Assembly (NCBI GenBank): GCA_016879935.1
Contig: JAACJQ010000060.1
Span: forward strand, 1 to 64,000
Reading direction: 5' to 3'
Length of the DNA stretch: 64,000 nucleotides
From: Archangiaceae bacterium
GTDB taxonomy: Bacteria; Myxococcota; Myxococcia; Myxococcales; Myxococcaceae
The translations under genes and the position numbers were made by a program. Positions within the stretch are counted from its first letter, which is position 1; the number at the start of each line of letters is the position of its first letter. The notes beneath the pieces are model-generated. The model was not told the DNA's origin. It did no database searches and saw only the letters and a list, made by a program, of their open reading frames with translations. This document shows, in pieces, positions 1-64,000 of the stretch.

Positions 1-577
1 GCCCCGAGGTTCGCAGCGCGTCGTCGACGGCTTGATCGTAGAGCGCCTCGAACGTCGTGGCGGCCGCGTCACCTCCAGCCACGCGGAAGTCCTTCAGCGA
101 AGGGAACGCGAGGGCGCGGGAGTCACCGCCCATCGAGAGCGGCAGCGCGTTCTGCACGGCCACCATCGAGAACGGCGACGCAGGGAGATCGCGCCCTGCA
201 CGATTGAGCCAACCTTCAGGCGCGCGCCGGCCCGGTGTTCCTGACTCGAGGAAGTCCTGCGCTTCGAAGTGACTGCGTGGCGCGTTCGGCAGGCCCGTGG
301 CGTGAACGATGGCCAGGCGCTTCGCGCGAAAGAGCGGCTCGAGCGGCGCCATCGAGGGGTGCAGCCCGAACATCGAATCGAGCGGCAGGCCCTTGACCCT
401 CAGCGACGGCCGCAGCGGCGCGTACTGCGGATCACCGAGCGGCGGCACCATCGACAGACCATCGACGCCACCGCGAAGGAAGACGACGACGAGCGTCTTC
501 TTCGACGGCGTCTGCGCGAACACGGGCGCAGCTCCGAACAGCGCGAGCGACTGAATGAGCCGGCGACGGGAGATCAT
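1..577 (-). CDS. DUF1501 family protein (3' end outside window)
   Basis: The first about 192 codons are present; the C-terminus lies beyond base 1. The protein opens with a twin-Arg-like basic stretch (MISRRRLIQSL) and an Ala-rich signal segment ending near AQT. A block LVVVFLRGGVDGLSMV and later HPSMAPLEPLF and HATGLPN follow, which is the usual opening of DUF1501 proteins (sulfatase/alkaline-phosphatase-like fold, exported, substrate unknown). Its ATG overlaps the stop of the upstream DUF1800 gene by the four bases ATGA, so the two are translationally coupled, as is usual for this pair. Export through Tat is inferred from the signal only. Confidence 0.88.
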   Translation of the reverse strand, partial: MISRRRLIQSLALFGAAPVFAQTPSKKTLVVVFLRGGVDGLSMVPPLGDPQYAPLRPSLRVKGLPLDSMFGLHPSMAPLEPLFRAKRLAIVHATGLPNAPRSHFEAQDFLESGTPGRRAPEGWLNRAGRDLPASPFSMVAVQNALPLSMGGDSRALAFPSLKDFRVAGGDAAATTFEALYDQAVDDALRTSG

Positions 578-2163
578 CGTTTCTGGAACTCCGGAGAGCC
601 GAGCAGCAGCCCCACCACCTTCGAGACATCGAGCCGCTTCTCGTCGAGCGACTCGTCAGGCCCCAGCGCGCGCGTCACCGTGGCGAGCGTCGCCTTCGAT
701 GCGGGCCGGCCCAGGACCTGCTCTGCGACGCGTTCGACGCTCGAGTCTTGCGGCGGCAGCTGCACCACCACGCCTGGAACACGCCCAGTCGCGAGCCTCA
801 GCCCGAAGTTGATGCGAGACACGAGGGCGCCCGCAGAAACCCATGCCGCGGCGTCATCGCGATAGCCGGTCGGCGGAGCACACCGGTACAGCGGCTGACC
901 CAACACCTCGAGCGCGGCTGCGAGCGGCCGCTGCGCTTCGTCGAGCGTGCCCACGGCACGAACCGAGGCGATGACGAACTCGAACGGCGTGCGCGTCTTG
1001 CTGCCAGCCGAGCTCCAGAACTCGGGGCTCTCGACGATGGCGCGGTAGGTCGAGGGCAGATCGCCGTCGGTCGCGAGGAACACCGCCGCGACACGATCGA
1101 CCAGCTGGGGAGACGGCGAATCACTCACGAGCCGCTGACAGAGCTTCGTGGCGAGGTGCTTCGCGGTCGCAGGGTGACGCGCGAGGAAGTCGAGCAGCCG
1201 CTCGCCGTCGTCGCGACCGAGGCCCGCAGGCAGCGTGAGCCCGAACACCGACTTCGCGCCGTCATCATGGGCGAGCGCGTGAAACTCGAACTGGCCGAAG
1301 TCCCTCTGGCGCGGGCGACTCTCGACGCCCCACCCTGTCAACGCACGCGCCGCTTCACGAACGTCTTGCTGGGTGTAGCCCGCGTTCACGCCGACGGTGT
1401 GCAGCTCGAGCAGCTCACGGGCGTAGTTCTCGTTGAGGCCCATGACGCGCGGCTCGTCGTCGTCGTCCTTCTTTCGCGCGGGCAGCGTGAACCCGTCGCG
1501 CACCGACATCCAGTTGTCGAGGTACCAGAGCATCGCGGGGTGCTTCGCGGTGGCGCCGAGCAGGTCGCGAAAGCGGCCGAACACGTGCGGACGAATCGCC
1601 TCGCGCTCGTAGGCATTCACCATCCACCTCACGCGGTTCTTCTCGGCCGAGACGTTGAAGTGGTTGAACCAGAAGTCGACCATCACCTCTTCGAACTGCC
1701 GCTTCGAGTTCGCCGCGCGGAGCAGCTTCGCCTGCGTGAGCTCGATGACGAGCTGGCGCGGGAGTTCGTCGGGGTTCTCCTTCGCCATCGCCTTCGCCTG
1801 CGCCTTGCCCTCTTCGGTCTTCACGTCGACGCCGAGCGCCTTGAGCTTTTGCTGCGGCCGCGGGTACTCGCGAAACGACTCTGCGACCGTGAGGTTCAGC
1901 GTCTTGAAGCCCGAGAGGCGCTCGGCCATCGCCGGGTCGTCACCGGGAGCGAGCTGCTCGGCGACCCAGCGCTCGAGCCCCAGCGTCTCGACGCGCTGGC
2001 GATCTGCCGACGAGGGGCCGAAGGCGAGGCGGTTGAGCGCGTGGGTGGTGCGCTCGTTGGCGGAGAGCGCAGTGGGCGGCAGCGAGAGCGACTGCGCGCG
2101 CGGTGGCGCGGCCGGCGTCGACGCACAGCTCATCAGCGTCAGCAGCACCACGAAGCGGGTCAT
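574..2163 (-). CDS. DUF1800 family lipoprotein
   Basis: About 529 residues starting at MTRFVVLLTLMSCAS; the LMSC lipobox argues for this start over an upstream ATG at 2202 that would bury the signal peptide. Typical DUF1800 features follow: ALNRLAFGPSS near the start, FWFNHFNVSAEK, an AMLWYLDNWMS block, NENYARELLELHTVG and ALTGWG. The family is always found beside DUF1501 and is presumed exported, but its reaction is unknown. The stop overlaps the start of the DUF1501 gene. It is transcribed away from the 2-oxoglutarate oxygenase gene, with an 86-base gap between the two starts. Confidence 0.88.
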   Translation of the reverse strand: MTRFVVLLTLMSCASTPAAPPRAQSLSLPPTALSANERTTHALNRLAFGPSSADRQRVETLGLERWVAEQLAPGDDPAMAERLSGFKTLNLTVAESFREYPRPQQKLKALGVDVKTEEGKAQAKAMAKENPDELPRQLVIELTQAKLLRAANSKRQFEEVMVDFWFNHFNVSAEKNRVRWMVNAYEREAIRPHVFGRFRDLLGATAKHPAMLWYLDNWMSVRDGFTLPARKKDDDDEPRVMGLNENYARELLELHTVGVNAGYTQQDVREAARALTGWGVESRPRQRDFGQFEFHALAHDDGAKSVFGLTLPAGLGRDDGERLLDFLARHPATAKHLATKLCQRLVSDSPSPQLVDRVAAVFLATDGDLPSTYRAIVESPEFWSSAGSKTRTPFEFVIASVRAVGTLDEAQRPLAAALEVLGQPLYRCAPPTGYRDDAAAWVSAGALVSRINFGLRLATGRVPGVVVQLPPQDSSVERVAEQVLGRPASKATLATVTRALGPDESLDEKRLDVSKVVGLLLGSPEFQKR

Positions 2164-2229
2164 GCGCTGTCGAACACCCCAGAACCGTTTCGGTTGGGTC
2201 ACCGCCCGCCAACTTGCATTTTGACTCCA

Positions 2230-2248
2230 TATAAAGTCACAGTGACTT
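2230..2248 (+). promoter_or_regulatory. Putative -10 box and 15-bp palindrome at the oxygenase start
   Basis: TATAAA at 2230-2235 stands out in otherwise GC-rich DNA. A perfect 7+1+7 palindrome, AAGTCAC A GTGACTT, covers 2234-2248 and ends one base before the ATG at 2250. No Shine-Dalgarno sequence is visible. If the TATAAA is a real -10, the transcript would start near 2242 with almost no leader, and the palindrome would sit across the start point as an operator. No convincing -35 was found at 17-bp spacing. Confidence 0.45.
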
Positions 2249-2249
2249 C

Positions 2250-2852
2250 ATGTCGAAACTCCTCCCGCGAATCGATGAACCGCTCACCTGGCGCAACCCG
2301 CTCGTGCTGACTGTCGGAGCGGTGCTCTCGCCCGACGAGTGCGCGGCGCTGATCGACCGAATCGAGGCGTTGGAGCCAGAACCCGCTCCCGTCTCGACCG
2401 GCCGCGGCGCATTGATGATGCCGGAGCTTCGGAACAACGACCGGGTGATGTTCGACGACCCGCTGCTCGCCGCCCTGCTGCTTCATCGGGTGCGGGCCGA
2501 CGTGCCGCCCCGCCTCGAGACCGACTGGGTGCTGAGTGGAGCCAATGAACGGCTGCGCTGCTACCGCTACCGCCCCGGCCAGCGCTTCCGCCCGCACTTC
2601 GATGGCTGCTTCGAGCGCAGCCCTACCGAACGCAGCCTGCTCACTGTCCTCGTCTATCTGAATACTTGTGAAGCCGGCGGTGCCACCCGTTTCAACGACC
2701 TCGAGGTCGAGGTGCAGCCATCGACGGGCGCGGGACTCATCTTCAACCACCACCTGCTCCACGAAGGCGCTCCGGTTCTGAAGGGCGTGAAGTACGTCGT
2801 CAGAACCGACCTCCTCTACCGGCACGCGCCAAATTCCCCAGCGAATTCATGA
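2250..2852 (+). CDS. 2-oxoglutarate/Fe(II)-dependent oxygenase, prolyl-4-hydroxylase-like
   Basis: 200 residues with the double-stranded beta-helix signature. The iron ligands are HFD (His116, Asp118) and the distal His171 in HEGAPV; Lys181 in GVKY is the expected 2-oxoglutarate ligand. YLNTCEAGGATRF and LIFNHHLLHEG match prolyl-4-hydroxylase-type enzymes. There is no signal peptide, so it is probably cytosolic. The protein or small-molecule substrate cannot be read from the sequence. It stands alone between divergent DUF1800 and downstream kup. Confidence 0.85.
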   Translation: MSKLLPRIDEPLTWRNPLVLTVGAVLSPDECAALIDRIEALEPEPAPVSTGRGALMMPELRNNDRVMFDDPLLAALLLHRVRADVPPRLETDWVLSGANERLRCYRYRPGQRFRPHFDGCFERSPTERSLLTVLVYLNTCEAGGATRFNDLEVEVQPSTGAGLIFNHHLLHEGAPVLKGVKYVVRTDLLYRHAPNSPANS

Positions 2853-2864
2853 ACAAGACGCAGT

Positions 2865-2900
2865 GCGTTGCGCGGGACTAGTCCCGATGTGGCGTTGCGC
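2865..2900 (+). promoter_or_regulatory. Palindrome flanked by direct repeats upstream of kup
   Basis: The 62-base gap before kup holds a perfect 14-bp palindrome CGGGACTAGTCCCG (2873-2886) flanked by two exact copies of GCGTTGCGC (2865-2873 and 2892-2900), starting 27 bp apart. The arrangement looks like an operator for a dimeric regulator. The palindrome has no loop and no T-run, which argues against a terminator for the upstream gene. Confidence 0.4.
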
Positions 2901-2914
2901 TATGGCCGCTCGCC

Positions 2915-4942
2915 ATGAGTGACGTTCCGCAAGCCACCTCGCCGTCGACGCCTCCCGCGCCGGGTTCAGAGGCGGCGCCTGCGCCGAAAGAGCCCCCCTC
3001 AGCGACCCCGGCCTCTCCGCATGGGCAGGCTGCCGCGGGGCATGCGACGCATGGGCACCCGAAGAAGCTGCTCCCGCTGGCCATCGGAGCGTTGGGCATC
3101 GTCTACGGCGACATCGGAACGAGCCCTCTGTACGCGGTGGCCGAGTGCTTCGCGAAGAAAGAGGTCAACGGCCAGCTCGAGACCGTTCACCACGCGCTCG
3201 AGGTGAACCAGGCGTCGGTGCTGGGCATCTTGAGCCTCGTCTTCTGGTCGCTCGTGATGGTGGTGGCCGTGAAGTACCTCGGCTTCATCATGCGGGCCGA
3301 CAACAAGGGCGAAGGCGGCATCTTCGCGTTGCTGGCCCTCATTCCCGGCAAGGACGCGGGGGGCATGGGCCGGGTGGCGGTGGTGCTGGCGGCGCTGTTC
3401 GGCGCGGCCCTGCTCTACGGAGACGGCATCATCACGCCGGCCATCTCGGTGCTGTCGGCCGTCGAGGGCATCGGCGTCGCGACCCACGCACTCGACAAGG
3501 CGGTCGTCCCCATCACCTTCGTCATTCTGCTGACGCTCTTCCTCGTGCAGCGGGGCGGCACTGATCGCATCGGCCGCGCCTTCGGCCCGGTGATGGTGTT
3601 GTGGTTCGCCGCCATCTCGGTGCTGGGCCTCGTCGCCATCACCAAGAACCCCGACGTGCTCGCAGCCATCAACCCCACCTACGCCGTCGGCGTCTTCAAG
3701 CTCGATCCGATGCGGGCCTTCCGCGTGCTGGGCAGCGTGGTGCTGTGCATCACCGGTGGTGAAGCGCTCTACGCCGACATGGGCCACTTCGGCGCGCGCC
3801 CGATTCGGGTGACGTGGTTCGTCTTCGTGCTGCCGGCGCTCATGCTGAACTACTTCGGCCAGGGGGCGTACCTGCTCTCGAATGGCTGGGTCGAGAAGCC
3901 GTTCTGGGCGCTGGTGCCCGAGCCGCTGCTGTACCCGATGGTCGGGCTCGCCACGGCAGCCACCGTCATCGCGTCGCAGGCCCTCATCTCAGGCGCGTTC
4001 TCGTTGACGCGGCAGGCGGTGCAGCTCGGCTACATGCCGCGCGTCACCATCGTGCACACCTCCGAGAAGAACGAAGGGCAGATCTACATTCCCGAGGTGA
4101 ACCAGGCGTTGATGGTGGCGTGCCTCTCGCTGGTGCTCGTCTTCCAGGAGTCGACGAAGCTGGCCGCGGCGTACGGCATCGCGGTGACCGGCACGATGAG
4201 CATCACGTCGATCGTCTACTTCGTCGTCATCACCCGAAACTGGGGCTGGAAGGTGACGCGCGCGCTGCCGCTGCTGCTGCTGTTCCTCGCGTTCGACATT
4301 CCCTTCTTCGCCGCGAACGTCCTCAAGTTCTTCGACGGCGGCTGGTTCCCCATCGCCATCGGCGTCGTCATGTACTCGTTGATGACGACGTGGAAGCGGG
4401 GGCGCTTCGAGCTCGCCCAGCGGTTCAACACCTCGGTGATGCCGGTGACGGCGCTCCTGGAGGATCTCGAGGCCACCAAGCCCTACCGCGTGCGCGGCAC
4501 GGCGGTCTTCATGTCGGGCAACCCCGAAGGCACGCCGCCCGTGCTGCTCCACCACCTCAAACACAACCAGGTGCTGCACCGGCAGGTGGTGCTGCTGTCG
4601 ATCATCTACATGGAGATTCCGTACGTCTCGAAGGACGAGCAGCTCGAGGTCGAGAGTCTGGGCAACGGCTTCTTCCGCGTGGTGTGGCGCACGGGCTTCA
4701 TGGAGACGCCGAACGTGCCGCACATTCTCGTGCGCGCCCGCGAGCTGGGCATGGTCGCCGAGCCGTCGACGACGAGCTACTTCCTCGGCCGCGAGACGCT
4801 GCTCACCAACGGCAAGTCGACGATGATGCACTGGCGCAAGACGCTGTTCGCCTTCGTGTCGCGAAACGCGCTGCCGGCCACGAGCTACTTCGGGTTGCCG
4901 CCCGGGCGCGTGGTCGAGCTCGGCATGCAGGTCGATCTCTGA
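2915..4942 (+). CDS. kup: Low-affinity potassium transporter Kup
   Basis: 675 residues, slightly longer than the usual 620-630 because of a Pro/Ala-rich cytosolic N-terminus of about 50 residues. The family hallmark IVYGDIGTSPLYA follows (residues 60-75), then about 12 hydrophobic segments with GEGGIFALLALI, YGDGIITPAISVLSA and GGEALYADMGHFG, and a soluble C-terminal domain. It catalyses K+/H+ symport across the inner membrane. Its stop is three bases from the convergent stop of kdpE, so constitutive (Kup) and inducible (Kdp) K+ uptake are packed together. Confidence 0.97.
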   Translation: MSDVPQATSPSTPPAPGSEAAPAPKEPPSATPASPHGQAAAGHATHGHPKKLLPLAIGALGIVYGDIGTSPLYAVAECFAKKEVNGQLETVHHALEVNQASVLGILSLVFWSLVMVVAVKYLGFIMRADNKGEGGIFALLALIPGKDAGGMGRVAVVLAALFGAALLYGDGIITPAISVLSAVEGIGVATHALDKAVVPITFVILLTLFLVQRGGTDRIGRAFGPVMVLWFAAISVLGLVAITKNPDVLAAINPTYAVGVFKLDPMRAFRVLGSVVLCITGGEALYADMGHFGARPIRVTWFVFVLPALMLNYFGQGAYLLSNGWVEKPFWALVPEPLLYPMVGLATAATVIASQALISGAFSLTRQAVQLGYMPRVTIVHTSEKNEGQIYIPEVNQALMVACLSLVLVFQESTKLAAAYGIAVTGTMSITSIVYFVVITRNWGWKVTRALPLLLLFLAFDIPFFAANVLKFFDGGWFPIAIGVVMYSLMTTWKRGRFELAQRFNTSVMPVTALLEDLEATKPYRVRGTAVFMSGNPEGTPPVLLHHLKHNQVLHRQVVLLSIIYMEIPYVSKDEQLEVESLGNGFFRVVWRTGFMETPNVPHILVRARELGMVAEPSTTSYFLGRETLLTNGKSTMMHWRKTLFAFVSRNALPATSYFGLPPGRVVELGMQVDL

Positions 4943-4945
4943 CGG

Positions 4946-5638
4946 TCAGTCGGCGCGATCTCGCAGCCGGTAGCCGATGCCGGTCTCGGTGGTGAGCCAC
5001 CGGGGCCGCGCGGGCTCGGGTTCGATCTTTCGCCTCAGCTCGGCCATGTGCACGCGCACGGTGTGGGCCTGCTCCGACGTCTGGCCCCAGACCTCTTTGA
5101 GCAGCTGGCGGTGGGTGAGCACCTTGCCCGCGTGCCTCGCCAGCGTCGCGAGCAGCTTGAACTCGGTGGGCGTGAGGTGAATGGGGGTGCCGTCACGAGA
5201 GACCTCGTGGCGGGCGAGATCGACGTGCAGCGGGCCCACGTCGAAGGTCGTCTGGGCGCCACCGTCACCCAGCTGCTGCTTCGAGCGCAGCGCGACGCGC
5301 AGTCGGGCCAACAGCTCGGCGGTGTCGAAGGGCTTGGTGAGGTAGTCGTTCGCGCCCGCGTCGAGCGCCGCCACCTTGTCGTCCACCTGGCCGCGGGCCG
5401 AGACGACGATGATGGGCACCTGGCTCCACTCGCGAATGCGCTGGGTGACGACGAGCCCGTCGAGATCGGGCAGGCCGAGATCGAGAATGACTGCGTCGGG
5501 CGAGTGGCTGGCGGTGAGCGTCAACGCCTCGGCCCCCGTCTCGGCCTCGATGACGCGATGGTCGCGGCCCTCGAGCGCCGCCTTGAGGAACCGGCGCAGC
5601 GGCTTCTCGTCGTCGACGACGAGGATGGTGGTCGTCAT
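4946..5638 (-). CDS. kdpE: Response regulator KdpE
   Basis: 230 residues. The receiver domain has the acidic pair in VVDDEKPLR, the phospho-acceptor Asp in ILDLGLPDLDG and the Lys of YLTKPFDT. The C-terminal OmpR/PhoB winged helix includes LTPTEFKLLATLARHAGKVLTHRQLL and RRKIEP. It is the partner of KdpD and activates the kdp operon under K+ limitation. The ATG overlaps the kdpD stop (ATGA), and it is the last gene of the operon. It is a candidate to bind the phased TCAAG array at 14302-14359. Confidence 0.95.
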   Translation of the reverse strand: MTTTILVVDDEKPLRRFLKAALEGRDHRVIEAETGAEALTLTASHSPDAVILDLGLPDLDGLVVTQRIREWSQVPIIVVSARGQVDDKVAALDAGANDYLTKPFDTAELLARLRVALRSKQQLGDGGAQTTFDVGPLHVDLARHEVSRDGTPIHLTPTEFKLLATLARHAGKVLTHRQLLKEVWGQTSEQAHTVRVHMAELRRKIEPEPARPRWLTTETGIGYRLRDRAD

Positions 5639-8283
5639 GCGCGCACCTCGGAGCGCGGCAACGTGAGCACGAAGGCCGCTCCGCCACCGGGAGCGTTCGA
5701 GACCCCGACCGAGCCGCCGTGCGCTGCGACGATGCTCTTCACGATGGCCAGGCCCAGCCCCACGCCCTGGCCCTGATCGCCACGCACGAACCGATCGAAC
5801 AGCTTCGACGACAGCTTCGCCGCCACGCCGGGGCCGTGATCTCTCACCTCGAGCTCCAGCGATTGTCCGGTCACGCGCGCGCTCACCTCGATGGGAGTTC
5901 CTTCGGGGGTGTACTTCGCCGCGTTCTCGAAGAGGTTCACGAAGACCTGCTCGAACAGCAGCGCGTCGACGTTCACGAGGGAGATCTCGGGCGCCACGTT
6001 TACCGTCACCTTGCGGGAGCCCAGCACCCGCTCGAGCCTCGTCGCTGCCGACGCCACCAGCTCCTCGAGGGGCACGAGCTCGCGCTTGACGGTCACGGCG
6101 CCCGACTCCAGCCGCGTCATCTCGAGCAGGTTGCCGATGAGCCGCTCGAGCCGGGCGCTCTCGTCTTCGATGGTCTGCAGCAGCTCGCGGCGCCCGGCCT
6201 CTTCGAGCCTCACGAGTGGATCTCGCAGCGTGTTGGCGGCGCCGGTGATGGCCGCGAGCGGCGTGCGCAGATCGTGCGAGACGGTGCTGAGCAGCGTGGC
6301 GCGAAGCTCTTCGGCCTTGGCGCGAACGCCGGCCCGCTGCGCGTCGAGCGACAGCCTCGCCCGCTCGAGCGCGAGGGCTGCCGGCTGCACGAAGGCGTCG
6401 ACGAAGGCGCGCGCCGAGGGCTCGAGGCCCTGGGGCGGCGGCTTCAACACGAGCACACCGAGCACGGCGTCTTTCGACGCGATGGGAAAACAGATGATGC
6501 CCGCGCCCGGCAACGTCTCGGTGCCGAGGCCCGCGACGCGCCGATGATCGAGCACCCACCGCACCACCGCCTTGTCCGAGGTGCCCAGGCTGAGGCCGCT
6601 CGAGTGCGTGTGCAGCACCATGGCCGCGAAGTGCGGTTGCAGCACCACGCCGGCGTCGCAGCCGAAGACCTCGATGGCACGGCGTGAGAGCGCCAGCGCC
6701 ATCTCGTCGGGCACGAGGGTCTGCGCGAGGTCGCGGCTGAGCGCGTACAGCGCCGAGGTGCGGTTCTCGCGATCGCGTGAGGCGCGCTCCTGGCGGCGAA
6801 CCCGAAAGGTGAGCGTGCTGATGACGAGCCCGACGGTGAACATCATCGCGAAGGTGAGCACGTGCGTCACGTCGCTCACGGCGAAGGTGAACAGCGGCGG
6901 CACGAAGAAGAAGTCGTAGGCGGCGACCGAGAGCGCCGCGGCGATGATCGAGGCGGTGCGCGAGAAGCGCGCGCTCACCCCCATGATCGCCAGCAGGAAG
7001 AGCATCACCTGGTCCTGCAGGGTGAAGACGTTTCGCAGGGCGAAGCCCGCGCCGGTGACGAGGGCGATCACTCCGACCGCCGAGCCGATGCCCGCCCAGT
7101 CGTGCTCGGAGCGCTGGCGCTCTGCCACCTTCGGCGCAGGCTGACTTCCGGTCGAGATGAGGTGCAGCTGAAGCCCGGCGCCACGGGCCAGCAGGGCGTC
7201 GACTGGCGAGGCGTTCAGCCTGTCTCGGAGCCGGGCGTGCGACGGGCTGCCCATCACGAGGTGGCGCGCGCCGACCCGCTGCGCAGCGCTGATCAACGCG
7301 TCGGCCACCACCGGCCCATCGAGGCGCTGCACGCTCGCGCCGAGCGACTCGGCGAGCTTGAGGTGTTCGTCGAGGCGCCCCGCGTCGTCGGGCGAGAGCG
7401 CCACGCCCATGGGGTTCTCGACCCAGACGACGTGCCACGGCGCGTGCAGGGCATCGGCGAGCCGGCGGCCGGCGCGCACGACCTCGGCCGAGGTGGGCGA
7501 CGGCCCGATGCAGACGAGCACGCGATCGGTCGAGCCGGTGGAGCCGCGGAGCACCTGCTGCTCCCGCAGCTGCGTCAGCTCGGCGTCGACCCGCTCGGCC
7601 GTTCTGCGCAACGCGAGCTCCCGCAGCCCGATGAGGTTCTGCCGCTGAAAGAAGTGCTGTGCAGCGCGCGAGGCCTGCTCGGGGAGATAGACCTTCCCCT
7701 GCTCCAGCCGCTCGAGCAGCTCGTCGGGAGGCAGATCGACCAGCTCGATGTCGTCGGCGCGATCGAGCACCGAGTCAGGCACCGTCTCGCGCACCACCAC
7801 GCCCGTGAGCTGCTGCACGACGTCGTTGAGGCTCTCGACGTGCTGCACGTTGAGCGTGGTGTGCACGTCGATGCCGGCGTCGAGCAGCTCGAGCACGTCT
7901 TGAAACCGGCGCTCGTGCCGGCTGCCGGGCGCGTTGGTGTGCGCGAGCTCGTCGACGAGCACGACACCGGGCTTGCGGCCGAGCGCTGCGTCGAGATCGA
8001 ACTCGTCGAGCTTCACGCCGCGGTGCTCGAGCGTTCGCCTGGGCAGCACCTCGAGGCCTTCGAGCAGCGCTGCCGTCTCGGTTCGGCCATGCGTCTCGAC
8101 GCAGCCGACGACCAGATCGGTGCCCCGCGCCCGCAGCCGACGCGCGCTCTCGAGCATCGCGTACGTCTTGCCCACGCCCGGAGCGAAGCCGAAGAAGATC
8201 TTGAGCTGCCCGCGCGCCTGTTCTCGCTCGGACTGCACGCGCTTGAGCAGCGCGTCGGGATCTGGCCGCTCCACATCCGTCAT
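5635..8283 (-). CDS. kdpD: Sensor histidine kinase KdpD
   Basis: 882 residues, normal length. Domains in order: the KdpD N-terminal domain with Walker A GFAPGVGKT (about 32-40) and LVDELAHTNAPGSRH; a universal-stress-like domain (about 250-370); about four membrane helices (about 390-500); a GAF-like region; HisKA with SHDLRTPL carrying the phospho-His; and HATPase with NLFENAAKYTPEG and DHGPGV. It senses K+/turgor and phosphorylates KdpE. Start and stop overlap kdpC and kdpE by four bases each. Confidence 0.96.
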   Translation of the reverse strand: MTDVERPDPDALLKRVQSEREQARGQLKIFFGFAPGVGKTYAMLESARRLRARGTDLVVGCVETHGRTETAALLEGLEVLPRRTLEHRGVKLDEFDLDAALGRKPGVVLVDELAHTNAPGSRHERRFQDVLELLDAGIDVHTTLNVQHVESLNDVVQQLTGVVVRETVPDSVLDRADDIELVDLPPDELLERLEQGKVYLPEQASRAAQHFFQRQNLIGLRELALRRTAERVDAELTQLREQQVLRGSTGSTDRVLVCIGPSPTSAEVVRAGRRLADALHAPWHVVWVENPMGVALSPDDAGRLDEHLKLAESLGASVQRLDGPVVADALISAAQRVGARHLVMGSPSHARLRDRLNASPVDALLARGAGLQLHLISTGSQPAPKVAERQRSEHDWAGIGSAVGVIALVTGAGFALRNVFTLQDQVMLFLLAIMGVSARFSRTASIIAAALSVAAYDFFFVPPLFTFAVSDVTHVLTFAMMFTVGLVISTLTFRVRRQERASRDRENRTSALYALSRDLAQTLVPDEMALALSRRAIEVFGCDAGVVLQPHFAAMVLHTHSSGLSLGTSDKAVVRWVLDHRRVAGLGTETLPGAGIICFPIASKDAVLGVLVLKPPPQGLEPSARAFVDAFVQPAALALERARLSLDAQRAGVRAKAEELRATLLSTVSHDLRTPLAAITGAANTLRDPLVRLEEAGRRELLQTIEDESARLERLIGNLLEMTRLESGAVTVKRELVPLEELVASAATRLERVLGSRKVTVNVAPEISLVNVDALLFEQVFVNLFENAAKYTPEGTPIEVSARVTGQSLELEVRDHGPGVAAKLSSKLFDRFVRGDQGQGVGLGLAIVKSIVAAHGGSVGVSNAPGGGAAFVLTLPRSEVRA

Positions 8284-8825
8284 CGCGAGGCAGGTTCCTT
8301 CATCAGGGCGAGGTTCAACGCCAGTACGTTGACACGCGCCGATCCGAGCGGCGAGCTGATCGACTGCTGCTGGACGAGGGCCACCAGACGCGCCTCGTCG
8401 AGGTGGCGCGCCTTCGCGACGCGTGGAACCTGAACGAGCGCGGCCGCGAGCGACACATCAGGGTCGAGCCCGCTGGCCGACGACGTGACGAGGTCGACGG
8501 GCACCCTGCCCTCCACGCCCAGAGCCGCGACGCGTTCTCCAACCGCCTGCTTCAACGCGGCACTCGAGGGGCCCAGGTTGCTGCCCGACGAGGCAGCGCC
8601 GTTGTACGGCGGCGTGGTGGCCGAGGGGCGGCTCCAGAAGAACGCTGGCGACGTGAATGACTGGCCGACGAGCGATGAGCCGACAGCCTTGCCATCGACG
8701 ACGACGAGACTGCCGTTCGCCTGCGCCGGGAAGGCCAGCTGGGCGACCCCGGTGAGAGCCGCCGGGTAGACGAGCCCGCAGAGCAGCGTGAAGACGGCGA
8801 GCAACGAGAGCGCGGGACGAAGCAT
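8280..8825 (-). CDS. kdpC: Potassium-transporting ATPase subunit KdpC
   Basis: 181 residues with one N-terminal membrane helix (LLAVFTLLCGLVYPAAL) followed by a periplasmic domain. Family landmarks present: FFWSRPSA, a Ser/Gly-rich GSNLGPSS block, VPVDLVTSSASGLDP and VARVA-type LVQVPRVAKAR. KdpC stabilises the KdpFABC complex and influences nucleotide affinity. It starts nine bases after the kdpB stop and overlaps kdpD. Confidence 0.95.
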   Translation of the reverse strand: MLRPALSLLAVFTLLCGLVYPAALTGVAQLAFPAQANGSLVVVDGKAVGSSLVGQSFTSPAFFWSRPSATTPPYNGAASSGSNLGPSSAALKQAVGERVAALGVEGRVPVDLVTSSASGLDPDVSLAAALVQVPRVAKARHLDEARLVALVQQQSISSPLGSARVNVLALNLALMKEPASR

Positions 8826-8834
8826 GGCGGCACC

Positions 8835-10898
<2,064 letters not shown>

Positions 10899-10906
10899 GG
10901 GGCGCC

Positions 10907-12586
10907 TCAGCGGGTCAGGTGCTCGACGACCGGCCCGAGGGCCAGCGCCGGCACGAAGGTGAGCGCTCCGACGAGCGCGACGACGAACGCGAGCAAGACG
11001 ACGAACATCGGGCCGTGGGTCGGCAACGTTCCGCTCGACGGCGGCACCCGACGCCTGGCGGCGAACGACCCGGCCAACGCGAGCACCGGCACGATGACCC
11101 AGTAGCGGCCGACCAGCATCACCAGGCCGATGGCGATGGCGTAGAACGGCCCGTTCACCGTCAGCCCGCCGAAGGCAGAGCCGTTGTTGTTGGCGCCAGA
11201 CGAGAACGCGTACAGCATTTCGCTGAACCCATGCGCACCGCCGTTGCCGACGGCAGCCACGCCTTCGGGAAGCACGCAGGCGACGGCGGTTCCGAGCAGC
11301 GCGGCGGCCGACGGGAAGAGCACCGCGAGCGACGCCATCTTCATCTCGAACGCGCCGACCTTCTTGCCCAGGTACTCCGGCGTTCGGCCCACCATCAGCC
11401 CTGCGATGAAGACGGCCAGCACCGCATACACGAGCAGGCCGTACAGCCCGCTCCCGACGCCGCCGAAGACGACCTCGCCCAGCTGCATCAGCCACATGGG
11501 CCCGAGCCCACCGAGTGGCGTGAAGCTGTCGTGCATGGCGTTGACCGAGCCGTTCGACGCCGCGGTGGTGGCGACGGCCCAGAGCGCGCTCGCCCCGACG
11601 CCGAAGCGCACCTCTTTACCTTCCATGTTGCCGCCGCTCACGTCGACCCCGGTCATCGAGAGCGCTGCGGTTGGCTGGTGCTCGGCCCAGAGGGTGAGCC
11701 CTGCGAGCGGAACGAAGAGCGCCACCATCGTCGCGTAGAGGGCCCAGCCCTGCCGGCGATCGCGCACGAGGTGTCCAAACGAGAAGCAGAGCGCCGCGGG
11801 GATGAGCAGAATCGCCAACAGCTCGAGCAGGTTCGTCACCGGCGTGGGGTTCTCGAACGGGTGCGCGCTGTTCACGTTGTAGAAGCCGCCGCCATTGGTG
11901 CCGAGCTGCTTGATGGCGACCTGCGAGGCGACGGGCCCGACCGCGAGCGTCTGCTCTGCCCCCTCGAGCGTCGCGACCTTCACGTTGGCGGCGAAGGTCT
12001 GCACGACGCCCTGCGAGGCGAGCACGAGGGCCAACACCACGCTCAACGGCAACAACACGAACAGGGTCGAGCGTGAGAGGTCGACCCAGAAGCTCCCCAG
12101 CCCGGGCGACTTCTCGGCGCGAAGCCCACGAACGAGCGCCGTCAGCACTGCGATGCCCGTGGCGGCCGACACGAAGTTCTGCGTCGTGAGGGCCACCATC
12201 TGGGTGAGGTGGCTCATGGTCGTCTCACCCGCGTACGCCTGCCAGTTGGTATTGCTGGCGAAGCTCACGGCCGTGTTGAACGCCACCTCGGGCCCGACGC
12301 CCGGCAGCTGTGCAGGATTGAGCGGCAGCGCCCCCTGCAATCGCTGCAACACGTACACGACGAGCAGCCCGAGCAGATTGAACACGAGCACGCTCGCCGC
12401 ATAGCGGGGCCACGGCATCGACTCCGCCACGTCGACGCCAGCGAGCCGAAAGAGCAGCGACTCGACCTTGCGCACGGGCGCAGGCAGCGCGCCGTCGAGC
12501 ACGAGCGCGATGAACCGGCCGAGCGGCACCGCGACGAGCGTCAGGCCCACCAGGAAGACGACCAACAGCCCGAACGAGGCGCTCAT
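10907..12586 (-). CDS. kdpA: Potassium-transporting ATPase K+ channel subunit KdpA
   Basis: 559 residues from [13 protein letters not shown]. This ATG overlaps the kdpF stop (ATGA), which fixes the start against an in-frame upstream ATG. It has about ten hydrophobic segments and the four selectivity-filter regions: [30 protein letters not shown], the [17 protein letters not shown] block and [13 protein letters not shown]. It forms the K+ pathway of the KdpFABC pump in the inner membrane. Confidence 0.97.
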
Positions 12587-12675
12587 GACAGCCTCTCGGG
12601 AAACAGGAGCGCGATGCCCAGATAGACGAGCAAACCCGCCGCCAGCGCGCCAGCGAGCCACAGGAGCGCGCTCAT
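12583..12675 (-). CDS. kdpF: KdpF, 30-residue Kdp accessory peptide
   Basis: Thirty codons encode one hydrophobic helix (ALLWLAGALAAGLLVYLGIALLF is split here as ALLWLAGALAAGLLVY plus LGIALLF) ending FPERLS. The single helix and basic-acidic C-terminus match KdpF, which packs against KdpA and stabilises the complex. It overlaps both its upstream neighbour and kdpA by ATGA, so all three should be translated in sequence. Automated gene finders often miss it because of its size. Confidence 0.88.
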   Translation of the reverse strand: MSALLWLAGALAAGLLVYLGIALLFPERLS

Positions 12676-12758
12676 GACGACAGCCTCCGGCAGAGCGCGA
12701 CCAGGCCCCACGTGAGCGCGAAGAAAGCCACCGTTCCGACGATGAGCACGAGCTCCAT
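12672..12758 (-). CDS. 28-residue membrane peptide upstream of kdpF
   Basis: Twenty-eight codons: MELVLIVGTVAFFALTWG followed by LVALCRRLSS. It has one predicted membrane helix and a basic C-terminus. A strong ribosome site (GAGGAGGT, about four bases before the ATG) precedes it. The start overlaps the stop of the preceding 54-codon gene (TGATG) and the stop overlaps kdpF (ATGA). The tight coupling argues that it is translated. From memory, similar short one-helix reading frames precede kdpF in other high-GC bacteria, but this could not be checked. It may be a further KdpFABC accessory peptide (inference). Confidence 0.7.
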   Translation of the reverse strand: MELVLIVGTVAFFALTWGLVALCRRLSS

Positions 12759-12922
12759 CACGACCTCCTCAGCAACTGGGCGATGGCGAACGCTGCGATG
12801 AGCAACCCCAGGCTGCTCTCCGCCCCCAGCGGCGCTCCGACAGCCAGGGCGTGGGCGCCTGGCAAGACACCAATCACGAGCAGGGCCCACATGGCTGCCC
12901 GCTGAGCAGACTCGCGCGCCAT
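12758..12922 (-). CDS. 54-residue hydrophobic protein in the kdp operon
   Basis: Fifty-four codons beginning MARESAQRAAMWALLVIGV. There are two hydrophobic stretches (about residues 11-30 and 37-50) and a basic end LLRRS. It starts eight bases after the stop of the porin gene and its stop overlaps the start of the 28-residue peptide gene. Internal ATG codon 11 is an alternative start. The function is unknown. Position and hydrophobicity suggest a membrane partner of the Kdp pump or a spacer gene between the porin and kdpF. Confidence 0.55.
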   Translation of the reverse strand: MARESAQRAAMWALLVIGVLPGAHALAVGAPLGAESSLGLLIAAFAIAQLLRRS

Positions 12923-12930
12923 GACCTGAC

Positions 12931-14262
12931 TCACAGTTTGATACCGAGCGAGACGGTGAACCGGTCTTCGGTGTTGCGGAGGTCTGGCGCCCAGCCCTCG
13001 ACCGCAGAGCCTGGAGCGCCTTGATTTCCACCCGGAGGTGTCACGCCTCCCGGCCCCGAGAAGTAGGGCACGCTCGCGGCGCGATGGTTGTATTCGAAGA
13101 CGAACTTCACGAACTCGACGGGCGAGAAGTCGGCCGAGACCTGCGTGTCCCAGGCTTGATACCGATCGCCCGGGTTCGCAGTGAAGTACGGCGTTCCCGA
13201 GAACGCGGTCGCCCCGTTGATGGGCGGCAGCAGCACCAGATAGCGGCCGGGGTTGGTGATGGCACCGCCGCCGACCGTGAGGCCGATGCGGTTCTCCCAG
13301 AACCAGAGCCGGTTGTAGGCCATGAAGCCCGCGAAGTACTGGTCACCGCACGAGACGCCGCCTCCGAACTCACAGCCGAGATCGAGCGTCAACGACGCGG
13401 CCGCGCGGCTGAGCACCGCCGAACGATTGTCGTGGTACTTCACCATCACGCTGTCGTCGGTGTGCACGCGACGGCGATCGGGGTTTCCCAGCGTGTCGGT
13501 GCCGATGTACTGGTTTCCCACGAAGGCGAACCAATCGGTCGGCCGCCAGGCCACCTGCATTCCAAACCCCGGCGCCTGGTTGAACTTGCCGTAGGCCTGC
13601 CAGCCATTGACCAGCCAGGGCTCGATCTTCAGCTTGTCTGAAGTGAAAATCTGAACACGCACGCCATTGAAGAACCACGGCGTGTTCGAAGAGACGTACG
13701 AGGGCTGATACGTCCAGTTGTCGTAGTTGTAATAGCTCCACAGCCCGACGTACGACATGAAGATGCCAGCCTGCACGTTGATGCCGTGCAGCACGTCGAC
13801 GTGGTACCCGGCGTAGGCCTCGGAGATGTATCGATAGGCGTCTTCGAGCTTCCACTGCCCACGAGCCGGGCTCGCGTCATTTCTCGGAGTCGTCTGCGAG
13901 TACATGCCAAACTGAGTCATCAGCCTGGCGTGTGCACCTTTGTAGTAGAAATCACCGCCGAGCCCGAGCTGGGTGACCTGGAACTCACCGCTTCGGAAGA
14001 CCTCACTCGAGCCCGAGATGGTGTCGTCGACCGGGTTCCAGAGGCTGTGGTGGTAGACGGTGTCGACCCGCAGCTCGCCTGTGAACGGCCCGTACGAGAG
14101 CGGTCGCGTCGTCGGGCCCAGGTTGCCCGGCATCCACGAGAAGTCACCGAAGCCGAAGGCCACCTTCTCGGGCGCGAACGGAGACGGGCCGGCGCCACCA
14201 TCGGTCTCGGCCAGACCAGGCACCGCCAACATCAGGGTGAGGGTGAAGAGCTGCGCTTGCAT
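12931..14262 (-). CDS. Outer-membrane beta-barrel porin (BBP2/OmpL-like), first gene of the kdp operon
   Basis: 443 residues with signal peptide MQAQLFTLTLMLAVPGLA. The mature part is rich in alternating aromatic/polar strands (SYVGLWSYYNYDNWTYQPS, NGVRVQIFTSDKLKIEPW, NGWQAYGKFNQ) and ends VSLGIKL, like putative beta-barrel porin-2 family members. It lies directly upstream of the Kdp genes in the same direction with only eight bases to the next start, so it probably admits K+ or another solute through the outer membrane when Kdp is induced (inference). The specific BBP2 assignment is from memory. Confidence 0.75.
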   Translation of the reverse strand: MQAQLFTLTLMLAVPGLAETDGGAGPSPFAPEKVAFGFGDFSWMPGNLGPTTRPLSYGPFTGELRVDTVYHHSLWNPVDDTISGSSEVFRSGEFQVTQLGLGGDFYYKGAHARLMTQFGMYSQTTPRNDASPARGQWKLEDAYRYISEAYAGYHVDVLHGINVQAGIFMSYVGLWSYYNYDNWTYQPSYVSSNTPWFFNGVRVQIFTSDKLKIEPWLVNGWQAYGKFNQAPGFGMQVAWRPTDWFAFVGNQYIGTDTLGNPDRRRVHTDDSVMVKYHDNRSAVLSRAAASLTLDLGCEFGGGVSCGDQYFAGFMAYNRLWFWENRIGLTVGGGAITNPGRYLVLLPPINGATAFSGTPYFTANPGDRYQAWDTQVSADFSPVEFVKFVFEYNHRAASVPYFSGPGGVTPPGGNQGAPGSAVEGWAPDLRNTEDRFTVSLGIKL

Positions 14263-14301
14263 GACGACCTCCGTGGTCGAGCCAAGGTGTCGCGTCTCGA
14301 A

Positions 14302-14359
14302 TCAAGCGGGCGTCAAGACTCGGAACCCGCGCATCAAGGCGGCATCAAGCCAGCTCAAA
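14302..14359. promoter_or_regulatory. Helically phased TCAAG array, candidate KdpE-type operator
   Basis: In the 168-base gap between the kdp/porin operon and the sigma-factor gene, TCAAG begins at 14302, 14313, 14334 and 14345, with TCAAA at 14355. The spacings of 11, 21, 11 and 10 bases are one or two helical turns. Tandem half-sites on one DNA face are the pattern bound by OmpR/PhoB-family dimers. It lies 40-97 bases upstream of the porin ATG. KdpE is the obvious candidate binder. Confidence 0.55.
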
Positions 14360-14430
14360 GCGCCGTGAATTCAGCCAGTTGAGGCCGCCTTGAAACTCGG
14401 GCCGGGGTCCGCTCATCTGTCTGTCGCACC

Positions 14431-15030
14431 GTGCTCCGACTGCTTCGCCGCGAAGAGGTCATCACCCCCGAGACGCCCGACGAGGCGCTGGTTCGCCGTG
14501 CGCAGAAGGGTGAGTCGCAGGCCTTCAAGGCGCTCTTCGAGCGGCACGTGCTGGCGGTGCGGCGCTTCCTGCGAGACCTCATTCGCGACACCGACGCCGC
14601 TGACGACGCGACCCAGGAGACCTTCACGCGCGCCCACGTTCAGCTCCCGAAGCTGGGCGACCACGACCGCTTCAAGCCGTGGGTCTTCGGCATCGCGCGC
14701 AACGTCGCCTTCGAGGTGAGACGGGTTCGACAGCACCAGCCTCTCGAGAGCGGCGACGACGACGACGTGCCTGCGGCGGTGCTCCCCGCCCCCGACCCCG
14801 AGCGCACCCTGCTCGACCGCGAGCTCGAAGGGCACCTCACTGACGCCCTCGCTTCGCTCTCCGAGCACCGGCGCGCGGCGTTGCTGCTCCGCCTCGATCA
14901 CGGCCTTTCGTACGACGACATCGCCGACGCCATGGGCTGGACGTTGCCGATGGTGAAGAATGAGATTCACCGAGCACGCCTGTCGTTGAGGGCGTCTCTG
15001 CTCCCGCATCTGGGAGGGCCGACCACATGA
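14431..15030 (+). CDS. ECF-type RNA polymerase sigma factor
   Basis: 199 residues from a GTG start. Region 2 includes LVRRAQKGESQAFKALFERH, DAADDATQETFTRAH and FKPWVFGIARNVAF; region 4 (about 130-185) has LSEHRRAALLLRLDHGLSYDDIA and MVKNEIHRARLSLR. It directs RNA polymerase to an envelope- or stress-type regulon. Its stop overlaps the anti-sigma start (ATGA). It is transcribed divergently from the kdp operon and shares its upstream region, so cross-regulation is possible. Confidence 0.93.
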   Translation: MLRLLRREEVITPETPDEALVRRAQKGESQAFKALFERHVLAVRRFLRDLIRDTDAADDATQETFTRAHVQLPKLGDHDRFKPWVFGIARNVAFEVRRVRQHQPLESGDDDDVPAAVLPAPDPERTLLDRELEGHLTDALASLSEHRRAALLLRLDHGLSYDDIADAMGWTLPMVKNEIHRARLSLRASLLPHLGGPTT

Positions 15031-15500
15031 GCCGCTGCGGAAAAACCCACCTGCTCGACGCTGCCGTTCAGGGAGAAATCCCCGATGAGGCGCTGCGAGA
15101 ACATGCCGAGACCTGCCCGCGCTGCCGACATGAGCTGCACTGGCTCGAGACCGAACGCCGCGTCTTCCGCGAACGTGCCGCCCGCGACGAAGTGCAGTCG
15201 TTGTGGAAGGGCGTCGCGCAGCGCACCGGCGCCGAGCCGCGCCGTCGCGCCTTCAACCGTGCCATCGTCGCCGTGGCGGCCACGCTATTCGTCGTGCTGG
15301 GCGTTGGCCGGGTGATTCTGGGAGCCCCCGCGTCGTCGTCGGGCCTCGACGCCAGCATCGTCGCCTACGCAGACGACTCCGACGACGCCCTGGTCACCGA
15401 GAACGCCTTCTCTGCCGAGCGCGCCGAGCTGTGCTCCCGAGCGAAGGGCATCGGCTTCTATTGCGGCTACGTGCCAGCGAGCGTGATCGCCTCACGCTGA
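15027..15500 (+). CDS. Zinc-finger anti-sigma factor, single membrane span
   Basis: 157 residues. The N-terminal cytosolic part carries the ZAS zinc motif His26-x3-Cys30-x2-Cys33 (HAETCPRC). A membrane helix follows at about 79-98, then a short extracytoplasmic tail with two Cys residues (ELCSRAKGIGFYCGY). It is coupled to the sigma gene by ATGA overlap and so should bind and hold that sigma factor. The released signal is unknown. Confidence 0.88.
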   Translation: MSRCGKTHLLDAAVQGEIPDEALREHAETCPRCRHELHWLETERRVFRERAARDEVQSLWKGVAQRTGAEPRRRAFNRAIVAVAATLFVVLGVGRVILGAPASSSGLDASIVAYADDSDDALVTENAFSAERAELCSRAKGIGFYCGYVPASVIASR

Positions 15501-15633
15501 ACCTGGTCCTGAATGGACCATCGACGCACCACTGGAGCGCGCCCGCGCAGGCGCGTCTGGCTCGGGCGACAACCCAAGCGGCTGGAAGCAGACCGGTCTT
15601 TCCGTGGCACGGATGATGATCTGGGTCGGGCGC

Positions 15634-15933
15634 ATGAAGCGCTCCCTCATCGTCCTCTTTCTGGCCTCGATGCTCTCGACCGTCGCGATCGCCTCGAACC
15701 CGCGGAAGCAGGTCTCGTTGCCGGTTGGCCACTCGATGACGATGGCGATGCCCGCGAATGTCACCTCGGTTCGGGTCGACGACCCCTCGCTGGTCGAGGT
15801 GAAACGACAGGGCCGCAAGGTGACGTTGGTCGCGTTGTCGAAGGGCAGCACCGAGGCGACCGTGATGACGGCCGAGGGCGAGCACCACTTCCGCGTCTAC
15901 GTCGCCGCTGACAAGTACGCGCTGCCGCAGTGA
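15634..15933 (+). CDS. Small exported protein, pilus/secretin N-domain-like
   Basis: 99 residues from MKRSLIVLFLASMLSTVAIA, a clean signal peptide; an in-frame GTG at 15604 would add ten residues in front of it. The mature part (VSLPVGHSMTMAMPANVTSVRVDDPSLVEV, split here, then VTLVALSKGSTEATVM) resembles the stand-alone N-terminal domain of type II/III secretion and pilus assembly proteins (PF13629-like). It has the same layout as the 90-residue protein at 44325. No secretin gene is nearby, so its role is unknown. Confidence 0.65.
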   Translation: MKRSLIVLFLASMLSTVAIASNPRKQVSLPVGHSMTMAMPANVTSVRVDDPSLVEVKRQGRKVTLVALSKGSTEATVMTAEGEHHFRVYVAADKYALPQ

Positions 15934-16015
15934 CCTCTGGCCTCGAACCGACACGCTGAATGAAGCAGACTCCCGCTGGCCCCGGCGTCGTTCGCCGACG
16001 AGCCCAGGAGTCGCG

Positions 16016-17155
16016 ATGATCCGTTTCCATCACGCCGTCACCGCGTTTGCCGTGGCCTTCGTGTGCTCTTGCGGGAGCGCTCGAATCGAAATGGGCGGGA
16101 ACACCGCCGGCGGTCGGGCTGGCGGCTCGACCGCTGGTGGAGCTGCAGGCGGGAGTTCCTTCGCTGGCGGCGCACCACGCGCAGGGGGCGCTGCATCGGC
16201 TGGCGGCTTCGCCTCGGCTGGTGGCTTCGCCTCGGCTGGTGGCTTCGCCTCGGCTGGCGGCTCCGCCTCGGCTGGTGGCTTCGCCTCGGCTGGCGGCTCC
16301 GCATCAGCTGGCGGCTCACCGTCAGCAGGTGGCTCCGCATCGGCTGGTGGCTTCGCATCGGCTGGCGGCTCTGCATCGGCTGGCGGCTCACCGTCAGCAG
16401 GTGGCTCCGCATCAGCGGGCGGGTCCCCGACCGCGGGCGGTACGTCTTCGGGCTTCGATGGCGGCAGCTTCATCGACCGCGGCCCCGTCAGCCCGGGCGC
16501 GAGCGTCTTCTCCCTCGGCCTCCGCGGAAACAACAACGTCGTCTACCGCTTCGAGTGCCCGGCCCTCGGCACGGCCGTGCAGGAGTCCATCTGGGGCACT
16601 CCCATCTACACCGACGACTCCCCCATCTGCTGGGCCGGCATGCACTCGGGGAAGGTCTCACGCGCGATGGGCGGCGGGGTCTTCATCGAGGTGCTGCCCG
16701 GCGTCTCGTCGTACGTCGGCTCGTTCCGCAGCGGGGCCGTGAGCCTCGACTACGGCGTGTTCGACGGCAGCTATCTGGTCGTCGGCGCGCCCACGACGCC
16801 CGCAGTTCCGTATGACGGCGGCACGCTCTGGCAGGGCACGGCGGTGATGTCGCAGGGCCTCATCGACTGGGAAGAGAACCCGCAGGCGCTTCGTGGCGCG
16901 TGGGGCGTGCGCTACCAATACACCTGCCCCTCGAACCCGACCGCGGCGCTGGGCACCATCTGGGGCTCGAGCATCTACACCGACGACTCGCGCATCTGCG
17001 TCGCGGGCGCCCACTCCGGCGTCATCACCCGAACCGGAGGCTCCGTCACCATCGAGATCGTCCCCGGCGTCTCGGCCTACCCGTCGACCACTCGCAACGG
17101 CATCATCAGCAACGGGTTCGGCTCGTACACCGGCAGCTTCCTCGTGGTGCCATGA
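16016..17155 (+). CDS. Lipoprotein with Ala/Ser/Gly repeat stalk and two LCCL domains
   Basis: 379 residues. The signal ends in a plausible lipobox (FVCSC, Cys19). A low-complexity stalk follows: 14 hexapeptides of the form ASAGGF/S (residues 60-143). Two homologous domains of about 75 residues follow (about 178-252 and 300-378). Each carries IWGTPIYTDDSPICWAG or IWGSSIYTDDSRICVAG, a Gly-rich HSG turn, an EVLPG/EIVPG strand and a GSFRSG/STTRNG turn, which is the LCCL fold pattern. It is probably surface exposed. Ligand and role are unknown. The stop overlaps the next gene. Confidence 0.75.
   Translation: MIRFHHAVTAFAVAFVCSCGSARIEMGGNTAGGRAGGSTAGGAAGGSSFAGGAPRAGGAASAGGFASAGGFASAGGFASAGGSASAGGFASAGGSASAGGSPSAGGSASAGGFASAGGSASAGGSPSAGGSASAGGSPTAGGTSSGFDGGSFIDRGPVSPGASVFSLGLRGNNNVVYRFECPALGTAVQESIWGTPIYTDDSPICWAGMHSGKVSRAMGGGVFIEVLPGVSSYVGSFRSGAVSLDYGVFDGSYLVVGAPTTPAVPYDGGTLWQGTAVMSQGLIDWEENPQALRGAWGVRYQYTCPSNPTAALGTIWGSSIYTDDSRICVAGAHSGVITRTGGSVTIEIVPGVSAYPSTTRNGIISNGFGSYTGSFLVVP
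16193..16444. repeat. 18-bp coding tandem repeat, 14 units
   Basis: Fourteen consecutive 18-bp units (consensus like GCATCGGCTGGCGGCTTC) encode ASAGGF/S/PSAGGS hexapeptides inside the LCCL lipoprotein gene. A segment containing CCGTCAGCAGGTGGCTCC recurs exactly 72 bp apart (four units), which suggests recent block duplication. Unit number could change by slippage without shifting the frame. Confidence 0.95.
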
Positions 17156-17589
17156 ACCGCCTCGCGCTCCTCGCCCTGCTCTCGTTGGCGGGCTGCAACG
17201 AGAAGTCACGCTCGACCGACACCCGCAGCACCACGCTCAAGACGCCGAAGGAGCGCACCACCTTTCTCTGCGCCTACGCACTCTGCGCCTCACCCGTGAA
17301 GGACGCTGCGTTTCACGTCGTCTTCCACGACAACTCCGGTGGACTGCTCGCTGGGCCCGACGACAGCGACATTCGAGCCGTCGTCTCGGTCGACAAAGAC
17401 GACCTCGAGAAGTGGACTCGCAGCTGCGTGCCCGCGCGCGTCGAGGCGAGACCCGAGTGGCTGACGGAGATCGCCAAAGGCACCAGCCTGAACCCGACGA
17501 GCGCGCCCGATGGCTACCGCTGTGGGAACGAGCTGCGCGCGATTCACGTGAAAGACGGGCTCGTGGTGCGGCGCATCAGCACCGAGTGA
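17152..17589 (+). CDS. Hypothetical lipoprotein
   Basis: 145 residues starting at the ATG that overlaps the previous stop (ATGA). The signal MNRLALLALLSLAGC gives a good lipobox with Cys15. The mature part has four further Cys residues (FLCAYALCAS, RSCVPAR, YRCGNEL), a V-F-H-D strand region and no domain I recognise. Coupling to the LCCL lipoprotein suggests a joint surface or periplasmic role. Confidence 0.75.
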   Translation: MNRLALLALLSLAGCNEKSRSTDTRSTTLKTPKERTTFLCAYALCASPVKDAAFHVVFHDNSGGLLAGPDDSDIRAVVSVDKDDLEKWTRSCVPARVEARPEWLTEIAKGTSLNPTSAPDGYRCGNELRAIHVKDGLVVRRISTE

Positions 17590-17590
17590 C

Positions 17591-18250
17591 TCAGCGGCAG
17601 ACGCCGGCCACACACATGCGGCCAGCGGAGCACACGGTACACGCCGCGCCCATCACCCCGCAGGTGTTGACGCTGGGCGGCTGGCAGACACCGGCCTGAC
17701 AACAGCCCATCGGGCACGTGGTTCTCGAGCACCCCACCGCTCCACAGACACCGCCTGCCTGACAGGAATTGCCGGGAGTGCAGCCCTGGCACACCCCGCC
17801 GTCGAGGCCGCACGCAAGGTCGTCGAGCCCTCGCTGACACGTTCCCAGCGCGTCGAAGCAGCCGAAGCACCGCGTGCTGATGCAGCGCCCTGCCTCGCAC
17901 CGCGTGCCCGTCGCACACACCGAGCACACGCCGCCGTCGGCGCCACAGGCTTCGGGCAGGTTTCCCGGCTGGCACTCGGTGTCGACGCGACACCCGGCGG
18001 CACAGTTGAGAACGATGGGGCCTGCGTCGGGCGGGCCGGCGTCGACCGGCTGCACACACACGCTCGCCAGGCACCGCCCAGGAGCGGGGCAGGTGCCGCA
18101 CACCACCCCACCTTTCCCGCAGAAGTTCCGGCTCGTTCCAGCGAGGCACTCACCCGTCGAATCGCAGCAGCCCGTGCAGTTCGACCGGTCGCAAGGAGGA
18201 GGACACGCCAGCGTGAACAGAACGACGAAGACCAACCCCAGCTGCCGCAT
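17591..18250 (-). CDS. Cysteine-rich lipoprotein
   Basis: 219 residues with lipobox FTLAC (Cys16). The rest is built from short Cys-rich modules such as CTGCCDSTGECLAG, GTCPAPGRCLASVC and CPMGCCQAGVCQPP, likely disulfide-bonded. The C-C-x5-C-x-P/A-G pattern closely matches the opening of the giant lipoprotein at 60493 (CPDGCCTSAGVCQPG). This is a family type common in myxobacteria with no known function. It is convergent with the lipoprotein at 17152, with one base between stops. Confidence 0.75.
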   Translation of the reverse strand: MRQLGLVFVVLFTLACPPPCDRSNCTGCCDSTGECLAGTSRNFCGKGGVVCGTCPAPGRCLASVCVQPVDAGPPDAGPIVLNCAAGCRVDTECQPGNLPEACGADGGVCSVCATGTRCEAGRCISTRCFGCFDALGTCQRGLDDLACGLDGGVCQGCTPGNSCQAGGVCGAVGCSRTTCPMGCCQAGVCQPPSVNTCGVMGAACTVCSAGRMCVAGVCR

Positions 18251-18323
18251 GGGTCGTGACTCAACCGCACCTCGGAAGGCAGAGCCAGCGTCAGCGAACG
18301 AGTCGACCTATAGTGCGCCGTCT

Positions 18324-21300
18324 ATGCGTCATTGGCTGTCGTTGGTGGTCGTGCTGGGGCTGGCCTCGGCATGCGTCGGCTGTGATCGCCGTTCTGCCCT
18401 CGCCGGCCGCTTCGGAGAGCTCGTCGTCGTCTCTGGCGTCGCGCCTTCGGAGTCGTTGAGCCGCGAGGCCACCGTCAGCGCACCACCGGCGGCGATGGGT
18501 GACTCGTCGAGCACCACGTTCCTCGTGCGCAACATCGGCGACTTGACCCTCACGCTCACGCGAATCGCCCTCACCTCGGGAAGCCCCGCGTTCAGCGTCG
18601 AGCTGCCCGAGCGCACCTCACTCGCGCCTTCCGAAGAGGCGACCTTCACCATCACCTTCAAGCCCGAGCAGGCGAGCGACCCGACGCTCTCGACCGTCGC
18701 GCACCAGGCGGTGTTTCAGCTCGACTCGTCTGGCGGCCGCCCCGGAGAGACGCAGGCCATCATCGAGGTCAGCGCCGTGGCCGAGGCGCGCGACTGCTTC
18801 GTGCCTGCGGTGCTCGACTTCGGAGACTCGCCCATTGGACAGGCGGTGCAGATTCCCATCGACCTCTCGAACCGTGCCAGCACACCCGCCCACGCGACGG
18901 TCGGAGCGATTGGAGGCGCGAACCCCGGCTTCTTCACCATCGACCCCGCCATCACCGAGCTCGACGTGGCCCCGGGCACGGCGACGAACGCGATGATTCG
19001 CTTCGCGCCGCAGACCGAAGACGAGGTCAAGGCGCAGCTGACGGTTCGGCGCAGCGCTTCGTGCCCCGAGGGCGTGACCCAGCTGGTGGGCCGGGGCTCG
19101 ATGCAGTCGCTCTCGTGGTCACCTGCCGATCTCAACTTCGGGCGGGTGCCGCTGAACGAGACCGCCACCCGCCTCGTCACCTTCAGCAACCGGAGCGGCG
19201 CCGAACTGCCCCTCACCATCTCGACCGATGGAACCGACTTCGCGACGCCGCTGGCGCTCGGCGTGCTCGGGCCGCGCTCGACCACGTCGGTGCAGGTGAC
19301 GTGTCGCCCGCAATCGCTGAACTCACTCACCGGCGTGCTGAAGGTCGACGTCGGCACCTCGCCGTTGCTCCCCGTTCGTGTGCCGTTGCGCTGCTCCGGT
19401 GGCGGGCCGCGGCTGCGCCCCTCGCCGAACCCGCTCGCGTTCGGCACCGTGCCGCTGCTCGTGGACAAGAAGACGCTCGCGCCGCTCGCGCAGGCGTCTC
19501 AGACACGCGTCGTTCGCCGGCTGCGCCTCGAGAACATCGGCACGCCTCCGCCCATCCCGAGCGACCCCGTCTACAACCTCACCCTCGGACGAGACGGCGC
19601 GCCGCCGCTGATGTCGCTCACGCCCATCGGCCAGACGAAGCCCGGCGAGTTCACCGTCGCCGTCGGCACCTACGACCCCATCGGCGTGCCTGCGCTCGCT
19701 GGGCGAAACGCCATCGATCTCGAGGTGATGGTTCAGCCCGTCGCCAGCGGCCTGCGCGAGGCGCTGCTCACCGTCTACTCGAACGATGCCGTTCAACCCG
19801 TGCAGGAGATTCGCCTGACGGCCAACGCCCAGACCGCCGAGCGCTGCGCGCTGGGGTACTCGCCCGCCGCCATTCTCTTCGGCGACCTGCCGCCCAACGG
19901 CACCGAGACCCAGACGTTCACGCTGCAGAACGCAGGCACCACGTCGTGCCAGGTCTCGGGGCTCGAGGTCGCGACCGGCAGTCACCCGGGCTTCTCGCTG
20001 GCGCCCAACCAGGTCACCATCATCGGCCCTGGCCAGTCGGTGCCCGTCTCGGTTCGGTTCGACAGCTCGGGCCTCGCCACCGGCACCACCGCCAGCGGCT
20101 TCGTTCGCTTCTCGACGCCCGGCTCGATTCCGATGCTGGTGCCGCTGTCGGCGCGCGTGTCGCAGTGCCTGGTGGCGGTGCCCGAAGAGCTCGACTTCGG
20201 CAACATCAAGCTCGGCTGTCGCTCGGCGCCACGCACCGTTCAGCTCTTCAACACCTGCGGCTCGCCGGTGAACATCTACTCGGCGACGACCTCGGGCACC
20301 GGGTTCGCGATCTCGGGGTTGCCCATGATTCCCACGAGCGGCCTCGTGGTGCAGCCCGCAGGCAACCCGGTCTCCATCTCGGTCGTCTTCGGGCCGCCGC
20401 CCAACGTCGGTACCTTCAACGGCGCGCTCACGGTGGTGGGCGGCGAAGGCTCGTCGATGCGGCGCTTCGACATCGCGCTCAAGGCCGTGGGCGACACCAC
20501 CGGCATCACGACCGAGACGTTCCAGCAGCCGGCCCGCCCGATGACCGACATTCTCTTCACCATCGACAACTCGTGCTCCATGTCAGAGGAGCAGACGGCC
20601 CTCTCGGCGAACTTCTCGTCGTTCATCAGCTACGCGAACACGGCGAACGTCGACTACCGCATCGCCGTCACCACCACCGACGACTTCGCCTCAGACGGTC
20701 AGGGCAAGTTCGTCACCGGCCAGCCCACCATCATCGACAAGAGCCTGCCCAACGCCCGGGCGCTCTTCGAGTCGAGGGTGCGGGTCGGCACGGCGGGCAG
20801 CGGCTTTGAGCGCCCGCTCTCGACGACGCTGAAGGCGTTGACCGAGCCGCTCATCAGCGGGGCGAACGCAGGGCTCCTGCGCGACGACGCGAACCTCGCC
20901 ATCATCATCGTCACCGACGCGCCCGATCAGTCGAGCGAGGCCATCGGCTACTACGAGACGCGCCTGCCGCTGGTGAAGGGGCCCCGCCGCGTGCACCAGG
21001 TGAGCGTCAGCGTCATCGGCCCCTTCACGCCACAGTCGCCGACCTGCGCCATCGAGGGTGTCGACCCCGGCCGCTACCAGGCGCTCATCACCCGCACCGG
21101 CGGCGTGAAGGCCAACATCTGCACCTCGAACTGGGCGCAGGATCTCGAGGCCCTGGGCCGCAGCGCGCTGGGCCCGCGCAGCACCTTCTTCGTGCGCAAC
21201 CCGCCCGACACGCAGCAGCCCGTCGACGTTCAGGTCAATGGGCAGCCCGTCTCGAGCGCGTGGAACTACGACGGCGCCAGCAACGCCATCGTCTTCAGTC

Positions 21301-21362
21301 AGGGCCAGGCGCCGGCGAGCGGCACGACGCTGACCATCACCTACCAGTCGCAGTGCCTGTGA
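18324..21362 (+). CDS. Large exported protein with choice-of-anchor-D repeats and a VWA-like domain
   Basis: 1012 residues starting at MRHWLSLVVVLGLASAC; an upstream in-frame extension lies inside the opposite-strand gene and was rejected. Repeated Ig-like units (each opening with LxFGxxPxGxxxxxxFTLxN, e.g. LNFGRVPLNETATR, ILFGDLPPNGTETQ, LDFGNIKLGC) match choice-of-anchor-D/HYDIN-type domains. From about residue 738 there is a von Willebrand A-like segment with ILFTIDNSCSMSEEQ (DxSxS metal site). It is probably a cell-surface adhesion or structural lipoprotein. Confidence 0.82.
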   Translation: MRHWLSLVVVLGLASACVGCDRRSALAGRFGELVVVSGVAPSESLSREATVSAPPAAMGDSSSTTFLVRNIGDLTLTLTRIALTSGSPAFSVELPERTSLAPSEEATFTITFKPEQASDPTLSTVAHQAVFQLDSSGGRPGETQAIIEVSAVAEARDCFVPAVLDFGDSPIGQAVQIPIDLSNRASTPAHATVGAIGGANPGFFTIDPAITELDVAPGTATNAMIRFAPQTEDEVKAQLTVRRSASCPEGVTQLVGRGSMQSLSWSPADLNFGRVPLNETATRLVTFSNRSGAELPLTISTDGTDFATPLALGVLGPRSTTSVQVTCRPQSLNSLTGVLKVDVGTSPLLPVRVPLRCSGGGPRLRPSPNPLAFGTVPLLVDKKTLAPLAQASQTRVVRRLRLENIGTPPPIPSDPVYNLTLGRDGAPPLMSLTPIGQTKPGEFTVAVGTYDPIGVPALAGRNAIDLEVMVQPVASGLREALLTVYSNDAVQPVQEIRLTANAQTAERCALGYSPAAILFGDLPPNGTETQTFTLQNAGTTSCQVSGLEVATGSHPGFSLAPNQVTIIGPGQSVPVSVRFDSSGLATGTTASGFVRFSTPGSIPMLVPLSARVSQCLVAVPEELDFGNIKLGCRSAPRTVQLFNTCGSPVNIYSATTSGTGFAISGLPMIPTSGLVVQPAGNPVSISVVFGPPPNVGTFNGALTVVGGEGSSMRRFDIALKAVGDTTGITTETFQQPARPMTDILFTIDNSCSMSEEQTALSANFSSFISYANTANVDYRIAVTTTDDFASDGQGKFVTGQPTIIDKSLPNARALFESRVRVGTAGSGFERPLSTTLKALTEPLISGANAGLLRDDANLAIIIVTDAPDQSSEAIGYYETRLPLVKGPRRVHQVSVSVIGPFTPQSPTCAIEGVDPGRYQALITRTGGVKANICTSNWAQDLEALGRSALGPRSTFFVRNPPDTQQPVDVQVNGQPVSSAWNYDGASNAIVFSQGQAPASGTTLTITYQSQCL

Positions 21363-21363
21363 C

Positions 21364-22569
21364 TCAGGTCGTGTACTCGGCGTTCACCTGCACGTAGCGG
21401 TAGCCGAGATCGCTCGTCATCAAGAGCGCATGCCCGCGGCCCTCGTCGAGCAGCAGCTCGAGCGACACGTCTTCTCTGGCCATCGCCTTCGACGCGGCGG
21501 CGCGATCGAACGGCGTGGGCTCCCCCGCGCGGAACACCTCGATGCCCTGCAGCCGGCAGACGAGCTTCTGGGGTGAACGAACGTCGTGCACGTTGCCCAC
21601 CTGGCTGACGAAGCGGCCCCAGTTCGGGTCGTTGCCGAAGAGCGCGGTGCGCACCAGCGCCGAGGTCGCGACGTGGCGGGCCACGGCCTTCGCGGCGTCA
21701 TCCGACGAGGCGCCCGTCACGCGAATCGTCGTCACCTTGGTGGCGCCTTCACCGTCTCGGGCGATGAGCCAGGCCAGGCGGCGGGCGACGGGCTCGAGGT
21801 GCTGCTCCCAGTCGGCGGGCGCCGGCACCTGACGCGTCGTCAGCAACAGGAAGGTGTCGTTCGTCGAGGGGTGCGTGTCGACGTGCACGGCGTTGAAGCT
21901 GGTGCTCGCGATGCGGCCCATGGCCGTGCGCATCGCCTCGGCGCTGACGTCGACGTCGGTCGCCACGAAGGCCAGCATCGTCGCCATGTCGGGCTGAATC
22001 ATGCCCGCGCCCTTGCACACGCCCGCCATCGTCGCGTCGCCGAGCCGAACGCCGTGCTCCTTGGGGAACGCGTCGGTCGTCATGATGGCCGAGAGGAACC
22101 GGCGGCCCGCTTCGACGTCGGCCGACAGCTCCTTCACGGCGGCGTCGATGCCGGCGCGCACCTTCTCCATCGGGAGCTTCACGCCGATGACGCCGGTGCT
22201 GCACACCAGCACCTGCTCGAGGGGGCAGCCCAGGGCGGTGGCGACGCGCTGACACATCTCGAGGGCGTCGGCCTCACCCTGGGTGCCGGTGCAGGCGTTC
22301 GCGTTGCCCGAGTTGATGACGACCGCGCGCACCAGCCCCTTCGAGGCCTCGAGGTGTCGGCGCGAGAGCAGCACGGGCGCCGCGGCGAAGTGGTTCTTCG
22401 TGAAGAGCCCCGCGCACGTCATCGGCGCGTCACTCACGAGCAGCGCGACGTCGGGGTTGCCCGAGGCCTTGATGCCGGCCCGTACGCCCGCGGCGCGGAG
22501 GCCCTTGACGCTGGTGAGGGTGTACGGCGCGGGAGGAAACGCAGGAACGGGCGGGACGGGAATCGACAT
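21364..22569 (-). CDS. argJ: Bifunctional ornithine acetyltransferase / N-acetylglutamate synthase ArgJ
   Basis: 401 residues. ArgJ landmarks: VINSGNANACTG, LVCSTGVIGVKLPM, KGAGMIQPDMATMLAF with Thr197 as the nucleophile exposed by self-cleavage between Ala196 and Thr197, and GNDPNWGRF. It recycles the acetyl group from acetylornithine to glutamate in arginine synthesis. No other arg gene is present in the window. It is convergent with the VWA protein, with one base between stops. Confidence 0.95.
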   Translation of the reverse strand: MSIPVPPVPAFPPAPYTLTSVKGLRAAGVRAGIKASGNPDVALLVSDAPMTCAGLFTKNHFAAAPVLLSRRHLEASKGLVRAVVINSGNANACTGTQGEADALEMCQRVATALGCPLEQVLVCSTGVIGVKLPMEKVRAGIDAAVKELSADVEAGRRFLSAIMTTDAFPKEHGVRLGDATMAGVCKGAGMIQPDMATMLAFVATDVDVSAEAMRTAMGRIASTSFNAVHVDTHPSTNDTFLLLTTRQVPAPADWEQHLEPVARRLAWLIARDGEGATKVTTIRVTGASSDDAAKAVARHVATSALVRTALFGNDPNWGRFVSQVGNVHDVRSPQKLVCRLQGIEVFRAGEPTPFDRAAASKAMAREDVSLELLLDEGRGHALLMTSDLGYRYVQVNAEYTT

Positions 22570-22593
22570 GAGCGGCCCTCTACCACCGAGCCG

Positions 22594-23964
22594 TCAGGTC
22601 TTCCGCCCCGTGATTCGTGCAGCGATGCCCAGCAGCAGCTCGCGCCGGGTGTCGGTGATGTTGGCGCCGGCCTGGGCGATGGCCGCGGTGGTGTGCACCG
22701 GCTGCACGTCGAGGAAGGCCCGCGCGGTGGAGTTGCCAGCCCACCACTCCCGGGCGCGCGCGACGTTCTCCATCATCACGCGCTCACCGAGCGTCAGGTG
22801 GAGGAAGCTGGCCAGCGGCGACGGCGACATGTCGAAGCCCGAGGCGTTGAGGCGGCCGGCGTCGAGCAACGACTGCAGCACCGTGTCGATGGGCTCGGGC
22901 GGCGTGCCCAGCTCGGGCAGGAACTGCTCGATGCGACGCATGCGGGAGCCGTTGGGCTCGCCCACGCCGCCCATGAAGAGGTCGAGCGGCGCGTCACCAC
23001 CCGTCTCGACCGCGAGGGCCTCGACGACGGCGGTGCTGTACAGCTTGCAGCGCATGTAGCGAACGGCGAGCGCGATGTTGCGGGCCGCCGCGTCGACACG
23101 GCGTTTGTGCTCTTCGGGTGACGGCTCGCCCGCCTGCATGCGGAACACGCGGCTGGCAGCGAGGGAGGAGAGGAAGCCCTCCATCTTGAGCAGCGCCACT
23201 CGGTACTCGTGCACCGTGTACGTGTTGGGCGTGTGCAGCGTGGGGTTCGTCTCGGGCAACAGCTTCCACGTGTTGTCGAGGAAGGCCGCCGGGTCTTTCT
23301 CGGCGAAGTTGCCGACGTCGTTGTTCGCCAGCCGGGTGGCGCGGCGAATCATCACCGTGCGCTCGGTGGGCTGCACGCCGAGGGCCGCGAGCCGTGCGTC
23401 GAGCACGAGCTTCTCGGGAGGGCGGAAGGGAATGGTCGCTTCGATGCACGCCGCGAGCGCCAGCTGCTGCTCGTGCGAGAAGACGCCCTCCATCTCTTTC
23501 GCCGCCACCAGCCCGCTCGCGAGCTCGTTGAGGCCGTTGTACGGCGTGAGCACCTGCCCGGCCTGATGACCGAAGACGTCGAGCACGAGCTTCGCCGTCG
23601 GGTCGATGGCCGCGTGCGGCAGAATTCGCCAGCCGTCTTTCTCGCGGCTGATCAGAGGCTCGAGAATCTCGTTGTAGTGAGGCGGCACCCCGAGGTCGAC
23701 CTGCACGTAGACGATGTCGTGGTACAGCGCCGCGATCGTCTCGATGGGGTCGGCGTCGACGGTGAGATCGAGCACGTGCTGGTGCGTGTGAAACTCGCGC
23801 GCGCGTGACGACAGCGCCTGGTGCACCGCCACGCCCCACTTCTCGACGAAGAGCGACGGCACGCCCAGCCCGAGGCCCTGCACCGCGCCGAACAGGGCGT
23901 CGATGATGCGATGAACGGGCGAGCGGGCGGTTCCTGGCGACATGAGCGGCGAGCGAGTCGGCAT
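22594..23964 (-). CDS. HD-superfamily-like protein
   Basis: 456 residues from MPTRSPLMSPG; an ATG at 24033 would add 23 residues that look non-coding and was not preferred. An N-terminal block EFHTHQHVLDLT followed about 20 residues later by ALYHDIVYVQVD matches the spacing of His and His-Asp metal ligands in predicted HD phosphohydrolases. The C-terminal half (MRCKLYSTAVVEALAVETGGD, EWWAGNSTARAFLDVQPV) is not recognised. There is no signal peptide. The substrate is unknown. Confidence 0.6.
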   Translation of the reverse strand: MPTRSPLMSPGTARSPVHRIIDALFGAVQGLGLGVPSLFVEKWGVAVHQALSSRAREFHTHQHVLDLTVDADPIETIAALYHDIVYVQVDLGVPPHYNEILEPLISREKDGWRILPHAAIDPTAKLVLDVFGHQAGQVLTPYNGLNELASGLVAAKEMEGVFSHEQQLALAACIEATIPFRPPEKLVLDARLAALGVQPTERTVMIRRATRLANNDVGNFAEKDPAAFLDNTWKLLPETNPTLHTPNTYTVHEYRVALLKMEGFLSSLAASRVFRMQAGEPSPEEHKRRVDAAARNIALAVRYMRCKLYSTAVVEALAVETGGDAPLDLFMGGVGEPNGSRMRRIEQFLPELGTPPEPIDTVLQSLLDAGRLNASGFDMSPSPLASFLHLTLGERVMMENVARAREWWAGNSTARAFLDVQPVHTTAAIAQAGANITDTRRELLLGIAARITGRKT

Positions 23965-24038
23965 GTAACCACGAGCCTGCGTCTGCCTGAACAAAACGCA
24001 CCCGGTGCTACAGGTCTGCGCCGCCTCGATCATCGACT

Positions 24039-24058
24039 CCCGTCAGGAACCTGACGGG
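24039..24058. promoter_or_regulatory. Inverted repeat between divergent HD and HDOD genes
   Basis: Nine-base arms CCCGTCAGG and CCTGACGGG are separated by AA (24039-24047, 24050-24058). The repeat lies in the gap between the HD-type gene and the HDOD/sthA operon, 53 bases before the HDOD start. It looks like a binding site for a symmetric dimeric regulator. No T-run follows on either strand, so it is not a terminator. Confidence 0.45.
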
Positions 24059-24110
24059 GTTGCGAGCGCGAAAGCCGGGCGGCGCGGGTGGCGCTCCTTA
24101 CTCTTGATGC

Positions 24111-24950
24111 GTGTACCCGCCGGCGTTCGACAGGGGGCAGACGCTGCCTGCAGGGCTGGAGCAGGCCTTCGCCGAGAAGGTGAAGCGGCTCGACCTCGAG
24201 CTGCCTGTGTTACCCGAAGCGGCCGCGACGATTTTGCAGGAGACGCAGAAAGAGAGCTGGAGCGTGCAGCGCGTCGTCAGCGTGCTCGGCCGCGACACCT
24301 CGATGGCGACCCACCTGCTGCGCATCGCGAACTCGCCGGCCTTCGCGGGTGGCACACCCGTCGTCTCGATTCAGCAGGCCATCACGCGGCTGGGTGCCTC
24401 GCAGCTTCGGCAGCTCGCGGTCGTCATCGCGTGCGAGACAGCCGCCTTCGTCGCCAGGGGCTTCGAGAACGAGGTGCGCGCGGCGCTCCAACACTCGCTG
24501 GCGGTGGGGCTGTGCGCGAAGGAGATCGCCCGGCAGCGGCGCGCGAACGTGGAAGAGGCGTTCCTCGCGGGGCTGCTGCACGATCTGGGCTGGCCCGTGG
24601 CCGTGCACGCGCTCGTTCGGCTCGGCGCGGGGCCACACGTGAAGCACGCGACGCTGGAGCACGCCGAGCGGGTGCACGCGACGTTGGGCGCGGCCGTCGC
24701 GCGCGCGTGGCGGTTGCCGGAGTCGATCGCGAAGGCCATCGCCGCCCACCACGACCCCCACGCAGACGACGCGCTCACCGCCACCATCGCCCTCGCCGAC
24801 GTGCTCGTGCGCCGCACCGAAGGAGAGCCGTTCGACGAGGCCCAGCTGCTCGAGCTGCCGGCGACGCAGGTGCTCAACCTCTACCCCGACGTGGTGCACA
24901 GCCTGGCGAAGCGTGGCGCCGAGGTGTTTCAGGAGGCCGCCCGATGGTGA
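24111..24950 (+). CDS. HDOD domain protein
   Basis: 279 residues from a GTG. The HDOD pattern is clear: LPVLPEAAATILQ, VVSVLGRDTSMATHLLRIANSPAF, ITRLGASQLRQLAV, FLAGLLHDLGWPVAVH and a final IAAHHDPHADD. HDOD proteins act in signalling (often c-di-GMP- or chemotaxis-linked), usually without known catalysis. It overlaps sthA by seven bases (ATGGTGA), so it may be co-translated with that redox enzyme. Confidence 0.88.
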   Translation: MYPPAFDRGQTLPAGLEQAFAEKVKRLDLELPVLPEAAATILQETQKESWSVQRVVSVLGRDTSMATHLLRIANSPAFAGGTPVVSIQQAITRLGASQLRQLAVVIACETAAFVARGFENEVRAALQHSLAVGLCAKEIARQRRANVEEAFLAGLLHDLGWPVAVHALVRLGAGPHVKHATLEHAERVHATLGAAVARAWRLPESIAKAIAAHHDPHADDALTATIALADVLVRRTEGEPFDEAQLLELPATQVLNLYPDVVHSLAKRGAEVFQEAARW

Positions 24951-26359
24951 CGGAGCAGATCGACGCGGTGATCATCGGTGGCGGGCCCGCGGGTCAGCTG
25001 GCGGCGACGACGGCGAGCGAAGCAGGTCTGCGCACGGTGCTCGTCGAGCAGGAGCGCCACGCGGGCGGAGAGTGTGTTCGCCGCGGGACCATTCCCTCCA
25101 AGACGCTGCGGGAGACGGCGCTCGCGCTGTCGGTCTTCAAGTCACGCACGGGCGGCGTCGTCGACGTCGCGCTCGGCACGCACGTGCAGCTCGAGAGCCT
25201 GATGACGCGCAAGGAGCAGGTCATCGACGCGCACCACGGCTTCATCAAGGAGGAGCTCTCGACCAGCGGTGTCGAGGTGTGGCACGGCCGGGCGCGGTTC
25301 GTCGCGCCGAAGGAGCTCGAGGTGATAGCGCCGCGCGGCGGGCTGCGCCGCGTGAAGGCGAAGCTCATCATCATCGCCACGGGCTCGAGGCCACGAACGC
25401 CGCCCGACGTCCCTGTGGATCACGAACACGTGCTCGACAGCGACTCGATGCTGTCGCTCACCTGGTTGCCGCGATCGCTCACGGTGCTGGGCAGCGGCGT
25501 CATCGCCAGCGAGTACGCGTCGGTGTTCGCGGCGCTCGGGGTTTCGGTGACGATGATCGATCGCGCCCCCCGGCCGCTGGGCTTTCTCGACGAGGAGCTG
25601 ACGTCGGCGTTCGTCACGGCCTTCTCTGCTGCGGGCGCGGCGTTCGTCGGAGGGCGCAAGGTGACGAGCGTGCAGTGGAATGGCGTCGACGCCGTGGAGA
25701 CGACGCTCGACGACGGGCGCGTGGTGCGCTCCGAGAAGCTGCTCTGTGCGCTCGGCCGGGTCGCCAACGTCGAAGGCCTCGAGCTGTCTGCCGCCGGGCT
25801 CGCGACCAACCCCCGAGGTCTCATCGACGTCGACAAGCACCTGCAGACGAAGGTCGAGGGCGTCTTCGCGGTGGGAGACGTGATCGGGCCTCCATCGCTC
25901 GCGTCGACGTCGATGGAGCAGGGCCGGCGTGCCGTGCGGCACTGGCTCGGTCAGCCCGTCGGGCCCAACCCCGAGCTGCTGCCCGCAGGCGTGTACACGA
26001 TTCCCGAGATGAGCTGCGTGGGCCTCACCGAAGCGCAGGCCCAGAAAGTCGACGCAGGCGTGATCGTCGGCCGAGCGCCCTACTCGCGCCTGGCGCGTGG
26101 GCAGATCAGCGCCGCGCCCAACGGGTTGCTCAAGCTCGTCTGCGACGCCTCGGGCACGAAGCTGCTCGGTGTGCACGTCGTCGGAGAAGGCGCCGCAGAG
26201 CTGGTGCATCTCGGCCAGCTCGCGATGCTCGGCAACCTGAACGTCGACACGTTCGTCGACGGCATCTTCAACTTCCCGACGCTCGCAGAGGCGTACCGGG
26301 TGGCAGCGCTCGACGTCGTGCGCAAGCGCGGGCGGGAGCGGCTGACGTCGGCGGCCTGA
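24944..26359 (+). CDS. sthA: Soluble NAD(P)+ transhydrogenase SthA
   Basis: 471 residues of flavoprotein disulfide-reductase type. FAD site GGGPAGQLAA; the redox site reads ECVRRGTIPSKTLRE, with the second Cys of the usual CxxxxC replaced by Thr, exactly as in SthA and unlike lipoamide dehydrogenase. NAD site GSGVIASEYASVFAALG; GVFAVGDVIG; C-terminal FNFPTLAEAYRVAALD. It balances NADH and NADPH pools in the cytosol. The start overlaps the HDOD gene; the longer upstream frame is a shadow. Confidence 0.93.
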   Translation: MVTEQIDAVIIGGGPAGQLAATTASEAGLRTVLVEQERHAGGECVRRGTIPSKTLRETALALSVFKSRTGGVVDVALGTHVQLESLMTRKEQVIDAHHGFIKEELSTSGVEVWHGRARFVAPKELEVIAPRGGLRRVKAKLIIIATGSRPRTPPDVPVDHEHVLDSDSMLSLTWLPRSLTVLGSGVIASEYASVFAALGVSVTMIDRAPRPLGFLDEELTSAFVTAFSAAGAAFVGGRKVTSVQWNGVDAVETTLDDGRVVRSEKLLCALGRVANVEGLELSAAGLATNPRGLIDVDKHLQTKVEGVFAVGDVIGPPSLASTSMEQGRRAVRHWLGQPVGPNPELLPAGVYTIPEMSCVGLTEAQAQKVDAGVIVGRAPYSRLARGQISAAPNGLLKLVCDASGTKLLGVHVVGEGAAELVHLGQLAMLGNLNVDTFVDGIFNFPTLAEAYRVAALDVVRKRGRERLTSAA

Positions 26360-26611
26360 GCGCTCCGTGGCAGGAGCATCGACTGTGTCGAGCAGCGGTC
26401 CGTCGAATGTCTCGCCGAGTTCGACGGAAGCTGAGGCGCAGCTCGTGGAGGTGACGCCCCCAACCAGCGCGCCGGACTCTGACTTCCACCGACTGCCTCG
26501 CCACCACGCACGAGTCCGCCAGCGCTCGCACCGCCTTTGGAGCCACAGGCCACGACTGACCGCCGACGACGGTCTTGCTCCTGACATGCTCGCCGCCCGA
26601 CGCGACGGCCC
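26360..26611. other. Unassigned 252-base gap between sthA and the methyltransferase
   Basis: Several open frames cross this convergent gap on both strands, but none has a signal, domain or start site that I can support. No hairpin with a T-run was found. It may hold a decayed gene fragment or untranslated 3' ends. Confidence 0.5.
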
Positions 26612-27691
26612 TCAGCGCCGAACGAGTTCGTACAGCGTCGTCGTCTCTTTCGACCGCGCGGCGTGCAGCGGGTCTTCCCGGTCCTTCGCTTTGCCGTGCT
26701 TCGCCTTCGTGGTGTGCGTGCGCGCGATGGTGAGGCCTGACGCTTCGATCAACTGCACGAGCGCTCCGGGCTGACGCAGCCCGAGCAGCTCAGCGAGATC
26801 GGAGATGATCAACAGCCCGCGCCCCGTCTGCGTCAGGTGCTGCGGCAGTTCACTCAAGAACCCGCGCAGAAACGCCTGGTCGGCATCGAACACCGCCACG
26901 TCGAAGCGGTTCTTCGGCGCCTCGGGAATCCACGGCGGGTTGCAGACCACGAGATCAGCTCGCCCCTCGGGGAAGAGCGCGCGCTCCATGGCCGTGAACC
27001 GCCCCGACAGCCCGAGCGCCTTCGCGTTGCTCTGCGCACAAACCACCGCGCGCGCTTCGACATCGGTGCCGATCGCCCTGCTCGCACCACGCTGCAGCAG
27101 CACGAACGACAACACGCCGGTGCCGGTGCCGATGTCGAAGACGGTCGACCCCTTCACGTCTCGCACTCGCGTGAGCAGCTCGACGTACTCGGCGCGAGTC
27201 GGGGTGTAGACGCCGAAGGCCGGGTGCAGCCGCCCTTCCAGCCCGGGAACCTCGAGACCCTTCTCACGCCAGGCCTCGGCGCCAATCAGCCCGAGCACCG
27301 TCTTCAGCGCGGTCACCGTCAGCGGCCCTCGTGGCGGGCCCCACAACAGGCGGCAGCCCTCGCTCACCCGAGGCGCGCCCGCGAGCAGCAGCCGGTACTC
27401 GGCGTCGAGCCCGACGACGATCTTCGAGAGCGTGGCGTGCTCGAGCTGACGCGATCTGCGCTCCTGCCGGAACGCGTCGAGCGCCGTCTTGGCAGCGGGT
27501 GGCTTGGGGAGTCGCCGGCCCATCGCAGACACGAGCTGCTTCGCGTTCAAGAACGTGCCGCGGTACCAGAGCGTCTCGCCGCGCCGCACCCGCTTGAGCG
27601 CGTCGTCGGCCGTCAGGCGATCGTCGACCTCGACCAGCTGGGCGGGCGCGGGCTCATCACTCTCTGACTGGAAGACGAAGGCAGACGACAC
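26612..27691 (-). CDS. Class I SAM-dependent methyltransferase (small-domain/PrmC-RlmG type)
   Basis: 359 residues from a GTG at 27691 preceded by AAGG; upstream in-frame sequence reads through a divergent gene and was rejected. SAM motif VFDIGTGTGVLSFVLLQRGA (about 184-203) and catalytic NPPW at 251-254 place it with N6-adenine/N2-guanine/Gln-N methyltransferases. The N-terminal 170 residues (RGETLWYRGTFLNAKQLV, LTVTALKTVLGL) are not recognised. The substrate is probably rRNA, tRNA or a release factor (inference). Confidence 0.82.
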   Translation of the reverse strand: MSSAFVFQSESDEPAPAQLVEVDDRLTADDALKRVRRGETLWYRGTFLNAKQLVSAMGRRLPKPPAAKTALDAFRQERRSRQLEHATLSKIVVGLDAEYRLLLAGAPRVSEGCRLLWGPPRGPLTVTALKTVLGLIGAEAWREKGLEVPGLEGRLHPAFGVYTPTRAEYVELLTRVRDVKGSTVFDIGTGTGVLSFVLLQRGASRAIGTDVEARAVVCAQSNAKALGLSGRFTAMERALFPEGRADLVVCNPPWIPEAPKNRFDVAVFDADQAFLRGFLSELPQHLTQTGRGLLIISDLAELLGLRQPGALVQLIEASGLTIARTHTTKAKHGKAKDREDPLHAARSKETTTLYELVRR

Positions 27692-27748
27692 CAGGCCCTT
27701 GTCGCACGAAGCCGGTCTGCCTGCGAAGCGTGCTAGGTTTCGACACCA

Positions 27749-28636
27749 GTGCTCGCGATCGCCCTCACCTCGATGCTCCTCAGCCAGGCCGCGGAGACCC
27801 GCGCCCCCGTCGGTGTCGTCCTCACCAGCCGGCGGCCCAACACCGATGCCTTCGCGTCGAAGGTCGCCACACGGGTCGTCGAGATTCTCAAACGTGAAGG
27901 CGTCGCCGACGTGCGCGACGACGCGCGCTCGACGAAAGAGCTCAAGGCCGCAGGCTTCTCCGACCCGAAGAGCTGCAACGGCGGGCAGACGTGCAGCGCG
28001 AAGCTGGCCGTGCTCCTGGGAGCGCGCGCCGTCATCGTCGCCGTCGACATCGGCAAGGTCGGCAAGTCGCTCGCGATTCACCTCGAGGCGTTCGCGGCCG
28101 ATCTGCCCGAGGCGATCGCCGTCGCCGACATCACCGCGCGCGAAGACAAGTGGGCCGATCAGTCGCTCGCCGACATCACGACCTTCGTGAGGCAGGTGAA
28201 GGAGAAGCTGACGATTCAGGCGAAGGTCGCCGTCACCCCGCCGCCTCCACCGCCGCCCGACGTGAAGAAGACAGACACGAAGACCGACACGCCGGTGGCG
28301 ACGAAGCTCGAGCCGAAACAGAAAGACGACCGCACCGATCTCGTCGACACCGCCGAGCCGTCTTCGTCGAAGGTGCCCGCCATCGCCGTGGCCTCTGCCG
28401 CTGGAGCCGCCGCCATCACCGCCGGCATCTTCGCGGGCCTCGCAGCGAGCGACCGCTCCACGTGGGACAAGAACGTCACGATGCAGCCCGATGGAACGTT
28501 CGGGTCGTCGACGCTCACCCAGGCGCAGGTGCAGCAGCTCGGCAGCTCGATGAACACCAAAGCCACCGTCGCGCTCGGAGCCGGCATCGGCGCGGTCGTG
28601 CTGGGTGGTGTGGCGACCTGGCTGTTCGTGAAGTGA
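27749..28636 (+). CDS. Hypothetical exported membrane-anchored protein
   Basis: 295 residues from a GTG. A short signal-like segment (LAIALTSMLLSQA) is followed by an alpha/beta region (VGVVLTSRRPNTDAFASKV, LGARAVIVAVDIG), a run of seven prolines (about 164-170), a Lys/Asp/Thr-rich linker and two hydrophobic helices (about 210-232 and 274-293). The layout resembles small myxobacterial envelope proteins with an N-terminal nucleotide- or peptide-binding-like fold. The function is unknown. Confidence 0.7.
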   Translation: MLAIALTSMLLSQAAETRAPVGVVLTSRRPNTDAFASKVATRVVEILKREGVADVRDDARSTKELKAAGFSDPKSCNGGQTCSAKLAVLLGARAVIVAVDIGKVGKSLAIHLEAFAADLPEAIAVADITAREDKWADQSLADITTFVRQVKEKLTIQAKVAVTPPPPPPPDVKKTDTKTDTPVATKLEPKQKDDRTDLVDTAEPSSSKVPAIAVASAAGAAAITAGIFAGLAASDRSTWDKNVTMQPDGTFGSSTLTQAQVQQLGSSMNTKATVALGAGIGAVVLGGVATWLFVK

Positions 28637-29289
28637 TCAGGCCGCGCCAGTCACGGTGATCATCGGCGTGCGCTCACCGAACGCCGGCTTCTCGAGCTGA
28701 TCGAGCATCCACCCCGCGACGTCGGCGCGGGAGATGGTCGCGCGACCCGTGAAGCCCTTCGCGACGACCGCCTTCCCCGTGAGCGGGCCATCGGTCAAAC
28801 CGGTCGGGCGCGCGATGCAGACGTCGAGCCCGCTGGCGAGCAGCTGTCGCTCCATCTCTTCGAGCTGCGCGTAGGCGCTCTTCAACGCGGTCAGCTTGAT
28901 CATCATGCGGAACACGCCTGGCACCATCGCGTTGCTGTCACCCACGCCGCCCGCGCTCACGACGAGCACGCGCTTCGTGCCCTCGGCCTTCATCGCCTCG
29001 ATGAGCGCCGTCGTGCTGCGGGCGAGAAAGGTCGCGTCTTCGGGTTTGTTCCACGGCGCCAGCCCCGCGAGCCGCAGCCCGAGCCCCGACAACACCGCCT
29101 CCTGGCCCTTCACCACGCGCGCAGGAACTCGGCCGAGGTGAGGTCTCCTCGATCGACCTTCACGCCGGGCGGCACCTCGAGCTTCGAGGTGGGCCTCGCG
29201 ACCGCGGTGACGACATGGCCCCGCTTCGCTGCGAGTTCGACAAGTTGCTTTCCACAGCCACCGCTGGCGCCGAGCACTGCGATCTTCAT
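28637..29289 (-). pseudogene. NAD(P)-binding (NmrA/SDR-like) protein, frameshifted
   Basis: The reading begins MKIAVLGASGGCGKQLVELA (GxxGxxG dinucleotide site) and runs to DLTSAEFLRAW then a stop. The remainder (VVKGQEAVLSGLG, VLVVSAGGVGDSN, DVCIARPTGLTDGPLTG, ISRADVAGWMLDQLE) continues in another frame. The break falls in a CGCGCGC run at 29116-29122. The total span is 653 bases (3n+2), consistent with one extra CG pair; removing it restores one continuous frame. It is either a true mutation or a sequencing error. It would be a cytosolic NAD(P)-dependent epimerase/reductase of unknown substrate. Confidence 0.85.
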
Positions 29290-29379
29290 GAGCCGGTCGT
29301 AACCCTCGGGTTTCACTGTTTTCCACCTGAATCTCGCAACTTCCCTACATGGTGTGCGAGAACCCCACATCGACTTTGG

Positions 29380-29401
29380 CCGCAGTTGATTTGAACTGCG
29401 G
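29380..29401 (+). promoter_or_regulatory. 8-bp-stem hairpin in the 5' region of the 29426 gene
   Basis: CCGCAGTT and AACTGCGG form a perfect stem around a six-base loop and are followed by GTCCTTTTCTC. A ribosome site GGGGAG then precedes the ATG at 29426. The element could be an attenuator, a protein-binding dyad or a weak terminator of read-through. Confidence 0.4.
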
Positions 29402-29425
29402 GTCCTTTTCTCGGGGAGCACGACC

Positions 29426-30439
29426 ATGGCCGTTTCCGACGTGAAGAACGCCTTCCGCACCGCCGCGCAGGACCGCCGCATCGACGCGAAGGAGGTCGAC
29501 ACGATTCTGACCTCGGCCGGCAGCATCAGCGTCGACGAAGAGAAGGCGCTCAAGGCCGAAGCCGACAAGTTCGCGGGGCAGATGGAGCCCGAGGCGCGCC
29601 GCAAGATGAGCGAGAAGCTCGGAGAGATCTCCCAGTACCGCTCGCACGCGGCCAACGTGAACCGCCGCGTCGAGATGGAGGCCGTGAAGCTCTCGGCCGA
29701 AGTGCAGAAGCTCCACACCGCGGGCGCGCCGACGAAGACGTTCGGTGGCAGCCAGATTCCCGAAGACGTGAAGAAGGTGGTGCGTGACGCGCTGGCCGGC
29801 GGCGCCCTCGCCTACGACGTTCGCGAGCTCAAGCCCGACCCCATCTACGACACCGAGCACGGCGAAGGGCACATCACCGTCGAGGGCAAGTACAACCCGT
29901 ACTCGCAGAGCCAGAAGGCCGTCGACACGATGGCGTTCTCGTTCACCGAGCTGACGCCGAAGAAGATCGCCGACGACATGAACACGCCGCAGACCTTCAA
30001 CGTGCTCAAGGGCTACCGCACCGAGGGCAACAACCAGATCGCCGAGTTCGAGAAGGTGACGATGAAGGGCAACGGCCGCATCACCGAGCTCTACGACGAG
30101 GCCTCGTGGCCCGACACGCACGCGCGCGCGCAGGGCGGCCAGAAGTACGCCTCGAACTTCGCCATTCTCGCCGACGGCTCGATGCACGCGGTGCCTGCGT
30201 CGCGTCGCACCTCGGCCGAGCCCTGGCGCATTCTCACCACCGCCTCGCTGGGCCGCGACAAGCAGATGCTCTTCAACGGCCACCTGCACATGGAGAACGG
30301 CGTCGTCACCTACGTCGGCATGTCGGGCCGCCTCTGCAAGCAGCAGGAGAAGGGCGCCAAGTTCGTCGACCCGATCGCGCTCATCAAGGCCTGGGGCTTC
30401 AAGACGGCGCCCGGTCTCTCGGTCACGAACGAGGGCTGA
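29426..30439 (+). CDS. Hypothetical protein, 337 residues
   Basis: Start supported by GGGGAG upstream. There is no signal peptide. The N-terminal 110 residues are helical and charged (VKNAFRTAAQDRRIDAKEVDTI, split here). The C-terminal 200 residues look beta-rich (EGHITVEGKYNPYSQ, TFNVLKGYRTEGNNQIAEF, QMLFNGHLHMENGVVTYVGMS). No domain is recognised. A possible EF-hand-like or helical secretion-signal N-terminus was considered but not supported. Its end overlaps the convergent TIGR02996 gene by 17 bases. Confidence 0.75.
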   Translation: MAVSDVKNAFRTAAQDRRIDAKEVDTILTSAGSISVDEEKALKAEADKFAGQMEPEARRKMSEKLGEISQYRSHAANVNRRVEMEAVKLSAEVQKLHTAGAPTKTFGGSQIPEDVKKVVRDALAGGALAYDVRELKPDPIYDTEHGEGHITVEGKYNPYSQSQKAVDTMAFSFTELTPKKIADDMNTPQTFNVLKGYRTEGNNQIAEFEKVTMKGNGRITELYDEASWPDTHARAQGGQKYASNFAILADGSMHAVPASRRTSAEPWRILTTASLGRDKQMLFNGHLHMENGVVTYVGMSGRLCKQQEKGAKFVDPIALIKAWGFKTAPGLSVTNEG

Positions 30440-31721
30440 GCGACAACACGCAGTCCTTCACGCCGATTCGCAAGCCATGGGCGTTCGCGACCGCCGCGAG
30501 CGCCTGATGGGCTCCGGCTCCGAACGTCACCTCTTCGAAGCGCACCTCACAGCCGGCCGGCCAGCGTGAGAGCTTCGCGAGCGAGGCGAGATCGCTCTCG
30601 GTGAGCTGGTTGAACCGCAGCACGAGCTTCTCCAACCTCGGGCCGGCATTCTCGATCAGCCGCGCGACGCCGCCGAGCGCCAGCAGACAGCCGCTCGCGT
30701 CGAGTGAACGAAGCCCCGCGAGCCGCCCTGATTGGAGCAGCGAGCGCACGAGCTCGGCCCCGATGGGACTGCGAATGATGGAGAGGTCGGTGAGCGAGGG
30801 CGAGCCGCTCATCAGCGCGTCGAGTGCCGGAACACCGACGGGCCAGTCCTTCACCTCGAGGCGGGTCAGCCCTCGAAACACTCCGGAGCGAGCCAGCCCC
30901 TCGGCCACGGGAGCCGCGAGCGGGGTCTCGACCAACCGAAGATGCGGCACCCTGCCCTCCGCGGCCGGCAGTTCGCCGACGCCATCGACGGGCAGTCGAA
31001 CGCGATCGAGCCAGAGCATCGACACGTTGGAACAGGTGCAGAGCAGCGCTGCGAGCGAGTCGACCGCCAGCGAGCCATCGGAGAAGCGCAGCTCGGCGCT
31101 CTTCGTGCGTTTCCCGAGCGCCTCCGCAAACCCAGCGAAGCGCCAGGCGACGTCGGTCACCGCGGGCATGCCCAGCCGCGCGAGTGAGACGGGGAGCTCG
31201 ATGTCGAAACAGTCGAACCGCTCGACGCCATGCTGGCCGAGCACGTCGATGAGCCGCACCGGGTGAAGCGCGAGCACGCTCAGGCCCGCGCTGGCACGTG
31301 GAGCCGGCGGGAGTCCGATCTCCGAGATGGTGGGCACGGCGTCGGTCAGCGAGACGGGAATCGGGGTGTCTCGGCCGGGAGCGACCCGAAACCGGAACAA
31401 CACGCCTTCTTCGTGCCGCAGAAAGCCGAGCGAGTCACTGGCGACGCCGCGCAGATCCGACGGTCTCCAGGGCTTCCCTTCGGGCACCTTCTCGTCGAGC
31501 CAGAGCGCGAGCCGCTTGAGCGCCGACACCAGCTCGAGCCTCGCGGCCGAACGATCGAGCGCCGACTTCGAAGCGGCCTCCTTCAGGGCGCGCGCGGCGG
31601 AGAGCACGGCCCCGCGGGGGTCACCGCGCTCGAGCAACCAATCGGCGTAGACCTCGCGCTGCTCGACGGACTCGAGGACCCGCGTCGACAGCTCGCGATC
31701 GAGATCGGCTTCGGCCACCAC
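30423..31721 (-). CDS. TIGR02996 repeat-companion domain protein with LRR-like body
   Basis: 432 residues from a GTG. The N-terminal block VLESVEQREVYADWLLERGDPRG is the TIGR02996 signature (usual form xxRxVYADWLEERGDPRGE), a domain found in myxobacteria and planctomycetes, often with leucine-rich repeats. The remainder has irregular Leu-rich units (LRSLDASGCLLALGGVARLIE, LEKLVLRFNQLTESDLASLA). Probably a protein-interaction scaffold. Cytosolic by sequence. Confidence 0.75.
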   Translation of the reverse strand: MVAEADLDRELSTRVLESVEQREVYADWLLERGDPRGAVLSAARALKEAASKSALDRSAARLELVSALKRLALWLDEKVPEGKPWRPSDLRGVASDSLGFLRHEEGVLFRFRVAPGRDTPIPVSLTDAVPTISEIGLPPAPRASAGLSVLALHPVRLIDVLGQHGVERFDCFDIELPVSLARLGMPAVTDVAWRFAGFAEALGKRTKSAELRFSDGSLAVDSLAALLCTCSNVSMLWLDRVRLPVDGVGELPAAEGRVPHLRLVETPLAAPVAEGLARSGVFRGLTRLEVKDWPVGVPALDALMSGSPSLTDLSIIRSPIGAELVRSLLQSGRLAGLRSLDASGCLLALGGVARLIENAGPRLEKLVLRFNQLTESDLASLAKLSRWPAGCEVRFEEVTFGAGAHQALAAVANAHGLRIGVKDCVLSLSPRS

Positions 31722-31774
31722 CGCATCCTCACACCATGGCGGCGCAGCGCACCACCCGTGCGTATGGTGCGCCC

Positions 31775-32377
31775 ATGTTGCTCTTTCAGAAACGGTTCCA
31801 CGCGGGGCTCGTCAGCGGCGCCGTCACCCGGACGTTCCGGCTGTGGGACAAACCGCACGTGAAGCCGGGCGGCCGGTATCGCGTGCACCCGATTGGGGTG
31901 GTCGAGGTGAGCGCGGTCGTTCGGGTTCCGCTCGAGGCGCTCACCGATGCCGACGCGCGCGCGGGTGGGTTCGAGTCGCGTGACGAATTGCTCGCGTACA
32001 TGACGCCGGTGGCGAAGGTGGCGCTCACGCCGCAGACGCCGGTGTTCGACGTCACGCTCCGGCATGCGGATGATGGAGACCGGGTCGAAGGCGCGCTCGA
32101 CACGAAGCTCTCGAAGGAAGACGTGCTGGCGCTCCACGCGAAGCTGAAGAAGCTCGATGGCAGGAAGCCGTGGACGAAGACGGTGCTCAAGCTGATCAAA
32201 CGCCGGCCGCGAATTGCTGCCTCGAAGCTCGCCGCGTCGCTGAAACGAGAGACGCTTCCGTTCAAAGAAGACGTGCGCAAGCTGAAGAAGCTCGGGCTGA
32301 CGCAGTCGTTCGAGGTTGGCTACGAGGTCTCGCCGCGCGGGCTCGCGTACCTGAAAGCCGCTGCACGCCTCAGGTGA
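31775..32377 (+). CDS. ASCH/PUA-like protein with C-terminal winged-helix-like region
   Basis: 200 residues from MLLFQKRFHAGL; an upstream ATG at 31736 adds 13 unlikely residues. FQKRFHAGLVSGAVTRTFRLW, KPGGRYRVHPIG and the DADARAGGFESRDELLAYM tail match the ASCH fold, which binds RNA or modified nucleosides. The last about 70 residues (TKTVLKLIKRRPRIAASKLA, VRKLKKLGLTQS, VSPRGLAYL) look like a basic winged helix. It may act in RNA- or DNA-linked regulation (inference). It overlaps sfsA at the 3' ends. Confidence 0.62.
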   Translation: MLLFQKRFHAGLVSGAVTRTFRLWDKPHVKPGGRYRVHPIGVVEVSAVVRVPLEALTDADARAGGFESRDELLAYMTPVAKVALTPQTPVFDVTLRHADDGDRVEGALDTKLSKEDVLALHAKLKKLDGRKPWTKTVLKLIKRRPRIAASKLAASLKRETLPFKEDVRKLKKLGLTQSFEVGYEVSPRGLAYLKAAARLR

Positions 32378-33185
32378 TGGAGTGCCCCGCCACGCGTCCG
32401 TCTTTGCGCAGCCAGCCGCTCGTGTCGTCGAACGCTGAAGACCACGCCTGAAGTGAAGCAGCGTCGTAGCGCTCGACGTCGACGGGCAGTTCGTCGAGCA
32501 ACGCGATGCCTTCGAGCGACGGCTCGAGACGAAGCGCACGAAACCGAACGCCCTGCTTCGCCGCGCGCCAGACGGCCTTCGCGAACGCGGGAGCATGCAG
32601 CGCGCTCGGTCGAAGCCCCTTCACGTCGGTGCGCTGCAGGGTGAACAGCACCGTGGCGCGATCTCCTTTCGCGACCCGCCGGGCCAGCGCTTCGACGTGC
32701 TTCGTCGCGCGCTCACTGGCGGAGTCCGGGAAGTAGCCGAGCCCATCGGGGTACACGAGGTGGCAGTTCTTCACCTCAACCCAGTGAGTGCCGTTGCGCG
32801 TGTCGAGGCGGAAGTCGGCGCGGTGCCCACGGCCGAAGCGTTGCTCGGGCACGACGGCCTGCACGTCAGCGAAGCCGGGGAGCAGCCGCTGCTCGAGCAC
32901 CGTCTTCACCAGCGCGTTCGGCAACGTGGTGTTCGCGCCGATGACGAGGCCGTCGAGTTCGATGAGTTCCCACGTGAACGGCAGCGACCGATTCTCGTTG
33001 AGCGACCTCGACAGCCAGACCCGTGCTCCCGGCACCACGAGCCCTTCCATGCGGCCAGGGTTCACGCAGTGGGCGCGCACCGTCTTCCCACCCATCAGCT
33101 TCACGTCGACGAGGAAGCGCTCGTAGCGGCGCACGAGGCGGCCTTCGAGGAGCGGCCCGGGCCAACGGTGAACGACGTTCGACAC
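32370..33185 (-). CDS. sfsA: DNA/RNA nuclease SfsA
   Basis: 271 residues from a GTG at 33185; an ATG at 33239 would add 18 residues and overlap the divergent transporter start. Conserved SfsA blocks: GRLVRRYERFLVDVKL, HCVNPGRMEGLV, VWLSRS, HRADFRLD, WVEVKNCHLV, and the C-terminal SERATKHVEALARR. The restriction-endonuclease-like core (ADFRLD...EVKN) fits the nuclease activity reported for the family. Role in the cell uncertain. Confidence 0.9.
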   Translation of the reverse strand: MSNVVHRWPGPLLEGRLVRRYERFLVDVKLMGGKTVRAHCVNPGRMEGLVVPGARVWLSRSLNENRSLPFTWELIELDGLVIGANTTLPNALVKTVLEQRLLPGFADVQAVVPEQRFGRGHRADFRLDTRNGTHWVEVKNCHLVYPDGLGYFPDSASERATKHVEALARRVAKGDRATVLFTLQRTDVKGLRPSALHAPAFAKAVWRAAKQGVRFRALRLEPSLEGIALLDELPVDVERYDAASLQAWSSAFDDTSGWLRKDGRVAGHSIT

Positions 33186-33237
33186 GAGGCTCCTGTACGC
33201 GGTGTCATCGCTTGCGTCGACCGGTGAGCCTGCGAGC

Positions 33238-34743
33238 ATGCCGCCCGTGCGAATCGCCTTCGGGGTGCTGCTGCTGTCGATGACTGCGCAGGCGAGCGAG
33301 CCGCTCCGCTGGGGCGCCGACGGCCAGGGCGGAGCGCCGTACGTCTTTCAAGACCCGATGGATCCGACTCGGCTCATCGGCTTCGAGGTGGAACTCGCCG
33401 AGCTGCTCGCGAAGAAGCTGGGCACGAACGCGCAGCCCGTCGCAGGCCCGTGGGACAAGTTGCTCGAGCTGCTCGCGCGCGGAGACTTCGACATCGCGCT
33501 CAACGGCATCGAGGTCGCTGAAGAGAAGAAGCGCGTGGTGCTGCTCTCGAAGCCGTACTTCGCAGCGGCCGAGGTGCTGACGATTCGCCGAGGTGATGGC
33601 GCGGCGCCGAGAGACCTGAGCGCGCTGAAAGGGCGAAAGGTGGGTACCCTGCCCGGCTCGCTCGCCGAACGAATGGCGCAACGCCACGGCGCAGACGTGC
33701 GCACGTACGAAGGCGGGCAGGACGAGATCTACGACGACCTGAAGCTCGGCCGGACCGATGCGGTGCTGCTCGATGAGCCGGTCGCGAAGTTCTACGGCGA
33801 GCTCGACGAAGCGTTCGAGACGGTGCGCGGAGACTTCGGCGTCGTCGAGTACGCGATCGCGGCACGGCTCGATGATCGTGCTCGCATCGACGCGCTGAAC
33901 TCGGCCATCGACGCGCTCGCGGCTGATGGTTCGCTGCGCGCGCTCTACGAACGCTGGGGGTTGTGGACACCGGCGACCGCGAAGCTGCTGGGTGACTCTG
34001 ATGGAACGGCGCACGCTCCGGCCCTCGAGTACGAGCGATGGCGCGCGGCCGTCGGGCACCTCCCTCCATTCTGGGAGCGCGTGCGCACCCGGTATCCCTC
34101 CTACCTGCCGCTGTTCTTCAAGGGCGCGCTGCTCACGTTGCTCGCGTCGTTGTGCGCGATGGCGCTCGCGATCGCGCTCGGAGTGTTGCTCGCGGTCGGC
34201 CGCCGGTTCGGGCCCACGATCGTTCGCGGGTTGTGTGTCGCGTACATCGAGTTCTTCCGCGGCACACCGCTGCTCGTACAGCTCACGGTCATCTATTTCG
34301 GGCTGCCCGAGCTGGGCATCAAGCTCGAGCCGTTCTTCGCAGGCGTGCTCGCCCTGGGCCTCAACTACGCGGCCGCCGAAGCCGAAAACTACCGCGCCGG
34401 GCTCGAGAGCGTTCCGCGTGGACAGCTCGAGGCATCGCAGGTGCTGGGGCTCTCGACGTTCCAGACGCTGCGCTTCGTCGTCGGGCCGCAGGCGGTGCGC
34501 ATCTCGATTCCACCGATGACGAACGACTTCATTGCGCTGCTGAAAGACTCGTCGCTGGTCTCGGTGGTGACGCTGACGGAGCTGACGAAGACGTACACCA
34601 CGCTCGCGAACTCGACGCGTGATCACCTCGGCCTCGGGCTGCTCGTCGCGCTCTGCTACCTGATCGTCGGGCTGCCGTTCGCGAAGCTCGCACGCACCGT
34701 CGAGGCACGGTTCGCCAGACACCTGCGCCGGGAGGCCGCGTGA
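33238..34743 (+). CDS. Polar amino-acid ABC transporter: substrate-binding protein fused to permease
   Basis: 501 residues. Signal peptide (about 1-20), then a periplasmic solute-binding domain (about 22-250; GFEVELAELLAKKLG, RGDFDIALNGIEVAEEKK, VGTLPGSLAE). A HisM/GlnP-type permease domain follows (about 285-495) with IEFFRGTPLLVQ and the ATPase-contact EAA loop ENYRAGLESVPRGQLEASQVLGL (split here at PRG). Fusions of this kind occur in the PAAT family. The stop overlaps the ATPase gene start. The preferred amino acid is not clear. Confidence 0.9.
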   Translation: MPPVRIAFGVLLLSMTAQASEPLRWGADGQGGAPYVFQDPMDPTRLIGFEVELAELLAKKLGTNAQPVAGPWDKLLELLARGDFDIALNGIEVAEEKKRVVLLSKPYFAAAEVLTIRRGDGAAPRDLSALKGRKVGTLPGSLAERMAQRHGADVRTYEGGQDEIYDDLKLGRTDAVLLDEPVAKFYGELDEAFETVRGDFGVVEYAIAARLDDRARIDALNSAIDALAADGSLRALYERWGLWTPATAKLLGDSDGTAHAPALEYERWRAAVGHLPPFWERVRTRYPSYLPLFFKGALLTLLASLCAMALAIALGVLLAVGRRFGPTIVRGLCVAYIEFFRGTPLLVQLTVIYFGLPELGIKLEPFFAGVLALGLNYAAAEAENYRAGLESVPRGQLEASQVLGLSTFQTLRFVVGPQAVRISIPPMTNDFIALLKDSSLVSVVTLTELTKTYTTLANSTRDHLGLGLLVALCYLIVGLPFAKLARTVEARFARHLRREAA

Positions 34744-35492
34744 CGCTCAAAGTGACCGGGCTCGTTCGGCATCATCACGGCAACCCCGAGCCAACGCTCC
34801 GAGGGCTGTCGTTCGATCTGCCTGCGGGAACGCTCACGGCGCTGCTCGGCCGCTCGGGTGCGGGCAAGTCGACGGTGCTCCGCTGCGTGATGGGCCTCGA
34901 GCCGTTCGAGTCGGGCACCATCGAGATCGACGGCGTCGTCGTGCAGGGAACGAAGGACGTGAGCGTCGACGTGCGGGCCGGACAGCTGAAGGCCGCGCGC
35001 GCTGCCCTCGGGCTCGTCTTTCAATCGTTCGAGCTGTGCCCCCACCTCACTGCGCTCGACAACTGCACGCTGGCGCCCATGCAGGTGAAGCAGAAGAGCC
35101 GTGGAGACGCCGAGAAGCGCGCAAGAGAGTTGCTCGTGCAGCTCGGGCTGGAGCACCGCATCGACGCGTTCCCCGAGCAGTTGTCGGGAGGGCAGAAGCA
35201 ACGCGTCGCCATCGCCCGCGCGCTCGCCATGGAGCCCCGCGTCTTGCTCTACGACGAGCCCACGAGCGCGCTCGACCCGTCGATGAAGAACGAAGTGCTG
35301 CAGACGCTGAAGCGCGTCGACGCGACGGGCGTGACGCAGGTGGTGGTGACGCACGATCTCGCGCTGGCTCGGGGCGTCGAACACGTGTGCGTGCTCGACC
35401 ACGGCGTCGTCATCGAGTCGGGAGCTCCCGCCGAAGTGCTGCAGACGCCGAAGCACGACTCGACGAAGGCGCTGCTCAAAGACTGGGTCTGA
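34740..35492 (+). CDS. Amino-acid ABC transporter ATP-binding protein
   Basis: 250 residues from a GTG overlapping the permease stop (GTGA). Walker A GRSGAGKST, Q-loop VFQSFELCPHLT, signature LSGGQKQRVAIARALAM, Walker B VLLYDEPTSALD, H-loop VVTHD. A His/Gln/Glu-type importer ATPase. It energises the fused permease encoded just upstream; the two genes are a complete transporter. Confidence 0.95.
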   Translation: MTLKVTGLVRHHHGNPEPTLRGLSFDLPAGTLTALLGRSGAGKSTVLRCVMGLEPFESGTIEIDGVVVQGTKDVSVDVRAGQLKAARAALGLVFQSFELCPHLTALDNCTLAPMQVKQKSRGDAEKRARELLVQLGLEHRIDAFPEQLSGGQKQRVAIARALAMEPRVLLYDEPTSALDPSMKNEVLQTLKRVDATGVTQVVVTHDLALARGVEHVCVLDHGVVIESGAPAEVLQTPKHDSTKALLKDWV

Positions 35493-37142
35493 TCAGGGCG
35501 TCGCGCGATACACGTCGATGCCTCGCACCACCGTCATCTGAACCTTCGCGTCGAGCAGCCCCTTCGGATCGCCATCGACAGGGTCGACCGGCAGCACCAC
35601 GAAGTCAGCATCGAACCCGACCGCCAGCTTTCCGCGACGCGTCTCTGCGAACGAGGCGTACGCCGCACCGGTGGTGAACGCCGCGAGCGCTTCTGCGCCC
35701 GTCAGCCGCTGCGACTTCGTCCACCCTTCGGGGGGCTGGCCCTGATGATCCTGCCGAGTGCGCGCCGAGTAGAGGCCCCACAGCGGGTTCGGGTGCTCGA
35801 CGGGAAAGTCACTGCCGAAGGCGAGCGGCACCTTCGCGTCGAGCATGGCGCGCCAGGCGTAGGCGAAGGCGAGACGCTCTTTGCCGACGCGGTTCTCGGC
35901 CCAGGGCATGTCACTGGTCGCGTGGGTGGGCTGCATGCTGGCGATGAGACCTGACTGCGCGAGCCGAGCCACATCGTCACCACGCAGCACCTGCACGTGT
36001 TCGACGCGATGCCGATGTTGCTTGTCGAGCTTCGACAGCACGTCGATGACGAGCGTGTTCGCGCGATCGCCGATGGCGTGCACCGCAACCTGAAAGCCAC
36101 GAGCGTCGAAGGCCTTCGCGCGCTCCTCGAGTTCTTCAGGCGTGAGCAGCAGCAATCCACTGCTGGTCGGCTCGTCGCTGTACGGCGCGTGCAGGGCGGC
36201 GCCGCGAGAGCCGAGCGCTCCGTCGGCGAGCAGCTTCACCGCGCGCAACTCGAGCAGCCCGCCCGTCGTGACGCCACGCTCGACAAAGCCTTCCCAACCC
36301 GCGCTCTGCCCATCAGCCATTGCGTAGATGCGAATCGGCAGCAGCCCGCCCAGGTCCCAACGCTGGAGCAGCTGAAACGTCGCGAGATCCATTCCAGCGT
36401 CGTGCACCGAGGTGAGACCCAGCTTCGCGCAGAACTCGAGCGCGACCTTGAGGCGTCGTTCACGCTCGAGCTGCGTCGGCTCGGGGATCTTCACCGAGAC
36501 GAGATCGATCGCGTTGTCGATGAGCACGCCGGTGGGCTCGCCCTTCTCGTCTCGGAGGATCTTCCCGCCCTGGGGGTCTTTCGTGTCCTTCGTGATGCCC
36601 GCGCGCTTCAGCGCCTCACCGTTCACCCACGCGGCGTGACCATCGACGCGAGAGAAGAAGATCGGCGTCGAGGGCTTCGCCGCATCGAGCACCGCGCGCG
36701 TGGGGAACGCCTTCTGCGTCCAGTCGTTCTGGTCCCACCCTCGGCCGAGCAACCAATCGCCCTGGAACGCGCCGGCCGTGGCCTTCTCGATTCGCGCCGT
36801 GACGTCGGCAGCAGAGGTCATGCCGTCGAGCGAGACGATGGAGGCCGCGCGGCCGAGCGAAGCGAGATGACCGTGTGCATCGGCGAGCCCCGGCACGATG
36901 GTCGACTCGGGGAACCGATCAATCACTGCATCGGACGACGCGAACGCGATGGCGCCACCTTCGTCACCGATGAACGCAATGCGATCGCCACGCACCACGA
37001 AGGCCGTTGCGAACGGCAGCTGTGCATCGTTGGTGTGAATGCGCTTCGCGACCACGACGATGTCGGGCCGCTGGCCGTCAGGCGTTCGTTTCACGCAGCT
37101 CAACGAGAAGACGGCAAGGCTCACCACGAGGAGTCGAAGCAC
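35493..37142 (-). CDS. Amidohydrolase lipoprotein, YtcJ/N-substituted-formamide-deformylase-like
   Basis: 549 residues from a GTG. Lipobox LSLSC near residue 16. Metal-dependent amidohydrolase features: IVPGLADAHGHLASLG, LLGRGWDQNDW, FSRVDGHAAWVNGEALK, VHDAGMD, VAVHAIGDRAN and FGSDFPVEHPNP. Residues for two metals appear present. It hydrolyses an amide or similar bond, probably in the periplasm. It is convergent with the ABC transporter and divergent from the Ntn amidase gene. Confidence 0.85.
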   Translation of the reverse strand: MLRLLVVSLAVFSLSCVKRTPDGQRPDIVVVAKRIHTNDAQLPFATAFVVRGDRIAFIGDEGGAIAFASSDAVIDRFPESTIVPGLADAHGHLASLGRAASIVSLDGMTSAADVTARIEKATAGAFQGDWLLGRGWDQNDWTQKAFPTRAVLDAAKPSTPIFFSRVDGHAAWVNGEALKRAGITKDTKDPQGGKILRDEKGEPTGVLIDNAIDLVSVKIPEPTQLERERRLKVALEFCAKLGLTSVHDAGMDLATFQLLQRWDLGGLLPIRIYAMADGQSAGWEGFVERGVTTGGLLELRAVKLLADGALGSRGAALHAPYSDEPTSSGLLLLTPEELEERAKAFDARGFQVAVHAIGDRANTLVIDVLSKLDKQHRHRVEHVQVLRGDDVARLAQSGLIASMQPTHATSDMPWAENRVGKERLAFAYAWRAMLDAKVPLAFGSDFPVEHPNPLWGLYSARTRQDHQGQPPEGWTKSQRLTGAEALAAFTTGAAYASFAETRRGKLAVGFDADFVVLPVDPVDGDPKGLLDAKVQMTVVRGIDVYRATP

Positions 37143-37192
37143 GCGCCGCTGCTAGCACGGTCAGTGAACGCTCCGCGGTTCGTCTTCGGGCA

Positions 37193-38128
37193 ATGATCTC
37201 CATCGACCTCGATCAACCTGCCCCGAGACGATGGGCAGCGCTGAGGCCGCGTGCATCGAGCGCTCGCGCCCTGCTCGATGTCTACGAGAAGGATCTCGGA
37301 GCTACCGTGCAGCCCCTGTTGGCCACGCTGCTCGAGCTCGCTCGCAGCGTCCTGCCGGCAGAGACCTTCGCCGAACTCGAAGGCGTCTCGAGCGTCATCG
37401 AGGCGTCGCTGCCCAGGGTCGTGCTGGGAAACCTCTACTACGACGTCATCAAGGCAGGGCTTGGCTGCTCCGCATTCGCCGTCGACACACCGCAGGGGCC
37501 GCTCCACGCGCGCAACCTCGACTGGTGGACGACGGGAGGCTTGCTCCGCAACGAGACGGAGATCTTCGATTGTCGTCGAAACGACCGAACCCACTATCAG
37601 CTCGTCGGCTGGCCTGGCTTCATCGGCGCGTTCTCGGGCGTTGCTCCTGGCCGGTTCGCTGTCACGTTGAATGCCGTGTTGAGCGACGACGCAGCCTGCA
37701 TCGCCGAGCCGGTCGTCTTTCTCCTGCGGCGCGTGCTCGACGAGGCGAGTTCGTTCGACGACGCGCTGAGAGTGCTCAGCACGGCGCCGATCGCCAGCGA
37801 CTGCCTTCTGCTGTTGAGCGGAGTTCGTGAGGGCGAGTTCGTCGTCATCGAGCGCACGCCTGCCCGTGTCGCCGTGCGCCGGCCGTCCAACGGCTCCATC
37901 GATGTCACGAACGACTATCGCCTGCTCGAGATCGCGAAACCTGACCACGGAGAACTCGCCCAGACGTCATGCCTGCGAAGCGCGCGGCTCCGCGAACGGC
38001 TCACGAACGAAAGGCCCCTCATCGATGCGTTCGCCCTGCTCTCAGACGAACGGGTGAAGATGACCATCACCGTGCAGCAGATGGTGTTCTGCGCGGCGAC
38101 CGGGCGCTGTGACGTTCGGCTGCCGTGA
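37193..38128 (+). CDS. Acid-ceramidase/NAAA-like Ntn hydrolase
   Basis: 311 residues from ATG 37193; the frame upstream runs inside the opposite gene. NLYYDVIKAGLGCSAFAVDT, then GPLHARNLDWW, matches the Cys-Ntn family of acid ceramidase and N-acylethanolamine amidase: Cys92 would be the nucleophile after self-cleavage, with Arg107 and Asp110 nearby. There is no clear signal peptide. It may cleave lipid or peptide amides. Divergent from the amidohydrolase. Confidence 0.75.
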   Translation: MISIDLDQPAPRRWAALRPRASSARALLDVYEKDLGATVQPLLATLLELARSVLPAETFAELEGVSSVIEASLPRVVLGNLYYDVIKAGLGCSAFAVDTPQGPLHARNLDWWTTGGLLRNETEIFDCRRNDRTHYQLVGWPGFIGAFSGVAPGRFAVTLNAVLSDDAACIAEPVVFLLRRVLDEASSFDDALRVLSTAPIASDCLLLLSGVREGEFVVIERTPARVAVRRPSNGSIDVTNDYRLLEIAKPDHGELAQTSCLRSARLRERLTNERPLIDAFALLSDERVKMTITVQQMVFCAATGRCDVRLP

Positions 38129-38138
38129 GACGACGCGC

Positions 38139-39218
38139 TCAGGGCAGCTTCGGCGCGTCGGGGTACGTCAGCTCTCCATTGAGCGACTCGAGGAACGCCT
38201 TCACCTGGCCGAGCTGCTTCGCGTTCCACTTCACGGGCTTGAGCAACGGGTCCTGCGTCGCCACCTTGTTGCCGCCTTTCGCCATCAGCGCGATCGCCTC
38301 GTCGAGCGTCTTCGCCGAGCCGTCGTGAAAGTACGGCGCCGTCAGCGCCACGTTGCGCAGGCCGGGCGTCTTGAACAGGCCCTTGTCCTTCTCTTCCTTC
38401 GTCGCATCCATTCGGCCCGCGTCGTCACCGATGCCGATGCCGTGGAACGCGAAGTCGCTGAACAGCGGCGGCACGTGGCAGCTCACGCAGCCGCCCTTCG
38501 AGAACAGCTCCTTGCCGGCCTTCGCGTCTTTCGACAGGGCCGCCTTGTCACCCGCCGCGTCCTTGTCGAACGCCGAGTTGCCGGTGTTCAGCGTGCGGAA
38601 GAACGTCGCGAGCGCCTTCGGCACGTTGTCGACGGTCGCGGGCTCGTTGAACGCGCGCACGAACATCGCCTTGTAGACGGGCACCGCGTTGAGCGTCGCC
38701 ACGACGGCCGCCGGGTCGGCGCCGAGCTGACCCTTCCACGCCGCGTTGCTCACGGCCTCGAGCGTCGCCATGCGGCCGTCCCAGTACCAGCTGGAGTGGA
38801 AGCCCAGCCCCACCATCGTCGGCGCGTTGCGCTTGTTCATCGCGCCACCCACCTTCGCGTCGAGCGCATTGCCCGAGGTGTACGCCTTGTCGGTGTGGTG
38901 ACACTGCGCGCACGCCATCGAGCCGTCTTTCGACAAGCGCGGCTCGAAGAAGAGGAACCAGCCCAGCTCGGCCTTCTCGGCGGTGACGGGGTTCTCGGCG
39001 GGCGCCTTCGGCTCCACCATGCCCACGGGCAGCGCAGGCAGCGGCTTCACCGCGGGCAATTCGACCTTCGGCTCAGGAGGCGGCGCGGGCGGCGTCGCAG
39101 GCTTCGGCGCTTCAGCGACCGGAGCGGGCGCCGGCGTCACCGGCTTCGGCGTCTCGGCCGTCTTGCAGGCCACGAAAACGGACACCACGACGAGGACCAA
39201 CCAACAAAGTCGAGTCAT
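38139..39218 (-). CDS. Dihaem cytochrome c peroxidase/MauG-type lipoprotein
   Basis: 359 residues; lipobox VFVAC (Cys18) supports this start over an in-frame ATG at 39311. A Pro/Ala-rich linker (20-60) leads to a dihaem domain with CAQCH (103-107) and CVSCH (244-248), plus GWFLFFEPRLSKDGS and FHDGSAKTLDEAI typical of the CcpA/MauG family. It should reduce peroxide or oxidise a partner at the outer-membrane or periplasmic face. Electron source not in view. Confidence 0.92.
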   Translation of the reverse strand: MTRLCWLVLVVVSVFVACKTAETPKPVTPAPAPVAEAPKPATPPAPPPEPKVELPAVKPLPALPVGMVEPKAPAENPVTAEKAELGWFLFFEPRLSKDGSMACAQCHHTDKAYTSGNALDAKVGGAMNKRNAPTMVGLGFHSSWYWDGRMATLEAVSNAAWKGQLGADPAAVVATLNAVPVYKAMFVRAFNEPATVDNVPKALATFFRTLNTGNSAFDKDAAGDKAALSKDAKAGKELFSKGGCVSCHVPPLFSDFAFHGIGIGDDAGRMDATKEEKDKGLFKTPGLRNVALTAPYFHDGSAKTLDEAIALMAKGGNKVATQDPLLKPVKWNAKQLGQVKAFLESLNGELTYPDAPKLP

Positions 39219-39257
39219 GCGGCGCAAGGTACGGCTCACGCCGATTTCGTCACGGGA

Positions 39258-39309
39258 AAAAGACGACGGGCACCTGCTCCCTCTCCGGGGGGATACCGAG
39301 CAGGTGCCC
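39258..39309 (-). terminator. Intrinsic terminator of the CBS-domain gene
   Basis: Perfect 12-base arms GGGCACCTGCTC (39268-39279) and GAGCAGGTGCCC (39298-39309) enclose an 18-base loop. On the minus strand the stem is followed by GTCGTCTTTTTCCCG. It lies just downstream of the CBS gene stop and before the dihaem gene start. The loop is longer than usual, so termination strength is uncertain. Confidence 0.65.
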
Positions 39310-39353
39310 ATCGGCGCCGCATGAAGGGGCGCGTGATTCGAAGTGATGGAGCG

Positions 39354-39794
39354 TCAGTGCTTGAGGCGCGTCTGCAGCAACTCGGCGAAGGCAGACAACG
39401 CGTCGGTCGCGGTGAACATGCCCACCACCTTGCCGTTGTCGACGACGACGGCCGACCCGAACTTCTTGTCGGCCATCTCCTTCACCACCTCGTCGATGGG
39501 CGCGTCGGGCGACACGGTGTACGGCTTCGCGGTCATCACGTCTTTGATCGAGATCTTGTTCGCGTCGGCGCCGTTCACCGACTCCGCTCGGTAGAGATCG
39601 CCGTCCGACAACATGCCGACGACGCGAACGCCCTCGCACACCGGCAGGTGACGAATGTGCTTCTCGCGCATCAGGTTGTGGGCCTCGGCCAGCACGGCCG
39701 CGGGCTCGACGGTGAACGGCGACGTCGTCATGAACTTGCGAACGCTCGGAATGGTCTTGGACATGACCACTCGCAAGAGCATCGGTTGTGCCAC
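39354..39794 (-). CDS. Tandem CBS-domain protein
   Basis: 146 residues from a GTG at 39794 chosen because GGAGGAGGG lies about five bases upstream; the ATG at 39764 has no such site. There are two CBS motifs: TVEPAAVLAEAHNLMREKHIRHLPV with VVGMLSDGDLYRA, and TVSPDAPIDEVVKEMADKKFGSAVV with VVGMFTATDALSA (both split). Such stand-alone pairs bind adenosine nucleotides and act as energy sensors. Target unknown. Confidence 0.9.
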   Translation of the reverse strand: MAQPMLLRVVMSKTIPSVRKFMTTSPFTVEPAAVLAEAHNLMREKHIRHLPVCEGVRVVGMLSDGDLYRAESVNGADANKISIKDVMTAKPYTVSPDAPIDEVVKEMADKKFGSAVVVDNGKVVGMFTATDALSAFAELLQTRLKH

Positions 39795-39883
39795 CTTTCC
39801 CTCCTCCGCACGGACGAGGCTCGGCGCGCAGCGATTGCGTCACGCAATTCCACGCGAGGCTGGCGACGAAACTCTTTCGTTCG

Positions 39884-40906
39884 TCAGGAGAGGCGCTTGA
39901 GCTCTTGCGACAGCAGCGACTCGAGCTCCCGAATCGAGCGGTAGATGAGGCAGCGGTGGCCCTGCACGTCGAAGCGCAGCTCGCTCACGTCTCGCACGAG
40001 CAGAATGGTCGGCTTGCTGCGGCCCCACGCGTAGCCGACCTCGAGGTACACGTTCGGGTTCGCGGTGGAGAGATCGGCGATGACGACCTTCGCCGTCTCG
40101 ATGCGCTCCCGAATGCGCTGAATGATCAGCCCATCGAACGCGACCTGATCGACGCGCTCGCAGAGCAGGCCTGCAGACTTCACCGGAGCCTGGATGCCGT
40201 AGTGAAAGACGTCTTCGAGCTCGGTGATGAAAGGCATGGCGACGAAGGCGTGCGGCTTCTCCTGCGTGGCCTGACCGGCGGTCGCCATCACCGCGGCCTG
40301 CTTGAAGGCGACGCTTCGCTCGACGCGGAACGCACCACTCGCGAGCTTCGTCACGCCCGTCGTCTTCGACAGCCCATCCTCCAGCGTCTGCCGCATGCGC
40401 CGCGCGCGCCCGGAGTTCCGCTCGACGATCGTCACCTCTTCGATCTCTCCACCAACGCCCTTCTGGAACGCGTCGATGAAGCCACCGACGAGCGCGAGCA
40501 CCGCCTCCTCCTCATCGAGGCCCGCCCGAACGCCGTGCACCGTGGTCGCGAGGCGCTTCACCGAGGGCTGCGTCTGCGCGAACGAGAGCATGCGGCCGGC
40601 CAGGAGTCGGAGCTCGTGGTACCGCAACGTGCCGAGCCGATCGGTGCCGAAGAAGGCCGCGCGTGGAGCCGTCATCGCGCCGAGCGTCTCGAACGACCGC
40701 ACCTCGCCGATCGGCACCTCGAAGTCGTTCCAGCTCCGACCCGACCGGTTCGCGATGGCCGACACGGCGACCTCGTCGGCGCCGTAGAACGCCTGCGCGT
40801 GTTTGAAGCAGGTCAGATCGCAGGCGGCCGAGAGCACATCGCCCTCGATGAGGTGGAGATCGATGGTCGAGCGCACGGCGCGAACCTTACCGCGCTGTCC
40901 GGTCAT
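39884..40906 (-). CDS. Macro-like plus nucleoside-deoxyribosyltransferase-like two-domain protein
   Basis: 340 residues from MTGQRGKVRA. N-terminal domain (about 10-170): IDLHLIEGDVLS, AAFFGTDRLGTLRYHELRLL, TVHGVRAGLDEEEAVLALV, a pattern like macro/leucyl-aminopeptidase-N folds that bind ADP-ribose-type ligands. C-terminal domain (about 215-335): HAFVAMPF, VIADLSTANPNVYLEVGYAWG and YRSI, like nucleoside 2-deoxyribosyltransferase/TIR-related folds, with Glu289 and Asp278 as candidate catalytic residues. There is no signal peptide. May cleave a nucleotide such as NAD in defence or signalling (inference). Confidence 0.6.
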   Translation of the reverse strand: MTGQRGKVRAVRSTIDLHLIEGDVLSAACDLTCFKHAQAFYGADEVAVSAIANRSGRSWNDFEVPIGEVRSFETLGAMTAPRAAFFGTDRLGTLRYHELRLLAGRMLSFAQTQPSVKRLATTVHGVRAGLDEEEAVLALVGGFIDAFQKGVGGEIEEVTIVERNSGRARRMRQTLEDGLSKTTGVTKLASGAFRVERSVAFKQAAVMATAGQATQEKPHAFVAMPFITELEDVFHYGIQAPVKSAGLLCERVDQVAFDGLIIQRIRERIETAKVVIADLSTANPNVYLEVGYAWGRSKPTILLVRDVSELRFDVQGHRCLIYRSIRELESLLSQELKRLS

Positions 40907-41067
40907 GGCGCAGAAGGTAGGCGTCGGTGGTTGCAGGGCTGATTTCTCGACGAAATTCACCCCGAAATTCGCCGCGCCTTGTCACCGGGCCTGACGTTCT
41001 GTCGACGGCGCGGTCACTTTTCTCAGCCGATGATGGTGCACCAGCGCTGTCCGCCCGGAGCCTTCCC

Positions 41068-43530
41068 ATGAGCAACGATATTGGAGCCGCAGCCCGCGCT
41101 GCCGCCGAAGCCGCCCGCCGTGCTGCCGAAGAAGCGGCCCGTAAACGCGCTGCCGAGGCCGCGCGAAAGGCCGCCGAAGCTGCCGCCCAGCGCCAGGCCC
41201 AGCAGGCAGCGAAGAAGACCGTCGACGCTGCGGCGAAGAAGGCCCTCAGCGCCAGCGCCGGCAACAGACCCACGGCCTCGGGCGTGCGTCAGGCGCTCGG
41301 CAAAGACGAGCTCTCGACCGGCCTGGGCCGTTCCCTGCGGGCTCGCGCGAAAGACGGCCTGGGCACGCCGCCTCCGAGCGCTCCGACCGCCGGCCGAACG
41401 ATGTCGCTCAACGAGCTGCGCGCGCTGCAGTCGTCGAACGCGCCGCTCCCCGCGCAGACCGCGCAACAGGCGCAGACGGGCACGCCCCAGACCTTCGCTG
41501 GCTCTCCCGATGCGATCGAGCGCCGGCAGGCCGCGCAGCAGACCTCGGCGCCGCTGCCGCCCACCGTCGATCAACGCGCCGCGACCGGAGCGACCGAAGT
41601 GCAGCGCGCCTGGGACGACGCGCACGCCGCGGGCAAGTCAGACGCCGAGGCCGCGAACGCCGCGTCGCAGAAGATCCGTGAGCTCTCCGACTCGGCGAAC
41701 GACCCCGCGTACACGAACGCGCTGCTGCGCGCGTCGGCCCCCACGCTCGACCACGTCACCGACGTGCTCGAGAAGAATGTTCGCGACGAAGACTTCACGG
41801 GCAAGACCGACGCCCGCGCGGTGAAAGACACCGTGCGCGCGCTCTCTGACGTCGCCACCGACGCTGGGCCCATCGGCTCCGCCTACCTCGCTGATCAGAT
41901 CGCCCAGAAGCTGCCGAACCAGAGCGAGCTGATGCACCTCGACGACGGCTTCTACGAGCACGTCGACAACGGCGGGAAGCCAGACCTCATGGCGGCGCTC
42001 GGAACGCGCCTCGAGTCGCTCGACAAGGGCAAGGCGCACGAAGAGCTCTTCAACCGCAACGAAGGCTTCCTCGACTGGGTCGGCGATCGCGTCAGCGACG
42101 TGACCGACGCGGTGGGCAGCGTGGCAGGCGCGGTGACGGGCTTCGTGGGTGACGCAGCGAACGGCGTGCTGAAGGTCGTGGGCTCGGCGGGCGAGATGGC
42201 CGTCGACGTCGCGAAGGGCACCGTCGAGCTGGCAGGTGACGCCGCCTCGTGGACGACCGAGCAGGTCACCGAGGCCGCGAAGTACGCCGCCGAGAACGGG
42301 CTCAAGCTCGCGGGCGAGGCGCTCAACTTCGTCGGAGATCACGCGCGTGAGATGGCGGCCGATCTCATCGACGTCGACGGGCAGATTGGTCAGCTGAACT
42401 CCGAAGGCGACACGGTGACCATCGGCGTCGGCGGCTCCATCGGCGCGGCGGGTGTTCAAGGCGGCGCCGAGGTCGAGATGGAAGTGAAGCAGACGGCGAA
42501 CGGCTACGAGATGACGCTCACCGGGCAGCTCTCGGGCGGCGTCTTCGCGGGCCTCGACATTCCCGGCCTCTCGGAGGCGAAGGGCGAAGCGAACGTCACC
42601 GGCATCGCGAGCGCCACCATGACGTTCGCGACGAAAGAAGAGGCCATCAAGGCGGCCGAGACGGTGGCCGGCATCGGGCTCGCGTCGGCGGTCGGCGGCC
42701 CAGCAGGAGCGCTGCTCACGGGCGCGTCGGCGGGCGACGAGATTCGCGACATCGGAGAGCACTTCACGCGCGGCAGCATCGGCATCGAGCTGTCGGCGTC
42801 TGCTGCGGCCGAGCTGGGCTCGTCGGGCATCGGCATCGGCGCCTCGGTCGAGGGCACCGTCACCACGGGCGCGCGCATCGAAGTGGAGCCCGGGAAGCCG
42901 CCGGCGCTGGTGCTCGAGCAGGGCGTCGAGGCCAAGGGCTCGCTCGCGCTCGGTGGGCCGGTCGACATTCCCTCGCTGGGAGGAAAGCTCAACGGCGGCA
43001 CGCTCGATGGCAGCGCGACCATCTCGGCCGAGACGCGCGTGCCGCTGCCCGAGCACTTCGACATTGGATCGCTCGCGACCGACCCGGCCGGCGCCGTGCG
43101 GCAGATTGGCCAGAACGCCATCGACAACGCGACCACGAAGCTCTCGCTCGGCGTCGACATTCACGCCGGCGTCGCCACCGAAGGGCTGCCGCTCAACCTC
43201 GGCGCCGATGGTGGGCTGACGATCGATCTCTCGGGCGAAGCGAAGACGAAGGATCTCGCCCACGCGCTCGGCCTGGCCATCTCGGGCGACTTGAGCGGCG
43301 CGCTCACCGAGCTGGGCTCGAAGACGACGCTCGACGTGGCGGTGAACTCGTACACGGAGTCTGGCTTCAAGGTCGACGAGTCGATCGAAGCCGGCGTGTT
43401 CAAGATCGGCGTGAAGGCCGAAGACACCGTGCGCGATCAGACCGAGGTCTGGAGCTTCAACGGCACGCCGGCCGAGTTGGCCGCGAAGGGCTTCAACCTC
43501 TTCAACCAGCTGAAGCTGAACGTGAGCTGA
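41068..43530 (+). CDS. 820-residue protein of unknown function with amphipathic-helix arrays
   Basis: 820 residues from MSNDIGAAARAAAEAA; an earlier in-frame ATG (40927) would add 47 unlikely residues. Residues 1-60 are a charged Ala-rich coiled coil (AEEAARKRAAEAARKAAEAA). A Pro/Gln linker follows. About 340-450 hold tandem amphipathic segments (VTDAVGSVAGAVTGFVGDAA, KGTVELAGDAASWTTEQVTE). The remainder is Gly-rich and beta-like (TIGVGGSIGAAGVQGGAEVE). There is no signal peptide and no known domain. Possibly a non-classically secreted or membrane-inserting protein. Confidence 0.72.
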   Translation: MSNDIGAAARAAAEAARRAAEEAARKRAAEAARKAAEAAAQRQAQQAAKKTVDAAAKKALSASAGNRPTASGVRQALGKDELSTGLGRSLRARAKDGLGTPPPSAPTAGRTMSLNELRALQSSNAPLPAQTAQQAQTGTPQTFAGSPDAIERRQAAQQTSAPLPPTVDQRAATGATEVQRAWDDAHAAGKSDAEAANAASQKIRELSDSANDPAYTNALLRASAPTLDHVTDVLEKNVRDEDFTGKTDARAVKDTVRALSDVATDAGPIGSAYLADQIAQKLPNQSELMHLDDGFYEHVDNGGKPDLMAALGTRLESLDKGKAHEELFNRNEGFLDWVGDRVSDVTDAVGSVAGAVTGFVGDAANGVLKVVGSAGEMAVDVAKGTVELAGDAASWTTEQVTEAAKYAAENGLKLAGEALNFVGDHAREMAADLIDVDGQIGQLNSEGDTVTIGVGGSIGAAGVQGGAEVEMEVKQTANGYEMTLTGQLSGGVFAGLDIPGLSEAKGEANVTGIASATMTFATKEEAIKAAETVAGIGLASAVGGPAGALLTGASAGDEIRDIGEHFTRGSIGIELSASAAAELGSSGIGIGASVEGTVTTGARIEVEPGKPPALVLEQGVEAKGSLALGGPVDIPSLGGKLNGGTLDGSATISAETRVPLPEHFDIGSLATDPAGAVRQIGQNAIDNATTKLSLGVDIHAGVATEGLPLNLGADGGLTIDLSGEAKTKDLAHALGLAISGDLSGALTELGSKTTLDVAVNSYTESGFKVDESIEAGVFKIGVKAEDTVRDQTEVWSFNGTPAELAAKGFNLFNQLKLNVS

Positions 43531-44246
43531 TCAGAAGCTGTAGCCGAGGCCGGCCGTCACGCGCTGCTCTCCGAGCGGAACGAGTTCGGCCGAGAGATCG
43601 AGCCCGAACGGCAGGCCCACCACGAAGCCCGCTAGTGGTACAGGTCAGTGCCCGTCTGGTTGCGCCAGAAGACGGGCCCGCCGAAGAGCCGGCCCACCGC
43701 GTAGGGCGTGAAGCGTTCGAACAACGTCCACCCCACGACCGTGGTGAGGCGCAGATCGATCGCCACGTACGCCGTCGGCGCCGCGCGCACACCACTCACC
43801 GCAACCGAGCCCGCGACCATGATGAAGGGCGAGTACTTGCCCTGCTCGAGCGCGAGGACGCTGCCACTGAAGCTGCCGACGAGCCCGCCCGAGACGTCGA
43901 ACGACTCGGTCTCAGACGCGAGGCGCCCCAGAAAGATGCCGCCCGCCGAGGCCGACAAGGTCCACCGTGGAGACGCACGCCACTCGAAGGTGCCGCTCAC
44001 CGCCATCGCTTCGAGCTTGAGACGATCGGCGCCGTCGAAGACGAGCGTCGTTCTGAACGCGCCGTAGCTCGCGCCGACGCGAAAGTGCGGAGGCTCCTCT
44101 TTCGAGTCGCCCTCGTGTTTGCCAGTGCAGCGCTGCGCAAGCCCCGTCGGACCGACGGTGGGAGAGATGCCTCAGGCCCTCGCTTCGCCCGGCATCAACA
44201 CGATGAGGGCGGGCAGCAGCGGCACCAGCAGGAGCAGACGCGTCAT
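43531..44246 (-). pseudogene. Outer-membrane beta-barrel protein, decayed by a nonsense codon and a frameshift
   Basis: From ATG 44246 the frame gives a clean signal peptide (MTRLLLLVPLLPALIVLMPG EARA) and then TGA at 44172-44174. The same frame continues as barrel-like sequence (HFRVGASYGAFRTTLVFDG, WTLSASAGGIFLGRLASE) until TAG at 43632-43634. One base later in phase it resumes as AGFVVGLPFGLDLSAELVPL and ends GLGYSF, a typical barrel C-terminus. The 716-base span (3n+2) fits one lost base. Two independent lesions suggest real decay rather than a single read error. Confidence 0.82.
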
Positions 44247-44324
44247 GGGCCTGCCGTCTAACGAGCGATCTCGGGTACTTCAACCGGTCGTGCACGCTCT
44301 GGCGGGTCGCTGTCTCAGCAGGGC

Positions 44325-44597
44325 ATGACCGCCCTGCTCGCGCTCGTCCTCCATGCCGCGCCCCTCTCGTGGGACGGCCGCTCGCCGGTCGAGGTGCGCG
44401 TGGGAGACACCGTCACGCTGACGGTGCCGCGCTCGCTTCGCTTCGTCTCGGTGGGTGGTGGTGACGTGGTCGAGGTCGGGGTCTCGCGCGATCTCCGCGT
44501 CATTCACGTGAAGGGCCTGCGGCGCGGCAACCGAACGCTCATGGCCCATTTTCAGGATCGCACGCGCCTTCCGCTCGATTTGAAGGTCACGCGCTGA
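44325..44597 (+). CDS. Small exported protein, pilus/secretin N-domain-like (paralogue of 15634)
   Basis: 90 residues with a short signal (MTALLALVLHAAPLSW). The body VEVRVGDTVTLTVPRSLRFV and VVEVGVSRDLRVIHVKGLRRG has the same strand order as the protein at 15634 (hydrophobic VG-x-T start, then V-x-V, then a Gly/Arg turn). Looks like a free-standing secretin/pilus N-domain. No secretin is present here. Function unknown. Confidence 0.65.
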   Translation: MTALLALVLHAAPLSWDGRSPVEVRVGDTVTLTVPRSLRFVSVGGGDVVEVGVSRDLRVIHVKGLRRGNRTLMAHFQDRTRLPLDLKVTR

Positions 44598-44637
44598 GCG
44601 CTTCGCCCCTCGCCGCATCGATGCCACAGTCGGCCGC

Positions 44638-45234
44638 GTGCGAACGCTCGTCCTCGTCCTGCTCGCCGTCACCAGCGCCGCCTGCAAGAAGGAGCGCGTT
44701 CCCCTCGTCATCGACGGCATCTCGAGCACCGTGCCCGAAGACTGGGTCACCATCGATCCCGAGCGGGTCGAGAAGCTGCGCAACGCCGCCCAGACCGCAG
44801 ATGGCACGGTCGAGGTCGCGATGGTGGGACGGAAACCGCCCGGGGCTGCCCTCCCGTGGATGTACCTGCAGCGCACGTCGATGCGCCCGCTGATGGCGAA
44901 GCCGCTGCCGGTGAAGTCGGTGCTCGAGGGCACGTGGCTCGAGCTGAACCAGGCGCTGAAGGAGTCGGGGCTCGAAGTCGTCAGCTCCACCTCGAGCCTC
45001 GAGCTCGACTCACGCGAGAACTGCTACGTGACGAAGTCGAAGAAGACGCCGCCCGTGCTCAACCACACCTGCATGCGCCTCTGGGTGGGCAAGACCACGA
45101 AGAAGGTGCACAGCGTGTCGGTGGTCTGTCTGGCGACGGAAGGCGAAGACGCCGAGTGCCAGCGCATCATCGACGCACGAAAGCTCACGGCGAACGACGC
45201 GCTGCCGCTCGAACAGCCGCTCGAGCCCTGGTGA
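44638..45234 (+). CDS. Hypothetical lipoprotein
   Basis: 198 residues from a GTG; signal VRTLVLVLLAVTSAAC gives a lipobox with Cys16, then a Lys-rich start. The mature part contains VPLVIDGISSTVPEDWVTID and a Cys pair (ENCYVTKS, NHTCMRLW), with a further pair near the C-terminus (VVCLATEGEDAECQR). No domain recognised. It follows the 90-residue protein in the same direction with a 40-base gap. Confidence 0.75.
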   Translation: MRTLVLVLLAVTSAACKKERVPLVIDGISSTVPEDWVTIDPERVEKLRNAAQTADGTVEVAMVGRKPPGAALPWMYLQRTSMRPLMAKPLPVKSVLEGTWLELNQALKESGLEVVSSTSSLELDSRENCYVTKSKKTPPVLNHTCMRLWVGKTTKKVHSVSVVCLATEGEDAECQRIIDARKLTANDALPLEQPLEPW

Positions 45235-45237
45235 GGC

Positions 45238-45528
45238 TCAGCGCCGCAGCGGCTGCGCGTCGACGATCTGCACACCGGTACCCGACGACTCGCTCGACAC
45301 CGACGGAATCGACTTCGCGTTCGCCGCGTGGTTCGAGACGTCTTTGGCGAAGAAGGTCAGCGCCGCGGTGATGGCGCCGATGTCGTCGAGCCACCCCAGC
45401 ACCGGCACCAGGTCGGGGATGAGGTCGATCGGCAACAGCACGTACGCGACCGCGCCCACGACGACGAACTTGCGCCAACCGGGAACCTTCTCGTCACGGA
45501 AGTAGCGGCGGATCTGTACGAGGTTCAT
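45238..45528 (-). CDS. DUF1232 (YkvA-like) membrane protein
   Basis: 96 residues from MNLVQIRRYFRD. The DUF1232 core VAYVLLPIDLIPDLVPVLGWLDDIG is visible at about 30-55 (split here as VAYVLLPIDLIPD and LVPVLGWLDDIG). One or two membrane helices are expected. Function unknown in the family. Convergent with the lipoprotein at 44638 with three bases between stops. Confidence 0.88.
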   Translation of the reverse strand: MNLVQIRRYFRDEKVPGWRKFVVVGAVAYVLLPIDLIPDLVPVLGWLDDIGAITAALTFFAKDVSNHAANAKSIPSVSSESSGTGVQIVDAQPLRR

Positions 45529-45597
45529 GCCTGTGCACAACGAGGGGCCGAGAAAACCATTTCATGCGGGTTCGGCGGGGGCGAGACTGAGTCGGCC

Positions 45598-46389
45598 ATG
45601 AGCAAGAAGAAACCGAAGAACGGCAGCCGCTTCAGCGACGCCACCCCGCTTTCCTACGACTTCGAGGTCTACAAGCCGGGCACCATCTCGCTGCGCGACG
45701 TCGATCTCTCGGAGAAGGCTCCCGACAAGAAGGCCGCCGACGCCGAGATCCTCGAGCTGCAGGAGCGCCTCTTCGAGCTGCAGGTGCGGTACTGGCTCGA
45801 GAAGCGGCGCGCCGTCTTCCTCTTCGAAGGCTGGGACGCCGCGGGCAAGGGTGGCGCCATCAAGCGCATGACCGCCCTGATGGACCCGCGCGGCTACAAG
45901 GTGTGGCCCATCGCAGCGCCCGGTGAAGAGGAGCGCGCCCACCACTACCTCTGGCGCTTCGCCACCCGCATGCCGCCACGGGGCACCATCGCCATCTTCG
46001 ATCGCTCCTGGTACGGCCGCGTGCTCGTCGAGCGCGTCGAGGGCTTCGCCGACGAACACGAGTGGCAGCGCGCCTACGACGAGATCAACGCGTTCGAGCG
46101 CATGCACACCGACGACAACTGCACCCTGGTGAAGTTCTTCCTGCACATCGACCAGGACGAGCAGCTGCAGCGCTTCAAGGATCGCGAGAAGGACCCGATC
46201 AAGAACTTCAAGATCGGCGAAGACGACTGGCGAAACCGCAAACGCTGGAAGGACTACCTCAAGGCCTACCAGGACATGTTCGATCGCACGCACCGGCCCG
46301 ACGCGCCGTGGGTGGTGGTGCCCGCGAACGACAAACGGCACGCACGCCTCACCGTGCTGCGCACCGCCATCAAAGCGCTCGACGTCTGA
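45598..46389 (+). CDS. ppk2: Polyphosphate kinase 2 family protein
   Basis: 263 residues from ATG 45598. PPK2 landmarks: Walker A GWDAAGKGGAIKR (about 78-90), YLWRFATRMPPRGTIAIFDRSWYGRVLVERV (split: YLWRFATRMPPRG, then IFDRSWYGRVLVERV with Asp135), and FKIGEDDWRNRKRW. It transfers phosphate between polyphosphate and a nucleoside mono- or diphosphate; the class (AMP or ADP/GDP user) cannot be told by eye. The next gene overlaps its stop. Confidence 0.92.
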   Translation: MSKKKPKNGSRFSDATPLSYDFEVYKPGTISLRDVDLSEKAPDKKAADAEILELQERLFELQVRYWLEKRRAVFLFEGWDAAGKGGAIKRMTALMDPRGYKVWPIAAPGEEERAHHYLWRFATRMPPRGTIAIFDRSWYGRVLVERVEGFADEHEWQRAYDEINAFERMHTDDNCTLVKFFLHIDQDEQLQRFKDREKDPIKNFKIGEDDWRNRKRWKDYLKAYQDMFDRTHRPDAPWVVVPANDKRHARLTVLRTAIKALDV

Positions 46390-46919
46390 TGCCGCTCTCG
46401 CAGGGAGACTCGCTCGGCGACGGCTGGGTGCTCGAACGCCTGGGCTCCGACAGCGTGCGGTTCTCGCGCCCGCCGTCGGTCGATCGCCAGCGCGCGCTCA
46501 GCCGGCTCGTGGTGATGGGCGGCTGTCTGGTGGTGACGCTCGCGCTGCTCGGCGTGAGCCTCAAAGACGCCGACAACCTGTGGCTCATCACCTCGAGCCT
46601 CATCGTGCTCTTCGGCGTGACGACGCTGATCGCCCTGCTCGCCGCCGTGAAGGATCTGCGCCGCGCTGCCCTCGGTGTCTTCCTCGAGATCGATCGCACG
46701 CACGTACGCGGCGTCGTCGACGGCCAGGGCTGGGGCCAGTTTCGGGTCGGCCGGGTCGACCTGCCTCGCGGCGAGGTGACGCTCACGCTGACGCCGTTCG
46801 AAGACTCGAAAGAAGGCGCCGGCATGCTGGTGGTGACGACGAAGGCCGGGGCCAGGCTGCTCGCCCCCGATCTCCCGAAGGTGAACGACGCACGCCCGCT
46901 CATCGACCGGCTGAGTTGA
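46389..46919 (+). CDS. Hypothetical membrane protein downstream of ppk2
   Basis: 176 residues; ATG overlaps the ppk2 stop (TGATG). Two hydrophobic helices (about 39-57 and 65-86: LVVMGGCLVVTLALLGVSL and LWLITSSLIVLFGVTTLIAL) followed by a soluble beta-rich domain (GRVDLPRGEVTLTLTPFEDS). Resembles small PH-like or DUF membrane proteins but is not assigned. Coupling suggests a link to polyphosphate or nucleotide metabolism (inference). Confidence 0.7.
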   Translation: MPLSQGDSLGDGWVLERLGSDSVRFSRPPSVDRQRALSRLVVMGGCLVVTLALLGVSLKDADNLWLITSSLIVLFGVTTLIALLAAVKDLRRAALGVFLEIDRTHVRGVVDGQGWGQFRVGRVDLPRGEVTLTLTPFEDSKEGAGMLVVTTKAGARLLAPDLPKVNDARPLIDRLS

Positions 46920-47074
46920 CCTGTCAGAGGCGGCAACGTGCTCCTTGCCCCTGAACCCCTGGTCTGGTTTCTGTCTCACACCGCCCGCGTGAATGCGGTC
47001 GAACGGCATCCGTCGGTGCCCCCGCACCGTGTCGTATTCGATGTTTCGAAGTTCCACCCCTGGAGGTCCTGCAC

Positions 47075-47554
47075 ATGAAGAAGCTGATCCTGATCATCTC
47101 GTCGCTCGTCGCCGTCGTCGCGTTCGCTGAGCCTGCGAAGAAGCCGGCCGACCCGAAGGCGGCTCCCGCGGCCGCCCCCGCTGCCGACGCCAAGAAGGTC
47201 GCCATCACCGGCGACGCTGCCAAGGGCGCCGCCAAGTACAAGGAGCTCTGCGTGAGCTGCCACGGCGAGACCGGCAAGGGCGACGGCGTCGCTGCTGCGG
47301 CCCTCACGCCGAAGCCGGCGAACTTCACCGACGCGGCGCACGCGGCGACCGTCACCGACGAGTACATCCTCAACATGATCAAGGAAGGCGGCGCCGCCAA
47401 TGGCAAGTCGCCCCTGATGGCCAGCTGGAAGGCCGCCCTGAAGGAAGACGAGCTTCAGAACGTCGCCGCCTTCGTGCGCTCGCTCAGCAAGACCGCCGCT
47501 GCGCCCGCGGCCGCCGAGCCGAAGAAGGACGAGAAGAAGCCGGCCAAGAAGTAA
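47075..47554 (+). CDS. Periplasmic monohaem cytochrome c
   Basis: 159 residues. Ribosome site GGAGG eight bases before ATG. Signal peptide 1-18 (LIISSLVAVVAFAEP), Lys/Pro/Ala linker, haem motif CVSCH (59-63) with axial Met115 in SPLMASW, and a Lys-rich tail. A class I, single-haem cytochrome (CCxx-type, GDAAKGAAKYKELC opening). Electron carrier in the periplasm; partners not in view, although two haem proteins lie at 51149-52836. Confidence 0.93.
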   Translation: MKKLILIISSLVAVVAFAEPAKKPADPKAAPAAAPAADAKKVAITGDAAKGAAKYKELCVSCHGETGKGDGVAAAALTPKPANFTDAAHAATVTDEYILNMIKEGGAANGKSPLMASWKAALKEDELQNVAAFVRSLSKTAAAPAAAEPKKDEKKPAKK

Positions 47555-47577
47555 TGGCTGACGAGTCGTGACGTCGC

Positions 47578-47614
47578 GGGCTCCGAGCGTCTCGTTCGGG
47601 GCCCGTTTCGTTTT
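47578..47614 (+). terminator. Intrinsic terminator after the cytochrome c gene
   Basis: Twelve-base arms GGGCTCCGAGCG (47578-47589) and CGTTCGGGGCCC (47593-47604) pair with two G-U pairs around a three-base loop. GTTTCGTTTT follows. It ends at the stop of the convergent carbonic-anhydrase-like gene. Confidence 0.85.
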
Positions 47615-48609
47615 CAGTGATGCGCGGGCTCGGCGGAGGCGCTCTTGTCGTGTTTGCCCTCTTCGGAGTCGAGCCACCGCACCCGGCCGCTCTCGAGGTC
47701 GTAGGTCGCGCGCAGCACCAGCAGCTGGCCGCCCTTCATGCGATCACGAATGAGCTTCTTGCCGAGCACCTTCGCCGTCACCTGCGTCACCTGCTCGCCC
47801 ACGTCACGACCCGAGCCATCGTCGCAGCCCTGGTGACCCAGAACGACCAGCACCGGCGGCGAGAACCGCTTCATCGCGAGCTCGACCGAGTTCACCGTCG
47901 GCGCGTCGGCCTTGAGCACCACCGCCCGCAGCGTCGCGAGAGTGCCGGGCGGAGCATCGAACACGGCTTCGGGCACGGCGCGGCCATCGGCGCAGGTCAG
48001 CACCACGGCCCACGGCGCGAACGCCTTCGCCATCGCCCCGCGCTGCGCGACCACGTCACGCGACTTCGAGACGCCCTGGCTCCACCGCGTATTGCCTTCG
48101 TCGAGCCACGCGAACACCTCGAGAGGGTCTTTCGGCACGGGCGCGAGCAGGGGCGTGAGCTCTTCCTTCGCTCCCTCGGCCACCCTGGCGTGCGGGTCGG
48201 CCTTCTCCGCCTTCTCGGGCTTCTCGGCCTTCGCGTGGGCATCGGTCTTCGCCGGCTTCGCGTGCGGGTCGGGCTTTGGAGCAGGCTCGGCGTCTTCGTC
48301 TTCCGGTTCTTCTCTCGCGGCCTTCACCGCCTCGGCCTTCGCGTGCGCTGACTTCTTCTTCTTCGGCGGAGGCGCGGGCTCGGGTTCGGCGTCTTCTTCG
48401 GCGGCGGCGTCGTCTTCGGAGGGAGGCGCCTTCTTCTTCGCGTGCGCAGCTGGCGGCGCGTCACCGCCACTCATCGAGACACCGACGGCGAGCCCACCGA
48501 GGCCCAGCACGAGGGCAGATTGCACGGCCACGACGATGATGAGCTTCCTGGACACGCTGAGCAGCGAGAGCAAGCGACGATCCACCCGCAGGCGGGCCAG
48601 TTCGTTCAC
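47614..48609 (-). CDS. Membrane-anchored beta-carbonic-anhydrase-like protein
   Basis: 331 residues from a GTG. One membrane helix (about 23-45), then a 100-residue highly charged Lys/Glu/Ala/Pro linker with HAK repeats, then a beta-carbonic-anhydrase-like domain. The motif usually CxDSR reads CADGR (Cys206, Asp208, Arg210); the second site is GHQGC (His259, Cys262). Zinc ligands appear kept, but the Ser to Gly change and the missing usual GN-rich loop make CO2 hydration activity uncertain. The domain would face the periplasm. Confidence 0.78.
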   Translation of the reverse strand: MNELARLRVDRRLLSLLSVSRKLIIVVAVQSALVLGLGGLAVGVSMSGGDAPPAAHAKKKAPPSEDDAAAEEDAEPEPAPPPKKKKSAHAKAEAVKAAREEPEDEDAEPAPKPDPHAKPAKTDAHAKAEKPEKAEKADPHARVAEGAKEELTPLLAPVPKDPLEVFAWLDEGNTRWSQGVSKSRDVVAQRGAMAKAFAPWAVVLTCADGRAVPEAVFDAPPGTLATLRAVVLKADAPTVNSVELAMKRFSPPVLVVLGHQGCDDGSGRDVGEQVTQVTAKVLGKKLIRDRMKGGQLLVLRATYDLESGRVRWLDSEEGKHDKSASAEPAHH

Positions 48610-48645
48610 CCACGGTGGGGTCGGCAGCGACTGCCGGGTGCGCGG

Positions 48646-49875
48646 CTACTCCGGCAGCTTGCCCAGCGACGCCATCTGATCGAGCTCGGAGTCGAGGGGG
48701 AAACCGATGACGCGCCAGCGCTCCGGCGTGTCACCCGTCGCCTCCATCAGGTGCGGCACGACCTTGCGCGCCACGTCGAACGTCGTCGACCAGGTCTTCG
48801 CGCCCGAGGTGCTGCCATCGGGGTTGGTGCGCACGAAGTCGATGCGATCGGTCTGCGGCAGCAGCGCCTCGACGCCCGAGTTCCACGCGGTGCTGGTGAA
48901 GATGTCGCCACCCGGGGTGCGGAACGCGCGCAGCGTGCCGACGAGAATCGTGTGGCCGTTGGCCTGGAGCAGCGCCTCGAGCACTTCCTTCTGGCGGGCG
49001 TAGGCCGAAGCGAACGACTGCAGCTGCAGCACCTTCAGCTTCTGCCAGGCGCGGTGCATGCGAACCGGCAACCACGGGCGCCAGCGCTCGTCTTCGTAGC
49101 GAAACGCGTGGGCCGTGTGGGGCTTGGGCTCGAGCAGCGCCTGCTCACCCCACGTCGCGATGGCCTCGAGGGCGCTCTCGTCTTCGTCACCAGCGACGAG
49201 CACGATGTCGTGGGTGGGCGCGAGCACCACGGGGCGACCCTTCACGGGCAGCGAGGTGAAGCGCTCGGTCAGCAGCATGCGGGTGGCGTCGAAGCCGTCG
49301 CGGTAGGGCGAGACGAACGCCGCGACCGTCGAGTCGGGTTGCTCGAAGTCGACCTGCGGCCGCTCGCGGAGGTTCTCGACGGCCCGGTTGAACAGCTCGT
49401 CGAACTTCAGCCCGAAGGCCTCGAGGCGGTCGGGGCCAATCTCCATGACGGAGGTCGGCAGATCGAACGCGAGGTGCGCCGCGAGCTCGTCGTTGATCAC
49501 CCGGTGCGGCAGCGTGACTTCGTCGATGGCCTCTTCGTCGGCACCCAGCTCGAGCTCGGCCTGACGCCGCACTGCCGAGAACCAGGCGCGATCACGAATG
49601 CGCGGGAGAATGCTGCGAATGACGTCGACCTCGGAGGGCGGCTCAGCGCGGCGAACCGAGCTCCAGAAGCGTCGGGCGAGCACGCGGGCCTTCTCGGAGA
49701 CCGCGTTGGCTTCGTATTCGGTGAGCGCGTGATCGAGCGAGATGAAGCTCGTCCAGTCTCCGTCGCCCACGACGAGCCGGTTCCGGCCTTCGTCATAGTG
49801 AATGGGCCGGGCTTCTCCCTGCGCACGCAGGTAGTCGCTGGCGAGTCGGGCAAAGTCGGCACGGCTGGTCGTCAT
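48646..49875 (-). CDS. DUF1444 (YtpQ-like) protein
   Basis: 409 residues. FISLDHALTEYEANAV, VINDELAAHLAFDLPTSVME, LKFDELFNRAVENLRER and GRPVVLAPTHDIVLVAGDED match the DUF1444 layout (longer than the usual about 270 because of a C-terminal extension with WRPWLPVRMHRAWQKLKVL and TPERWRVIGFPLDSEL). No signal peptide. Function unknown. Divergent from yjbQ with a 93-base gap. Confidence 0.72.
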   Translation of the reverse strand: MTTSRADFARLASDYLRAQGEARPIHYDEGRNRLVVGDGDWTSFISLDHALTEYEANAVSEKARVLARRFWSSVRRAEPPSEVDVIRSILPRIRDRAWFSAVRRQAELELGADEEAIDEVTLPHRVINDELAAHLAFDLPTSVMEIGPDRLEAFGLKFDELFNRAVENLRERPQVDFEQPDSTVAAFVSPYRDGFDATRMLLTERFTSLPVKGRPVVLAPTHDIVLVAGDEDESALEAIATWGEQALLEPKPHTAHAFRYEDERWRPWLPVRMHRAWQKLKVLQLQSFASAYARQKEVLEALLQANGHTILVGTLRAFRTPGGDIFTSTAWNSGVEALLPQTDRIDFVRTNPDGSTSGAKTWSTTFDVARKVVPHLMEATGDTPERWRVIGFPLDSELDQMASLGKLPE

Positions 49876-49968
49876 CTGGCCTGATCATCATCACGGATCG
49901 GAGGACGCGTTGCGACCTGATTTTTCCTCAGAAGCGCTACCTTGCGCCGAAGAGAGGTGCCCCTTCCC

Positions 49969-50397
49969 ATGCTGAGCCAGTCGCATCACGACCTCGTCGT
50001 GCCCACCCGCGGCCGCGGCTTCGTCGATGTCACCGCCGACCTCACGGCTTTCCTCGACAGCGCGAGGGCGGGAGACGGCGTGTTGACCGTCTTCTGCACC
50101 CACACCTCGGCGAGCCTGGTGATTCAAGAGAACGCCGACCCGACGGTGCGCGCCGACCTCGAGCGCTTCTTCTCGCGGCTGGTGCGCGACGGTGACTCCA
50201 TCTTCCAGCACACCGAGGAAGGGCCCGACGACATGTCGGCGCACGTTCGCGCCGCCCTCACCCAGACCCAGCTGTCGATTCCCGTGAAGGCAGGCGCGCT
50301 CACCCTCGGGCGCTGGCAGGCCGTGTACCTGTGGGAGCACCGCACCAGCCCGCACCGCAGAACGCTCTCGCTGCACTACCTGGGAACCGTTGGTTGA
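49969..50397 (+). CDS. YjbQ/UPF0047 secondary thiamine-phosphate synthase-like protein
   Basis: 142 residues from ATG 49969, preceded by AGAGAGG; an earlier in-frame ATG adds nine residues. Family signature: FVDVTADLTAFL, VFCTHTSASLVIQENADP, MSAHVRAALTQTQLSIPV, and the end GRWQAVYLWEHR. The UPF0047 fold is widely conserved; a thiamine-phosphate synthase side activity has been proposed for it, but the physiological role is unsettled. Confidence 0.92.
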   Translation: MLSQSHHDLVVPTRGRGFVDVTADLTAFLDSARAGDGVLTVFCTHTSASLVIQENADPTVRADLERFFSRLVRDGDSIFQHTEEGPDDMSAHVRAALTQTQLSIPVKAGALTLGRWQAVYLWEHRTSPHRRTLSLHYLGTVG

Positions 50398-50568
50398 ACC
50401 GTTTCGAGACCTTCGGGGCACCCAGGTCTGGCCTTGGGCGCCGTTCGTCGGAGGAGTCTTCACCCGTAACTTTCCGCAGCCATCATCCGTCGAAGTGAGC
50501 GCACGCGATTCCGTTTTGGATTCCGCAGGCTTGGGGCAGACTCCGCGCCCCGTATGAAAGGCACACAC

Positions 50569-51117
50569 ATGACGCTCCAGGGTTCGCTCCGCGCCGTTCT
50601 GACCGCTTCGCTGGTTCTCGCCGCTACCGCCTTCGCAGGGTGGACGAAGACGGGAGATGGCGTCGCCTCGTTCAAGGGCGTGGGGCCCGCAGGCTTCAAG
50701 ATCGAGGGCAAAACCAAGAGCGTCGACGTGAAAGACGATGGCAAGGCCATCACCGTCGTCGTCGGCCTGAAGGACCTCGAGACCGGCATCGACCTTCGCG
50801 ACAAGCACATGCGCGAGAAGTACATCGACGTCGAGAAGTACCCCGAGGCGACGCTGGTGGTGCCGCTCGATCAGGTGAAGTGGCCTGAAGACGGCAAGTC
50901 GTCAGAAGGCGAAGCGAAGGGCACCTTCGGCCTGCACGGCAAGACGAAGGAAGTGTCGTTCAAGTACAAGATCAGCAACACGGGCGGCACGTACGCCATC
51001 GATGGCGAGGCTCCGGTGAACTTCAAGGAGTTCGACATCAACGTGCCCAGCTACATGGGCATCACCGTGAAGCCCGACATCACCGTCTTCGCGAAGTTCA
51101 ACGCGAAGAAGGGCTGA
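50569..51117 (+). CDS. YceI family periplasmic protein
   Basis: 182 residues from ATG 50569 with AAAGG eight bases upstream; an ATG at 50554 is possible but has no ribosome site. Signal peptide MTLQGSLRAVLTASLVLAATAFA. Lipocalin-like YceI body: VASFKGVGPAGFKIEGKTK, DLETGIDLRDKHMREKYIDV, YPEATLVV and FGLHGKTKEVSFKYKIS. YceI proteins bind polyisoprenoids/quinone-like lipids. The gene leads a run with two haem proteins. Confidence 0.9.
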   Translation: MTLQGSLRAVLTASLVLAATAFAGWTKTGDGVASFKGVGPAGFKIEGKTKSVDVKDDGKAITVVVGLKDLETGIDLRDKHMREKYIDVEKYPEATLVVPLDQVKWPEDGKSSEGEAKGTFGLHGKTKEVSFKYKISNTGGTYAIDGEAPVNFKEFDINVPSYMGITVKPDITVFAKFNAKKG

Positions 51118-51148
51118 GCCGTACAGCAGGTCAACGCGAGGGGTCGTA

Positions 51149-52339
51149 GTGTTCAGACGATTTGGGTGGTTTCTCGCTGTCGCGGGCCTGTCGGCCTCGT
51201 CTGCGGCGGCGTTCCCGTGGATGGTGAAGCACGACTACCAATCGTGTGCCGTCTGCCACGTCGATCCCTCCGGAGCCGGGCAGCTGACGCCCTACGGCCG
51301 CGCGCAGAGTGACGTGCTGTTGCGGTGGAAGCTGAAGAAGCCGACCGCCGAAGAGGCGCAGGAGCCCAGCCCCACCACGCGCTTCTTGTGGTTCATCGAT
51401 CTGCCCGAGGTGCTCAACCTGTCGGGCAACTTCCGCGGCGGCGCGCTGATTCCCATCGGCAGCCAGGTGCGCCCACTCTTCATGGCGGCCGACCTCTACG
51501 GCACCGTGAAGGTCGATCGCTTCGTGTTCCACGCGACGACGGGCGTCGGCCTGCGCAACGTCGGGCCCGCCGCGATTCTGCCGGCGTGCGGTGGAGACAC
51601 GCCGTGCAACGCGCAGTGGGTCGCGCGCGAGTTCTGGGCGGGGGCCACCTTCGCCGACGAGGCCGTCATGGTGCGCGCCGGGCGAATGTTCGTGCCCTTC
51701 GGCCTGCGCAACAACGAGCACTTCATGTGGGTGCGTGACGCGACGAACACCGACACCAACCTCGATCAGCAGGTGGGCATCGCGGCCAGCTACAACGGCG
51801 AGCGCCTGCGCGGCGAGGTGATGGGCCTGCTGGGCAACTACCAGCTCGGGCCCGACGCGTACCGTGAGCGTGGCTACTCGGCCTTCGCCGAATACTCGGT
51901 GGCCTCGAAGTTCTTCCTCGGCGTCTCGAGCCTCATCACGGCGGCGCAGGCCGACCCGCTGCTGCAGCTGCCGCAGGTACGTCACGCACACGGCGTCACC
52001 GCGCGGTGGAGCCCCATCGAGCCGCTCGCGCTCATGGCCGAAGCCGACTTCCTCGCGTGGCAGCAGCCGACGCTCATCGATCGGCTCGGGTTCGCGGCGA
52101 TGGTGCAGGCCGACTACGAGCTGATGCAGGGCCTGCACCTCATCGGTTCGCTCGAAGGCAAATACACGGGTTCGGGAGAGCGTGGGCCGTCACTGGGCGG
52201 GTGGATCTCTGCCGCCTGGTACGTGTTGCCGCACGTCGAAGTTCGTCTCGACGGCATTCTGCGCCGCAACGCGCGGCCCCTGCCCGACCCGGCCACCACG
52301 AGCTTCACGCTCCTCGCCCAGCTGCACTTCTTCCTGTGA
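51149..52339 (+). CDS. Outer-membrane barrel-like protein with an N-terminal haem c motif
   Basis: 396 residues from a GTG. Signal MFRRFGWFLAVAGLSASSAAA, then CAVCH (33-37) in DYQSCAVCHVDPSGAGQL followed by TPYGRAQ. The rest has barrel-like alternating strands (WFIDLPEVLNLSGNFRGGAL, VFHATTGVGLRNVG, VKVDRF, QQVGIAASYNGERLRGEVMG) and ends LLAQLHFFL. Haem at the mouth of a barrel suggests electron transfer at or through the outer membrane, or a redox gate (inference). Starts 31 bases after yceI. Confidence 0.75.
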   Translation: MFRRFGWFLAVAGLSASSAAAFPWMVKHDYQSCAVCHVDPSGAGQLTPYGRAQSDVLLRWKLKKPTAEEAQEPSPTTRFLWFIDLPEVLNLSGNFRGGALIPIGSQVRPLFMAADLYGTVKVDRFVFHATTGVGLRNVGPAAILPACGGDTPCNAQWVAREFWAGATFADEAVMVRAGRMFVPFGLRNNEHFMWVRDATNTDTNLDQQVGIAASYNGERLRGEVMGLLGNYQLGPDAYRERGYSAFAEYSVASKFFLGVSSLITAAQADPLLQLPQVRHAHGVTARWSPIEPLALMAEADFLAWQQPTLIDRLGFAAMVQADYELMQGLHLIGSLEGKYTGSGERGPSLGGWISAAWYVLPHVEVRLDGILRRNARPLPDPATTSFTLLAQLHFFL

Positions 52340-52347
52340 GGCCAACG

Positions 52348-52836
52348 ATGCGATTCGATCGGGCGATTCTCATGGGTGCGCTGCTGGCGGCTTCTGCGGC
52401 GCTGGCGACTCCGACGTTCACGGGCGTGATGCAGACCGAGCTGGGCATGTCGGGGCCTCCGCCCGGCGTCTGCGCCGTCTGTCATCTCAACGGCGTCACC
52501 GCGACCGGCACGGTCACGACGCCCTTCGGCCGCGCGCTGCGCATGAACGGGCTGATGCCGAACAACGACGCCACGCTGAAGGCGGCGCTCGCGGCCATCG
52601 AGGCGGCGAACACCGACAGCGACGCCGACGGTTGCACCGACATCGCCGAGCTGAAGGCGATGCCTGACCCGACCAACCCGAACCGCGCTGGTGACTGTGG
52701 CGGCGCCTCCGACGGAGGTACGGCTGGCGGGACGGCGACGCTCGGCCCGATTCGCTACGGCTGCGGCGCGAACTCGGTGCCCGGGGTGTTGGGCCTGGTG
52801 GGTGTGCTGGCCCTGCTCGCCCGTCGGCGAAGGTGA
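52348..52836 (+). CDS. Monohaem protein with MYXO-CTERM-like tail
   Basis: 162 residues. Signal peptide MRFDRAILMGALLAASAALA, haem motif CAVCH (42-46) then TTPFGRALRMNG, a calcium-binding-like NTDSDADGCTDIAEL segment, and a C-terminal Gly-Cys (Cys139) followed by a hydrophobic helix and four Arg (VLALLARRRR). The last feature resembles the myxobacterial MYXO-CTERM sorting signal. It shares CAVCH-x(10-12)-TPxGRA with the barrel protein eight bases upstream, so the two form a pair. Confidence 0.82.
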   Translation: MRFDRAILMGALLAASAALATPTFTGVMQTELGMSGPPPGVCAVCHLNGVTATGTVTTPFGRALRMNGLMPNNDATLKAALAAIEAANTDSDADGCTDIAELKAMPDPTNPNRAGDCGGASDGGTAGGTATLGPIRYGCGANSVPGVLGLVGVLALLARRRR

Positions 52837-52874
52837 CCTGTACCGGCCGGAGCTTTGTTGGTAACGCTGCCGAC

Positions 52875-53843
52875 GTGCTCCGCGCCCTCGCGATCAGCCT
52901 CGCCTGTCTGACGGCCTGCTCCCAGCAGCAGAAGCCGCAGCAAGACGCGAACGTCGTCGCCACCGTGAACGGCGAGGTGATCACCCGCGCCGACTTCGAG
53001 CGTGAGCTCTCGCGTGAGTCGCAGGCGATGGAGGGCGCGGCGCCGCGGTCACCCGAGCAGATCGAGCCGTTCAAGCAGACGCTCCTCGAGACGATGATCG
53101 AGCGCCTCGTGTTGCTCCAGGCCGCGCGTGAGCTGCAGGTGCAGGTCAGCGCCGAAGAGGTCGATCGCCGCGTGCTGGCGCTCACCAGCGAATACCCCGC
53201 CGGCACGTTCGACACCGCGCTCGCCCAGAGCCAGACCTCGAAGACCGAGCTCGCGCGCCGCACGAAAGAGCAGCTGCTCGTCGAGCGTCTGCTGGCCGAC
53301 CAGGTCTTCTCGCGCGTCGCCGTCACGGAAGATCAGCTGCGCCGCATCTACGACGAGAACCCCGACGCGTGGACCGAGCCTGAGCAGGTGCACGCCCAGC
53401 AGATCGTCGTGAAGGGCCTCGACGAAGCCAAGCGCCTCAAGGATCTGCTGTGGCAGGGCAAGAAGTTCCCCGACCTCGCCCGGCGCTACTCGTTGTCACC
53501 CGACGCGAAGGTGGGTGGCGATCTCGGCTTCTTCAAGCGCGGAGAGATGCCGCCCGCGTTCGACGACGCCATCTTCCGCCTCGGCGCAGGTCAGGTGAGC
53601 GACGTGGTGTCGACCGACTACGGCTTTCACCTGTTCAAGCTCATCGAGAAGAAGCCGGCGCGGAAGCGTGAGCTGGCGGAGGTGCGCGGGCAGATCGAGC
53701 AGAAGCTGTTGACCGACCTTCGTGCCGAGCGCCAGACGGCGTACGTGAAGGGGTTGCGCGAGAAGGCGCAGGTGAAGGTGAACGACGCAGCGTTTCAGTC
53801 GGTCACCGGCCGGCCGCTCGGCGGCTCCACCGTCGAGCCCTGA
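52875..53843 (+). CDS. PpiC-type peptidyl-prolyl isomerase lipoprotein
   Basis: 322 residues from a GTG at 52875; lipobox CLTAC (Cys15) supports it. The N-terminal SurA-like chaperone region (VNGEVITRADFERELSRE) is followed by a parvulin domain (about 165-260) with HAQQIVVKGLDEAKRL, YSLSPDAKVGGDLGFFKRG and FHLFKLIEKK. Periplasmic folding factor, membrane-tethered. It is the first of two parvulin-type genes in the operon. Confidence 0.9.
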   Translation: MLRALAISLACLTACSQQQKPQQDANVVATVNGEVITRADFERELSRESQAMEGAAPRSPEQIEPFKQTLLETMIERLVLLQAARELQVQVSAEEVDRRVLALTSEYPAGTFDTALAQSQTSKTELARRTKEQLLVERLLADQVFSRVAVTEDQLRRIYDENPDAWTEPEQVHAQQIVVKGLDEAKRLKDLLWQGKKFPDLARRYSLSPDAKVGGDLGFFKRGEMPPAFDDAIFRLGAGQVSDVVSTDYGFHLFKLIEKKPARKRELAEVRGQIEQKLLTDLRAERQTAYVKGLREKAQVKVNDAAFQSVTGRPLGGSTVEP

Positions 53844-53855
53844 CCTCCGGGCGCC

Positions 53856-54716
53856 ATGAGCGACCTGAGACACATCGTCTTTGCTCGGCGCGTTTTGGCT
53901 CCCGCGTTCTGGCTCGAGCTCGCAGGTCGGGTCGCGCAGGACGGCTTCACGCTGGGCTTCAGCAAGGCGGGCAGAACGGTCTCGGTGCGCAAGGGCGCGA
54001 CGCCAACGCTGCCGTGCACGCTCCTCGCGGCGAGACGCCCACACCAGGCGCGGGTTCACGTCGCGCTCCACGAGACGTCGAGCCACGGCGCCTTGTCGCC
54101 CGACCGGCAATGGTCGCCAGCCGCTCGCGAAGCCCTCGCGACCCGGCCGGGGTTGCTCTCGTTCGAGACGAGCTGGGGCGCTGACGACGCAGAACCGGAG
54201 TTTCTCCACGTCGTCTTCGGGCACTTCGCCGAGCTGCTCGACGGCCTTCGTTTCGAAGACGCCATCGGGCACCTGAGCAGCGCGACCCACGAGTTCGAGA
54301 TCGGCAAACCCGACGTGGCGCTGACGGCCGACGAGGTCGAGCCAGAGACGGACTGGGCGACGCTCTCGGGGCCCGGCACGCTGGTGCTCGAGTGCCCCGA
54401 GGTCTTCTCGCCTGGCCAGCTGCTCGCGATCGCGCGCCGGCGTCACCCCTTCGTGCTGAGGGCGGTTGGCGCGCTCGAGCGTGGAGACAAGGGCTTTGCG
54501 CAGGCGCAGAAGGCCTCGTCGTGGCGGCAGTTCATCATCGGCTCCGAGGTGAGCGGGCTCGCCTTCGTGCGCGTGAGCCGCGTGACGCAGCTGCCTGCAG
54601 CCGTTCGAGCGAGTGTGCACCTGCGGTCACCAGCGGGCCTTGCGCCCGTGCGGGCGTTCTTCGCCGATGCGCGTGACGCCCTGGGCTTCAAGCTCATCGA
54701 CTTCGAGCAGGGCTGA
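53856..54716 (+). CDS. Hypothetical protein between the two parvulin genes
   Basis: 286 residues, ATG twelve bases after the PpiC stop. No signal peptide or membrane helix. Contains FVARR-type FARRVLAPAFWLELAGRV, a conserved-looking GHFAELLDGLRFEDAIGHL and LALRRR-like stretches (LLAIARRRHPFVLRAVGALE). No domain recognised. Co-directional with its neighbours. Confidence 0.72.
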   Translation: MSDLRHIVFARRVLAPAFWLELAGRVAQDGFTLGFSKAGRTVSVRKGATPTLPCTLLAARRPHQARVHVALHETSSHGALSPDRQWSPAAREALATRPGLLSFETSWGADDAEPEFLHVVFGHFAELLDGLRFEDAIGHLSSATHEFEIGKPDVALTADEVEPETDWATLSGPGTLVLECPEVFSPGQLLAIARRRHPFVLRAVGALERGDKGFAQAQKASSWRQFIIGSEVSGLAFVRVSRVTQLPAAVRASVHLRSPAGLAPVRAFFADARDALGFKLIDFEQG

Positions 54717-54767
54717 GCCAGCCCGAACGTGCGTGCATTCGATTGAGCCCACGGCCGTCATGAGGGT

Positions 54768-55733
54768 ATGCCCCCGTGCGTGAAGCGCCTGCCCCTGCTG
54801 ACTCTCCTCACCGCCCTGTCTGCCCACGCCGAGCTGGTCGACCGTGTGGCGGCGGTGGTGAACAACGACGTCATCGCGCTGTCCGAGGTCGAGGCCCGCG
54901 CGGCGCCAGACCTGCAGCGGCTTCGTGGTGAGCCCGACGCGGCGAAGCGGGCCGAGCTGCGTGGCATTCTCGTCAAGCGCGTGCTCGATGGCCTCATCGG
55001 CGAGAAGTTGATGGACGCGCAGGTGCGCGAGCTGAACATCGACGTGTCGGATTCGGAGGTCGATCTCGGCGTCGACGACGTGAAGCGGCAGAACAACGTC
55101 GACGGCGCCCAGTTCGAGCAGCTGCTCGCGCAGGAGGGCTACACCGTGCCCGCCTTCCGCCAGTTCATGAAGAAGCACCTCTCGAAGCTGAAGCTGGTGA
55201 ACCTGAAGGTGCGCTCCAAGGTGAAGGTGACCGAGGAGGACATGAAGGCCGAGTACAACAAGGTGTCGCGTGACGAGCTGCAGGACTTCGAGGTGCGCGC
55301 CCGCCACATTCTCGTGCAGGTGCAGCCCAAGGCGACGCCGGAGCAGGCCGAGCAGGCGAGGCTGAAGGCCGTCGCGCTGATGAACGAGGCGAAGAAGCCC
55401 GGCGTCGACTTCGGGAACCTCGCGAAGACGAAGAGCGAGGGCCCGTCGGCGAGCGATGGTGGCGACCTCGGGTTCTTCAAGCGCGGCGTGATGGTGGCCG
55501 AGTTCGACAAGGTGGCGTTCGGCATGCCCATCGGCGGCATCTCGGAGCCCGTGCGCACGAAGTTCGGCTGGCACGTCATCAAGGTCGAAGAGCGGCGCGC
55601 GATGGCGGCGAAGCCGTATGACGAGATGAAAGACGTGCTCCGTGAGCGCCTCGCGAGGACGCAGCTCGAGAAGTACACCGAGCAGTACGTGCAGGAGCTT
55701 CGCGCCGCTGCAGCCATCGACATCAAGCTGTGA
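54768..55733 (+). CDS. SurA-like periplasmic chaperone / peptidyl-prolyl isomerase
   Basis: 321 residues; signal peptide (CVKRLPLLTLLTALSAHA). SurA-type N-domain VDRVAAVVNNDVIALSEVEAR, helical SurA core, and one parvulin domain (about 175-270; VRARHILVQVQPKATPEQ, SEGPSASDGGDLGFFKRGVM, FGWHVIKVEERR). Assists outer-membrane protein folding. pdxA follows with a GTGA overlap, the same surA-pdxA order seen in enterobacteria. Confidence 0.9.
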   Translation: MPPCVKRLPLLTLLTALSAHAELVDRVAAVVNNDVIALSEVEARAAPDLQRLRGEPDAAKRAELRGILVKRVLDGLIGEKLMDAQVRELNIDVSDSEVDLGVDDVKRQNNVDGAQFEQLLAQEGYTVPAFRQFMKKHLSKLKLVNLKVRSKVKVTEEDMKAEYNKVSRDELQDFEVRARHILVQVQPKATPEQAEQARLKAVALMNEAKKPGVDFGNLAKTKSEGPSASDGGDLGFFKRGVMVAEFDKVAFGMPIGGISEPVRTKFGWHVIKVEERRAMAAKPYDEMKDVLRERLARTQLEKYTEQYVQELRAAAAIDIKL

Positions 55734-56647
55734 AGCGCGTTCGCGTCGGCATCTCGCTGGGTGATCCGAGCGGCATCGGCCCGCTGGTGACGGCGAAGGC
55801 GCTGCGGCGGCCGAGCGTTCGCCGGGTGGTGGAGCCCGTCGTGTTCGGTGATGAAGGCGATCGGTCGCGCTTCTCGAAGGATGTCGAGTTTCACGCGGTG
55901 TCGGCGCTGAAGAGCGCGCAGCGCGTCGCGGGTGAGCCGTCACGCGCGGGAGGTCGGGCGCAGTACCAAGCGTTCGCGGCGCTCATCGAGGCGGCGAAGC
56001 GCGGTGACGTGGCGGCGATGTGTACGGCTCCGGTGTCGAAGGAGCAGATCAGCCGCGCGGGTATTCCGTTCATGGGCCACACCGAGGTGCTGGCCGAGGC
56101 GTTCGGCGTCGAGGTCGTGATGCTGATGAAGGGGCCGAAGCTGTCGGTGGCGCTCGCGACGAATCACGTGCCGTTGGTGAAGGTGTCGAAGGCGCTCTCG
56201 GTGGCGGGGCTGGTGAAGACGCTCGCGCTCATCGACACGGGGCTGACGCCGGTGCTGGGCAAACGGCCGGTCATCGCGGTGTGCGGGGTGAATCCGCACG
56301 CGGGTGAAGGTGGGCTGCTCGGGCGTGAAGAGGTCGAAGTCGTGATTCCCGCGATGAAGCAGGCAGCGCGGCGTGGCGTGAAGACGACCGGCCCGCACGG
56401 AGCCGATGGGTTGTTCGCTCATCGCAGCGGGTTCGATGTCGCGCTCGCGATGTTTCACGATCAGGGCCTGGTCGCGACCAAGACGCTCGACTTCGTGCAC
56501 ACGGTGAACGTGACGCTGGGGTTGCCCGTGCCGAGAACGTCTCCGGATCATGGAACGGCGTACTCGCTCGCGAAGACCGGGAAAGCCGACGAGACGCCGA
56601 TGGTGTCAGCGTTGATCGAAGCCGCCGCGTTCGGCGCGCGCCGCTGA
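55730..56647 (+). CDS. pdxA: 4-hydroxythreonine-4-phosphate dehydrogenase PdxA
   Basis: 305 residues from a GTG overlapping the previous stop. Family blocks: ISLGDPSGIGP, APVSKEQISRAGIPFMGHTEVLAE (split at GIPF), ATNHVPL, VNPHAGEGGLLG and MFHDQGLV. His146, His190 and His243 correspond to the three metal ligands. Oxidises 4-phosphohydroxy-threonine in pyridoxal-phosphate synthesis. Cytosolic; linked by operon to the chaperone genes. Confidence 0.95.
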   Translation: MKRVRVGISLGDPSGIGPLVTAKALRRPSVRRVVEPVVFGDEGDRSRFSKDVEFHAVSALKSAQRVAGEPSRAGGRAQYQAFAALIEAAKRGDVAAMCTAPVSKEQISRAGIPFMGHTEVLAEAFGVEVVMLMKGPKLSVALATNHVPLVKVSKALSVAGLVKTLALIDTGLTPVLGKRPVIAVCGVNPHAGEGGLLGREEVEVVIPAMKQAARRGVKTTGPHGADGLFAHRSGFDVALAMFHDQGLVATKTLDFVHTVNVTLGLPVPRTSPDHGTAYSLAKTGKADETPMVSALIEAAAFGARR

Positions 56648-56720
56648 CCGCGCCGTTGCCACACTTTGCCCGCGGCGCGACACGATCGATTCTCGACGTG
56701 TTCGCACAGGAGCAGACCTC

Positions 56721-57167
56721 ATGGCCGCGCTGATCCCTCATCAGACAAGGCACCACGTACGCATTCACGCGGCGCCGCTCGTCGTGTGGCGCGCGCTCAC
56801 CACGCCTGAGCTCGTGACCCGGTGGATGGGCGAACCGTCGATGCAGCTCGAGGTCCACACCACATGGGCTGTCGGTAGCCCGATACGCATCTGCGGTTTT
56901 CACCACGCGCGCTTCGAGAACACAGGAACGGTGCTGGAGTTCGAGCCACCACACGCGCTCCGCTACAGCCACCTCAGTTCGCTTTCTCGACTCTCGGACA
57001 CGCCAGAGCACGAGACCGAGATCGGCTTCACGCTGTCACCCATCGAGGGCGACACCGACCTCACCGTCACGCTGACCGGCTTCGCCACTGAGTCGATCTT
57101 CAAACACCTCGACTTCTATTGGCGCGGAACAGTCGGGGTCCTCAAGCGGCACGTCGAGTCGAGGTAG
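56721..57167 (+). CDS. SRPBCC/AHSA1-like domain protein
   Basis: 148 residues. Opening VRIHAAPLVVWRALTTPELVTRWMGEP and later GTVLEFEPPHALRYSHLS, ETEIGFTLSPIEGDTDLTVTL (split here) match the activator-of-Hsp90/SRPBCC ligand-binding fold. No signal. Ligand unknown. Preceded by a short AT-poor gap after pdxA. Confidence 0.82.
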   Translation: MAALIPHQTRHHVRIHAAPLVVWRALTTPELVTRWMGEPSMQLEVHTTWAVGSPIRICGFHHARFENTGTVLEFEPPHALRYSHLSSLSRLSDTPEHETEIGFTLSPIEGDTDLTVTLTGFATESIFKHLDFYWRGTVGVLKRHVESR

Positions 57168-57206
57168 CGCTGCCAACGGTTGGCCCGGCCGACCGTGCGT
57201 GCTCAC

Positions 57207-58733
<1,527 letters not shown>

Positions 58734-58760
58734 CGGTCGGTCTCGGAAAGGTCGCACCGC

Positions 58761-60416
58761 ATGGCCGAGAAGGGCACCGTCAACGCAGCCGTCAAAGCCA
58801 ACCTCGAGAAGGTGCTGGCCGAGGAGCAGCTCGGCGCGGCCATGCGCATGGCGCAGATTCGGCTCGTCCTCTCGGGTGTGGCGTGTCTCGTCGTGCTCGC
58901 GCCCGTGAAGGCTGACGGCTCCGACCTGCGGCCGACCTACTACGGCACCTTCTTCTTCGCGGCGGTGGCGACCGTCGTCTACCTGGTGACCCGCTTCGTC
59001 CCCTCGCTGGGCAAGTGGGGCACGCTCGCGGTCGCCTTCGTCGACCTGCCGGCCATCAGCGTCATTCAGGCCCTGCAGGCCGACAAGCTGCCCGCCCCGT
59101 GGATGGGCATTCCCACCGCGGTCGCGATTCCCTGCGGGCTGGTGGCGCTGTCGACGCTCTCACTCTCGCGCACGGTCATCGGCATCACCTCGGTGATGGC
59201 GACGCTGAGCATCTTGCGTCGGCTGCTGACGCTCGACATGGCCGGCCCGCCCATCGTGTTGACGCTCATGATTCCTCCGGCCGTCGGTGTGGTCGGCGCG
59301 ACGATGGTGAGCCGGGTTCGATCGCTCGTGCACGCCGCGCGCAAGAAAGACCTCGTCGGCAAGTACATTCTCGGGGAGCGCCTCGGCGCGGGTGGCATGG
59401 CCGAGGTGTTTCTCGCCACCTACAGCCCCGAGGGCGGCTTCGAGCGCAAGGTGGCGGTGAAGCGCATTCTGCCCTCGTACGCGGAGCGGCCCGAGTCGAT
59501 CGCCCTCTTCCGTCGTGAGGCCGAGCTGGGCGCAGGCCTGGCGCACCCGAACGTCGTGCAGGTGCTCGACTTCGGTGCTGACGGTGACACCTGGTTCATC
59601 GCCATGGAGTTCGTCGACGGGCTTCCGCTGAGTCGGCTGCTGACGCACGCGAGACGGGGGGCGACGCCGATGCCGCTCGCGGCCTGCGTCTACGTCATCG
59701 ATCAGCTCGCGCAGGCGCTCGACTACATTCACACGCGTACGTCGGCGACAGGCGCACCGTTGCAGCTCGTGCATCGCGACGTGAACCCGCCCAACGTACT
59801 CGTCTCGCGCATCGGAGAGGTGAAGCTGAACGACTTCGGCGTCGCGCGCGCCGCGGGCAAGGAGCAGCTCACCGAAGCAGGCATGCTGCGCGGCAAAGTC
59901 GGCTACGCGGCGCCCGAGCAGCTGCTCGGTCAGCCCTACGACACCCGCGCCGATCTCTGGGCGCTCGGCATCTCGGCGTTCGAATTGCTCGTGCTGCAGA
60001 AGCCCTTCACCGGCGTCGACGACGTGGCGCTGTACCGCGCGTGCCTGGAGGCGCCGATTCCGTCACCGAAGGGGCTCCGCGCCGATCTGCCCGAGGGCCT
60101 CGAGGAGATCGTGCTGGGGCTGCTGGTGCGCGACCCGTCGGCACGATTTCAGTCGGCGGAGCAGGTGCTCAAGCGCCTCGATGCGCTCGACCCGTCGTTG
60201 ACCGATCGCGTGATGGGCCGGAAGCAGCTCGCGACGTGGGTCGCCGACGCGCGCAAGACGCTGAGCGACGAAGCGGCGTTCTTCCCCACCCCGTCGTCGA
60301 AGCGGGACGCTGCGGTGGCGACACAGACGCAAGACATCAAGACGCTCTCGTCGACGGCCCAGACGCTGCCTGGCCTCGCGCCGCAGCCAGACGACAAGGC
60401 CACCCCGAACAAGTGA
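58761..60416 (+). CDS. Ser/Thr protein kinase with N-terminal membrane domain
   Basis: 551 residues. Four to five membrane helices (about 30-190; LVLSGVACLVVLAPV, YYGTFFFAAVATVVYLVTRF, GVVGATMVSRV), then a kinase (about 204-460): GERLGAGGMAEVFLAT, VAVKRIL, catalytic loop HRDVNPPNVL, NDFGVAR, GKVGYAAPEQLL, DLWALGI. The loop lacks the usual Lys (HRDLKPxN becomes HRDVNPxN), a variant common in this family. C-terminal tail Ser/Thr-rich. Reverse topology to its neighbour (membrane part first). Confidence 0.9.
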   Translation: MAEKGTVNAAVKANLEKVLAEEQLGAAMRMAQIRLVLSGVACLVVLAPVKADGSDLRPTYYGTFFFAAVATVVYLVTRFVPSLGKWGTLAVAFVDLPAISVIQALQADKLPAPWMGIPTAVAIPCGLVALSTLSLSRTVIGITSVMATLSILRRLLTLDMAGPPIVLTLMIPPAVGVVGATMVSRVRSLVHAARKKDLVGKYILGERLGAGGMAEVFLATYSPEGGFERKVAVKRILPSYAERPESIALFRREAELGAGLAHPNVVQVLDFGADGDTWFIAMEFVDGLPLSRLLTHARRGATPMPLAACVYVIDQLAQALDYIHTRTSATGAPLQLVHRDVNPPNVLVSRIGEVKLNDFGVARAAGKEQLTEAGMLRGKVGYAAPEQLLGQPYDTRADLWALGISAFELLVLQKPFTGVDDVALYRACLEAPIPSPKGLRADLPEGLEEIVLGLLVRDPSARFQSAEQVLKRLDALDPSLTDRVMGRKQLATWVADARKTLSDEAAFFPTPSSKRDAAVATQTQDIKTLSSTAQTLPGLAPQPDDKATPNK

Positions 60417-60492
60417 CTCCGTCGCGCATCGACGCTAGGTAAGCCGCCCGCTCACGTGAGGAAGCAGGGCCGACCTCACGATGGAAAGGCCG

Positions 60493-63400
60493 ATGTTCGT
60501 GCGCTCGATTCCGGTTCTGGTGCTGGTCACCCTCCTGCTCGCCGGGTGCCCGAAAGAGGAGCCGCCCTGCAACGCGACGACGTGCCCCGACGGGTGCTGC
60601 ACGTCGGCCGGAGTCTGTCAGCCCGGCAACGACAAGGCGGCGTGCGGAACGGGCGGCCTCTTCTGCCGCGAGTGTGACCCGACCGACACCTGCGCCGACA
60701 AGCGCTGCGATCTCGTGCGACCCGACGCGGGCACCTGCCCTGCGAACTTCCACAAGTGCGGCGAGACCTGCGCGTCGAACGACGACGTCGCCAGCTGTGG
60801 TTCGCGCTGCACGCCGTGTACGGCACCGACGGGCACGCCGACCTGCAACGCGGGCGTGTGCGGCGTCGCGTGTCGCACTGGCTTTCACGCGTGTGGCACC
60901 GTCTGCGCCGACGACACGGCGGTGAATTCGTGCGGCAATCGCTGTGGGCCGTGCTCCTTCCCCGAGAACTCGCGGCCCGCGTGCATCAACGCGGCGTGCA
61001 ACTTCGAGTGCAACAACGGCTACCACCGCTGCGGAGACACCTGCCAACCCGATGACGCAGTCGGCTCGTGTGGCACGCGCTGCATGGCGTGCACGGCGCC
61101 GGCGAACGGAACGCCCGTGTGCACCTCGGCGCAGGCCTGCGACTTCGTCTGCAACACCGGCTTCCACCGCTGCGGCATGCAGTGCGTCTCTGACACCTCT
61201 CCCGCGACGTGCGGGACCTCGTGCACGCCCTGCCCCGGCATGGCCAACGGCGCCGCGGCCTGCACCGCGGGCCAGTGCGACTTCACCTGCAACGCGAACT
61301 TCAACAAGTGCAACGGCAGCTGCGTGCCCGACACGTCGGTGACGGCGTGCGGGAGCGCCTGCACGACCTGCGCTCCCCCCGATGGTGGAACGGCCGTCTG
61401 CGCGAGCAACGCCTGCAGCTACACCTGCGCGAGCGGCTTCAACCCGTGCAACGGCGAGTGTGCGCGGGCGACCGATGTTCTTGCGTGCGGCGCCTCGTGC
61501 ACCCGCTGTGCGCAGGGCGTGCCGGGTTCGATTCCGACGTGTGATGGAACGGCGTGCAGCACGACGTGCTCGGCGGGCAACACGCGCTGCGGAATGAACT
61601 GCGTGGGTGAAGGCGTGGCCTCGGCGTGTGGCTCCTCGTGCAACGCGTGCCCGGCCGGCGGAGCGCTGGAGCGGGCGACGTGTGCCGGCACCACCTGCGC
61701 GACCGCGTGCATCGACACCTGCAGCGCGGCGTGTGCCGACAAGCAGCGCGACCCTTCGAACTGCGGCGCGTGTGGAAACGCCTGCAGCGGCGGCGCGTGC
61801 GTCGAGGGCCAGTGCCGTACCGCCTGCACCAACGGCGTCTTCTTCGCCGGCATCGGGGAGTCGCTGCCGCACTCGTTCACCACCGGCCTCGACCAACGGT
61901 TCTGGGCCGTCGACGTGACGGGCGACGCGCGGCTCGACGTGGTGGCGACGGCTGGTACCGGCCGCTTCACGTTCCAGAACCAGGGCAACGCCCGCTTCGC
62001 TGCTCCGACGATTGCCGACGCGGGCACGACGCTGCTTCCCCTCGGCGTCGCCGACTTCACGCTCGATGGCCGTAGCGATCTGATCGCCGGCGACCAGCGC
62101 GCGTTGTGGGTCGTGCAGCAGACGCCGAGTGGTTTCCAGACGCCGGTGATTCTCTTCACCAACGGGCAGAACGGCATCGCGCTGGCGGCCGACTTCACGG
62201 GTGATGGGCGCGCCGACCTCGTGCGGGTGCCGCAGATTGGAAACCTGAACGCCGATCTCTGGGTGAACCAGTCGGCCGACGGTGGAGCGCCGTTCTCGCA
62301 GACACGCAACGCGGCGCCGAACCTGCAGCTCGCCGATCTCGCGCGGGCAGCCGATTTCACCAACGACTCGCGGGCCGATGTCGTCACCGCACAGGCCGGT
62401 CAGCTGCGCGTCTTCGTGACGAGTGGTGCGAACGCGTTCACGCAGGTCACTCCCGCACCGGCGGTGCAGAACGGCGTCATCGGGCTCGCCGCGGCCGAGC
62501 TCACCCGCGACACGAACCGCGACGTCGCCACCATCACGTCGGCGGCAGTGTTCGTGTGGGCAGGCGACGGAACGGGCGCGCTCGCGGCGCCAGTGCTCGC
62601 GGCGAACGCAGGCTCGACGCTGGCGGCCATCGAAGCAGGTGACCTCGACGGAGACGGCTTCACCGATCTCGCGCTCGGCACGGGTCGCGGCCTCGAGGTG
62701 TTGTGGTCGACGGGCGCGGGCACGTTCTCGACGCCCGAGGTGTTCGAGGTCGATGGCTTCACGCCGGCGTCTCCAGCGTCGCAGCTGCAGCTCGTGGACC
62801 TGACGGGAGACGGGCGGCTCGACGCGGTGCTCTCGAACACGCTCGTCAAGCCGGTGCTCGTGCGCAACACGGCCTCGGGTCGCGGATTCGAGCGCACGGT
62901 GAAGACGACGGTGCCCGGCGGCGTGGAGTTCGCGCTGGCGGGCCGCATCGATGGCGACTCCCGCGACGACCTGCTCGTCAGCCGCCGCGCGTCGGTCATC
63001 AGCATGCTGCCAGTGACGACACAGAGCCGGGTGTTGCGCGCGAACGGCACGGGTGGGTTCACGGTGGCTGCTGAAGACGCGCTCACGAAGCCCGAGGTGC
63101 TCGCCGACTTCGACGCCGACTCGAACGTCGACGTGCTGCGCCTCGACTGCCCTGCTCCCCTGCTCCCCGACGGTGGCTACAACCCGGCGCCGGTGCCGTG
63201 CTTCGCGCGCATCGAGTTCGGAGCCTCGTTCCGTTTCGGTGCGACCGGTCTCTCGCTCACCCTCGATGAGCTTGCGACCGAGGTGCAGCTGCGTGCGGCC
63301 GACTTCGACGCTGATGGAAAGCCAGACGTGCTCGCGCGCACGCGGGCCGGCTTCCTGCTCTTCCGCAACCTGGGCATGCGGCAGTTCGCGGCTCCGGCGG

Positions 63401-63921
63401 TGACACCGTTCCTCCCTGCGGTGGTCGAGCTGGCCGTCACCGACGTCGACCGTGATGGCAGGCCCGACCTCGTGGTGCTCGCGAACGCGAACGTGCCGCG
63501 CTCGGTCTACGTGCTCCACTCGCGGGGAACTGGCTTCGCGTTGGCGCCGCGCATCGGAACCTTCGACTTCGACACGGGGCTCGCGGCCGGCTTCGTCACC
63601 AACGACGCCTTCCCCGATCTCGCGGGGAGCACGGGCGTGCTGATGACGGGCAATGGCGCGGGCGTGTTCACGCGCGGCACCGATTGGAGACCGGCTCCGG
63701 TCACGACGAACGCTTCGTTCATCGTCGACCTCGATGGTGACGGGCGTGGAGAGGTCGTGAGCCGTCAATTCACGTCGACGGTGCTCGCGAACCCCGACGT
63801 GGTGACGCGCGGCTTCACGGGACGGGTCGAGCGCTTCGCCGATGTCACCGGCGACGGCGTTCCCGACTGGGTGCAGCTCACGCCCACCGACGTCGTGGTG
63901 GGCATCGGCCGCTGCCGCTGA
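60493..63921 (+). CDS. Giant Cys-rich lipoprotein with FG-GAP/VCBS repeats
   Basis: 1142 residues from ATG 60493, preceded by GGAAAGG (an ATG at 60481 lacks a ribosome site). Lipobox LLLAGC. The N-terminal about 430 residues repeat a about 40-residue Cys-rich unit (NFHKCGETC, GFHACGTVC, GYHRCGDTC, GFHRCGMQC...CGTSC). The C-terminal part carries FG-GAP/VCBS repeats (VDVTGDARLDVVATAGTG, LDLDGDGFTDLALGTG-type, FDADGKPDVLARTRAG). Likely a surface-displayed adhesin or scaffold. Confidence 0.88.
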   Translation: MFVRSIPVLVLVTLLLAGCPKEEPPCNATTCPDGCCTSAGVCQPGNDKAACGTGGLFCRECDPTDTCADKRCDLVRPDAGTCPANFHKCGETCASNDDVASCGSRCTPCTAPTGTPTCNAGVCGVACRTGFHACGTVCADDTAVNSCGNRCGPCSFPENSRPACINAACNFECNNGYHRCGDTCQPDDAVGSCGTRCMACTAPANGTPVCTSAQACDFVCNTGFHRCGMQCVSDTSPATCGTSCTPCPGMANGAAACTAGQCDFTCNANFNKCNGSCVPDTSVTACGSACTTCAPPDGGTAVCASNACSYTCASGFNPCNGECARATDVLACGASCTRCAQGVPGSIPTCDGTACSTTCSAGNTRCGMNCVGEGVASACGSSCNACPAGGALERATCAGTTCATACIDTCSAACADKQRDPSNCGACGNACSGGACVEGQCRTACTNGVFFAGIGESLPHSFTTGLDQRFWAVDVTGDARLDVVATAGTGRFTFQNQGNARFAAPTIADAGTTLLPLGVADFTLDGRSDLIAGDQRALWVVQQTPSGFQTPVILFTNGQNGIALAADFTGDGRADLVRVPQIGNLNADLWVNQSADGGAPFSQTRNAAPNLQLADLARAADFTNDSRADVVTAQAGQLRVFVTSGANAFTQVTPAPAVQNGVIGLAAAELTRDTNRDVATITSAAVFVWAGDGTGALAAPVLAANAGSTLAAIEAGDLDGDGFTDLALGTGRGLEVLWSTGAGTFSTPEVFEVDGFTPASPASQLQLVDLTGDGRLDAVLSNTLVKPVLVRNTASGRGFERTVKTTVPGGVEFALAGRIDGDSRDDLLVSRRASVISMLPVTTQSRVLRANGTGGFTVAAEDALTKPEVLADFDADSNVDVLRLDCPAPLLPDGGYNPAPVPCFARIEFGASFRFGATGLSLTLDELATEVQLRAADFDADGKPDVLARTRAGFLLFRNLGMRQFAAPAVTPFLPAVVELAVTDVDRDGRPDLVVLANANVPRSVYVLHSRGTGFALAPRIGTFDFDTGLAAGFVTNDAFPDLAGSTGVLMTGNGAGVFTRGTDWRPAPVTTNASFIVDLDGDGRGEVVSRQFTSTVLANPDVVTRGFTGRVERFADVTGDGVPDWVQLTPTDVVVGIGRCR

Positions 63922-64000
63922 TCAGCCGAACAACCCCAGACCCGTGCGCATGATCACCTGAGGGCCGCCGCCCTGGGTGGCCTGCTGTTTCGCCCAGCGG
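63922..64000 (-). CDS. Partial gene, 3' end only
   Basis: The frame reads WAKQQATQGGGPQVIMRTG and LGLFG before a stop at 63922-63924, directly convergent with the giant lipoprotein gene. Only about 25 codons are visible, so neither function nor start can be given. Inferred coding because the close convergent packing matches the rest of the window. Confidence 0.4.
   Translation of the reverse strand, partial: RWAKQQATQGGGPQVIMRTGLGLFG

Follow-up and report, generated by a model that had tools for sequence, protein, structure and literature searches.

The described system closest in architecture to the locus reported here is Cyc2, in which a cytochrome with a single haem is joined in one protein to an OprO/P-like porin of 16 strands; the porin was matched to the OprO (4RJW) and OprP (2O4V) structures, the substrate has been argued to enter the pore, and the haem has been argued to lie at its periplasmic mouth (PMC8406198). 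Outer-membrane barrels are also found together with c-type haem in MtrCAB, MtoAB and PioAB, where the barrel has 26 strands and is complexed with partners to give ten or more haems. A second set of comparisons involves the YceI lipocalins. YceI domains bind ubiquinone-8 and are in some cases joined to c-type cytochromes (PMC8981238, PMC9113575), BcnA being a YceI lipocalin that is usually linked to the haem gene lcoA, a cytochrome b561 (PMC9113575), and Cbp2D pairing YceI with a c-type cytochrome (PMC8981238). We describe a three-gene myxobacterial module that combines elements of both groups, and which on balance we read, at a little better than even confidence, as a Cyc2-like redox porin system; it is probably a new way of passing electrons at the outer membrane.

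A conserved three-gene locus

The window (the whole stretch of DNA analyzed, 64,000 nucleotides) contains the module at positions 50569-52836, together with the neighboring genes discussed below:

47075..47554, + strand: class I monohaem cytochrome c, 159 aa (PF00034, E 2.2e-11)
47614..48609, - strand: carbonic-anhydrase-like protein (PF00484, E 1e-13), preceded by a long region rich in Lys, Glu and Pro
50569..51117, + strand: periplasmic lipocalin of the YceI family (PF04264), 182 aa, with a signal peptide
51149..52339, + strand: 16-strand outer-membrane barrel with a fused monohaem cytochrome, 396 aa from a GTG start; CAVCH spans residues 33-37
52348..52836, + strand: small monohaem protein, 162 aa, with signal peptide, CAVCH, an Asp-rich Ca-binding-like segment and a MYXO-CTERM-like tail
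52833..53843, + strand: SurA-like PPIase (4-base overlap with the small haem gene)
54768..55733: second SurA-like PPIase

The three open reading frames are adjacent on the + strand, as originally predicted, with gaps of only 31 and 8 bases. The YceI gene runs from an ATG at 50569 (with an alternative ATG at 50554) to a stop at 51117, the haem-barrel gene starts with a GTG at 51149 that has GAGGGG a few bases 5' of it, and the small haem gene extends from an ATG at 52348 to a stop at 52836. All three products have a Sec-type signal peptide ending in AxA, as judged by eye from the sequence rather than with a predictor. The SurA-like PPIase gene at 52833 is a downstream neighbor within the genus and lies outside the conserved core; we note that both SurA-like genes after the module code for outer-membrane protein chaperones and adjoin a gene for an outer-membrane protein.

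Each haem protein has one CAVCH only, followed by TPYGRA or TPFGRA. The original prediction proposed CAVCH plus TPxGRA as a shared signature, and this holds for both window proteins, but the full TPxGRA is confined to the closest relatives, and it is a CxxCH followed by [YF]G that is widely kept. The haem domains of the two proteins have a profile similarity score of 30.0, barely above the maximum of 28.3 in the shuffles used for the Cyc2 comparison (see below), and a common origin of the two is not supported.

The barrel protein is present in 49 of 195 Myxococcota genomes, representing 27 of 90 genera. When 84,980 species genomes were scanned, 95 barrel relatives came up, and among the best 80 of these 95 loci, which were kept, all three genes are found in 51, the barrel and small haem protein in 17, the barrel and YceI in six, and the barrel alone in six. 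Nearly all of these 80 are named as myxobacteria, 'Deltaproteobacteria' or unclassified proteobacterial MAGs, and they include the cultured Minicystis rosea (strain DSM 24000, locus L085), in which the set is present. Across 101 distinct barrel loci from all sources, YceI is upstream in 67 (within 300 bases in 56) and the small haem gene is directly downstream in 79, and these counts are lower bounds owing to contig ends; both partners are absent in 13, several of which are on contigs that end close by. Chance adjacency is ruled out, because the whole genome that contains the window has only eight YceI genes, yet 67 of the 101 barrels have one upstream. The three-gene set is thus conserved across the Myxococcota, and the search for it in other genomes bears out the original grouping.

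The haem-barrel protein and its relation to Cyc2

Neither haem protein is named in profile searches with Pfam or NCBIfam. An AlphaFold2 model of the haem-barrel protein, computed with an alignment of 31 relatives, has 16 long strands between residues 89 and 395 (pLDDT 85.3, pTM 0.82), and with the comparison to PDB structures this turns the barrel-like strands noted originally into a predicted barrel rather than a non-barrel fold. The haem domain is modeled with a pLDDT of only 52-78, and as the barrel model was computed without haem, the position of the haem in it is one that we infer. General porins are matched by Foldseek, and the top rows with VIA-align are OprO (4rjw, Z 25.7) and OprP (2o4v, Z 25.6), which other 16-strand porins trail by no more than about 1 Z. 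Porin_O_P (PF07396) has weak matches (E 0.01 or better) in six of the 31 relatives and none in the window protein, and a search of PDB sequences with the barrel profile gave a single insignificant match (E 2.8).

Loss of the CxxCH in orthologues is not seen, and the motif is kept in 81 of the 81 barrels in which the N-terminus is covered. Upstream of it, a Met at -8 (75/81; Met25) and a His at -5 (71/81; His28) could, judging from their conservation, serve as the second haem ligand. Within the barrel, 36 positions are conserved in 95% or more of 80 proteins, and 10 of these are Arg, which accounts for 6.8% of residues barrel-wide; this pattern suggests that an anionic or chelated substrate may be no less likely than free Fe(II). 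The genome containing the window also has a second barrel paralogue that is split across two reading frames (locus L061, 5294-6554, G000:C268), either a pseudogene or an assembly error; roughly 2 kb downstream of it there is an ordinary YceI gene. One relative has a barrel gene in pieces, in several reading frames and with in-frame stops (L166, 4720-5900, G185:C71).

As in MtrCAB, MtoAB and PioAB, an outer-membrane barrel occurs together with c-type haem, but the window protein has one haem, 16 strands, and a haem domain fused to the barrel. The MtrB_PioB family (PF11854) has no match in the genome containing the window, and a multihaem conduit is ruled out by the 16 strands, the one CxxCH and this absence of PF11854. 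The original prediction was therefore right to set the locus apart from the multihaem porin-cytochrome systems, but it missed Cyc2, which has the same layout of a monohaem domain and a 16-strand porin (PMC8406198); the arrangement is therefore not entirely without precedent.

The likeness to Cyc2 includes a signal peptide, a single N-terminal CxxCH, an A-x-P equally far before the CxxCH in both, and a 16-strand OprO/OprP-type porin, in a protein of 396 aa (against a criterion of at least 365 aa). For this comparison, Cyc2-motif proteins were taken from plasmids and from Myxococcota genomes, where the motif is present in 23 of 195. Profile alignment of the window-family haem domain with the plasmid Cyc2-motif set gave a probability of 97% and a score of 43.9, whereas 60 shuffles of the Cyc2 columns with the CxxCH kept reached 28.3 at most (median 21.3), and the haem-domain likeness to Cyc2 therefore exceeds the CxxCH itself; haem sites of unrelated proteins in these loci scored 23.4, 23.0 and 19.8. 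Profile comparison of barrel to barrel is uninformative, even for two groups that both have the Cyc2 motif.

There are also clear differences. The Cyc2 motif AxPxFAR[QK][TY] is not in the window protein, in which AFPWMVKHDYQSC has the A-x-P in register without the FAR[QK][TY], and neither is the Cyc2 PxL motif, located four residues past the CxxCH (here CAVCHVDPSGAGQLTPYGR); the DNA pattern for A-x-P-x-F-A-R-[QK]-x(4)-CxxCH has no match in the window's own genome (G000). Where Cyc2 has the PxL segment the window family has CHVDPSGxGxLTxYGR, and, unlike Cyc2, it has the near-invariant Met and His upstream of the CxxCH and is partnered by YceI and a haem protein with a surface tail. In a maximum-likelihood tree of 40 proteins, the window family and two sister groups (YceI-paired deep relatives and a third haem-porin group) are split from motif-bearing Cyc2 with support of 100/100, and the family's own branch has support of 97/99, although the tree is midpoint rooted and the barrel sequences are poorly alignable, so that the branching is to be taken with care. 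We place the family beside Cyc2, not inside it, and it looks like a so far unrecognised relative, forming a distinct lineage that has no name and is associated with other partners. Among open-licence papers, we found none that connects YceI to Cyc2 or to a cytochrome-porin, and no description of such a lineage in Myxococcota.

True Cyc2 proteins also occur in this phylum, and in several Myxococcota the gene immediately after one for a class I cytochrome c codes for a protein with the full motif (L180, L181, L182), making these organisms possible iron oxidisers. A weak match to the small haem protein beside a true Cyc2 (L147, 15.9 bits) was dropped, as the larger locus L180 gave no such match. 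On the Acidithiobacillus ferrooxidans plasmid CP084173.1, a Cyc2-like protein is annotated as hypothetical and has a c-type cytochrome gene downstream (L159, 2390-3757).

One alternative to our reading is that the window protein is an Fe(II) oxidase that performs the job of Cyc2 in myxobacteria, in favor of which are the Cyc2-like architecture and the homologous haem domain. The class I cytochrome at 47075, near the module, also shares 43-46% identity with the cytochrome whose gene immediately precedes cyc2 in other Myxococcota and is syntenic in close relatives; judged on its sequence, it is a possible periplasmic partner outside the conserved core, with a weak link to the module because the two are about 3 kb apart in the window. 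However, with both Cyc2 motifs missing, the family outside motif-bearing Cyc2 in the tree, a window-type barrel and a Cyc2-motif protein together in single genomes (G014 and G026), and an Arg-rich set of conserved barrel positions that does not favor a free cation, we consider iron oxidation by this protein unlikely.

Partner proteins and neighboring haem proteins

The assignment of the first gene to YceI is secure in the profile comparison (64.5 bits against PF04264, with a cut-off of 23.7), in agreement with the original prediction. YceI is the partner retained longest, as the deepest relatives (L063, L161, L162) have a YceI-barrel pair without the small haem protein. YceI proteins also bind lipids other than quinones and may have a role in lipid repair, and the module could be an envelope defence against lipid peroxidation, in which a BcnA-like YceI scavenges lipid radicals and the haem proteins take or give electrons. 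The linkage of a haem protein gene to a YceI lipocalin is indeed shared with BcnA/LcoA, and the persistence of YceI beside the barrel in the deepest relatives is in keeping with such a role. Nonetheless, BcnA/LcoA has an inner-membrane b561 where the window has an outer-membrane haem-porin, no cytochrome b561 is found among the trio and the six neighbors scanned, and the 16-strand pore and the surface tail of the small protein are left unexplained; this explanation, too, is improbable.

Other haem proteins are found near the barrels, and cytochrome c assembly genes are present in the genome containing the window. In 13 of the best 80 of the 95 loci, a lipoprotein with mostly three CxxCH motifs and matches to Cytochrome_CBB3 adjoins the barrel; examples between YceI and the barrel are L113 (5004-5921) and L097 (4826-5992). 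The sister haem-porins (L167, 3931-5169; L168, 4360-5571; and L170-L172) have the motif AEPHLAVREGFLCSQCHVNRxGGG and no Pfam name, and this group adjoins dihaem cytochromes and in some loci also a protein with multiple CxxCH. These observations bear on the idea of a redox-gated porin, in which the barrel is an ordinary substrate porin and the haem is structural or a gate. Although the OprO/P-type fold is that of a porin and the small size of the haem domain would let it act as a plug, the additional haem proteins and a putative quinone carrier in the same loci suggest electron flow, not structure alone, and we regard a purely structural or gating haem as quite improbable.

The small monohaem protein was originally predicted to have a myxobacterial surface-sorting tail; the parts of such a tail are kept, but its score is under the model cut-off. 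The tail has Cys139, a predicted helix at 145-160 and an RRRR end, and these three MYXO-CTERM parts (an invariant Cys, a hydrophobic helix and a basic end) are kept across 24 aligned small proteins, in which the CxxCH is also invariant. The window protein scores only 16.4 bits with the NCBI MYXO-CTERM model TIGR03901, under the cut-off of 20, and four of the 24 sequences match the model at E 0.01, while nine other proteins of the same genome are over the cut-off. MYXO-CTERM sorts proteins to the surface (PMC11980579), and by analogy, with the tail below cut-off, the small haem protein is probably on the cell surface. Its Asp-rich segment resembles the calcium-binding TSP3 repeat, with TSP3_bac matches in nine of the 24 sequences, and its predicted model matched no solved fold, which is a weak test given the model pLDDT of 74.

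A haem protein with a surface tail might also be imagined to supply electrons to secreted copper monooxygenases (LPMOs) in the manner of Cbp2D, in which monohaem c-type domains are likewise joined with YceI, but Cbp2D is a secreted protein with a carbohydrate-binding module and no barrel, the window has separate proteins plus a porin and no carbohydrate-binding domain in the module, and no LPMO_10, the family searched, is found in the window's own genome (95% complete), and we consider this explanation very unlikely.

A proposed Cyc2-like redox porin system

In the Cyc2-like redox porin system that we prefer, the haem domain would lie at the periplasmic mouth of the barrel, as argued for Cyc2, and a small soluble redox substrate would enter the charged pore and trade one electron with the haem. 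With a single haem there would be no haem-to-haem hopping through the membrane, and a small substrate would therefore have to enter the pore. The electron would pass to or from the quinone pool by way of a YceI-carried quinone or the periplasmic class I cytochrome; several relatives of YceI bind an isoprenoid such as ubiquinone-8 (PMC9113575), and YceI may thus shuttle electrons to or from this pool. The small surface haem protein would trade electrons with the substrate, or deliver it, outside the cell, and the direction of the whole may be that of an oxidase or a reductase. The electron-transfer conduit first proposed is kept in so far as a redox role is probable, but a haem-to-haem wire is unlikely. 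Overall, the original observation is correct, and it is more robust than could be known when it was made.

More tentatively, and at less than even confidence, we propose that the module represents a second, Myxococcota-wide lineage of fused monohaem cytochrome-porins that is a sister of Cyc2, has as its partners a lipocalin that carries quinone and a monohaem protein anchored at the surface, and acts on a non-iron, perhaps anionic, extracellular substrate with no multihaem protein.

If this is so, the class of fused haem-porins would extend beyond the Cyc2 iron oxidases, with a branch that motif-based Cyc2 searches overlook. The three genes are small enough for expression and assay in Escherichia coli, and YceI, which is very common and of uncertain role, would gain a testable partner. 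The mainly heterotrophic myxobacteria would in turn have an outer-membrane redox system.
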